From Bacteroidota bacterium (GTDB lineage: Bacteria; Bacteroidota; Bacteroidia; JABDFU01), in NCBI GenBank assembly GCA_016183775.1, contig JACPDY010000064.1, positions 1-39,374 of the forward strand: DNA of 39,374 nucleotides, read 5' to 3'. A program made the position numbers and the translations under genes. Under the pieces are notes generated by a model. It worked only from the letters and a program-made list of their open reading frames with translations. It was not told where the DNA came from and did not search any database. Shown here piece after piece: positions 1 to 39,374 of this stretch. How positions within the stretch are numbered: position 1 is the first letter of the stretch; every line of letters starts with the position of its first letter.

Positions 1-108
1 CAATATTATGAGCCCATAAGAATAGGAAGATCCTTTAAAAGAAGAAAAATGCGTAGCAAGCCTTTGGGGAAACATCAAACATTAACTAACTATAAAAGAG
101 CAATATAA
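1..108 (+). CDS. C-terminal tail of an unknown protein (5' end outside window)
   Basis: Frame 1 is open from the first base to a TAA at 106-108 and encodes 35 residues rich in Arg and Lys (RSFKRRKMRSK near the middle). This would suit the cytoplasmic tail of a membrane protein or a nucleic-acid-binding protein, but nothing in it is diagnostic. The palindrome cluster that follows about 20 bases later would be a natural 3' boundary. It may also be a chance open frame; I do not recognise the family. Confidence 0.35.
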   Translation, partial: QYYEPIRIGRSFKRRKMRSKPLGKHQTLTNYKRAI

Positions 109-128
109 TATAGAACTTAATGACATTG

Positions 129-208
129 CCCTTTCAGGGTTGTGATATCTGACCTTTATAACCTCCGATTTCATCGGAGGTTATTTATATTCAAGCCTTT
201 CAGGCTTG
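129..208. repeat. Cluster of three small palindromes (REP-like)
   Basis: Three short hairpins lie in a row: CCCT/AGGG at 129-139, AACCTCCGA/TCGGAGGTT at 160-182 with a 5-base loop, and CAAGCCT/AGGCTTG at 192-208 with a 3-base loop. The first and third share the loop TTC and the pattern CCT-TTC-AGG. Such strings of hairpins resemble REP/IS200-type ends in Bacteroidota. They sit between an incoming + strand gene and the stop of kdtA on the - strand, so they may also end transcription from both sides. Confidence 0.6.
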
Positions 209-223
209 CAAAAGCATCATTGA

Positions 224-1465
224 CTAAAGACCCACTTCGCTCACAATAATTTCCGTAGCTCCTTTTTTACTCAGCACATAATTTTTACTGATAGTACTTG
301 CTTTTACCAATTGCTCCTTGTCATTGAACAATTTATTTATTGTCGAATCTAATTCAGAAGAATTGTTTACAGAGAATGCTCCACCTGCTTCGATCAATTC
401 AACCGCCTCATTAAATTTTTTATAATTAGGGCCAAAGATCGTTGGCAACCCAAAAGCGGCTGCTTCAAGAATATTATGTATACCATCACCAAAACCGCCG
501 CCAATATAGGCTATATGCCCGTATTGATATAGAGATGAAAGCATTCCGATGTTATCAATGATTAGAATCCCAGCTTGTTGTATGTTTTGGTCGTTAGCCT
601 GAGAATAACGAATCGGGTTGTGTCGCTCAAACAAATTAGTTATTGATTCAATATGAGATTCCCATATTTCATGAGGAACAACAATAAGTTTCAGGTTTAA
701 AATTTCCAGTTTCAAGTTAGCGATCAATTTTTCATCTTGCTCCCATGTGCTACCTGCAACCATTACCTGACTAGCTTCAACAAAGGTTTTTAAAAGCGGA
801 AATTCTTTTTTACTTTGCGCGATCTCGTAAACCCGATCGAATCGCGTATCACCACTAATGGTTGTATTTACAAAATCAAATTGATTTAAAAGTTGTTTTG
901 ATTTTTCATTTTGCAGAAAAAAATGTGTGAAGGCTTTTAATTGCTTTCGTGCCCAAACACCGTACCACTTAAAAAAATACTGATCCTTCCGGAAAATTCC
1001 CGAGATCAAATATGTTGGAATTTGTTTCCTTTTCAGTTCAGATAAATAATTGAACCAAAACTCATACTTTACAAAAAATACGGCCTTTAACGGAAGTAAT
1101 CCGACAAAGCGCCTTGCATTGACAGGAATATCTATCGGCAAATAAAAAACAAAGTCCGCACCTTTATAATTTTTCTGAACCTCATATCCCGACGGAGAAA
1201 AAAAAGTTAACAAAATCTTGAACCTTGAACCTCCAACCCGGAATCTTTCAATAACCGGTCGCCCCTGCTCAAATTCCCCCAATGATGAGCAATGGAACCA
1301 GATTAGCTCATCATTCTCTTTTAACTCCCTACGTATTTTCTTTCCCAGTTCTTCAAAAATATTTTTTCTTCCATCAACCCACAACTTTGCTTTAGTATTA
1401 AATAAAGAAGCAAAATGAATTGCACTTGAATAAAGGTGAATGAGTATATTATATATAAATCTCAA
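224..1465 (-). CDS. kdtA: 3-deoxy-D-manno-octulosonic acid (Kdo) transferase, GT30
   Basis: The 413-residue protein transfers Kdo from CMP-Kdo to lipid A precursors at the inner face of the cytoplasmic membrane. A short hydrophobic N-terminal anchor (about 1-20) precedes the acceptor-side domain with LWVDGRKN (29-35) and the catalytic-Glu motif SSLGEFEQGRP (Glu64). The nucleotide-binding half has VAGSTWEQDE, VVPHEI and the GGGFGDGIHNILEAAAFGLP donor-binding loop. Length and start match the Bacteroidota family. Two stretches read as heptanucleotide repeats translated in frame: RFRVGGSRFKI near residues 73-85, and NLKLEILNLKL before VVPHEI; both fall where family members vary. The neighbouring secreted protein on the same strand may be co-transcribed. 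Identification is firm. Confidence 0.95.
   Translation of the reverse strand: MRFIYNILIHLYSSAIHFASLFNTKAKLWVDGRKNIFEELGKKIRRELKENDELIWFHCSSLGEFEQGRPVIERFRVGGSRFKILLTFFSPSGYEVQKNYKGADFVFYLPIDIPVNARRFVGLLPLKAVFFVKYEFWFNYLSELKRKQIPTYLISGIFRKDQYFFKWYGVWARKQLKAFTHFFLQNEKSKQLLNQFDFVNTTISGDTRFDRVYEIAQSKKEFPLLKTFVEASQVMVAGSTWEQDEKLIANLKLEILNLKLIVVPHEIWESHIESITNLFERHNPIRYSQANDQNIQQAGILIIDNIGMLSSLYQYGHIAYIGGGFGDGIHNILEAAAFGLPTIFGPNYKKFNEAVELIEAGGAFSVNNSSELDSTINKLFNDKEQLVKASTISKNYVLSKKGATEIIVSEVGL
684..718 (-). repeat. Degenerate heptanucleotide array inside kdtA
   Basis: Five consecutive 7-base units on the + strand, among them TCAGGTT, TCCAGTT and TCAAGTT, each ending in TT at a strict 7-base spacing. 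On the coding strand they are read as NLKLEILNLKL, just before the conserved VVPHEI motif. The run is AT-rich, so chance similarity is possible; the second array in the same gene and others in the window make a shared origin more likely. Confidence 0.5.
1211..1245 (-). repeat. Heptanucleotide array inside kdtA
   Basis: Five 7-base units in a row on the + strand: CAAAATC, then TTGAACC twice, TCCAACC and CGGAATC. The unit TTGAACC is the same as in the arrays beside purB and pgk. It is read in frame as RFRVGGSRFKI between the catalytic-Glu motif and LTFFSPSGYE. From memory of the family, the segment length is close to normal, suggesting replacement or overwriting rather than a pure addition. Confidence 0.7.
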
Positions 1466-1480
1466 TTTCAGTTGTATTTT

Positions 1481-1513
1481 CCGGCTCCCCTTCGGGGAAG
1501 GCAGGGTGGAGTC
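1481..1513. repeat. Solo palindromic repeat, leuS-type family
   Basis: In the 50-base gap between kdtA and the next - strand gene lies CTCCCCTTCGGGGAAGG followed by CAGGGTGGAG. The hairpin CCCC-TTC-GGGG and the trailing GAAGGC-GGG-T-GAG pattern resemble the small palindrome at 38322-38360 inside leuS. It could form a hairpin between the two genes. Confidence 0.6.
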
Positions 1514-1515
1514 TT

Positions 1516-2286
1516 TTAATTCGTATAAAATTCCTTCGGCGCTCTTTTATACAATGGCAATATCCATCCTATGCGAATACCAAACAACAAATCCGTTCTC
1601 AACCGATCATCCTTTTTCATCAGATCATAATCAAAGCTTCTGCGATTTTTGGTAAAGCCTTCCGTAATTTCTATGCCTGCATAAAAGTTAGCGATACGAT
1701 TATTACTCAAATACAGGTACCCCAGCGATTGACTAAACGAAATCCCGTTGGTTAATCTGTCATATCCCTTTTTCATTTCATCATTCAGCTGTGGCGTTAT
1801 TTCATTTGTACCGTCAATAAGCTCTATTCTTATTTTGTGTTGAATAAAACCAATGCCTGCAATAACAACGATTCCCGAATTTCTGTTCGGCGCAAAGACA
1901 GGAAATAATTTACCAAATTTAAAACCCGCACTAAATCCCCGTTCCAAAAGCCTTGTGTCAACCAACTTTCCGTTGACCGCGATCAAAAATCCATCACTTG
2001 TTTTAATGCTATCTAAAATGCCATTTTCATTTACCGCATTTCCGAACATAAAATCACCACCCATTCCGTACAACCAGTTTTTTCTGCTTTTAAGAAGAAA
2101 CTGTAAACCAACTGCAGAATTGAGCCCAAAGCGCTTCGCCAGATCAGCTCCCGGCACCTGCAAAGAAAAGGATGAACATACCATTGGCGCAACCACACTT
2201 GAATCCCTTAGATTTATCTGCGCGGAAAACTCCAGGGTTACAAGAATAAATGCAAGTGAAAAAAGGGTTCTCGTGTTACAGTCCAT
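1516..2286 (-). CDS. Secreted protein, probable outer-membrane beta-barrel, unknown function
   Basis: A 256-residue protein with an N-terminal signal peptide (hydrophobic run about 8-22, cleavage near SAQ-INL). The rest alternates short Gly/aromatic-rich strands such as LYGMGGDFMFG, SAGFKFGKLFP, VVIAGIGFIQHKIRI, NFYAGIEITEGF and LLFGIRIGWILPLY, as expected of a small outer-membrane barrel. No catalytic motif is visible. It lies 50 bases upstream of kdtA on the same strand, separated by a palindromic repeat, so a link with lipopolysaccharide assembly is possible but only suggested by position. Transcribed away from the sugar-nucleotide block. I do not recognise a named family. Confidence 0.75.
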   Translation of the reverse strand: MDCNTRTLFSLAFILVTLEFSAQINLRDSSVVAPMVCSSFSLQVPGADLAKRFGLNSAVGLQFLLKSRKNWLYGMGGDFMFGNAVNENGILDSIKTSDGFLIAVNGKLVDTRLLERGFSAGFKFGKLFPVFAPNRNSGIVVIAGIGFIQHKIRIELIDGTNEITPQLNDEMKKGYDRLTNGISFSQSLGYLYLSNNRIANFYAGIEITEGFTKNRRSFDYDLMKKDDRLRTDLLFGIRIGWILPLYKRAPKEFYTN

Positions 2287-2480
2287 GCGTAGTGGTTAAC
2301 GGCTTTTCCTGCCTTTAATTGTGGGCTAAAAGTAGAATAAAATTAGCTATCTTCGTGGTTCTTTTAAAGCAACTTGCCATCAAAATCGATAAAATAAAAT
2401 AGGACGATGGCTTAGTTGGTCTTATGCCGATTAGCGACAGCGGTTCGGCGAATACTATATATCACTATATGGAAAAAGTG

Positions 2481-3608
2481 ATGCGAAAAATTCAGATGGT
2501 TGACCTCAAGGGTCAGTACGAAAAGATTAAAACGGAGGTAGATTCGGCTATACAAAACGTCATAAATAATGCAACATTTATCAACGGTCCGGAAGTAAAA
2601 ATCTTTGCCGCCGACTTTGAACAATACCTTGATGTAAAACATGTTATCCCTTGTGCAAATGGCACCGATGCGCTTCAAATCGCTATGATGGCACTTGGTT
2701 TAAAACATGGGGATGAGGTAATCACCGCTGATTTTACGTATGTCGCAACTGCTGAAGTTATTGCACTTCTTGGACTCACACCGGTATTGGTTGATGTGAA
2801 TCCCGACACATTTGATATTGATGTACAATCAATTGAAAATGCAATTACGCCTAAGACCAAAGCTATCGTGCCTGTGCATCTTTTCGGACAATGCGCGGAT
2901 ATGGAAAAAGTGATGGCGCTGGCTAAAAAGCATCATTTATATGTGATCGAAGATGTTGCGCAGGCCATTGGAGCTGATTATACATTTTCGGACGGGACCA
3001 AAAAGAAAGCGGGAACTATCGGAACTATTGGATGTACCTCATTTTTTCCCTCCAAAAATCTTGGTTGTTATGGTGATGGCGGCGCTATGTATACCAATGA
3101 TGCCGGACTTGCAAAAAAATGCAGAATGATCGCCAATCATGGACAATCTGTACAATATGTTCACGATTCTATTGGTGTAAATTCGCGCCTCGATAGTATA
3201 CAGGCTGCAGTACTGGGAATCAAACTGAAACATCTTAACGAATATGCTGCTGCACGCAATAATGCTGCTGCGTTTTATGATAAAGCATTTGCAAATAACC
3301 CTAAACTGAAAATTCCGACGCGCTCAAAAAACTCAACGCACGTTTTTCATCAATACACTTTGCAGCTGAATGGAGTTGATCGCACAAAGTTGAAGGAATA
3401 CCTGGCCTCAAAAGATATTCCTGCAATGATCTATTATCCCATTCCATTGCATATGCAAAAGGCCTATCACGACCAACGCTACAAAGAGGGCGATTTTCCT
3501 GTGACAGAAAAACTGTGCAAAACAGTATTGTCATTGCCTATGCATACTGAATTGGATGAGGATACATTGAAGTATATTACGGAAAGCATTTTATCGTTTA
3601 TAAAATAA
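2481..3608 (+). CDS. DegT/DnrJ/EryC1/StrS family PLP-dependent sugar aminotransferase
   Basis: A sugar-nucleotide aminotransferase of about 375 residues. Visible motifs are the cofactor phosphate-binding NGTDALQIA, the Asp that contacts the pyridine ring in IEDVAQAIGA (Asp158 from this start), and the Schiff-base lysine in FFPSKNLGCYGDGG (Lys192). The sequence resembles WbpE/WlbC enzymes that aminate C-3 of UDP-sugars, but the substrate cannot be fixed by eye. An ATG at 2469 and one at 2424 are in frame; I chose the start giving MRKIQMVDLKGQY, the usual family N terminus. It is 10 bases upstream of the UDP-glucose dehydrogenase and followed by a UDP-xylose synthase, forming a probable operon for surface-glycan precursors. 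Confidence 0.9.
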   Translation: MRKIQMVDLKGQYEKIKTEVDSAIQNVINNATFINGPEVKIFAADFEQYLDVKHVIPCANGTDALQIAMMALGLKHGDEVITADFTYVATAEVIALLGLTPVLVDVNPDTFDIDVQSIENAITPKTKAIVPVHLFGQCADMEKVMALAKKHHLYVIEDVAQAIGADYTFSDGTKKKAGTIGTIGCTSFFPSKNLGCYGDGGAMYTNDAGLAKKCRMIANHGQSVQYVHDSIGVNSRLDSIQAAVLGIKLKHLNEYAAARNNAAAFYDKAFANNPKLKIPTRSKNSTHVFHQYTLQLNGVDRTKLKEYLASKDIPAMIYYPIPLHMQKAYHDQRYKEGDFPVTEKLCKTVLSLPMHTELDEDTLKYITESILSFIK

Positions 3609-3618
3609 AAAAATTGTT

Positions 3619-4932
3619 ATGAATATTGCAGTCGTTGGTACAGGGTATGTAGGTTTAGTAACAGGAACCTGTCTCGCTGAAACAGGTAACAATGTAACTT
3701 GTGTCGATATTAATGAGGAAAAGGTGAAAAAAATGCAGGAAGGCGTTGTTCCCATTTACGAGCCGCACCTTGATACCTTGTTTCACCGTAACATAAAAGC
3801 CGGACGTTTAAATTTTACCACAAAACTTAGGGACGCCGTTGAAAAGGCCAAAATAATATTTCTCGCGCTGCCAACTCCTCCCGGTGAAGACGGCTCTGCC
3901 GATCTTAGCTATATATTAGGTGTTGCAAATGACCTTGGAAGGGTAATCACTGATTATAAAGTGATCGTTGATAAAAGTACCGTTCCTGTTGGCACTGCCG
4001 AAAAGGTTTACGACGCAGTTAAAAAAAATGCGAAATGTGAATTCAGTGTTGTTTCCAATCCCGAATTTTTACGTGAAGGATTTGCGGTGGATGATTTTTT
4101 GAAACCGGATCGCGTAGTTGTCGGCACCAGTTCCGACAAAGCAAAAAAAATAATGGAGGAACTATACCGTCCTTATGTACGCTCCGGCAACCCGATCTTA
4201 TTTATGGATGAACGTTCGGCGGAATTAACAAAGTATGCCGCCAATGCCTTCCTCGCTACCAAGATCACATTTATGAATGAGATCGCCAATCTTTGTGAAA
4301 AGACCGGAGCAGATGTTGATATGGTACGCATTGGCATTGGATCTGATGATAGGATCGGTAAACGCTTTTTATTCCCGGGCATTGGTTATGGAGGAAGCTG
4401 CTTTCCTAAGGATGTACAGGCTCTCGCTAAATCAGCATCGGATGTGAAGTATGATTTTAAAATGCTCACAGCTGTAATGAGTACAAATGAAAAGCAAAAG
4501 ACCATTTTAGTTCCCAAAATAAAAGAACACTTCAGCAATAATCTGAAAGGAAAACATTTCGCGCTTTGGGGTTTAGCATTTAAACCCGATACCGATGATA
4601 TACGTGAAGCGCCCGCCCTGTATATCATAAATGAATTGTTGGCTGCAGGAGCAACCGTTACAGCTCATGATCCAGAAGCAATGGAAAATGTAAAAAAACA
4701 GTTGGGGAACAAAATTAATTACGCGAATGATCAGTATGAAGCACTGAAAAATGCAGACGCTTTGTTAATAGCAACAGAGTGGAGTTTGTTCAGAACCCCT
4801 GATTTTGAAAAGGTGTCATCATTATTGAGATCAAAAGTAATTTTTGACGGACGTAATTTATACAGCCTTGCACAAATGAAAGAACTTGGATATAACTATT
4901 ACAGCATTGGACGTAAAACAATAATAAATTAA
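3619..4932 (+). CDS. ugd: UDP-glucose 6-dehydrogenase
   Basis: Oxidises UDP-glucose to UDP-glucuronate with two NAD+ in the cytoplasm. The 437-residue chain starts with a Rossmann motif (GTGYVGLVTG, 7-16), has the central-domain motif NPEFLREG (148-154), the helix with Lys215 (AFLATKITFMNE) and the catalytic cysteine Cys261 in GYGGSCFPKD. The C-terminal domain has WGLAFKPDTDDIREAPA, which binds UDP-sugar. Length is typical. The 10-base gap to the aminotransferase and the following UDP-xylose synthase, which uses its product, support one pathway. A related UDP-HexNAc dehydrogenase (WbpA type) is the alternative, less likely from overall form. Confidence 0.93.
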   Translation: MNIAVVGTGYVGLVTGTCLAETGNNVTCVDINEEKVKKMQEGVVPIYEPHLDTLFHRNIKAGRLNFTTKLRDAVEKAKIIFLALPTPPGEDGSADLSYILGVANDLGRVITDYKVIVDKSTVPVGTAEKVYDAVKKNAKCEFSVVSNPEFLREGFAVDDFLKPDRVVVGTSSDKAKKIMEELYRPYVRSGNPILFMDERSAELTKYAANAFLATKITFMNEIANLCEKTGADVDMVRIGIGSDDRIGKRFLFPGIGYGGSCFPKDVQALAKSASDVKYDFKMLTAVMSTNEKQKTILVPKIKEHFSNNLKGKHFALWGLAFKPDTDDIREAPALYIINELLAAGATVTAHDPEAMENVKKQLGNKINYANDQYEALKNADALLIATEWSLFRTPDFEKVSSLLRSKVIFDGRNLYSLAQMKELGYNYYSIGRKTIIN

Positions 4933-4942
4933 AAATTTATTC

Positions 4943-4980
4943 ATCTGTTGAATTATCCTTCATGCCCCAATTCAATAGAT
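4943..4980. repeat. Inverted repeat between ugd and UDP-xylose synthase gene
   Basis: ATCTGTTGAATT (4943-4954) faces AATTCAATAGAT (4969-4980) across a 14-base loop, 11 of 12 bases paired. It occupies half of the 76-base gap between the two genes. It could form an mRNA hairpin or be an operator; there is no U-run, so a classical terminator is unlikely. Confidence 0.5.
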
Positions 4981-5008
4981 CAACATCTCAGCAAATACAT
5001 AATCCAAA

Positions 5009-5980
5009 ATGAAGGAACGAATATTAATAACCGGAGCAGCCGGATTTCTGGGTTCGCATTTATGTGATAGATTTATAAAAGAAGGTTACCATGTTATCGG
5101 AATGGATAATCTTATCACCGGCGACCTGAAGAATATTGAGCATTTAATGAAGCTGGAAAATTTTGAATTTTATCATCATGATGTTTCTAAATTTGTTTTT
5201 GTACCTGGCGATCTGAAATACATTCTACACTTTGCCTCCCCTGCCAGCCCTATCGATTATTTGAAAATACCGATCCAGACATTAAAAGTAAGTTCACTCG
5301 GAACACATAATTTGCTTGGCTTAGCACGTGTCAAAAAAGCACGTATTCTCGTTGCCTCAACATCTGAAGTTTATGGCGACCCCATGGTTCATCCGCAGGT
5401 TGAAGAATATTGGGGCAATGTAAATCCTGTTGGGCCGCGCGGTGTGTACGACGAAGCTAAACGCTTTATGGAAGCCCTTACAATGGCTTATCACACCTAC
5501 CACGGCCTTGAAACCCGTATTATACGCATCTTCAACACCTACGGACCCCGCATGCGTTTAAATGATGGACGTGTACTTCCCGCATTTATAGGACAAGCAT
5601 TACGGGGTGAAGATTTGACTATGTTCGGTGATGGCTCCCAAACCCGCTCGTTTTGTTATGTTGATGACCTGGTAGAAGGAATCTATCGTCTATTAATGAG
5701 TGATTATGTACAGCCCGTGAATATTGGCAATCCATCCGAGATTACAATTAAAGAATTCGGGGAAGAGATATTAAAATTAACCGGTGCTGATCAAAAATTA
5801 ATTTCTTTACCATTGCCAAAAGACGATCCAAAACAACGCAAACCGGATATCTCTAAAGCAAAAAAAATATTAGGCTGGGAGCCAAAAGTTGATCGCGCGA
5901 AAGGTCTAAAAATAACTTACGACTATTTTAAAAGTCTGCCGAAGGAAGAATTATTTAAAAAAGAACATAGGTTTGTATAA
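5009..5980 (+). CDS. UDP-glucuronate decarboxylase (UDP-xylose synthase), SDR family
   Basis: An extended short-chain dehydrogenase of 323 residues converting UDP-glucuronate to UDP-xylose. The NAD-binding motif [10 protein letters not shown] (9-18) is followed by [19 protein letters not shown] (118-125), [19 protein letters not shown] with Tyr147 and Lys151 of the YxxxK pair, and [14 protein letters not shown]. The SPASP and YWG-VNP-GPR signatures separate UDP-xylose synthases from epimerases. Its substrate is the product of ugd just upstream. Start ATG is clear. The C-terminal tail (KKEHRFV) is short and basic, as usual in bacteria. Confidence 0.93.
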
Positions 5981-5984
5981 ATAT

Positions 5985-6047
5985 GTTCCGGGTTCGAGGT
6001 TCCGCGTTCAAAGTTAACCCGGAACCTTGAACTTTGAACCTTGAACT
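5985..6047. repeat. Mirror-image heptanucleotide array before purB
   Basis: Exactly nine 7-base units fill 63 bases. The left ones begin GTTC (GTTCCGG, GTTCGAG, GTTCCGC, GTTCAAA), the central one is GTTAACC, and the right ones end in GAAC plus one base (CGGAACC, TTGAACT, TTGAACC, TTGAACT). The two halves are roughly reverse complements around the palindrome GTTAAC, so the transcript could fold into a long imperfect hairpin. The array starts 5 bases after the stop of the UDP-xylose synthase gene and ends 10 bases before the purB ATG. Confidence 0.85.
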
Positions 6048-6057
6048 TTTTCAAAAT

Positions 6058-7392
6058 ATGGAACTACTCTCAATATCCCCCATCGACGGCCGTTACAGGA
6101 AAATAACAGCACCCCTTGCCGATTACTTTTCAGAATATGCTTTAATGAAATACCGTGTTCAGGTTGAGGTTGAATATTTTATTGCCTTGTGTGAGCTTCC
6201 TTTGCCTCAATTAAAAACAGTCGATAAGAAAATTTTCCCGAAGCTCAGGGATATATATAAAAGCTTTACTGTTGATGATGCAAACGCTATAAAGGAAATA
6301 GAAAAAGTAACTAACCACGATGTAAAAGCGGTTGAATATTTTTTGAAGGAAAAATTTGACGCGCTGAAATTAGTCGATTCGAAAGAGTTTGTTCATTTCG
6401 GGTTAACATCCCAGGATATTAATAATACAGCCGTTCCTTTATTATGGAAAGATGCTGTAAATAATGAGATTTTACCCGTACTTACACTAGCCATTAATAA
6501 ACTTAGCGCACAGACAAAAGAATGGGCCGATGTACCAATGCTTGCCCGCACACATGGACAACCGGCATCACCTACACGCCTTGGAAAAGAATTAATGGTA
6601 TTCGTTGAACGGCTTTTAGGACAGGTAGGACAGCTCGTCGACATTCCATACAGCGCGAAGTTTGGCGGTGCTACCGGAAATTTTAACGCACATAATGCGG
6701 CTTATTCTGCTATTGATTGGGTAAAATTTGCAAACCATTTTGTAAATAAAACCCTCGGGTTAAATCGCTCACAATACACAACCCAAATAGAACATTACGA
6801 TAATCTTGCTGCTCAGTTTGACGCGCTCAAACGCATTAATACCATTCTGATTGACCTCAACAGGGATATGTGGCAATATATCTCGATGAATTATTTCAAA
6901 CAAAAAATTAAAAAAGGAGAGATCGGATCTTCCGCTATGCCGCATAAAGTGAACCCCATTGACTTTGAAAATTCAGAAGGCAATTTGGGCATGGCCAATG
7001 CCATCTTTGAACATTTATCCGCGAAACTTCCGATTTCACGTCTGCAGCGTGATCTGACTGATTCAACCGTTTTAAGAAATATCGGTGTTCCTATTGCGCA
7101 TTCTTTGATTGCATACAGATCATTGTTAAAAGGGCTTGATAAGGTTATTCTGAATAAAGAGGCGCTCGAAAAAGACCTGGAAGATAATTGGGTCGTTGTT
7201 GCAGAAGCCATTCAAACTATTTTACGCAGAGAAGGATATCCAAAACCTTACGAAGCGCTGAAAGAACTTACCCGCACAAATACACATATTACCAAAGAAA
7301 GTATTTCAAAATTTGTCGATTCACTGAAGGTAAATGATAACATTAAGAAGGAATTGAAAAAAATATCGCCTGCTAATTATACGGGCAAATAA
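6058..7392 (+). CDS. purB: Adenylosuccinate lyase
   Basis: Splits SAICAR and adenylosuccinate in purine synthesis, releasing fumarate. The 444-residue protein has the N-terminal MELLSISPIDGRY typical of the E. coli-like class, TSQDINNTA, the HGQPASPT active-site loop with the general-acid histidine pair region, and the fumarase/aspartase superfamily signature SSAMPHKVNPIDFEN (about 291-305). The frame continues upstream to a TTG at 6034, but those codons are made from the heptamer array and the ATG at 6058 gives the family N terminus. No relation to the preceding glycan genes is apparent. Ends with a normal C terminus. Confidence 0.95.
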   Translation: MELLSISPIDGRYRKITAPLADYFSEYALMKYRVQVEVEYFIALCELPLPQLKTVDKKIFPKLRDIYKSFTVDDANAIKEIEKVTNHDVKAVEYFLKEKFDALKLVDSKEFVHFGLTSQDINNTAVPLLWKDAVNNEILPVLTLAINKLSAQTKEWADVPMLARTHGQPASPTRLGKELMVFVERLLGQVGQLVDIPYSAKFGGATGNFNAHNAAYSAIDWVKFANHFVNKTLGLNRSQYTTQIEHYDNLAAQFDALKRINTILIDLNRDMWQYISMNYFKQKIKKGEIGSSAMPHKVNPIDFENSEGNLGMANAIFEHLSAKLPISRLQRDLTDSTVLRNIGVPIAHSLIAYRSLLKGLDKVILNKEALEKDLEDNWVVVAEAIQTILRREGYPKPYEALKELTRTNTHITKESISKFVDSLKVNDNIKKELKKISPANYTGK

Positions 7393-7492
7393 ATTTGTTT
7401 TGAGATTGTTTGGAGCAAGTTGCTAAGCTCATCGTTTGCAAACCATTGCAAATTCAATGTAAACCCTTTATATTAGCAAAAAATCGCAGCCT

Positions 7493-8725
7493 ATGAAAAA
7501 AATTCTACTCCCTGTCTGTATGATGGCTATTACCGTTGCGCTACATGCTCAACCCAAAGTGTACATTAACTTGAACTCACATAATGAAACAAGCGGCGAG
7601 CCGCTTTATGATGCAACACTTCCGTTGAACTACAACACCGCTTATACCGCCATAAAAGAAATTGCGGATAGCGTGATCAGTAAAAAAGTTAAATGGAATT
7701 TTCAATCTGATGTCCGTTTCCTTTTGGGTGCTATAAAGCATGATCCTAAAAGTGTCGCTACGGGCAATACCAATTTATTGAAATGGATGGACGATTCTCC
7801 TTACATTGAATGTGATCCGCATTCGCATGAGGGAATGGTTGGCGGCTTTACATACAATTATGCCGACGTGGCTCATTTGCATGATTCACTGGGCGTTACT
7901 AACCGCAAGAACGCCGGAGGTTTTAAAATAGATGGCCTGCAAAACGGGAGTGACTGGCAGGATTTTGAAAATGGAATGACATGCGTGAAATTTACCTCTG
8001 CGCCAAAATGGAAACCAAATGTAATGTGGGGCGGCAGTTTCAGCGCAGGCGTTCACAACGATATGAATTTTTATGGTTCATATAAGCCCCAAAGCCGGAC
8101 TAACTATTCCACTCATGTAAACACAAACAGGGTGGCCTGCCAGGGTAATGGCTGTTCAGCGCACTTCACCGACACAACGGATGAGAACAGGATCATCAAT
8201 CAGCTAAAAGTTTTGTTTACAAATGTTCACAATGGCACTTACGATGCTAACCAGTATTATACCCAGGCCGTACAATTCGATTGTCGTGATGTGAACAAAA
8301 CAAATTTTATTAAACGCCTCTGCACTATTTTAGATACTGTTAATAATTACGTAAAAAAGGGATGGGTTGAATGGGCTACCATCACCGAGAAGGACCAATA
8401 CTGGAGATCCTCCTCAGGGTTGGATAGCGCGTATTATTTTTTGGATTGCGATAATTTACCGGCTTCAGTAGCCGCAATGAAAAAAGCTGAAAACAAAATT
8501 GTAATTTCTCCGAATCCTGCCAGCGATATTTTATCGATAACATCAGAAGGCGAAAAGATCAAACAATTTGAAATTTATGATATGACCGGAAAAATAGCTT
8601 TTGTTGATTCTCCTGCTTTGCAAAGTTATAGCCTGAATGTGAAAGCTTTTGAGTCCGGCCTTTATTTTCTAAAAGCCAAAAGCGATAGTGGCGCCCTGAT
8701 GAGAACAAAATTTGTTGTTTACTGA
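7493..8725 (+). CDS. Secreted protein of unknown function with T9SS type A sorting domain
   Basis: 410 residues with a signal peptide (MKKILLPVCMMAITVALHAQ) and a C-terminal type IX sorting domain from about 340 (KIVISPNPASDILSI, then IYDMTGK, and LYFLKAKSDSGALMRTKFVVY). It should be exported and fixed to or released from the cell surface. The 300-residue middle has conserved-looking pieces IECDPHSHEG and HLHDSL plus WATITEKDQYW, a layout loosely like carbohydrate deacetylase or metal-binding (beta/alpha) enzymes, but I cannot assign a family. The Asp-Pro-His-x-His motif could bind a metal ion. It stands alone between purB and a glycosyltransferase. Confidence 0.8.
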   Translation: MKKILLPVCMMAITVALHAQPKVYINLNSHNETSGEPLYDATLPLNYNTAYTAIKEIADSVISKKVKWNFQSDVRFLLGAIKHDPKSVATGNTNLLKWMDDSPYIECDPHSHEGMVGGFTYNYADVAHLHDSLGVTNRKNAGGFKIDGLQNGSDWQDFENGMTCVKFTSAPKWKPNVMWGGSFSAGVHNDMNFYGSYKPQSRTNYSTHVNTNRVACQGNGCSAHFTDTTDENRIINQLKVLFTNVHNGTYDANQYYTQAVQFDCRDVNKTNFIKRLCTILDTVNNYVKKGWVEWATITEKDQYWRSSSGLDSAYYFLDCDNLPASVAAMKKAENKIVISPNPASDILSITSEGEKIKQFEIYDMTGKIAFVDSPALQSYSLNVKAFESGLYFLKAKSDSGALMRTKFVVY

Positions 8726-8835
8726 AAACACTTTCTAAAAAAGATACGAGGACCTTTTTTTGTCATATATGGGTACTCTTCCGGATATCTTATAGTGATA
8801 TTTTGTTCCTACTTTACATTGTCTATTCCAACTAA

Positions 8836-9705
8836 ATGAAAGTTACAGGATTCACATTCATTCGCAATGCAATTAAATACGATTACCCCGTTGTTGAAGC
8901 GATCACTTCCATTTTACCTATGTGTGATGAGTTTGTTGTTGCGGTTGGTAAATCGGAAGACGAAACACTGCAACTTATAAAAAATATTAACTCCCCGAAA
9001 ATAAGAATCGTGGAAACTGTTTGGGACGATACTTTACGCAAAGGAGGGCAAGTACTGGCTGACGAAACAAATAAAGCCCTGAAAGCAGTTTCTCCCGACA
9101 GCACCTGGACGTTTTATATTCAAGCCGATGAGTGTATACATGAAAAGTATTTGCCTGCCATTAAAGAAGCCATGTTAAAATGGAAGGATGATAAACAGGT
9201 TGAAGGATTATTATTCAATTACCTTCATTTCTATGGTTCATATGATTATACCGGTGATTCCAGGAAATGGTATAGAAAAGAAATACGCATAACCAGGAAT
9301 GATTCAGGTATTACCTCTTACCGCGATGCGCAAGGGTTCCGCAAGAACGGGGAGAAGTTAAAAATAAAGCCCGTTGACGCCTTTGTATATCATTATGGCT
9401 GGGTTAAGCCTCCGCAATTGCAACAGGCAAAACGGGAAGTGTTCAACCGCCTGTGGCATGATGAAGAATGGATGAAAAAAAATATTAAGCAGGTAAATGA
9501 ATTTGATTATTCCCAAATTGATTCATTGGCTCAATTCAGGGACACGCATCCCGCAGTAATGCAGCAGCGTATAAAAGACAAAAACTGGAAATTTATTTTT
9601 GACCCTTCTCAGAAAAAGCTTTCTCTTAAATCACGTATACTGATGTTTATTGAGCAAACAACAGGATGGCGAGTTGGGGAATATAAAAACTACAAGGTCC
9701 TCTGA
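8836..9705 (+). CDS. Glycosyltransferase, family 2-like
   Basis: A soluble protein of 289 residues opening with KVTGFTFIRNAIKYDYPVVEAI and DEFVVAVGKSEDETL, the usual start of GT-A glycosyltransferases, where the first strand binds the nucleotide. FYIQADECIHEKY (about 97-109) stands where family 2 enzymes have the metal-binding DxD. The second half has KWYRKEIRITRN and VYHYGWVKPP, common in Bacteroidota members of this group. Donor and acceptor are unknown. No membrane segment is seen. It is followed by an inverted repeat and then by asd on the opposite strand. Confidence 0.8.
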   Translation: MKVTGFTFIRNAIKYDYPVVEAITSILPMCDEFVVAVGKSEDETLQLIKNINSPKIRIVETVWDDTLRKGGQVLADETNKALKAVSPDSTWTFYIQADECIHEKYLPAIKEAMLKWKDDKQVEGLLFNYLHFYGSYDYTGDSRKWYRKEIRITRNDSGITSYRDAQGFRKNGEKLKIKPVDAFVYHYGWVKPPQLQQAKREVFNRLWHDEEWMKKNIKQVNEFDYSQIDSLAQFRDTHPAVMQQRIKDKNWKFIFDPSQKKLSLKSRILMFIEQTTGWRVGEYKNYKVL

Positions 9706-9723
9706 ATTTTAATTATAGCCAGA

Positions 9724-9832
9724 TTTGTGTCATTCTGCACGGAGTGAAGGATCTGGTCTTTGTGCGAAGGCTGACTGCCCACAAAAGCCAGATTCTTCGC
9801 CCCTTGAAAAACGGGGCTCAGAATGACACAAA
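9724..9832. repeat. Large imperfect inverted repeat with TGTCATTCTG ends
   Basis: TTTGTGTCATTCTG at 9724-9737 faces CAGAATGACACAAA at 9819-9832, a perfect 14-base match. Inside, GGATCTGGTCTTTGTG on the left is matched by CACAAAAGCCAGATTC on the right. The unit fills the gap between the convergent glycosyltransferase and asd genes, where it would form a strong hairpin in both transcripts. Repeats with this TGTCATTCTG edge are, as far as I recall, frequent in Bacteroidota genomes. Confidence 0.75.
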
Positions 9833-9854
9833 ACAAAGTTTTATAGAATTCCGG

Positions 9855-10844
9855 CTACACCAGCTTATTCTTTACCAAATACTCCGCTATCTGCACAGCA
9901 TTGGTAGCAGCACCTTTACGCAAATTATCCGCCACGATCCACATGTTCAGCGTATTGGCCTGTGTTTCATCTCTGCGCAAACGGCCTACGAAAACTTCGT
10001 CGCGGTTATGCGCATCTTTAGGCATCGGGTATTTCAGGTTCTTTACATCATCCACAACAATTACCCCGACAGAGTTGGTTAGCACTGAACGCACATCATC
10101 CAACGTATAATCTTTTGCGAATTCAACATTCACTGATTCACTGTGACCGCCCATTACAGGAATACGAACAGTAGTAGCAGTCAGGCGAATGCTGTCATCT
10201 CCCATTATTTTTTTTGTTTCGTTTACCATTTTCATTTCCTCTTTGGTGTACCCATTGTCGGTAAACACATCAATATGCGGAATAACATTAAGATCGATCG
10301 GATACGCATAGGCCATTTCCCCTTTCACGCCTTTACGCTCATTCATCATCTGGTCAACGGCCTTTTTACCGGTACCTGTAACCGATTGATAAGTTGAAAC
10401 AACTATCCTCCTGATCGTATATTTTTTATGCAATGGATTTAAAGCAACCACCATTTGTATGGTCGAGCAATTAGGATTCGCGATGATTTTATCATCCTTA
10501 GTAAGCTCGTGCGCGTTTATTTCAGGGACAACTAATTTTTTAGTTTTATCCATTCGCCATGCGGAGGAATTATCAATTACTGTAATTCCCGCAGCGGCAA
10601 ATTTAGGAGCAAGGTCCAGCGAGGTACTTCCTCCCGCCGAAAATAAAGCAATGGCGGGTTTTTTAGCAATAGCATCCTGCGCACTTATAACCTTATAACT
10701 CTTTCCTTTGAATACAACTTCTTTACCAACCGATTTCTCAGATGCAACCGGGATCAATTCTGTTACCGGAAAATTACGTTCTTCCAAAACGCGCAACATC
10801 ATTGTTCCTACAAGACCTGTCGCGCCAACTACTGCTACTTTCAT
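9855..10844 (-). CDS. asd: Aspartate-semialdehyde dehydrogenase
   Basis: Reduces aspartyl phosphate to aspartate semialdehyde, the branch point toward lysine/diaminopimelate and homoserine. The 329-residue chain has the NADP motif GATGLVG (7-13), FSAGGSTS, the catalytic Cys126 in IANPNCSTIQM, the substrate Arg/Gln loop TYQSVTGTGKKAV, and His234 in RIPVMGGHSESV. Length and start are typical. hom, the next step toward threonine and methionine, lies 3.5 kb away on the same strand. Separated from a convergent glycosyltransferase gene by a large inverted repeat. Confidence 0.96.
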   Translation of the reverse strand: MKVAVVGATGLVGTMMLRVLEERNFPVTELIPVASEKSVGKEVVFKGKSYKVISAQDAIAKKPAIALFSAGGSTSLDLAPKFAAAGITVIDNSSAWRMDKTKKLVVPEINAHELTKDDKIIANPNCSTIQMVVALNPLHKKYTIRRIVVSTYQSVTGTGKKAVDQMMNERKGVKGEMAYAYPIDLNVIPHIDVFTDNGYTKEEMKMVNETKKIMGDDSIRLTATTVRIPVMGGHSESVNVEFAKDYTLDDVRSVLTNSVGVIVVDDVKNLKYPMPKDAHNRDEVFVGRLRRDETQANTLNMWIVADNLRKGAATNAVQIAEYLVKNKLV

Positions 10845-10907
10845 TTTTTCAAAAATTATATGTTTATTATCTTTTGTGTTCTACTTATTCGTCTTTCTGA
10901 CTTAAAA

Positions 10908-10925
10908 TTCAGTATTTATACTGAG
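10908..10925. promoter_or_regulatory. Dyad in the divergent asd / surface-protein promoter region
   Basis: TCAGTAT and ATACTGA face each other across two bases in the 140-base region between asd (-) and the 597-residue surface protein (+). A T-run follows on the + strand. Its place between divergent starts suits an operator; a terminator for read-through from asd antisense transcription is the other reading. No regulator gene adjoins it. Confidence 0.35.
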
Positions 10926-10984
10926 TTTTTCGTTTCGCAAAAATACTATATTTAGCCCGTAAGAATACTGGTTTTTTAAAAAAT

Positions 10985-12778
10985 ATGTTTCGGTTTTTTT
11001 GTCTGCTTCTTTTACTTCCATTTATTGCCAAATCGCAGGTAGATGATGGATTTACAGATGGCGACTTTACGCAATTACCTGCCTGGAATGGAAATAATTC
11101 TAAATTTATTGTTAATAGTTCGTCCCAATTGCAACTTAATTCTTCAGGGACAGACACTTCATATCTTTCAACGCCAAATACAGTTATAGATAGTGCCGAA
11201 TGGAATTTTTGGGTTAAACTGTCTTTTGCGCCATCGGATAATAATTATGCGAAAGTTTACCTGGTTACCGACCAAATCAACCTGAAAATGCCATTGAATG
11301 GATATTTTATCAGACTGGGCGAAAATGGTTCGGATGACAGTGTGGATCTGTGGGAACAAACAGGAACTACTGAAACAAAGATCATTGACGGGATTAACGG
11401 ACATTGCAGTAAATCAACTAATACATTAAGGGTAAAGGTCACACGCAGCGCGTTTGGTAACTGGAAAGTATATTCCGATACACTTGGAGGCATAAATTAT
11501 GCACTTGAAGGATCTATAAACAATACTTTACATACATCAACTACCAATTTTGGCATAAGCTGTAAATACACAACCAGTAATGCGACTAAATTTTATTTCG
11601 ACGATTTTTATGTTGGCCCCATACGCATTGATACGATTGCCCCGGCTGTAATTAAAATCTTAGCCATGTCTTCTACTCAGCTTAATATTTATTTTAATGA
11701 ACCGCTCGAAAAGGTTTCCGCCGAAACCATCACCGGTTATTCCGTTAGTGATGGCATTGGAAACCCGTCATCAGCCCTGCTAGACACAATAAATACAAGT
11801 TTGGTTCACCTTGTTTTTCCCGGCCCATTTCAAGGGTCAAAAACATATACATTAACAGTTACCAATGTAAAGGATAAAGCAGACAATGGTATTAATTCTG
11901 CTTATACACAATTTGTTTTGCCTGAACAGGCTGTTGCCAATGATATCGTGATTAATGAAATTCTTCCCGATCCCAATACCGGCGGAGTCGATTTTGTCGA
12001 AATATATAACCGATCTGATAAAGTGATCGATCTTTCGCAGCTTACACTCTCTTCTTTTGATACACTCGCAAATCAACTCAGTTCCGTTCAATACATTTCA
12101 ACTGTTCGTACACTTATTTTTTCCGAACAATACATTGTTTTATCCACAAATTCTTCCTCTATTAAAAGCCAATACCAGACGCCTTCACCATCAGGTTTTA
12201 TTGATATGGCTGGCTTCCCGGGAATGAACGTAGCTTCCGGAATAGTGGTGTTGGCTGATACTTCAAAAACGATCATTGATCGCTTTGATTACAGGCAGGA
12301 TATGCATTTCCCTTTACTTAATGTAACAAAAGGAGTATCGCTTGAGCGTATTGATGCAGATCATATAACCAACGACAGAAATAACTGGCACTCCGCTGCC
12401 GCAAGTACAGGTTATGCAACGCCCGCGTACAAAAACTCTCAAGATATTGATTCCGGCACAGGAAAAGAAATTACTATCTCTCCTGAAATTTTTTCACCTG
12501 ATAATGACGGGAATAATGATGTAGTGAGTGTCAACTATACTTTTGACACTCCCGGAAATGTTGCAAATGTCTCTATTTATAATTCCACAGGCCTTTTAGT
12601 CCGTAACCTGGTGTCGAACGAACTTTTGGGAAATGCAGGAAATTATGTGTGGGATGGCGTTGATAATAATCGTGAATTATGCAAAATTGGTCCCTATATT
12701 ATTTATTTTCACATATTTAACTCATCCGGCGTAGTAAAAAACTACAAAAAAATTGTTGTTCTCGCCCACAAAAATTAA
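10985..12778 (+). CDS. Secreted multidomain surface protein with lamin-tail domain and FlgD-like C terminus
   Basis: 597 residues. A signal peptide (about 1-18) is followed by a beta-rich, LamG-like domain (about 20-215), an Ig-like domain (about 215-310; VIKILAMSSTQLNIYFNEPL), a lamin-tail (LTD) domain beginning NDIVINEILPDPNTGGVDFVEIYNRS (about 318-430), and a C-terminal Ig-like module of the gliding-associated/FlgD kind (ISPEIFSPDNDGNNDVVSVNY to the end), which often serves as the T9SS or cell-surface module. Such proteins are predicted to be exported and surface bound, possibly for adhesion or degradation; no catalytic residues are seen. It lies upstream of an ECF sigma gene with an 81-base gap. 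Confidence 0.85.
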   Translation: MFRFFCLLLLLPFIAKSQVDDGFTDGDFTQLPAWNGNNSKFIVNSSSQLQLNSSGTDTSYLSTPNTVIDSAEWNFWVKLSFAPSDNNYAKVYLVTDQINLKMPLNGYFIRLGENGSDDSVDLWEQTGTTETKIIDGINGHCSKSTNTLRVKVTRSAFGNWKVYSDTLGGINYALEGSINNTLHTSTTNFGISCKYTTSNATKFYFDDFYVGPIRIDTIAPAVIKILAMSSTQLNIYFNEPLEKVSAETITGYSVSDGIGNPSSALLDTINTSLVHLVFPGPFQGSKTYTLTVTNVKDKADNGINSAYTQFVLPEQAVANDIVINEILPDPNTGGVDFVEIYNRSDKVIDLSQLTLSSFDTLANQLSSVQYISTVRTLIFSEQYIVLSTNSSSIKSQYQTPSPSGFIDMAGFPGMNVASGIVVLADTSKTIIDRFDYRQDMHFPLLNVTKGVSLERIDADHITNDRNNWHSAAASTGYATPAYKNSQDIDSGTGKEITISPEIFSPDNDGNNDVVSVNYTFDTPGNVANVSIYNSTGLLVRNLVSNELLGNAGNYVWDGVDNNRELCKIGPYIIYFHIFNSSGVVKNYKKIVVLAHKN

Positions 12779-12802
12779 TTGCTTGACCGTCAATTAATTG
12801 CT
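12773..12802 (+). promoter_or_regulatory. Direct repeat and possible promoter before the ECF sigma gene
   Basis: The 11-mer AATTAATTGCT occurs at 12773-12783 and again at 12792-12802. The second copy leads into TATATTTA, close to the Bacteroidota -7 box TAnnTTTG, with a TTG about 20 bases upstream. It may be the sigma gene promoter with an operator, but the sequence is AT-rich and the first copy overlaps the preceding stop codon. Confidence 0.3.
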
Positions 12803-12859
12803 ATATTTATATAGAATAGTTATTTAAAGTTACAACCTTATTTTAACAGTTCTCGTTAA

Positions 12860-13450
12860 ATGAGTAATTCTAAAATGCATAATTCGGCTCCAATGAATCT
12901 GCGGGAACTCATAAAGGGATGTGAAAGATCGGATAAAGATTCTCAGCGCGAGTTGTTTGAACTTTTTAATGGATCTATGATGGGTCTTTGTCTGCGTTAT
13001 GCAAAAAACGAACAACAGGCAACCGAAATATTTAAAGAAGGTTTTGTTTCCGTCTTCAACAACATCAAAAATATCAGTGAACAACAATTGGAAAGCTGGA
13101 TCAGAAAGACGATGATCAACACAGCGGTCGATGTATTGCGCAGGAATAAACAGGAATATAAAATAGTAAGTACTGTTAACGCATACGACAGCATAAACCA
13201 GGAAGATAAAATAGTTGACCAGGAAGTGACCAGGGCGATGGATGGAAATGATGTACTGAAGGCAATACAGGCTTTGACCCCAGCATATCGTGTAGTAGTT
13301 AATATGCACCTTGCGGATGATTATTCAATAAAGCAGATCTCTGAAAAACTAGATGTTGGTGAGGCGACCATACGATTGAATTTTGAAAAGGCCATGCATC
13401 AGATCAGGAAAAATATAGTTCAACTAACAACAGTAAGCAATGCCGAATAA
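12860..13450 (+). CDS. RNA polymerase sigma factor, ECF subfamily
   Basis: A 196-residue sigma-70 family protein. Region 2 spans about 27-100 (RELFELFNGSMMGLCLRYAKNEQQATE, FKEGFVSVFNNI, LESWIRKTMINTAVDVLRR) and region 4 about 132-186 (LKAIQALTPAYRVVVNMHLADDYSIKQISEKL, then a helix-turn-helix ending in NFEKAMHQIRKNI). Region 2.1 is slightly unusual: the common acidic EDVLQ stretch is replaced by QATEIFKEG. Its last 11 bases overlap the next gene, whose product has one membrane segment, so the pair is probably translationally coupled and the partner may hold the sigma factor at the membrane. Confidence 0.92.
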   Translation: MSNSKMHNSAPMNLRELIKGCERSDKDSQRELFELFNGSMMGLCLRYAKNEQQATEIFKEGFVSVFNNIKNISEQQLESWIRKTMINTAVDVLRRNKQEYKIVSTVNAYDSINQEDKIVDQEVTRAMDGNDVLKAIQALTPAYRVVVNMHLADDYSIKQISEKLDVGEATIRLNFEKAMHQIRKNIVQLTTVSNAE

Positions 13451-14288
13451 GCCGGTTAACCATACAGGCCTGGACAACGCTATTAGAAACAGCTTGTTGA
13501 ATAACCCTTCTGAGGCTAAGGTTACGTGGGAGGATATATATAGCATACTTCCAAAAAAATCTACTGTAGTTAAAGGGCCTTTAGCCGACCTGAGTTTTTC
13601 CCTTAATTCATTCGCGGGAGTTGCTGCTACAGGTTCATTTACAAAGTTAAAATCAGCCTTACTTGTTGTTAAGAAAAATTCTTTAGCCTTATATATTGCT
13701 GTGGGCAGCATTATTATCGGAACGGGAAGTTTTATTACATATAATTTACTATCCAAAAATACACCAGCCTCCTCTATAAATACAGTTGCACCTGCGCAGG
13801 AAGCAATTGTACAGGAAGAAACACCTGCAGTTCAGCAAGGTCCTCCCGCTATCAATAACAATACCTCTGTAAGTATTCAGAAAATCGCCGAGCCTTCAAT
13901 AGCCAATAACAACGGGCCAATTAACAATGTCTCTTCCGGAACGCAGGTATCAGAAAATCCAAACCTTAACGGTGAGCCTTTGCTGAAAACTTCCCTTCAA
14001 TATGAAAAGGCTCCTTCGGCTAACGAACCTATACAATTGAAAACAGGTGAGCCATCTCAAAATGACACCTACGACTTTTCCTCAAATGAGGATGCTGTAA
14101 AGGCTGATTCAGCTAGCGAAGATGGGGAAAACAAAAAAGGAAAGGTATTGTATTACAAGGAAAGTCTGACTCTCGATAAATTAGAACAACAAATTTCAAC
14201 TGACAAAGAGCAGCAGCAAATAAATACTACCGAAGATAAAGGCGGGTTGTTTAAAAAACGTAAGCGTTCCACAAATACAATTAAGTGA
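13440..14288 (+). CDS. Single-pass membrane protein, likely partner or anti-sigma of the ECF factor
   Basis: 282 residues: a cytoplasmic N-terminal part with the motif LDNAIRNSLLNNPSEAKVTWEDIY (about 11-34), one membrane helix (about 81-104), and a long periplasmic part of low complexity rich in Asn, Pro, Ser and Gln, ending in a basic tail (KKRKRS). The gene starts inside the last codons of the sigma gene. This arrangement is that of an anti-sigma factor, yet there is no zinc-binding HxxxCxxC motif and no FecR domain. The N-terminal motif recurs, as I recall, in Bacteroidota proteins encoded after ECF genes. Function is inferred from position only. Confidence 0.7.
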   Translation: MPNKPVNHTGLDNAIRNSLLNNPSEAKVTWEDIYSILPKKSTVVKGPLADLSFSLNSFAGVAATGSFTKLKSALLVVKKNSLALYIAVGSIIIGTGSFITYNLLSKNTPASSINTVAPAQEAIVQEETPAVQQGPPAINNNTSVSIQKIAEPSIANNNGPINNVSSGTQVSENPNLNGEPLLKTSLQYEKAPSANEPIQLKTGEPSQNDTYDFSSNEDAVKADSASEDGENKKGKVLYYKESLTLDKLEQQISTDKEQQQINTTEDKGGLFKKRKRSTNTIK

Positions 14289-14319
14289 CCGCCATCGCCT
14301 TCACTGCCCTACCTTTCTT

Positions 14320-15525
14320 TTACACAGCACAAACAAATAATTTATTGTCCCGGTTCCCCTTCAGGTTGAACAATGACTTGAACTTCACGTTAGCGATGAT
14401 ATAATTGGTTTTGGATGATTTAAATTCCTCTTCCACAGAAACGATCTCTATTCCTTTCAGCGCTTCTTTATCCGCGAAGCGTATATAAATTTTAATCTCG
14501 AAATCATTATCAAGCAGTTTTCCGGCATCAAAATTACCGTTGTGCTGCTTACGTAATTTCTTTAGTTTTTTGTATGCATATTTATACTGGTAAGTAAGAG
14601 CTGAAATATCCGATAACACAGCACTTCCGGTAGGATGACTGCCCGCGCCCTTTCCTACAAATGTCTGTTTGCATGAGTAAGCTCCTTCCACCTCTACTCC
14701 ATTGTTCTCATATAAAACGCTGTGCAGATCACTTTCCTTACTTACAAAATGCGGCATGGCATAAACCCTGAATTTATTACCAACCTTGTGAGCCGTAGCA
14801 ATAAGTTTGATCCGGTATCCTTTTTCTTTCGCATACGTAATGTCATCAAATGAAATATTCTGAATACCTAATGCCAGCACCTGTTCGGGCTTCAGGATGA
14901 GGCCAAACGAGTGAACAGTCAGCAGGATCAGTTTGTACAAGGTGTCATACCCCGCCACATCCAGCCAGGGATCGGACTCTGCAAAACCCTGTTCCTGTGC
15001 CATTTTGAGCGCTTTGTTATAATCCATATTCTCCAGTTCCATGCGTGTTAAAATGTAATTGCACGAACCGTTCAACAAGCCGCGTATGCTGCTCAGCAGC
15101 TCATTGTCGTAATATTCTTCCAGGTTACGGATAATTGGAATACTGCCCCCGGCAGACCCTTCATAAATCAAAGCGACATTGTTTTTTTCCTGGAGATGAT
15201 ATAGTTCCTCAAAATTCTCGGCAAGCATTTTTTTATTGGCGGTAACAACACTCACGCCGTTGTTCATGGCACGGGTTACGATCTCAAACGCGGCCTCGGA
15301 AGTATCGATCAGCTCAACTATAACATCAAGGTTCTTGCGGCCAAGAATATCTTCCTTATCATATGTAAAATACTTCGCGTCAATTTTACGTTTCTTGTTA
15401 CGATCTTTCACACAAATTTTTTCAATATCCGCTTTTAAACCTTCCGAATGGCTTAAAACATCATACAAACCTTGTCCAACACAACCAAAGCCAAATAATC
15501 CGAGTTTAATTCGTTTTTCTATCAT
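14320..15525 (-). CDS. hom: Homoserine dehydrogenase
   Basis: Reduces aspartate semialdehyde to homoserine for threonine and methionine synthesis. The 401-residue protein has an N-terminal nucleotide-binding motif (GLFGFGCVGQGLYDVL), VVTANKKMLAENF, EGSAGGSIPIIRNL, NGSCNYILTRM and the family signature QGFAESDPWLDVAGYDTLYK with the catalytic acidic residues. The C-terminal 70 residues (DFEIKIYIRF...VKFKSLFNLKG) look like a small ACT-like regulatory part. It is monofunctional: no aspartokinase is fused. A good promoter match lies 30 bases upstream. asd, which makes its substrate, is on the same strand 3.5 kb further on. Confidence 0.95.
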   Translation of the reverse strand: MIEKRIKLGLFGFGCVGQGLYDVLSHSEGLKADIEKICVKDRNKKRKIDAKYFTYDKEDILGRKNLDVIVELIDTSEAAFEIVTRAMNNGVSVVTANKKMLAENFEELYHLQEKNNVALIYEGSAGGSIPIIRNLEEYYDNELLSSIRGLLNGSCNYILTRMELENMDYNKALKMAQEQGFAESDPWLDVAGYDTLYKLILLTVHSFGLILKPEQVLALGIQNISFDDITYAKEKGYRIKLIATAHKVGNKFRVYAMPHFVSKESDLHSVLYENNGVEVEGAYSCKQTFVGKGAGSHPTGSAVLSDISALTYQYKYAYKKLKKLRKQHNGNFDAGKLLDNDFEIKIYIRFADKEALKGIEIVSVEEEFKSSKTNYIIANVKFKSLFNLKGNRDNKLFVCAV

Positions 15526-15552
15526 AATTATTCACAATTACTTATAGGATTG

Positions 15553-15583
15553 CAAAGGTACTTCTTTTTCACCTTTTGCCGAA
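15553..15583 (-). promoter_or_regulatory. Bacteroidota-type promoter of hom
   Basis: Read on the - strand, TTCG is followed by 19 bases and then TACCTTTG, a full match to the -7 consensus TAnnTTTG and 3 of 4 to the -33 box TTTG. The -7 box ends about 28 bases before the hom ATG, giving a short leader. Confidence 0.6.
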
Positions 15584-15663
15584 TAGCGATTAACAAGCAA
15601 GGGTTGATAATTTCACTACCTCATGGAGCAATATTGAGATAACATCAGGTAGTTTAGCAGGGC

Positions 15664-16152
15664 ATGAATTTTCTCGATATCCTACTCCTCGTTCCCCTTC
15701 TTTGGGGCCTTTACCGGGGCTTTGTAAAAGGTTTTATCATACAACTGGCAGGTATTGCAGCTTTTATACTTGGTGTGCTTGGCGCCATGCATTTTTCATC
15801 ATTTGTCGCGGAATTTACGGAAAAAAAGTTCGACTGGCATTTCAATCATACACAACTGATCGCTTTCGCTATAACTTTTTTAGGTATTGTGATCCTAGTT
15901 TTCTTTTTAGCCAGACTGATGGAAAGCGCGGTCAAAATGGCCGCGCTGGGAATAGTTAATAAGATTGCCGGGACAATTTTTGGAGCGCTTAAATTTATAC
16001 TTATTACCGGGACGCTTTTGTATTTACTAAGTGTTATCGAAAATCGCTTTAAACTCATACCTGATAAAACTCAACAGGAATCGGTGTTGTACAAGTACTA
16101 TATGATGGGAATTAAAACTGCCGTGCCGGCGATAAAGAATTTGCGTTCATAA
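15664..16152 (+). CDS. cvpA: CvpA family membrane protein
   Basis: 162 residues with four predicted membrane segments: about 2-22 (FLDILLLVPLLWGLYRGFVKG), 24-48, 64-86 and 98-122. The opening NFLDILLLVPLLWGLYRGFVKGFIIQLAGIAAF is the family hallmark. CvpA proteins act in the inner membrane; in enterobacteria they are linked to colicin V production and to bile and envelope stress, while the molecular role in Bacteroidota is not settled. Start ATG is the first in frame. It stands alone between two - strand genes, hom and pgk, divergent from hom. Confidence 0.9.
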   Translation: MNFLDILLLVPLLWGLYRGFVKGFIIQLAGIAAFILGVLGAMHFSSFVAEFTEKKFDWHFNHTQLIAFAITFLGIVILVFFLARLMESAVKMAALGIVNKIAGTIFGALKFILITGTLLYLLSVIENRFKLIPDKTQQESVLYKYYMMGIKTAVPAIKNLRS

Positions 16153-16156
16153 CACA

Positions 16157-16275
16157 CCTCTGCCTATGCTGGCACTTCGACATCGCTCAGTGTACCAGCT
16201 TCGGCAGACAGGCCTGCATCCACACAAGCAAAACGCACCCCCTCTCCCCAACACACAAGCTTTCCCACAGAGGGG
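16157..16275. repeat. Repeat-rich gap between cvpA and pgk
   Basis: Two inverted repeats fill the gap. CCTCTGCCTATGCTGG (16157-16172) roughly pairs with CCAGCTTCGGCAGACAGG (16195-16212) around CACTTCGACATCGCTCAGTG, which is itself partly palindromic. CCCCTCT (16239-16245) pairs with AGAGGGG (16269-16275). The gap separates convergent genes, so hairpins here could end both transcripts. Confidence 0.6.
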
Positions 16276-16286
16276 ATAACCAAAAC

Positions 16287-16307
16287 ATTGAACTTTGAAC
16301 CTTGAAC
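16287..16307. repeat. Three-unit heptanucleotide array touching the pgk stop codon
   Basis: ATTGAAC, TTTGAAC and CTTGAAC follow one another with no spacer and end at the base next to TTA, the complement of the pgk TAA stop (16308-16310). The units are the same family as those before purB and inside kdtA. Confidence 0.7.
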
Positions 16308-17498
16308 TTATTTTAGGACTGCCTCCACCCCCGGCAAACTACCACTTTCGATATACTCAAGCAATGCTCCCCCACCGGTTGATACATAACTGACTTCTTT
16401 GGCAAGATTATATTTGTTAATAGCCGCAACAGAATCGCCACCGCCTATAAGTGTGTATGAGCCATTTTTAGTGGCTTTGGCAATCGAAAAAGCGGCTGTT
16501 TTTGTACCGTGTTCAAACTTGCTCATTTCAAAAACGCCCATGGGGCCGTTCCATAAAATGGTTTTTGAGCGGGCAATTACTTCGTCAAATATTTTTTCGG
16601 TCTGAGGGCCAACATCAAGTCCCATCCATCCATCGGGGATACTGTTTATAGCACAGGTTTGAACATTCGCTTCATTGTTGAAATTGTCAGCCACAACTGC
16701 ATCAACAGGCAAATAAATATTTACATTTTTTTTCTTCGCGTCGGCCAATATCTTCAATGCAGTTTCAATGCGGTCATCTTCAACCAATGATTTGCCAATC
16801 TTGCCGCCCTGGGCTTTAACAAAGGTAAAAGCCATACCTCCTGCAATAATAATATTATCTGCTTTATTGATAAGCTGCTCCAGGATCAATATTTTATCCG
16901 AAACTTTAGCCCCTCCCAAAATAGCGGTGAAAGGCTTTTCGGCGTTATTCAACACTTTATTTACACTGGCCAACTCGCCGCTCATTACATAACCGAAACA
17001 TTTGTTCCCGGGAAAAAACTGAGCAATGACTGCTGTTGAAGCGTGCGCACGGTGGGCAGTTCCAAACGCGTCGTTAACGTAAAAATTTCCAAGTGCAGCT
17101 AACTTTTTCGCGAACTCCTCATTTCCCTTTTCTTCTTCTCTGTAAAAGCGAAGGTTTTCAAGCAACAATATTTCTCCGTTTTTTAAATTAGCTGCTGAAG
17201 TCTTAGCCGAATCACCAATGCAATCATCCGCGAACTGAACAGGCTTTTTCAATAGTTCACTTAAATGGTTCACAATATGCCGTAATGAACATTTATCAGT
17301 TGGACCATTGGTCGGCCGCCCCAGGTGCGACATAAGAACAACTGCGCCTTTGTCGTTTAAAACTTTATTGATGGTTGGCAATGCCGCACGAATACGTGTA
17401 TCATCAGCCACATTATACTGCGCATCCAAAGGAACATTGAAATCAACACGGATCAATACTGTTTTTCCTGCAAAATTGAAGTCGTCTACTGTTTTCAT
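16308..17498 (-). CDS. pgk: Phosphoglycerate kinase
   Basis: Makes ATP from 1,3-bisphosphoglycerate in glycolysis. The 396-residue chain has the substrate-binding RVDFNVPLD (17-25), MSHLGRP (56-62), [23 protein letters not shown], the hinge region GGAKVSDKI, the lysine loop in [15 protein letters not shown], and the nucleotide-binding WNGPMGVFE and GGGDSVAAI near the C terminus. Length matches the bacterial family. A clear promoter lies 85 bases upstream and the stop codon directly touches a heptanucleotide array. Confidence 0.96.
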
Positions 17499-17583
17499 AA
17501 TAATTTCCCATTAAAAAAATTTGAATATTGTATATTAGGCCAATGTCCGAATTGAATTGCCAATTTATTATTTTTATATAATG

Positions 17584-17614
17584 CGAAGGTACATTTTTAT
17601 ACATTTGAGGCAAT
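17584..17614 (-). promoter_or_regulatory. Bacteroidota-type promoter of pgk
   Basis: On the - strand ATTG is followed by a 19-base spacer and TACCTTCG, matching the TTTG / TAnnTTTG pattern with one mismatch in each box. The -33 box overlaps the first ATG of the divergent alpha/beta hydrolase reading frame, a hint that the hydrolase really starts further downstream. Confidence 0.55.
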
Positions 17615-19031
17615 GCAATTAATTCTCAATTCATTTCAGATAAATGAGTATGGAATAACCTCTGCAATTAATTTTGTTTTGAAAACACACATTTTTTTAA
17701 AGTCTAATAAAAGAGCTGTTTATATAATCAGTTACTTATTGCTCATTTTTAATTATTCGTATTCACAACAAACGGCTAAAAACGAGGAAACGGCTAAAAA
17801 CTTTTTAGATCTTCTTCAAAAAGAAGAATATGCCAAATGCATCTCGCTTTTTGATACCTCCGTAACTTCTAAAATAGGTGCTTCACAATTGGACCAAATT
17901 TGGACTGGCCTAAATCAGCAATTGGGAGAGTACAAGAATCTGAAAACAATAAGATTAGAACAAAAAGATTCATTTGAAATTGTTCACCAAATATGCCAAT
18001 TCGAAAAAACGATAATTGATTTTAAACTAACATTTAATAAAAAGGGGGTGATCTGTGGCATTTTTTTTGCACCTCCAACCGCAGAAGGTGGTTACAAAGA
18101 ACCATCATATGCTAATAGCCGAGCGTTCAATGAACAAAATATTACAATTCATAGTGGCGAATACGCTCTGCCTGGAACTCTTACCTTACCCATCGGCGGA
18201 GAAAAATTTCCTCTTGTGATTTTAGTTGCTGGCTCAGGTCCTAATGACAGAGATGAAACAATAGGCCCGAATAAGCCATTGAAAGATATTGCCTGGGCAT
18301 TGGCATCTAACAGAATTGCGGTTTTTAGATATGATAAACGAACGCTTATATATGGTTCAAAAATAGTCAATCAACAGATCACCGTGAAAGAAGAAGTGAT
18401 CGATGATGTTATTTCCTGTCTAAAACAATTGAAAATTAACCCGGTTATTGACTCTGCCAAAATATTTTTACTTGGGCATAGTTTAGGCGCTATGCTTATG
18501 CCGAGGATCTCATTGTCTGATAAGAATGTGTCAGGGATAATAATGATGGCCGGTAACGCAAGACCATTAGAAGATCTGATAGTTTCGCAAATGACTTACT
18601 TGATGGATAATTCAACAACAAAATCAAAAGAAGAAGCTGAGCAGTTGGAGAAAATGAAAAGCAAAGTAAAATATTTGAAAGAAAATACATTGACGCTTCA
18701 AACACCTTCATCAGACCTGCCTTTGGGTATACCTGCAGCATACTGGATGGATCTCAAAAAATATAATCCCGTTGAAACTCTTAAAAAATTAACTCTTCCT
18801 GTATTAATTTTGCAGGGAGAAAAAGATTACCAGGTAACAATGCAAGATTATAATTTATGGAAAGATGGTATTATCAAACAAAACAATGTAGTTATGAAAT
18901 CATACCCTAAACTTAATCATCTGTTCATGGAATTTAATGGAGAAAAAAGTTTACCGGCAGATTATCAAATTCCATCAAATGTTGCTGAATATGTTGTTTC
19001 AGATATAATTAAATGGGTGAAAGAACATTAA
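17613..19031 (+). CDS. Secreted alpha/beta hydrolase with N-terminal DUF3887-like domain
   Basis: 472 residues from the first ATG. A hydrophobic signal (VYIISYLLLIFNYSYSQ, about 36-52) would be better placed if translation began at the in-frame TTG at 17679, which gives a 22-residues-shorter, normal signal peptide. Residues about 58-155 form a DUF3887-like domain (FLDLLQKEEYAKCISLFD...). The hydrolase domain has AGSGPNDRDE as the oxyanion region, the nucleophile Ser290 in LGHSLGA, Asp405 in QGEKDYQV and His436 in LNHLF, a full triad. Esterase or peptidase activity in the periplasm is likely; the substrate is unknown. It is 13 bases upstream of holB. Confidence 0.88.
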   Translation: MQLILNSFQINEYGITSAINFVLKTHIFLKSNKRAVYIISYLLLIFNYSYSQQTAKNEETAKNFLDLLQKEEYAKCISLFDTSVTSKIGASQLDQIWTGLNQQLGEYKNLKTIRLEQKDSFEIVHQICQFEKTIIDFKLTFNKKGVICGIFFAPPTAEGGYKEPSYANSRAFNEQNITIHSGEYALPGTLTLPIGGEKFPLVILVAGSGPNDRDETIGPNKPLKDIAWALASNRIAVFRYDKRTLIYGSKIVNQQITVKEEVIDDVISCLKQLKINPVIDSAKIFLLGHSLGAMLMPRISLSDKNVSGIIMMAGNARPLEDLIVSQMTYLMDNSTTKSKEEAEQLEKMKSKVKYLKENTLTLQTPSSDLPLGIPAAYWMDLKKYNPVETLKKLTLPVLILQGEKDYQVTMQDYNLWKDGIIKQNNVVMKSYPKLNHLFMEFNGEKSLPADYQIPSNVAEYVVSDIIKWVKEH

Positions 19032-19044
19032 ACTAAATTTATTA

Positions 19045-20184
19045 ATGCAATTTTCTGAAATCATAGGTCAAGACGATGTAAAGCACCGACTCATCCAGTC
19101 GGTTAAAGAGAACAGGGTGAGCCACGCCCAACTTTTTTTGGGTAATACCGGAAGCGGAAGTTTAGCGCTGGCTATTGCCTATGCCCAATACATCTGTTGT
19201 GAAAACAAACAGGAGCAGGATTCCTGCGGAATATGCAAATCCTGTCTGAAGTACCAAAAATTTATCCATCCTGATCTCCATTTCTCATACCCAGTGGCCC
19301 TTTCAAAAGAAATACGCACAAGTACGGATGTGTTGAGCGATTGGCGCAAAGCCGTATTAGCTGATCCTTACCTGAACATCAACAACTGGTTTGATTTCCT
19401 GGAAGCCGAAAATAAACAACCTGTTATCGGCACTGAAGAAAGCGCCGAGATCCTGCGGAAACTCACACTCACTACGTACGAATCGGAATACAAGGTAATG
19501 ATCATCTGGATGGCTGAAAAGATGAATGCCGCAGCCGCGAATAAGCTCCTTAAAATACTGGAAGAACCGCCCGACAAAACACTGTTCATCCTTGTTTGTG
19601 AAAATGAGGATCAATTGCTGCGTACCATTATATCCCGTACACAACTGGTAAAAATTAAAAAAATTGACGAACATAGCCTCGAACAGGCGTTGATATCAAA
19701 ACACGGTTTAAATTCTGATGATGCGCGGAGCATTTCTCTGCTGGCGGATGGAGACTATGGCGTGGCAAAAAATCTTCTCACCGAAAATGAAAGTGCCGAA
19801 TGGAATCTTACCACATTTCAAAACTGGATGCGGGCCTGCCTGAAGTTTGACATGCAAAAAATAAACAGCCTGTTAGCCGGGTTCAGCGACCTGGGACGGG
19901 AACAGCAGAAAAACTTCTTTGCCTATTGTCTGCATATGGTACGTGAATGTGTAATGGTAAATTATGCCGATCCTTCTATTGTTCACACCACTCCAAAAGA
20001 AACAGATTTTTTGAAAAAATTTTCTCCCTTTATAAACGCTGATAACTGCATGCAATTCACCGAGGAGATTAACAAGGCATCCATGCACATTGAACGAAAT
20101 GCTAATCCTAAAATATTATTTCTTGATCTGTCATTTAAATTCAATGAATTACTTAATATTAAAGTCGTTAGCCAAGCAAAATGA
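19045..20184 (+). CDS. holB: DNA polymerase III delta-prime subunit
   Basis: A clamp-loader subunit of 379 residues in the AAA+ family. IIGQD and SHAQLFLGNTGSGS (27-39) form the N-terminal nucleotide-fold with a degenerate P-loop, as usual in this non-ATPase subunit. The zinc module has Cys52, Cys61, Cys64 and Cys67. MNAAAANKLLKILEEPPDKTLFIL and the sensor IISRTQLVKIKK follow, then the helical collar domain. It overlaps the next gene by four bases (ATGA). The order holB, membrane protein, ricT, gldH is, as far as I recall, common in Bacteroidota and suggests a long operon. Confidence 0.93.
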   Translation: MQFSEIIGQDDVKHRLIQSVKENRVSHAQLFLGNTGSGSLALAIAYAQYICCENKQEQDSCGICKSCLKYQKFIHPDLHFSYPVALSKEIRTSTDVLSDWRKAVLADPYLNINNWFDFLEAENKQPVIGTEESAEILRKLTLTTYESEYKVMIIWMAEKMNAAAANKLLKILEEPPDKTLFILVCENEDQLLRTIISRTQLVKIKKIDEHSLEQALISKHGLNSDDARSISLLADGDYGVAKNLLTENESAEWNLTTFQNWMRACLKFDMQKINSLLAGFSDLGREQQKNFFAYCLHMVRECVMVNYADPSIVHTTPKETDFLKKFSPFINADNCMQFTEEINKASMHIERNANPKILFLDLSFKFNELLNIKVVSQAK

Positions 20185-21719
20185 CCAATACAAAGTCATT
20201 CATGATAGAAAAAAGAACTTCCATATGGTCAAATAAAAAATTATTCCTTCTTTGCTTTTTAGCAGCGAATCTTTTCCTGGCATCTTTTTATACCGATATC
20301 TGGACTACGCCAAGCGGTGTTTCCAGGGGCTTACCTGTATTTACTTTGCTCGAAGAAGGCACTTTTAAAATTGACAAATACGAAGCACGGGCCGGCGATA
20401 AAAGTAAAGTAGGCGATCACTATTATTCCGATAAAGCTCCTTTCCCTACCTTAGTTGCTGTTCCGTTTTATTGGATGATGCAGAAGATGGGCCTGACAAA
20501 AACAACAGAGAACTCAGGTAAAAAGTATCCTATTTATATCTGGGCACCTGTTACCAAAGAAGACGCACGCAACTTTGTTTTCACCGATATGATCCCGTTG
20601 ATGTTTTTGGGAAGCTTTCTGCTTGGCAGTATTCCTTTTGTTGTAATAATTTTTTTGTCTCTGAAAAAAATATTGGGTTCGGCCGGAACCATATCACCTG
20701 TATTACTTGTAATGATGTCCTTTTACGGTTCGTTCATTTTTGTTTTTGCCGGAACATTTTTTAATCATGTCATTTCGGCAATGTTATTGCTTTTAGGATA
20801 CATACTCATTAAAGATGGAAAATATTTTTGGTCGGGGTTGTGCGTAGGCTTTGCCTTCATAAGTGAATACACTATCGGATTAGCCATTCCGCTTTGGGCG
20901 ATCGTTATCTGGCTCAGAGAGAAAAAAATCAAGAATATCATTTTTTATGGCCTCGGTACTTTGCCCGGCTTACTTTTCATAGCTTGGTACAACTACCACA
21001 TTACCGGCAACCCATTACAAATGCTCAATGCCTTCCATACCCAGGAGGTATTTAGAAGAGACCTGAGTGTTAACTACGGTTTCAGATTACCGTCATTGGA
21101 AGGCATGTGGGGTTTATCATTCAGCTTCTACATGGGCTTGATCCCGCATGTGCCGGTATTGCTGCTTTGCGGCTATTTCCTTGTGAAAGAAATGATCAAT
21201 AAATATTCATTCAAAAAACTTTTAACAAATTACCTGGCTATGTTCTCGATCCCGTTCTTTTTAGCAATCGCTTCATTTTTTACCTGGTGGGGGGGATGGA
21301 GTTATGGTCCTCGCTATTGTGTTTGCCTTGCCGTAATACTTGTTTACGAAGGACTCATATACCTGTCCGGAAAAAAAATAAATAACTATGTTTTTATCGC
21401 TATAACAGGATTTGGGCTTATCGCAACCTGGCTTGTTAAAGTTACACTCATGTATATGGTGCCGGACAACCCGAATCAATACGGCCCGGGTCCGGGCGGA
21501 GATTCCTTTAAAAAATATATTTTCCCGGAATTCAGCAAAGGACATTTCAATGCAAATAATTTATTTACGATGGGATTTGATCTTTCGCCTGAAACAGCAG
21601 CCTATGTCTGGATATGTATGTTTCTTGGCACCATGATCGCGCTTTCCTTGTGGTACAAAAAATTGTATCCTACACAAAGCCTTAAGGCACAACCTGTAAA
21701 AATGTCTAAGAAAAAATAG
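20181..21719 (+). CDS. Polytopic membrane protein, possibly a GT-C glycosyltransferase
   Basis: 512 residues with about ten membrane helices. The first (about 19-38, LFLLCFLAANLFLASFY) is followed by a periplasmic loop with DIWTTPSGVSRGLPVFTLLEEGTFKIDKY and SDKAPFPTLVAVPFY. An Asp/Glu-bearing first loop after helix 1 is the layout of GT-C enzymes that use lipid-linked sugars, and residues such as WGGWSYGPRY fit related families. The donor is unknown and the assignment is from form only. Its ATG overlaps the holB stop, so the two are co-translated. It ends in a basic tail (KKLYPTQSLKAQPVKMSKKK). Confidence 0.75.
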   Translation: MTNTKSFMIEKRTSIWSNKKLFLLCFLAANLFLASFYTDIWTTPSGVSRGLPVFTLLEEGTFKIDKYEARAGDKSKVGDHYYSDKAPFPTLVAVPFYWMMQKMGLTKTTENSGKKYPIYIWAPVTKEDARNFVFTDMIPLMFLGSFLLGSIPFVVIIFLSLKKILGSAGTISPVLLVMMSFYGSFIFVFAGTFFNHVISAMLLLLGYILIKDGKYFWSGLCVGFAFISEYTIGLAIPLWAIVIWLREKKIKNIIFYGLGTLPGLLFIAWYNYHITGNPLQMLNAFHTQEVFRRDLSVNYGFRLPSLEGMWGLSFSFYMGLIPHVPVLLLCGYFLVKEMINKYSFKKLLTNYLAMFSIPFFLAIASFFTWWGGWSYGPRYCVCLAVILVYEGLIYLSGKKINNYVFIAITGFGLIATWLVKVTLMYMVPDNPNQYGPGPGGDSFKKYIFPEFSKGHFNANNLFTMGFDLSPETAAYVWICMFLGTMIALSLWYKKLYPTQSLKAQPVKMSKKK

Positions 21720-21834
21720 CCGGTCAACATTTCGTTGAATTACATAGGTGTTCATTTGGAAAATAGTTATTTCTTGCTTTTCACTGGCATAATCCAAACA
21801 ATAACCCGGATAAGAGGAACAGCCAAATAAATGC

Positions 21835-21842
21835 TACTTTTG
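21835..21842 (+). promoter_or_regulatory. Possible -7 box before ricT
   Basis: TACTTTTG matches TAnnTTTG fully, 69 bases before the ricT ATG in a 191-base gap. No TTTG stands at the right distance upstream, so it is a half match. It would let ricT and gldH be made apart from holB. The rest of the gap shows nothing notable. Confidence 0.35.
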
Positions 21843-21910
21843 TATCTATGTAGGATTGGTTAACTGATCCATCAATAATTCATTAAACCCAATACTTAAC
21901 AGTTTAAAAA

Positions 21911-23137
21911 ATGGGATGCAGCGGATGTTCCACAGGAAGAGGTTGCAGCACGGCCAGCAGCACTTTGCCCGGCGGATGCAGGAATAATGGCTCCTGCGGG
22001 GTTGGCGGATGCAATAAGCTGAACGTATTTGACTGGTTGTCCAACATGGAACTTCCAGGCGGTACGCAGCCATGTGATGTTGTAGAGATACGTTTTAAAA
22101 ACAGCCGTAAAGAATTTTTCAGGAATGTAAATAATTTATCATTGGCCGTTGGGGATGTTGTCGCCGTTGAGGCTTCTCCCGGTCATGATATTGGTGGGGT
22201 TTCGATGACAGGTGAACTTGTCCGCATACAGCTCAAGAAAAAGGGCCTGGCCGCCACTGCTCCCGACATTAAAAAAGTGTATCGCAAAGCCCGGCAGAAT
22301 GATATTGATAAATGGCGCGAAGCCCAGGCATTGGAAGAAAAAACGATGCACCGTTCACGTACAATAGCCGTTGCATTAGGCCTGCAGATGAAAATAAGTG
22401 ATGTTGAATACCAGGGAGATAAAACCAAAGCCATTTTTTATTACACAGCTGACGACCGTGTGGATTTCCGTGAGTTGATAAAAAAATACGCAGAAGAATT
22501 CAGGGTGCGGATTGAAATGCGGCAGATCGGTGCACGCCAGGAAGCCAGTCGTTTAGGCGGCATCGGATCATGCGGACGTGAGCTATGCTGCTCAACATGG
22601 TTAACAGATTTTCGTTCGGTTTCTACCAGCGCGGCACGTTACCAGCAATTATCGCTTAATCCACTGAAACTGGCAGGACAGTGTGGTAAATTAAAATGCT
22701 GTTTGAATTACGAGTTGGATAGTTACCTGGATGCCATAAAGGATTTTCCCGATGTTAATGATGTAAAATTAAAGTCGAAAAAGGGTGATGCCGTACATCA
22801 GAAGACAGATATCTTCAGACGTACCATGTGGTTCTCTTACTTTGACCAGATGAATGAGTTTATACCTATACCCGTTGATCGCGTAAAAGAGATCATCGAA
22901 ATGAATAAGAAAGGGGAATTGCCTGCCGACCTTGGAGAAGCGTTTAAGGAAAAGGAAAGGCAGGTTACAAAGCGTGAACCTGATTACGAGAATGTAGTTG
23001 GACAGGATAGCTTAACCCGTTTCGACACTGCACGTAAAAAGAAAAAGAAAAAACATCACAATAAAAACCGTAACCGGCCGAAACCAGCGGGACCGGGACC
23101 CAATAAACCAGGGCTGCAAAACAAACCAGGGAATTAA
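21911..23137 (+). CDS. ricT: PSP1-domain protein, RicT/YaaT homologue
   Basis: 408 residues. The N-terminal 35 residues are rich in Cys and Gly (CSGCSTGRGCS), unusual but frequent in Bacteroidota members. The PSP1 core covers about 55-265 and carries the conserved cysteine sets Cys221, Cys226, Cys227 (SCGRELCCSTW) and Cys258, Cys263, Cys264 (GQCGKLKCCLNYE). In Bacillus, RicT joins RicA and RicF in an iron-sulfur complex that directs RNase Y; no RicA or RicF is in view and their presence in Bacteroidota is doubtful, so a metal-binding role in RNA metabolism is inference. The tail is basic and Pro-rich (KKKKKHHNKNRNRPK). gldH follows after 79 bases. Confidence 0.88.
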   Translation: MGCSGCSTGRGCSTASSTLPGGCRNNGSCGVGGCNKLNVFDWLSNMELPGGTQPCDVVEIRFKNSRKEFFRNVNNLSLAVGDVVAVEASPGHDIGGVSMTGELVRIQLKKKGLAATAPDIKKVYRKARQNDIDKWREAQALEEKTMHRSRTIAVALGLQMKISDVEYQGDKTKAIFYYTADDRVDFRELIKKYAEEFRVRIEMRQIGARQEASRLGGIGSCGRELCCSTWLTDFRSVSTSAARYQQLSLNPLKLAGQCGKLKCCLNYELDSYLDAIKDFPDVNDVKLKSKKGDAVHQKTDIFRRTMWFSYFDQMNEFIPIPVDRVKEIIEMNKKGELPADLGEAFKEKERQVTKREPDYENVVGQDSLTRFDTARKKKKKKHHNKNRNRPKPAGPGPNKPGLQNKPGN

Positions 23138-23216
23138 TCGAAAAGTGACCGCGGCTCCATAAACCTGGTGGGGAGGGGACGGAGACAATAGGTGAATGAA
23201 AATAAAAAAGTGAAAA

Positions 23217-23699
23217 ATGAATGCCTTATCAAAATTCAGACCTGTTCTTTTCGTAAGCATTTGCTCTATCTTATTGCTTGCTTCCTGCGACCCTAACCGT
23301 GTATTTGACGAGAACAAAACACTGCCGGACAATGTTTGGGACCGCAAGAACAAGCTCGCTTTTAATGTAACTATTACTGATACTGTTTCGCCGCATAATG
23401 TATTTATTAATGTACGTAACGCGGATGGTTATCCTTATGGCAATTTGTTTTTGTTCATTCACAGTACTTTTCCCAACGGACAAAAATTCACCGATACACT
23501 TGAGTGTGTGCTGGCTGATGCAAACGGCAAATGGTTAGGTGATGGAATTGGCGATATTTATGATAATCAGATTCCTTTCAAGCATAATGTACGCTTCAAA
23601 CTGGCCGGTAATTATACTTTTGAACTGGAACAGGGAATGCGCCTCGAAATGCTGCCGCTTATTATGGATGCAGGGATAAGGATCGAGAAGGCGAAGTAA
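23217..23699 (+). CDS. gldH: Gliding motility lipoprotein GldH
   Basis: 160 residues with a lipoprotein signal: hydrophobic run about 10-22 and lipobox LLASC with Cys24 as the lipidated residue. The mature part has VFDENKTLPDNVWDRKNKLAFNV, NVRNADGYPYGNLFLFI, GDGIGDIYDNQIPFKHNVRF and GNYTFELEQGMR, the usual GldH landmarks. GldH is needed for gliding in Flavobacterium and is thought to act with the motility/secretion machinery at the envelope. It is last in the run holB-membrane protein-ricT-gldH. Its presence and several T9SS cargo proteins suggest a T9SS-positive, perhaps gliding, organism. Confidence 0.92.
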   Translation: MNALSKFRPVLFVSICSILLLASCDPNRVFDENKTLPDNVWDRKNKLAFNVTITDTVSPHNVFINVRNADGYPYGNLFLFIHSTFPNGQKFTDTLECVLADANGKWLGDGIGDIYDNQIPFKHNVRFKLAGNYTFELEQGMRLEMLPLIMDAGIRIEKAK

Positions 23700-23704
23700 A
23701 AAAT

Positions 23705-23746
23705 AGTTGGCAAAAGGCAGTTGGCAGAAATTGCCCATTGCCAACT
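23705..23746. repeat. Mirror-image heptanucleotide array (GTTGGCA type)
   Basis: Six 7-base units: AGTTGGC, AAAAGGC, AGTTGGC, AGAAATT, GCCCATT, GCCAACT. The two halves are partial reverse complements. It lies between the convergent gldH and the SBBP protein gene, starting 5 bases after the gldH stop, where its hairpin could end both transcripts. Confidence 0.75.
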
Positions 23747-23757
23747 ATCATTTTAAT

Positions 23758-26169
23758 TTATCTTTCAATACAAACCCGCTGAACGAATCTTCCCTTATTT
23801 GTTGAAACTGCTAGGTAATAAATTCCCGGAAGCACGGCTCCTGTTTCGAGTGTTACAAAATTATCAGCAGCTACACCAGTAACCAAAATCTGTTGGCCTA
23901 AAGAATTTATCAGTTCTACTTTTGAAATGATGCCGGCAGAACGAATGATTAGTTTCTCTGTTGCCGGATTTGGATACACAACAAATTCATCTGCACCAAT
24001 TGAATTATTTATTCCTGTCATAACCTGGTACACTTTAATTATCACCGAATCTTTCAATGCATTCAAAAACACAGGCGTTTCGTCCACTTTAATCGCCTTA
24101 ACAGAAGTAATATCCAGCTGAAATTTTTTGGTAAACGTGGAAGCCAATTTAGGTACAATATCATCCTTCATAACAATATCTAATGTGCCTATCTGTCCGT
24201 ACCCACTAATATTAGTATGGTTTGTACGTGTTACAGCAATATCTAACTGACCTTGTTTACCCCAAACTTTCTGTATGCTTAATAAATTACCGCCGCCGTT
24301 GGCCAACCAGGAAGTGGAGTACCGCATTTTGATTTTAGAAGTATCAATATCTTTTGAATTAAAATTGATCGTATACGCCAAACCATATATGGCAGCTATG
24401 GGATTTCCATTGTCGCCTAAATTTACCGGAAGACTTAGAGTCTGTCCGGGATATATGGTATCCATTGGGAATTGTACTTGCAAATCAGGTAATCCGGATT
24501 GGTAATCGGGGATGGCCGTTTTAAGGTTATGAGTCAATCCATAATTCTGAATTATGGCCGTTGTATCAGCACTATTGATAATTCCATTACCATTACAATC
24601 TACATTTTTATAGTCATTTCCATTGCTCAACATAGTTCCCCAATCACTTGTCTCTTGTCCTTTCCAGACAATACTTGCATTTGTCCTGGAAGCTCCTGTT
24701 GAACCATAACCAATACCTATTGCAAGCAGGTCGTTGTTATTGGCAACAAGATCTCTGTTGGCGTCGCCTGGCCATACTAAATCCGATGTGCCTGATAATC
24801 GGGCTGTAAAAACAAAAATTGTATCTCCAATTGGCTTCAATGTATCATTGCTAAATCTTGATTTACTTACACTTCCTGTTATATAAACATTATTTTTTGT
24901 ATCAATTGCAATCCCTTTGGCCTGTTCATTATTCCCCATTTTTAACAATTCGGGAGACTTTTGCCAAAGAAAAATTCCGTTAGAGTCTACTTTAGCTGTA
25001 ATAGGTCTTGCTCCGGGAAAACTAGTTCCAACCAAATAAATATTGTTTTTTGTATCAGTTGCAATGCCATAAGCCATCTCCTGATTAAGTCCCCCATAGT
25101 AGGTTGCCCATAACCGCATACCTGAAGCACTAAATTTTACATAAAAAGCATCGATAGATCCTCCATAAATTGTTTGGAATGCCCCCGAACTTACAGGAAA
25201 GTTTGTTGAATATGTGTAGCCGGTAATACATAAATTACCACTACCATCGACTGCTATGCTGGTGCTTTCTTCAGAATTAGTACCTCCGTAATATGTTGAC
25301 CATTGCCGGATGCCATTTGAAGTAAATTTTGCAACAAATGCATCATTAAAACCACCGGCAAAAGCCGCCTGAAAACTACCTGCGGAAGCAAGGGTATTTG
25401 TTGAACTGGTAGATCCGGTAATAATTACGTTTCCTGATAAATCAGTAGCAACGTCATAGCCAATATCAAACCCATTTCCTCCGAAATAGGTAGCCCAAAG
25501 TCGAACACCTGTATTGTTAAACTTAGCTATAAAAGCATCTTCTGCTCCTCCTCCATTTGTCATTTGAAATCCACTAATCGTTGGGAAATTTGTTGAACTG
25601 GTACTACCAGTAATAATTACATCCCCAACAATATCTATAGCAATACCATTTCCCTCATCAGAACTAGATCCGCCATAATATGTTGACCAAAGCAAAGTGC
25701 CTGAATTATTATACTTTGCTATAAATGCATCCGAACTTCCAGACATTGTTGCTTGAAAATAATTACCCCCACCTGGATTTAACGTTGGGAAATTAGGAGA
25801 ACCAGTAGAGCCTGTAATAAAAATATTACCACTTGCATCTGTTGCAATTGCCGGCTGCATATCATTGCCTGAGCCTCCCATTGATTTCGCCCAAAGCACA
25901 TTTCCTAAGGAATCATATTTAACTATAAAAATATCCCTGCCACCCAAATTGGTTAATGTAGTGCTCCCAAAATTAATTGTAGGAGTATTAAAAAAATCAC
26001 CTACAGAATATACATTCCCATTAGCATCTGTTGCAACAGAAGTTCCCAAACTTCGAGCATAGGTGACAGAACTATTTCCTTGCCTCGCCCAATCCCAATC
26101 TTTTGCATTCACATCAAAACCATTAAGGTTTATCAGTATTAGGGATAAAATGAAAGGAAGCGTTTTCAT
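23758..26169 (-). CDS. SBBP-repeat surface protein with dockerin-like, cohesin-like and T9SS domains
   Basis: About 803 residues from the ATG at 26169, which gives a good signal peptide (MKTLPFILSLILINLNGFDVNA); the frame is open upstream to 26337. Then come roughly seven SBBP (beta-propeller) repeats of about 55 residues, each with a core like WSTYYGGSSSDEGNGIAID and ITGSTSSTNFP. A Ca-binding dockerin-like pair follows (GDANRDLVANNNDLLAIGIGYG and DCNGNGIINSADTTAIIQNYG), then a cohesin-like beta domain (PGQTLSLPVNLGD...GTLDIVMKDDI), and a T9SS sorting domain (VVYPNPATEKLII to the end). Exported to the surface; binding role unknown. Confidence 0.85.
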   Translation of the reverse strand: MKTLPFILSLILINLNGFDVNAKDWDWARQGNSSVTYARSLGTSVATDANGNVYSVGDFFNTPTINFGSTTLTNLGGRDIFIVKYDSLGNVLWAKSMGGSGNDMQPAIATDASGNIFITGSTGSPNFPTLNPGGGNYFQATMSGSSDAFIAKYNNSGTLLWSTYYGGSSSDEGNGIAIDIVGDVIITGSTSSTNFPTISGFQMTNGGGAEDAFIAKFNNTGVRLWATYFGGNGFDIGYDVATDLSGNVIITGSTSSTNTLASAGSFQAAFAGGFNDAFVAKFTSNGIRQWSTYYGGTNSEESTSIAVDGSGNLCITGYTYSTNFPVSSGAFQTIYGGSIDAFYVKFSASGMRLWATYYGGLNQEMAYGIATDTKNNIYLVGTSFPGARPITAKVDSNGIFLWQKSPELLKMGNNEQAKGIAIDTKNNVYITGSVSKSRFSNDTLKPIGDTIFVFTARLSGTSDLVWPGDANRDLVANNNDLLAIGIGYGSTGASRTNASIVWKGQETSDWGTMLSNGNDYKNVDCNGNGIINSADTTAIIQNYGLTHNLKTAIPDYQSGLPDLQVQFPMDTIYPGQTLSLPVNLGDNGNPIAAIYGLAYTINFNSKDIDTSKIKMRYSTSWLANGGGNLLSIQKVWGKQGQLDIAVTRTNHTNISGYGQIGTLDIVMKDDIVPKLASTFTKKFQLDITSVKAIKVDETPVFLNALKDSVIIKVYQVMTGINNSIGADEFVVYPNPATEKLIIRSAGIISKVELINSLGQQILVTGVAADNFVTLETGAVLPGIYYLAVSTNKGRFVQRVCIER

Positions 26170-26472
26170 TAATTGCCATTTAGTTTTGGAATACACTATG
26201 TTATTCCCTTTGTAATTGTTGTTCATGGTTACAGGATTTGTTAAGTTAATTAATTCAGTTCGATTTTCTGTTGTTCGTTTTATATTATTCATGAGTTCCA
26301 TTTTTATAATTTGTTTAGACATTCTTTCACGGTACAAAAATGATCAATCCAAATAGTACAAATGATAACATTTTAAGCTATATTTACCTACATATAATTA
26401 CAGAATTATTATATAATAACTTGATTTTTAATAATTTAACATATCTAAAATATTACTTTTTTACCTATTAAT

Positions 26473-27915
26473 ATGCTTAATTCAAAGCTAATTGGCCTTA
26501 TTAAACTTCTTTCTATAGACGAAATAGCTACCATTGAAAGGCTTATTCCTGCAATCGCCAACAGGGATAATCCGGAGTTGCTTCAATTGTTTAGAATAAT
26601 TACGAAGGCGATCACCAATAATCAAAAAGAATTAACAAAAGAATATTTACATAAGCAGTTGTTTGGAAGCAAAAAATTCCGCGAACAAAAAATCAGCAAC
26701 ATGATGACTGAATTGTTGCATAATATAGAAGATTGCCTTGGTTTTATGCAACTGTTAAAGGATAAACAGCTGAAAAAAATATTTATACTAAAAGAGCTGC
26801 GCGAAAAAAACGCTGATAAACATTTTGAAAGTTTAGCACATGAATCTATCACACGTGTTAATGATGCAGGGCCAAAAACAGGCAAACAATTTTATTTTTC
26901 ATATGCAAACTATATGGAGTTTGATATGTATTCCATACAAAAAGGAGATCGGAAAAAAGATGAAAGCCTTCAAATGGCTTCGGATAATTTAGAATTGTAC
27001 TTTATCGCGGAAAAATTACGTCTTACTTGCGAAATGCTTAATCGCAAAAATATTATTGGCGCTGACTACGATATTGGCTTATCGCAAATACTTATTGAAC
27101 TCCTTAAAACAGTTGGAAACAAATACCTACTGGAGCCGATCATCAATATTTACTACCGGATTTTTTTAACCATTATGGATGGAGATAACCCGGAGCATTA
27201 CAAGGAATTATTTCGTTTATTAGAGAAAAACGGGCCACAGCTTTCGCGGGCCGATGCCCACCAGCTATATGAGTACGCTCAAAATTATTGCATTAAAAAG
27301 GTAAATACAGGTAATATAAATTACATCGCAGAAATATTTAATCTTTACCAACAACAACTCGACTCAGGAACACTGCTTGATGAAGGAAAATTATCTGAAT
27401 TCGATTACAAAAATATTGTAGCTGTTGGATTGCGTCTGGGAAAATTTAACTGGACGCATGATTTTATTGAATATTACAAAAACTATATCGCATCCTCTCT
27501 AAAAGAAAACGCATACACCTATAATCTTGCTTCGTATTACTATCACGTACAAAACTATAAACCGGCGATACGACTATTGCAGGATGTAGAATTTACCGAT
27601 GTCTTTTATCACCTTGGAGCAAAACTCTTATTGTTTAAAATGTATTATGAAACAGAACAAACGGAGCCATTCTATTCCCTCATCGATACATTTAAAATAT
27701 ACCTGTACAGAAATAAAGGAATATCATTGTATCAGCGCAAAAGCTATTTAAACCTATTGAGGTTCACAAAAAAAACATTTGATTTGAAAATAAATCCACC
27801 GGCTTCGAAAAAATTTACTGAACGAATAATTGCACTACAAAGGCAAATCGAAACCAATCAAAATATTGTAAGCCTTATGTGGTTGAATGAAAGGGTGGAA
27901 GAATTGAAGAACTAG
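26473..27915 (+). CDS. Helical, TPR-like protein of unknown function
   Basis: 480 residues, no signal peptide and no membrane segment, almost wholly predicted helical with Tyr-rich helix pairs such as YYHVQNYKPAIRLLQDVEF and YETEQTEPFYSLIDTFKIYL, which suggests TPR-like superhelical repeats. The start MLNSKLIGLIKLLSIDEIATIERLI is amphipathic. Long helical proteins of this form, about 480-500 residues, are as I recall widespread in Bacteroidota without known function. Preceded by a 135-base AT-rich gap with no clear promoter and divergent from the SBBP protein gene. I do not recognise a named family. Confidence 0.75.
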   Translation: MLNSKLIGLIKLLSIDEIATIERLIPAIANRDNPELLQLFRIITKAITNNQKELTKEYLHKQLFGSKKFREQKISNMMTELLHNIEDCLGFMQLLKDKQLKKIFILKELREKNADKHFESLAHESITRVNDAGPKTGKQFYFSYANYMEFDMYSIQKGDRKKDESLQMASDNLELYFIAEKLRLTCEMLNRKNIIGADYDIGLSQILIELLKTVGNKYLLEPIINIYYRIFLTIMDGDNPEHYKELFRLLEKNGPQLSRADAHQLYEYAQNYCIKKVNTGNINYIAEIFNLYQQQLDSGTLLDEGKLSEFDYKNIVAVGLRLGKFNWTHDFIEYYKNYIASSLKENAYTYNLASYYYHVQNYKPAIRLLQDVEFTDVFYHLGAKLLLFKMYYETEQTEPFYSLIDTFKIYLYRNKGISLYQRKSYLNLLRFTKKTFDLKINPPASKKFTERIIALQRQIETNQNIVSLMWLNERVEELKN

Positions 27916-27917
27916 TC

Positions 27918-27969
27918 AGCAATTGGGAGTTGGCAAACATCTACTTATGCCAACTGCAAATTGCCAACT
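27918..27969. repeat. Mirror-image heptanucleotide array (GTTGGCA type), second copy
   Basis: On the left AGCAATT and GGGAGTT then GGC; on the right GCCAACT, GCAAATT and GCCAACT, with a 15-base centre. It starts 2 bases after the stop of the helical protein gene and runs into the first base of the rlmN stop codon on the other strand. It shares unit sequence with the array at 23705-23746. Confidence 0.7.
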
Positions 27970-29036
27970 TACTTTAACTTCCTCTGCAACAATCCCGGAT
28001 CATTCTTATTTGCAAGCTGCCCGCAGGCGGCGTCAATATCTTTCCCCCTGCTCCTGCGCACATTTACAATAATTTTGTTTTTCTCCAGATGTGCTACGAA
28101 TGCCTTGAGCCGCTGCTCTGTTGTTTGTTGAAATTCGCCTCCATCAATGGGGTTATACTCAATGATATTTATTTTACTGGGCACTCGCTTCCAGAAATCA
28201 ACCAACTCCTGCGCATCACTGATCGAATCATTAAAATCTTTGAACACAATGTATTCGAAGGTTACACGCGTACCTGTTTTATCGTAAAAATAATTCAAGG
28301 CGTCCGCTAACGCATCTAAAGAGTTTTGCTCATTAATTGGCATCAGCTTATTCCGCTTTTCATCATTTGCCGCATGAAGTGATAAGGCCAGATTAAACTT
28401 CACATTATCATCCCCAAGCTTTTTTATCATTTTCGCTATTCCTGCGGTAGACACTGTGATTCGCTGCGGCGACATTCCTAATCCTGCAGGTGAAGTGATC
28501 TTCTCAACCGATTCCATCACCTCCTTATAATTGAGCAATGGCTCACCCATACCCATGTATACAATATTCGAAAGTGGTATATTATACTTTTCTTCAGCCT
28601 GCTTCTTAATCAATACAACCTGATCATAGATTTCCGCAGCATCCAGGTTTCGCAAACGCGATAAGCGGCCCGTTGCACAAAATTTACAGGTTAAACTGCA
28701 GCCAACTTGTGATGAAATACAAGCCGTCATACGTTCGCTTGTAGGTATCAAAACTCCTTCAACAATATTTCCATCATACAACCGAAATGCGTCCTTAATA
28801 GTCCTGTCGCTGCTCACCTGGAAATTATCGACCACAACGGCATTGATAATAAAGTGTTGATCAAGCAATCCACGGGTCTCTTTAGAGAGGCTTGTCATTT
28901 CATCGAATGAACGGGCTGATTTTTGCCAAAGCCATTCATATACTTGTTTTGCACGAAAAGGCTTTTCTCCTTTTTCAACAAAAAAAATTTTTAATTCTTC
29001 TAATGATAATGTTCGTATGTCTGCCTTTTTAACCAA
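27969..29036 (-). CDS. rlmN: 23S rRNA (adenine-2503-C2) methyltransferase, radical SAM
   Basis: Methylates A2503 of 23S rRNA, and A37 in some tRNAs, by a two-cysteine radical SAM mechanism. The cluster motif CSLTCKFC is present, with SSQVG before it; NIVYMGMGEPLLNY, TVSTAGIAKMIKKL and NLALSLHAANDEKR follow, and the methyl-carrying cysteine is in DIDAACGQL near the end. No ATG is available at the N terminus: the frame begins at a TTG at 29057 or, better fitting the family (VKKADIRTLSLEELKIFF), at a TTG at 29036, giving about 355 residues. It is divergent from the amidohydrolase, with an inverted repeat between. Confidence 0.93.
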   Translation of the reverse strand: MVKKADIRTLSLEELKIFFVEKGEKPFRAKQVYEWLWQKSARSFDEMTSLSKETRGLLDQHFIINAVVVDNFQVSSDRTIKDAFRLYDGNIVEGVLIPTSERMTACISSQVGCSLTCKFCATGRLSRLRNLDAAEIYDQVVLIKKQAEEKYNIPLSNIVYMGMGEPLLNYKEVMESVEKITSPAGLGMSPQRITVSTAGIAKMIKKLGDDNVKFNLALSLHAANDEKRNKLMPINEQNSLDALADALNYFYDKTGTRVTFEYIVFKDFNDSISDAQELVDFWKRVPSKINIIEYNPIDGGEFQQTTEQRLKAFVAHLEKNKIIVNVRRSRGKDIDAACGQLANKNDPGLLQRKLK

Positions 29037-29056
29037 TGTATTATGGAATTTATACA

Positions 29057-29091
29057 AATTTACGAATTCATACCTGTTCGATTCGTAAATT
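29057..29091. repeat. Inverted repeat between rlmN and the amidohydrolase
   Basis: AATTTACGAAT (29057-29067) faces ATTCGTAAATT (29081-29091), a perfect 11-base match with a 13-base loop. It lies between the divergent starts, so it may be an operator or a hairpin in a leader. The sequence TTCGT recurs three times just downstream. Confidence 0.5.
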
Positions 29092-29229
29092 CGTCATTTA
29101 TTCGTCATTCGCAGATGTTACGCTATATAACAGCCGATTATGTTTTTCCGATTTCATCACCGCCAATAAAAAATGGAGTGGTAGTGGTTGAGGATAATGG
29201 CATTATTCAAGATGTTCTTCTTCCTTCCG

Positions 29230-29262
29230 AATCTCAAATCTCAAATCTCAAATCTCAAATCT
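29230..29262 (+). repeat. Heptanucleotide array AATCTCA in the amidohydrolase
   Basis: AATCTCA is repeated four times without change from 29230 to 29257, followed by a partial fifth unit. It is read in frame as SQISNLKSQI, between the beta-sandwich start and the conserved ICPSFINTHCHLE. The identity of the copies points to a recent expansion. Confidence 0.85.
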
Positions 29263-29957
29263 ACCAGGGAATAATTTGCCCGAGCTTTATAAACACACAT
29301 TGTCATCTTGAATTATCCCATCTGAAAGGTGCTATACCTGAAAAAACGGGCATGGCCGGATTCATAAAAAATATTCTTGCCAAACGGCCAGGTTATACAC
29401 GTACCCAGGTGATGGAAGCTATCATACATGCGGAACAGGAAATGGTCAACAACGGAATTGTCGCGGTTGGTGATATTTCGAATGATGAATCAACATTTGA
29501 ACAGAAAAGTAAAAACTATTTAAAGTATCATACTTTTTTTGAAGTGTTTGATTTAAATCCCTCACATGCGCAAGATACATTTGAAGAAGCATTGAAGCTA
29601 CAGGCCAAATTAAGGTCAATGTCTCCTTCCGCTCAATGCTCAATTGTCCCACATGCACCCTACTCGGTTTCCGTAGAGTTGTTTAAATTGATATGTGAGC
29701 ATGCTTCAAAAAATAATTCCATCATAAGTTATCATAACCAGGAAAGCCTTGCGGAGAGTGATTTATTCATAAACAAAAGCGGTGCAATTGCGGAACTATT
29801 TGCCGGAATGAAAATTAACCCCGGCCTTATCCCTGAAACAGGACTTAACTCATTGCGTTCAATGCTCGCAAATTTTTCGCGCACCAATAAAACCCTGTTT
29901 GTTCACAATACCTATACAAGTAAGGATGATATTTTGTGGGCAAACAATTATTTTAAT

Positions 29958-30062
29958 GGGGACGAGGGACAAGGGGAAAAAGAAAAACAGAACCCGGAAC
30001 CTCGAACCCGGAACCTGGAACCTGAAACCCGGAACCCGGAACCCTGAACCCGGAACCCTTTT
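29958..30062 (+). repeat. Fifteen-unit heptanucleotide array within the amidohydrolase frame
   Basis: 105 bases of 7-base units. The first few are purine-rich (GGGACGA, GGGACAA); the later ones are variants of CCGGAAC, such as CTGGAAC, CTCGAAC and CCTGAAC. Fifteen units equal 35 codons, so the host frame is kept. The translation shows a 7-residue rhythm (NPEPRTR, then NLEPETR). One unit, CCTGAAC instead of CCGGAAC, makes the TGA stop. Confidence 0.9.
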
Positions 30063-30428
30063 TGGTGCTTCTGCCCCAACGCGAATCTTTATATTGAAAA
30101 TAAATTACCCGATTACCAGGCATTTGTTGATACAGGGGCGATCTGTACGATTGGAACCGACAGTCTTGCTTCCAATCATTCGCTTTCAGTGCTGGATGAA
30201 TTAAAGGTGATAACAAAACATGCACCACAGATAGGACTGGAAACACTTTTGACCTGGGCTACATTGAACGGGGCTGCATTTCTTGGCTTCGATAAAGAAC
30301 TTGGCAGTATTGAAAAGGGGAAAAAGCCCGGGTTGAATTTAATTTCAAATGTCGATTTGGGGAAGATTCAACTTACTGCTGAAAGCAAAATAAAAAAATT
30401 GGTTTAGTGCGCGAGAAGATTTGCGACT

Positions 30429-31130
30429 TTACTTAACAACCGCCACGGGTTTGATCTTCATGATCGTTTCAGCAAGAATCAGATCCTGTGGATTGGTGAT
30501 CTTAATATTTTCAGGGGTACCATCGATCAGGTGAACTTGTTCTCCGCAGGATTCAACAATCGAAGCATCATCGGTAAATGTGGTTTTGTATTCCTTTTGG
30601 TACGCTTTTTTCAGTATCGCAGAACTAAAACATTGGGGTGTTTGAATTACACAATAACGTGAGCGATCAACAGCCATACTTTTACCTGATTCGATCTTCC
30701 GGATGGAATCGTTGAGTGGAATTGCAGGCACAGCATTACCATACATCTCCGCATGGCGATATACCGCCAGGATAGTTTTAGTGCTTACAAGAGGACGAAC
30801 CGCATCATGTACAGCAATAAGTCCCGGTTCGGTAATATGCTGCAAAGCATTTTTTACAGAATCGTAACGGGTTTCCCCGCCTTCAACTATTTTTATAGGA
30901 GTATTGAATTTATATTCCTGGCAAAGCTGATTCCAATAGTCGATCTGAGCAGAGGGTAAGGCAACTATAATTTCGGGATCAAGACCGCATTCGCTGAACT
31001 TAGTGATAGTGTGCATTAACACCGGTCTTCCATCAAGTTTCATGAACTGTTTCGGAACCGCTGAATTCATTCGTGTTCCATGACCTCCGGCTACTATAAT
31101 AACGTATTTTTTTATCGGGATCTCTGTCAT
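30429..31130 (-). CDS. ispD: 2-C-methyl-D-erythritol 4-phosphate cytidylyltransferase
   Basis: Activates methylerythritol phosphate with CTP in the non-mevalonate isoprenoid pathway. The 233-residue chain has the nucleotide-binding loop VAGGHGTRMNSAVPKQFMKLDGRPV, GGETRYDSVKNAL, the VHDAVRPLVS segment with the catalytic Asp/Arg, and FTDDASIVESCG. Length is typical. It follows the amidohydrolase on the opposite strand with a 21-base gap. uppP, a few genes further on, acts on the undecaprenyl products of this pathway, a loose functional link. Confidence 0.94.
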   Translation of the reverse strand: MTEIPIKKYVIIVAGGHGTRMNSAVPKQFMKLDGRPVLMHTITKFSECGLDPEIIVALPSAQIDYWNQLCQEYKFNTPIKIVEGGETRYDSVKNALQHITEPGLIAVHDAVRPLVSTKTILAVYRHAEMYGNAVPAIPLNDSIRKIESGKSMAVDRSRYCVIQTPQCFSSAILKKAYQKEYKTTFTDDASIVESCGEQVHLIDGTPENIKITNPQDLILAETIMKIKPVAVVK

Positions 31131-31240
31131 TACAACATAAGCGCAGTATTCCTGCCTGATAGTAGACCGGAACCTATAACGAAAATATGAAATCTAAAGG
31201 TTCACCAATTCACAAATTTTGAACAATGTCCCCGTTAGTT

Positions 31241-32290
31241 TTACAGGATCAGCATGGCATCGCCATAGGTGAAGAACCTGTATTTCTCTTTGATCGCTTC
31301 TTTGTAAGCCTTCATCACCAAATCGTATCCCCCAAAAGCGCTAACCATCATTAAAAGAGTTGATTCAGGCAAGTGGAAGTTGGTGATCATGCAATTGGCT
31401 ATGCTGAAATCATATGGAGGAAAGATAAATTTATTGGTCCAGCCGCTGTAAGGTTTCAGGTATCCCTCGGTTGACACGGAGGTTTCAATAGCGCGCATAG
31501 TAGTGGTTCCTACACAGCAAACTTTTTTCTTGCGGGCAATTCCTTTGTTGATAATATCAATAGCAGGTGCCAATATTTCTGCCTGTTCCGAATCCATTTT
31601 GTGTTTGGTCAGATCCTCCACCTCAACCGGACGAAAAGTACCCAGTCCGACGTGCAATGTAATGTTGGCGAAGTTTACACCTTTTAACTCAAGTTTCTTT
31701 AACAACTGTTTACTGAAGTGCAATCCTGCTGTAGGTGCCGCAACCGCGCCTTCTTTTTTAGCATAAACCGTTTGATAACGCTCAGCATCATCAGGAGTTG
31801 GAGCACGTTTGATATATTTCGGAAGTGGTGTCTGGCCAAGGGTTTCAAGAATTTTTTTAAATTCTTCATACGGCCCGTCAAACAAAAAACGAAGTGTACG
31901 GCCACGGGAGGTAGTGTTGTCTATTACTTCCGCAACCAACAGGTCGTTCTCGCCAAAATACAGTTTATTACCAATACGGATCTTACGGGCAGGATCAACC
32001 AAAACATCCCACAAACGGCTTTCACGGTTAAGTTCACGGAGCAGGAACACTTCTATTTTAGCCCCTGTTTTTTCTTTGTTGCCCCACATACGGGCCGGAA
32101 ACACTTTGGTGTCGTTCAGGATCATTACATCACCTTCACCAAAATAACCAAGGATGTCTTTAAATACTTTATGCTGTATCTTGCCGGTTTTGCGGTCGAT
32201 AACCATTAAACGCGCTTCATCACGATTCTTTGCGGGAGTGTCGGCAAGTAATTCTTTCGGTAAGTTGAATTTGAATTGAGAGAGTTTCAT
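31241..32290 (-). CDS. queA: S-adenosylmethionine:tRNA ribosyltransferase-isomerase
   Basis: Adds epoxycyclopentane from SAM to preQ1 in tRNA during queuosine synthesis. The protein from ATG 32290 has 349 residues beginning [17 protein letters not shown], the normal N terminus; 16 further codons upstream are open but unlikely. Motifs: [57 protein letters not shown] and TTTMRAIET. It is 158 bases downstream of truB on the same strand; both act on tRNA. The 150-base gap upstream shows no clear repeat or promoter. Confidence 0.94.
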
Positions 32291-32448
32291 ACTTCTGTTT
32301 TTTAATTTTTTATCCGCAGATGTCAGATAAAAAAACAAACAGAAACATTTGTTTTGGTATCATTTAATCTTACGGGATTAAACAATCGGTTTTAAAAAGG
32401 AGGGCAAATGTAATTCATTTGAAGGCCGATGTCAAGGAAAAACCCATT

Positions 32449-33177
32449 TCATTTAGAAAGCGGCTTGCTTAATTCAAGCTCCAACTGTTGTACTTCCTGT
32501 GCTTTGTCAATATGAAACGAACCAATTCGCGTGCGGCATAGGGCCGTAAGATGGGCGCCGCTGTTCAGTGCGAGGCCAAAATCACGGGCCAATGATCGTA
32601 TATAAGTGCCTTTGCTGCACACTACCCTGAAATCAATGTAAGGCATATTTATGTTAGTTACATCAAATGTGGAGATAGTGATCGTTTTAGCTTGCATTTC
32701 GGGAGTTTTTCCCTGACGGGCCAGGTCATAAGCCCTGTTACCCTTCACTTTTACGGCTGAGAAAATAGGAGGAACCTGCTGAATTGTCCCTGTAAACTGT
32801 TTTACCGCTTCATAAATTGCCTCAGGGGTGATGTGGCCGGTTGGATAATGTTTATCAATTGCCTGCTCTAGGTCGAAACAAGGCGTAGTGGCACCTAAGC
32901 AAAAAGTTCCTGTGTATTCTTTTTCCTGTGCTTGAAATTCTTCAATACGTTTGGTGAACTTCCCCGTACATATAATTAAGAGTCCGGTTGCAAGTGGATC
33001 AAGCGTGCCGGCGTGGCCGACTTTAAGCTGTTGGTTACCGGTTATTGGCTGTTGAGATTTTAATTGTTTTCTTATCAGCCACTTTAGCTTATTCACTACA
33101 TCAAATGAGGTCCACTTGTATGGTTTGTTGATGAGAAGAACCTGTCCGTCAAGATAAGATTGAAATGATAGACTCAT
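32449..33177 (-). CDS. truB: tRNA pseudouridine-55 synthase
   Basis: Makes pseudouridine 55 in the tRNA T-loop. The 242-residue protein has INKPYKWTSFDVVNKLKWLIRK, the catalytic Asp60 in GHAGTLDPLATGLL, KEYTGTFCLG, QVPPIFSAVKVKGNRAYDLAR and CSKGTYIRSLARDFG. The segment SQQPITGNQQ before LKVGHAG (about 41-50) is coded by a heptanucleotide array and looks like an insertion of about eight residues compared with relatives, in a loop before the catalytic motif. Its ATG directly adjoins the uppP stop codon, so truB and uppP are likely co-translated. Confidence 0.95.
   Translation of the reverse strand: MSLSFQSYLDGQVLLINKPYKWTSFDVVNKLKWLIRKQLKSQQPITGNQQLKVGHAGTLDPLATGLLIICTGKFTKRIEEFQAQEKEYTGTFCLGATTPCFDLEQAIDKHYPTGHITPEAIYEAVKQFTGTIQQVPPIFSAVKVKGNRAYDLARQGKTPEMQAKTITISTFDVTNINMPYIDFRVVCSKGTYIRSLARDFGLALNSGAHLTALCRTRIGSFHIDKAQEVQQLELELSKPLSK
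33027..33054 (-). repeat. Heptanucleotide array inside truB
   Basis: On the + strand GCTGTTG, GTTACCG, GTTATTG and GCTGTTG follow each other with period 7; the first and last are identical. On the coding strand they give the residues SQQPITGNQQ just ahead of the catalytic loop. Confidence 0.7.
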
Positions 33178-33969
33178 TTAGTTTGTAAGCTGCAAGCCGG
33201 TATAGAGTGCGTAAGTAAGAAACAAAACACCAAGAGCTATGCGGTAATAACCAAAGTGTTTAAAGCCATAACGGGTTAAAAAAGCAATGAAAGCCTTTAC
33301 TGCTATAATAGCCACAATAAATGCAACAGCCGAACCAACAAGCAAAACTGTTATATCATCGCTGTGTATATTGTCTTTCGATTTAATAAGGTCAAGTCCT
33401 GTTGCCGCAAACATAGTTGGAATGGCCAGTAAGAACGAAAATTCGGCGGCCTGTTTACGGTCGAAACCCGCAAAAATTCCACCAAAAATTGTGGCAGCCG
33501 CACGTGAAACTCCCGGTATCATTGATAAGCACTGAAATAATCCGATTTTAAATGCGCTTGTCAATGATATGTCCTCAATTGCAACATACTGTGACTTTTT
33601 ATTTTCAGTCCATTTATCCAACACGATAAGGATCACTCCGCCAACAATAAGCGAAACACTTACCGTTACCGGATTGAACAAAAGCGCTTTAATAATTTTG
33701 TACGCGAAAAATCCAACAACACCTGTCGGAACAAAGGCAACACCAAGCTTAACATAAATATCCGTACTCACCAAAAATCGTTTGTAATACAGTGCCAACA
33801 CCGCCAGAATGGCTCCCAGCTGAATAACGATTTCGTAAGTTTTTGCAAATTCCGTGTCCGAAAGTTTCATTACCGATGAAGCCAGGATCATGTGACCCGT
33901 TGATGAAACAGGAAGGAATTCGGTTATTCCTTCAATGATAGCGAGGAGGATGGCCTGGAGAATGTTCAT
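33178..33969 (-). CDS. uppP: Undecaprenyl-diphosphatase
   Basis: Recycles undecaprenyl diphosphate for peptidoglycan and glycan export. 263 residues with about seven or eight membrane helices. The two active-site motifs are visible: EGITEFLPVSSTGH with Glu17, Ser22-Ser23 and His26, and PGVSRAAAT with Arg156; AAEFSFLLAIPT follows. A normal-length BacA/UppP protein. It is flanked by truB (no gap) and the DUF3098 gene; the 75 bases before its ATG are wholly a mirror-image heptanucleotide array. Bacitracin resistance by over-production is known for the family. Confidence 0.95.
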   Translation of the reverse strand: MNILQAILLAIIEGITEFLPVSSTGHMILASSVMKLSDTEFAKTYEIVIQLGAILAVLALYYKRFLVSTDIYVKLGVAFVPTGVVGFFAYKIIKALLFNPVTVSVSLIVGGVILIVLDKWTENKKSQYVAIEDISLTSAFKIGLFQCLSMIPGVSRAAATIFGGIFAGFDRKQAAEFSFLLAIPTMFAATGLDLIKSKDNIHSDDITVLLVGSAVAFIVAIIAVKAFIAFLTRYGFKHFGYYRIALGVLFLTYALYTGLQLTN

Positions 33970-33970
33970 G

Positions 33971-34048
33971 GTTTGTTAGTTGTTCGTTGTCAGTTGTTTG
34001 TTATCAGCTATGGGTACTTTCAACCGACAACTAACAACTTCTAACTAA
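33971..34048. repeat. Mirror-image heptanucleotide array filling the DUF3098-uppP gap
   Basis: Five units on the left (GTTTGTT, AGTTGTT, CGTTGTC, AGTTGTT, TGTTATC; 33971-34005) and four on the right (CAACCGA, CAACTAA, CAACTTC, TAACTAA; 34021-34048) with a 15-base centre. The halves are near reverse complements. The array touches the stop codon of the DUF3098 gene and ends at the base before the uppP ATG, leaving no other leader sequence. Confidence 0.85.
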
Positions 34049-34284
34049 TCTTCCTTAACCTTTTTCATGATCGCGAACATTACTGTTGCGAAACCGGTGA
34101 GTACAATAATCGGAGCAAGTGTGATCCTGCGGAAGCTGAATATTTCGGGGTTAAATACTTTAGGGTCGTCTGAACCACCGCCGGCCATCAGTAAAAAGCC
34201 AACGACCAAAAGAGCAATTCCTGCCAACATGATCTGGTAATTTAGTTTTCCGAACGCGAATCCTTCTTTTTTTCCTTTGGCCAT
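34045..34284 (-). CDS. DUF3098 membrane protein
   Basis: A 79-residue protein with two membrane helices (about 15-31, IMLAGIALLVVGFLLMAG, and about 54-72, LAPIIVLTGFATVMFAIM) joined by a loop with GGGSDDPKVFNPEIFSFRR. This is the pattern of DUF3098, a small Bacteroidota family encoded beside ftsX. No function is known; a role near the FtsEX division complex is an inference from the repeated gene order. Its N terminus (MAKGKKEGFAFGKLNYQ) is basic and cytoplasmic. Confidence 0.88.
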   Translation of the reverse strand: MAKGKKEGFAFGKLNYQIMLAGIALLVVGFLLMAGGGSDDPKVFNPEIFSFRRITLAPIIVLTGFATVMFAIMKKVKED

Positions 34285-34363
34285 GGGTTGGATGTTTTAA
34301 GGCTATAAATTTAGCTAAATAGTTTTATCTCACTAATAATACGAATCTGGAGTTGTTTTATTT

Positions 34364-34486
34364 CACAGAGCCAAAAGGAGAAGACACAGAGAACCACAGA
34401 GTTTAATAAATATGTTTTTTGATTTAGTTCCTTTTTAGTCTTTTTTTGCTCTGTGACGCTCTGTGTCTTCTCCTTTTGGCTCTGTG
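34364..34486. repeat. Large inverted repeat with CACAGAG motifs
   Basis: A 38-base arm (34364-34401) pairs with 34449-34486, 35 of 38 bases, the outer 28 perfectly. The arms start CACAGAGCCAAAAGG and carry CACAGAG three times. The 47-base loop is T-rich. It fills the gap between ftsX and the DUF3098 gene, which has nothing else recognisable. CACAGAG repeats of this kind occur in many unrelated bacteria. Confidence 0.85.
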
Positions 34487-34520
34487 TAATTATCTCCAAC
34501 GCTTTTAAACCACTGATTAT

Positions 34521-35393
34521 TTAGTAATACAATTCGTCCGCTCTTATCCTTAAATACTTTCTTACGGCCAAAGCAGTGCTTATGGCACCGATCAGGATCC
34601 CCAATAACACAACCATTCCGAACAAGGATCCAAGCATTTCCACATCCTGCACTACAACTAACTCGGGCAGCTGGCGCTGGGCAAAGTATAAAATACCCAT
34701 GAGCATCAGTATAGCTATAACGGCTCCATAAATGCCCTGGCGAACACCCTTTAATATAAAGGGCAAACGAATAAAGCCTTGTGTAGCGCCCACCAATTGC
34801 ATTGTTTTAATAATAAACCGTTTCGAGTATATAGAGAGTCGTATTGTATTATTGATCAGAGCCAATGCAATTATCATTAGTATGCCGCTAAAAGCAAGGA
34901 TAACAAGCGCGGCCTTTTTCATGTTTTCATTCATAGAGCTAAGCAAAGCTTTGGGGTAAAGCACTTCCTTAATTATTTTATTTTCCATGAGCCGCTGTTC
35001 TATCCATAACAGGCTATCGGGAGTGGCATAATCGGCTTTCAGACGCACATCAATAGAAGCTTTTAAAGGATTGTACCCTATAAATGAAACAAAGTCTTCG
35101 CCCAGATCCTGTTGCAGGGTTTTTGCAGCCTCTTCTTTCGAAATAAACTGGGTTGATTTTACAAATGCCGAAGCATCGAGCATTTTTTGGAGCTTATCAA
35201 TATCCGCGTCTTTGGCTGCATCACCCATTATAAGCTGAAACCCGATGGTTTCTTTAAAGTGGTCGGCAATTTTTTTGGTGTTAAGTATAATGAGCCCGAC
35301 CAGCCCCAACATAAACAATACAAGCGACAAACTTACGATAGTGGTAACCGATGAAGATTGCAAACGAAGCCTGGAATATTTGTCAGCTGACAC
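34521..35393 (-). CDS. ftsX: Cell division protein FtsX, permease-like
   Basis: 290 residues with the FtsX plan: one membrane helix (about 17-37), an extracytoplasmic domain (about 40-165; ADIDKLQKMLDASAFVKSTQFISKEEAAKTLQQDLGEDFVSF, then NPLKASIDVRL), and three C-terminal helices ending in TALAVRKYLRI. FtsX works with the ATPase FtsE to control cell-wall hydrolases at division; ftsE is not beside it here. IYSKRFIIKTMQLVGATQGFIRLPF is the cytoplasmic coupling loop. Followed on the same strand by DUF3098, uppP, truB and queA, an order that I recall as frequent in Bacteroidota. Confidence 0.94.
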   Translation of the reverse strand: MSADKYSRLRLQSSSVTTIVSLSLVLFMLGLVGLIILNTKKIADHFKETIGFQLIMGDAAKDADIDKLQKMLDASAFVKSTQFISKEEAAKTLQQDLGEDFVSFIGYNPLKASIDVRLKADYATPDSLLWIEQRLMENKIIKEVLYPKALLSSMNENMKKAALVILAFSGILMIIALALINNTIRLSIYSKRFIIKTMQLVGATQGFIRLPFILKGVRQGIYGAVIAILMLMGILYFAQRQLPELVVVQDVEMLGSLFGMVVLLGILIGAISTALAVRKYLRIRADELYY

Positions 35394-35516
35394 GTGTTAT
35401 CGAATTAGAAGGACTAAATTAACGAATTAGTGCCCTTTAGAATACAATGGTTTAAATGATTATCAAAAGGGGGGTGTGGAAAACCTGTCTTGTTTTATTA
35501 GACAATACCATATCGC

Positions 35517-35963
35517 CTAATCATTACACATTTCGCAGCGCTTGTTTTTATAGGTCTTCGTCTTCCTGAGTACAAGCAACCCATTCGAAAATGATGCTAT
35601 TTTATATACCAGATCATACGAATAAGTTCCTTCTGCAAAATAGCCTCCCGTTACTTTCAGGCGTATAAATTGCTTTTTATAAAACCAGGTTCCTTTTTTT
35701 ATATAGGGGGATCCATTACCGCAGAAAGCCTTTCCGGCAGAATGATTTGCGATCTTTATAGTGCCATTCTTTAAAAACTCATAGCCACTATATGATCGGG
35801 ATGAGTCTTTCGCCTCATAGGCTTTGAGCTTTACAATATCAGCTGGAAAAGCGCCGCTGTCAATAACCCACACACCGTACAACGATGCGGAAGTGATTGC
35901 TGCTTGAGCGATTGCGCGAAAACAGAACAATGAAAATACTACGAAAAAGAGTTTATGCCGCAC
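35517..35963 (-). CDS. Small secreted protein, lipocalin-like, unknown function
   Basis: 148 residues with a signal peptide (LFFVVFSLFCFRAIAQA). The start is GTG, one base after the stop of the preceding gene; no ATG fits. The mature part has LYGVWVIDSG, GYEFLKNGTIKI, KKGTWFYKKQFIRLKVTG and YKIASFSNGLLVLRK, the strand pattern of lipocalin-like domains. A C-terminal CEMC and an inner CGNGSPY supply three cysteines. Tight coupling with the next upstream gene, another small beta protein, suggests they act together. Ligand unknown. Confidence 0.75.
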   Translation of the reverse strand: MRHKLFFVVFSLFCFRAIAQAAITSASLYGVWVIDSGAFPADIVKLKAYEAKDSSRSYSGYEFLKNGTIKIANHSAGKAFCGNGSPYIKKGTWFYKKQFIRLKVTGGYFAEGTYSYDLVYKIASFSNGLLVLRKTKTYKNKRCEMCND

Positions 35964-35964
35964 G

Positions 35965-36438
35965 TCAGAGGGTGGTGATTTTAGTGTCGATCAGCTTCAA
36001 TATTAATTCTGTCTGGGTAAGCTTAATTACCTTGTATTTATAATTTGTTGCCGTGCTTGATGACATTCCGAACTTTGATGATTTTACATACCACAATAAC
36101 TCGCTTCCTTTAAGCTCCCATTTCGATTCTTCAATAAAGGCATCATCTTTATCCGAAAATCCCAGTCCGGCACTCTTCACTGTTTTATTCGAGTGATGTG
36201 TTGACGTGAATATGGTTCCGTTTGCCCTGAATACATGCAAACGATAGGTGCTTTCGGGAATTTCTTTGCCGCCGTATGCTTCAAACCGTGCTTCATTCGG
36301 GTTAGCCGAAGACAGCTCTTTCCATGTTTTTTGTATCATGGATGAAAAACTCTTTTCCTGGCTCATGAGTAAAAAACAATTGCTCATGGCAAGTACCAGA
36401 AGTAATGTTACTCTTTTGCGGATGCATTGAATGTTCAT
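35965..36438 (-). CDS. Small secreted protein, lipocalin-like, unknown function
   Basis: 157 residues with an N-terminal signal (about 8-26, VTLLLVLAMSNCFLLMSQ; the Cys at 21 does not form a good lipobox). The mature part has IQKTWKEL, TYRLHVFRANGTIF, ESKWELKGSELLWYV and YKYKVIKLTQTELILKL, again a beta-rich lipocalin-like pattern. It overlaps almost directly with the following GTG-started gene. Divergent from leuS, with a 200-base gap holding palindromes. Confidence 0.72.
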   Translation of the reverse strand: MNIQCIRKRVTLLLVLAMSNCFLLMSQEKSFSSMIQKTWKELSSANPNEARFEAYGGKEIPESTYRLHVFRANGTIFTSTHHSNKTVKSAGLGFSDKDDAFIEESKWELKGSELLWYVKSSKFGMSSSTATNYKYKVIKLTQTELILKLIDTKITTL

Positions 36439-36561
36439 TTTAAAAATTGTTTACACTAAATTAGCTGTTTTATATCGTCATTTGTACGAAAATTTTGCGG
36501 AGCAGCTAAAAACATAAATATCCCTGCTAAAATTCATAAATTCGTTTGCCCAAATTGAATT

Positions 36562-36605
36562 CCGCCTAAAGCGGGACTCAGTGGGCTCGTCCCGAGTACT
36601 CGGGA
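36562..36605. repeat. Palindromes upstream of leuS
   Basis: TCCCGAGTACTCGGGA (36590-36605) is a perfect 16-base palindrome. CCGC-CTAAA-GCGG lies 16 bases before it. Both are within 80 bases of the leuS ATG. They may be a mobile repeat, an operator or a leader hairpin. The rest of the 200-base gap between the secreted-protein gene and leuS is AT-rich without other marks. Confidence 0.65.
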
Positions 36606-36638
36606 TGTGATTGCATTCGGGACAAAATTACAGGTTAT

Positions 36639-39374
36639 ATGGAGTATAATTTCAGAGAAATAGAAAAGAAGTGGCAGGATAAGTGGGCCAAAGACAAAAC
36701 ATTTAAAACCGAAGAGAATCCGGCAAAGCCCAAGTATTATGTGCTTGATATGTTCCCCTACCCTTCCGGTGCCGGGCTGCATGTAGGTCACCCGCTGGGC
36801 TATATCGCGTCCGATATCTTGGCACGTTACAAACGCCTCAAAGGGTTTAATGTATTGCACCCAATGGGTTACGATTCATTCGGACTGCCGGCCGAACAAT
36901 ACGCCATACAAACCGGTCAACACCCCGCAATTACAACTGAACAAAATATTAAGCGTTACCGCGAACAACTGGATAAAATTGGCTTTTCTTTCGACTGGGA
37001 CCGGGAAGTACGTACCTCCGACCCGGCATATTATAAATGGACGCAATGGATCTTCATACAGCTTTTTCATTCCTGGTATAATCCAAGAACCAACAAAGCG
37101 GAGAAGATTGATACACTGATTAAAATTTTTGAAACAGAAGGTTCACAAAAAATCACCTTCGATTCATTATCATTTGTTAATCCGGCCTTTGATGCCTTCA
37201 ATTCTCCTGATTGGGCTTCTTATGATGAAAAGAAACGAAGTGATATTTTAATGAATTTCCGTATCGCCTACCTCGGCGAAGCATCCGTAAACTGGTGTCC
37301 TGCACTTGGCACTGTATTGGCCAATGATGAAGTAAAAGATGGCGTAAGTGAACGCGGAGGGTATCCGGTGGAACGCAAACTAATGAAACAATGGAGCATG
37401 CGCATTACAGCGTATGCCCAACGCCTGCTAGACGGCCTGGATAAAATTGACTGGAGTGAAAGTTTGCGGGAGTCGCAAAGGAATTGGATAGGGAGGTCGG
37501 AAGGATCTGGTTTAAAATTTCGCCTCACCTCTAACTCCTCTCCAAAGGAGAGGAGGACTGATTCAGGATCTCCCGGGTATCATACGGCTAAAAAACAATT
37601 ATGGGCCGCATTAAAAGACCGTTCGCGTGAAAACAGAAAAGAGCCAACTGAAGCAGAAGCTATATTATGGGAACGAGTACGCAACAATGGACTTGGGTTT
37701 AAATTTAGGAGACAACACGCTATTGAACAATATATAGCAGATTTTGTTTGCCTTGAGAAAAAGTTAATACTTGAAATTGATGGTAAGATTCATGAATACC
37801 AACAGGATCAGGATGCAATACGAACGTTTGTATTGGAAGACGTTGGATATAAAGTAATTCGTTTCACAAATGATGAAGTCATTAACAAAACAGATTTTGT
37901 TTGTGGCGAAATTAAAAAAGTCCTCTCCTTTGGAGAGGATTTAGGTGAGGCCTTTATTGAAGTTTTTACGACAAGGCCCGATACAATCTTCGGGGTAAGT
38001 TTCATTACCCTCGCGCCTGAACACGAGTTGGTTGATAAAATAACCACTCCTGATCGCAAAAAAGCAGTTGATGAATATATCACATTCGCCAAAAACCGCA
38101 GTGAGCGCGAACGCATGGCAGACGTGAAAAAAATTACAGGGGAATTTACAGGAGCTTATGTTGAACATCCTTTTACCGGAAAACCTATCCCTGTATGGAT
38201 TGGTGATTATGTATTGGCCGGTTACGGTACAGGCGCTGTTATGGCCGTTCCCGGGCATGACTCACGCGATTACGCTTTCGCGAAACATTTTAATCTACCG
38301 ATCATTGAAGTGGTTGAAGCGCCGGACTCCTTCTCCTTTGGAGAAGGCCGGGATGAGGCCTATGACGCAAAAGAAGGCAAACTTATCAACTCCGATTTTT
38401 TGAACGGACTTGATGTAAAAGATGCTGTTAAACGTGCCATACAGGAAATTGAAACACTTGGATTAGGCAAAGGAAAAATAAATTACCGCCTGCGGGATGC
38501 CGTGTTTGGCCGTCAGCGCTATTGGGGAGAACCTATACCTGTTTATTACAAAGATGGCATTGCAAACACCTTGCCTGAAAATGAATTGCCATTGGTATTG
38601 CCCGAAGTAGATAAATTTTTACCCACCGAAAGCGGCGAGCCCCCACTTGCCCGCGCCAAAAACTGGAAATACCAGGGAAAATATGATTACGAGCATACCA
38701 CCATGCCCGGATGGGCCGGCAGCAGCTGGTATTACCTGCGCTACATGGATGCGCGAAACGAAAAAGAATTTGTAAGCAAACAAGCCTCTGATTACTGGAA
38801 AAATATTGACCTATACTTAGGCGGCAGCGAACATGCCACGGGTCATTTACTTTATGTACGTTTCTGGACCATGTTTTTGAAAGATATGGGATACATTAAT
38901 ATTGATGAACCGGCGAAAAAGTTGATCAACCAGGGGATGATACAGGGGAGAAGTAATTTAGTATATCAATATAGATATGAGGAAATAACCGGCAAACCAT
39001 TAATCCCAATCTTTGTATCTCATGAAATTGCGACCCAACCTATAATTAAGGATGAAAAAATAATCGATCGCATTGATGTTATTCGTGTTTCTCAGTCCTT
39101 TCCTTCTTTTAAAGAAAAAGTGTATCATTTTAACGAAGCTAATTTTATTAAAATTAATGTTGATGTAAACATTGTAGAAAATGATATTCTTGATAAAGAA
39201 AAATTTAGAAAATGGAGAGAAGAATATAAAGATGCCGAATTTATTGACAATGAAGGACAGTATCTATGTGGTGTTGAAGTTGAAAAAATGTCCAAATCGA
39301 AATACAATGTTGTAAGCCCTGATAGTATTTGTGTACAATACGGAGCCGATTGTTTGCGCCTTTACGAAATGTTC
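36639..39374 (+). CDS. leuS: Leucyl-tRNA synthetase with in-frame DUF559 insertion (3' end outside window)
   Basis: One frame is open from ATG 36639 to the window edge (912 codons). The catalytic motifs are intact: HVGH (His48, His51) in [14 protein letters not shown] and KMSKS (883-887). The CP1 editing domain has [29 protein letters not shown] and [15 protein letters not shown]. Between NWIGRSEG and [12 protein letters not shown] there is an extra segment (about residues 295-438) that codes for a DUF559/Vsr-like nuclease domain and is bounded by inverted repeats; a second small insertion, read as [17 protein letters not shown], is at about 560-576. Both keep the frame. LeuRS is essential, so the enlarged protein probably works. 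Confidence 0.93.
37522..37951 (+). mobile_element. DUF559 nuclease element with terminal inverted repeats, nested in leuS
   Basis: 430 bases. The left end GCCTCACCT (37522-37530) plus CCTCTCCAAAGGAGAGGA (37537-37554) is mirrored on the right as TCCTCTCCTTTGGAGAGGA (37921-37939) plus AGGTGAGGC (37943-37951). Each end has its own hairpin, CTCTCC-AAA-GGAGAG. Between them the leuS frame encodes a DUF559 domain: [25 protein letters not shown], then Asp368 in [10 protein letters not shown], Glu379 and Asp381 in [12 protein letters not shown], and [12 protein letters not shown]. No Met codon occurs in this frame between the repeats, so the domain seems to be made only as part of LeuRS. No intein splicing residues are seen. 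Confidence 0.8.
38322..38360 (+). repeat. Solo palindromic repeat inside leuS editing domain
   Basis: GGACTCCTTCTCCTTTGGAG continues into AAGGCCGGGATGAGG; the hairpin is TTCTCC-TTT-GGAGAA. It is read in frame as [13 protein letters not shown], where relatives are expected to be shorter. The core resembles the ends of the DUF559 element in the same gene and the intergenic repeat at 1481-1513. Confidence 0.7.

Follow-up and report, generated by a model that had tools for sequence, protein, structure and literature searches.

Heptamer tandem repeats that appear to refill orthologous protein loops with changing units in Bacteroidia, with an aminofutalosine-deaminase-like gene carrying an in-frame TGA as one example

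In many bacteria the long simple repeats are most often heptanucleotides, and polymerase slippage has been proposed as their source (Mrazek et al. 2007, as related in PMC4679880 and PMC4692102). The arrays described here resemble those prokaryotic repeats, as far as these two accounts convey them, in that tandem 7-base units occur far above chance and period 7 is the commonest; but the coding repeats of that survey, by the same accounts, chiefly have units that are a multiple of three, whereas here 7-base units of varied sequence occupy coding loops in frame, with different units at orthologous sites. The TAACTGA direct repeats of Beggiatoaceae, Cyanobacteria and a few Bacteroidetes (PMC4679880) are a further instance of heptamer arrays in some Bacteroidetes, but consist of one fixed unit placed mainly upstream of start codons, whereas ours vary in unit and lie in loops within proteins. 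The GGGAATC and GGGGA(T/C)T repeats of Xanthomonas and Nostoc (PMC4692102) are likewise dispersed arrays, with inverted pairs and with variation in length and sequence between relatives; unlike ours, they are of a single G-quadruplex-forming unit type and were studied mainly between genes. The heptanucleotide AAGACTC of neuO in E. coli K1 (PMC13001214) shares in-frame translation with our arrays, the frame being kept when units come in threes; that array, however, lies at the 5' end of a gene for a surface-modifying enzyme and has proven phase variation, whereas the arrays here occupy internal loops of housekeeping enzymes. PMC4692102 noted in 2015 that detailed literature on heptameric repeats was lacking, and the literature that we searched, which was scant in subscription papers, yielded no description of heptamers recurrently replacing one another in loops of orthologous proteins. 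Heptamer repeats are already known; it is their recurrent replacement at such loops that is new.

The locus lies in a stretch of 39,374 nucleotides (the window), which is contig JACPDY010000064.1 of the draft genome (G000, 164 contigs) of an uncultured Bacteroidia bacterium. Its features are collected in the table below. The gene start is the ATG indicated by family alignment, within a reading frame that is open already from 29043.

Table. Features of the deaminase-like gene and its heptamer arrays, in window coordinates
Feature	Position	Strand	Basis
Aminofutalosine-deaminase-like amidohydrolase gene (predicted) with one in-frame TGA; start ATG at 29115	29115..30407	+	Profile and family alignment, closest solved relative 7LKJ/7LKK
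Perfect in-frame array AATCTCA x4.7, the first in the gene; occupies loop 1, which separates two N-terminal strands	29230..29262	+	Tandem-repeat scan; loop position from relatives
Degenerate stretch in the same register, with GGGACGA/GGGACAA-like units	29958..29989	+	Sequence; similar array at L042:6421-6453
Second array, of about 10 units of the GGAACCC/GGAACCT type; occupies loop 3 and immediately precedes FWCFCPNANLYIE	29990..30058	+	Tandem-repeat scan
In-frame TGA from a T-bearing unit (CCCTGAA)	30045..30047	+	ORF translation; T/G frequencies at the unit position
C-terminal part continuing the frame, conserved (CPNANLYIE, GTDSLASN) and subject to purifying selection	30048..30404	+	Alignment, dN/dS against same-genus G002

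We assign the gene, from comparison of predicted proteins, to an aminofutalosine-deaminase-like amidohydrolase family of the menaquinone (vitamin K) pathway. The Helicobacter pylori aminofutalosine deaminase (7LKJ/7LKK) is the closest PDB structure by sequence, and the second closest by fold, to the intact enzyme of the same-genus relative G002 (L011). The Helicobacter enzyme is like the Bacteroidia one in fold and pathway context, with about 24% identity over the fold, and the activity of the Bacteroidia enzyme is a predicted one; L011 is not a member of the NCBIfam equivalog PRK08418 (135.9 bits against a cut-off of 320), so the name aminofutalosine deaminase rests on context. This context is strong: among 40 genomes (that of the window and 39 relatives), 26 of the 27 with MqnA/D also have the deaminase family, and all 13 without MqnA/D lack it (Fisher 1e-9); the sole MqnA/D genome without the family is a draft of 65% completeness. 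In the window's genome there are MqnA and MqnD, MqnE (TIGR03700, above cut-off) and a futalosine hydrolase (TIGR03664, above cut-off) that adjoins one of the MqnA/D genes, together with a single copy of the deaminase. Residues H61, H63, H179, H206 and D324 (alignment numbering), which we take to be the metal ligands (HxH, H, H, D) of the amidohydrolase superfamily, are invariant in all 14 rows of the alignment, including the window's.

The second array is the top-scoring tandem repeat of the window (period 7, about 9.9 units, 83% matches), at about codons 292-315 of 430. In its tandem 7-base units, longer than chance, it matches the heptanucleotide long simple repeats and, lying within an ORF whose frame is maintained across it except for the TGA, the translated coding heptanucleotides. 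The initial annotation had seen a period-7 array in an amidohydrolase frame here, which is borne out, and had counted 15 units over 105 bases. About ten are clear, but the first 32 bases (beginning GGGGACGAGGGACAAGGGG) keep the register only loosely; a GGGACAA/GGGACGA array also occurs elsewhere in the window's genome, at the L042 site of the table. It had further taken all other units to be CCGGAAC, when CCTCGAA, CCTGGAA and CCTGAAA are also present, and had overlooked the gene's other array, the AATCTCA repeat in loop 1. Its derivation of the TGA from a single G-to-T change finds no support, as T-bearing units are as common as G-bearing ones: in the sampled genome, the base preceding GAAC in tandem GAACYYxGAAC is T in 41 cases, G in 31 and C in 5, and the TGA need not therefore be a special mutation. 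We also considered a mobile element with fixed flanks and rejected it, since only the array itself is matched elsewhere in the window's genome.

Both the array and the TGA are present in the assembly, and beyond the TGA the amidohydrolase frame does resume, as FWCFCPNANLYIENKLPDY, and goes on to encode a stretch that includes VITKHAPQIGLETLLTWATLNGAAFLGFDK. The two halves of the gene match consecutive stretches (1-208 and 215-320) of the 345-position Pfam profile Amidohydro_1. Relative to G002, the part 5' of the array has a dN/dS of 0.181 and the part 3' of the TGA one of 0.163; the latter is without decay and is conserved like the former. The portion lost through the TGA contains the invariant aspartate of GTDS, and the first in-frame ATG, GTG or TTG after the TGA is the GTG at 30189, already past CPNANLYIEN, so a two-piece enzyme made by restart is rejected and the TGA should abolish a needed step. 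It should also be costly, given that the deaminase is single-copy and MqnA/D, MqnE and the futalosine hydrolase are intact. These losses are what a settled pseudogene would show, in a genome that had given up menaquinone synthesis through the futalosine route, yet with no decay 3' of the TGA this is not an old pseudogene, and with the remaining pathway genes intact as well we regard such abandonment as very unlikely.

The intact and conserved downstream frame could alternatively mean that full-length enzyme is made through recoding of the TGA or through read-through, the latter having been allowed by the initial annotation. Reassignment of TGA is rejected, as it is an ordinary stop in the window's genome, where it terminates 73 of the 246 ORFs of at least 300 aa; and the TGA codon, far from being conserved at a functional site, falls in a non-conserved repeat and is absent from the relatives. 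Read-through is accordingly the least credible of the readings, and we hold it to be extremely unlikely.

A more substantial objection is that the TGA arose as an error of assembly or consensus, through the merging of short reads from similar heptamer arrays, while the true gene is intact. The draft state of the genome, with its many near-identical GAACCC/TGAACCC arrays, speaks for this, as do the single-copy gene in a complete pathway, the purifying selection on both halves and the lack of any other gene-breaking array in the sample. Against it, the array with its unique flanks is short enough for common read lengths to span, and we consider such an error a real possibility that falls short of being the favoured account. 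It might also be proposed that this is a contingency (phase-variable) locus, in which gain and loss of units toggle the deaminase within a population: heptamers are not multiples of three, and slippage of a coding heptanucleotide is an established switch in neuO (PMC13001214). Here, however, the switch would act on a core metabolic enzyme and through an array that is internal and imperfect, and the arrays of relatives are as a rule intact and in frame, all of which makes a switch improbable. The initial view that a recent mutation broke the gene keeps the part that agrees with the undecayed 3' portion and the missing restart, though not its G-to-T event; the TGA allele is probably either a null, of recent origin or polymorphic, that a change in the array might reverse, or an assembly error in the repeat.

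The gene is one example of what appears, from comparison of sequences, to be a recurrent process, the refilling of orthologous protein loops by heptamers whose unit changes. Among 68 deaminase genes we found 22 period-7 arrays (score at least 10), all of them in three loops at about residues 35-47, 160-176 and 271-294, and at most two arrays at other non-harmonic periods. About 18% of the gene belongs to these loops, and the chance of 22 out of 22 falling within them is about 6e-17 under independence, which does not fully hold. Units in these loops include AAGTCAG, CATCAAC, TCCAACC, AGAAACA, AAGTATC, TCTCAAA and AACTTTG. Loop 1 has AATCTCA in the window and AAGTCAG in the nearest relative, G002, of the same genus; AATCTCA turns up again in L109 (loop 2) and in L084 (loop 3). 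Carriers of arrays are clustered on the tree, yet the carrier label needs seven changes, at least four of which are forced by well-supported branches.

Two further families, ValS and MqnD, were chosen because the window's genome carries an array there; the coincidence of site in other genomes is independent of that choice. Nine of their ten arrays lie in one loop per family, with mostly different units. In ValS (30 genes) four of the five arrays are in one loop before QDEDVLDTWFSS, with AATTAAG, AACGTCA, AAGTTCA and CAAACTC in four genomes; two of the genes with different arrays in this shared loop are at L053:16703-16734 and L165:10781-10811. In MqnD all five arrays, from five genomes and mostly of different units, are in one loop before AIPGKYTTAN. 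The mqnD-like gene (MqnA/MqnD family) of the window's genome has there an AATCTCA array with its frame intact (L204:15124-15158, equivalent to C22:45124-45158), and the same loop is filled by other heptamers in G022, G008, G019 and G033.

The deaminase loops seem to be places where a protein could accept filler. In an AlphaFold model of the G002 enzyme (pLDDT 93), loop 1 makes a turn that links N-terminal strands; loops 2 and 3 each connect a helix to the next strand. In barrel folds of the amidohydrolase type the alpha-to-beta loops usually lie opposite the active site. By this fold convention, loops 2 and 3 of the modelled deaminase would be away from the catalytic face.

Period-7 repeats are not confined to these genes. 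A strict scan of 360 kb of the window's genome gave 15 period-7 arrays where a Markov control gave none, and a census of 703 kb gave 65, against one to seven each for periods 4-6 and 8-11; as the second half of the census favoured contigs with GAACCC hits, the resulting array density is an upper estimate. The other Bacteroidia G006, G019 and G022 likewise show period 7, and many sampled relatives had no period-7 array within 19-20 kb each. A set of 117 arrays comprises 72 distinct units, which is not the single fixed heptamer of the TAACTGA type. Genome-specific unit dialects are not claimed (p 0.03), the nearest units often being in other genomes.

With genic taken to mean within a long open frame picked by length (not a curated gene call), 38 of the 65 arrays of the window's genome are genic, as are 15 of 16 in G019, several of these in signal peptides. 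Stop triplets per 7 bp number 0.20 in the sense strand of genic arrays, 0.47 in the antisense strand and 0.39 in intergenic arrays (p 1e-4 for sense versus antisense). This depletion is predicted by survival under a frame-and-stop filter and, together with the relatives that hold frame with different heptamers in the same loops, it upholds the selection for frame that the initial annotation had proposed. Its picture of a repeat passing from neutral insertion to gene loss is overstated, as arrays are common in intact genes of the lineage and none in the 703 kb sample, other than the TGA-bearing one of the window, was seen to break a gene. We considered whether other arrays might mark broken genes, and found that where an intergenic array lies between closely spaced ORFs of one strand, the two ORFs encode different proteins. 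As an explanation of the TGA, one allele that is null, polymorphic or mis-assembled does as well as the gene-loss snapshot.

The explanation that we think likely combines slippage-type heptamer repeats with selection for frame, for absence of stops and for tolerant loops, a stop-bearing unit having landed in frame at this locus. Period-7 tandem repeats would arise and turn over often in this Bacteroidia lineage, most likely by replication slippage, and genic arrays would survive where the frame is kept, the sense strand avoids stops and the protein tolerates filler, a pattern seen in the three enzyme families compared. In the deaminase, filler would be tolerated in a turn close to the N-terminus and in a pair of alpha-to-beta loops; a unit type that bears a stop and is unremarkable in the window's genome would there have fallen in frame and truncated the only deaminase copy.

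Some observations count against this explanation. Arrays are much denser in the gene than in its flanks (22 in 82 kb of deaminase genes, 3 in 238 kb of flanks) and few are intergenic in G019 (1 of 16), and plain neutral tolerance predicts neither. Nor did gene arrays merely track genome density: 38.6 kb of the carriers' flanks held no array, and simple mutation pressure alone is therefore not claimed. Array units are a non-random draw from genomic 7-mers (gain 33 versus 16 +/- 4), and an inverted partner array lies nearby in 31 of the 117 arrays, against 1 and 9 in two controls. Passive slippage explains the period and the imperfection, but not obviously the gene-versus-flank density, the non-randomness of units or the inverted partners. 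We therefore give a small share of belief to an active heptamer-generating process, with a sequence preference and an inverted-pair tendency of its own, that would refill loops by replacing whole arrays rather than by point mutation. A dedicated process that makes or moves heptamers, and that would target these sites or preferentially refill them, draws on the same vocabulary, inverted partners and gene enrichment, and on the different units of sister species at one site; but arrays of equal unit do not share flanks, no candidate enzyme or template was identified and few units are common to different genomes, and such a process we judge slightly less probable still.

If recurrent heptamer turnover, by slippage or otherwise, were one of the main origins of loop sequence across a large bacterial lineage, it would give proteins a separate way to change, in frame and with 7-residue periodicity, open to any stop-free unit and placed at enzyme sites that accept filler. 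In draft genomes of uncultured Bacteroidia it would account for unusual loops that align poorly and for the occasional in-frame stop, and it would make the long-standing question of the prevalence of period 7 in bacteria testable in culturable carriers.

Heptamer arrays were also observed in other settings. In G019 (L176, L173, L067) several apparent signal peptides have a hydrophobic core made up of such arrays, LLLASGFLLLASGIFAQ being one example. Inverted array pairs capable of forming hairpins lie between genes at 5990-6050 and 33973-34057 of the window and at L212:4436-4493 (an rpoA-rplQ-like gap), and an inverted GGGACGA pair at L042:6421-6528 lies within the open frame of a putative PriA-like helicase ORF, named by eye. 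A family of large repeat-domain proteins (L217, L220, L222, L057, L049, L205) has a recurring heptamer array near the C-terminus (GSGFQVSGLSAGTYTVTVTD), which in L205 and L220 is swapped for another heptamer (TTSQISNLTSQIYTVTVTD).
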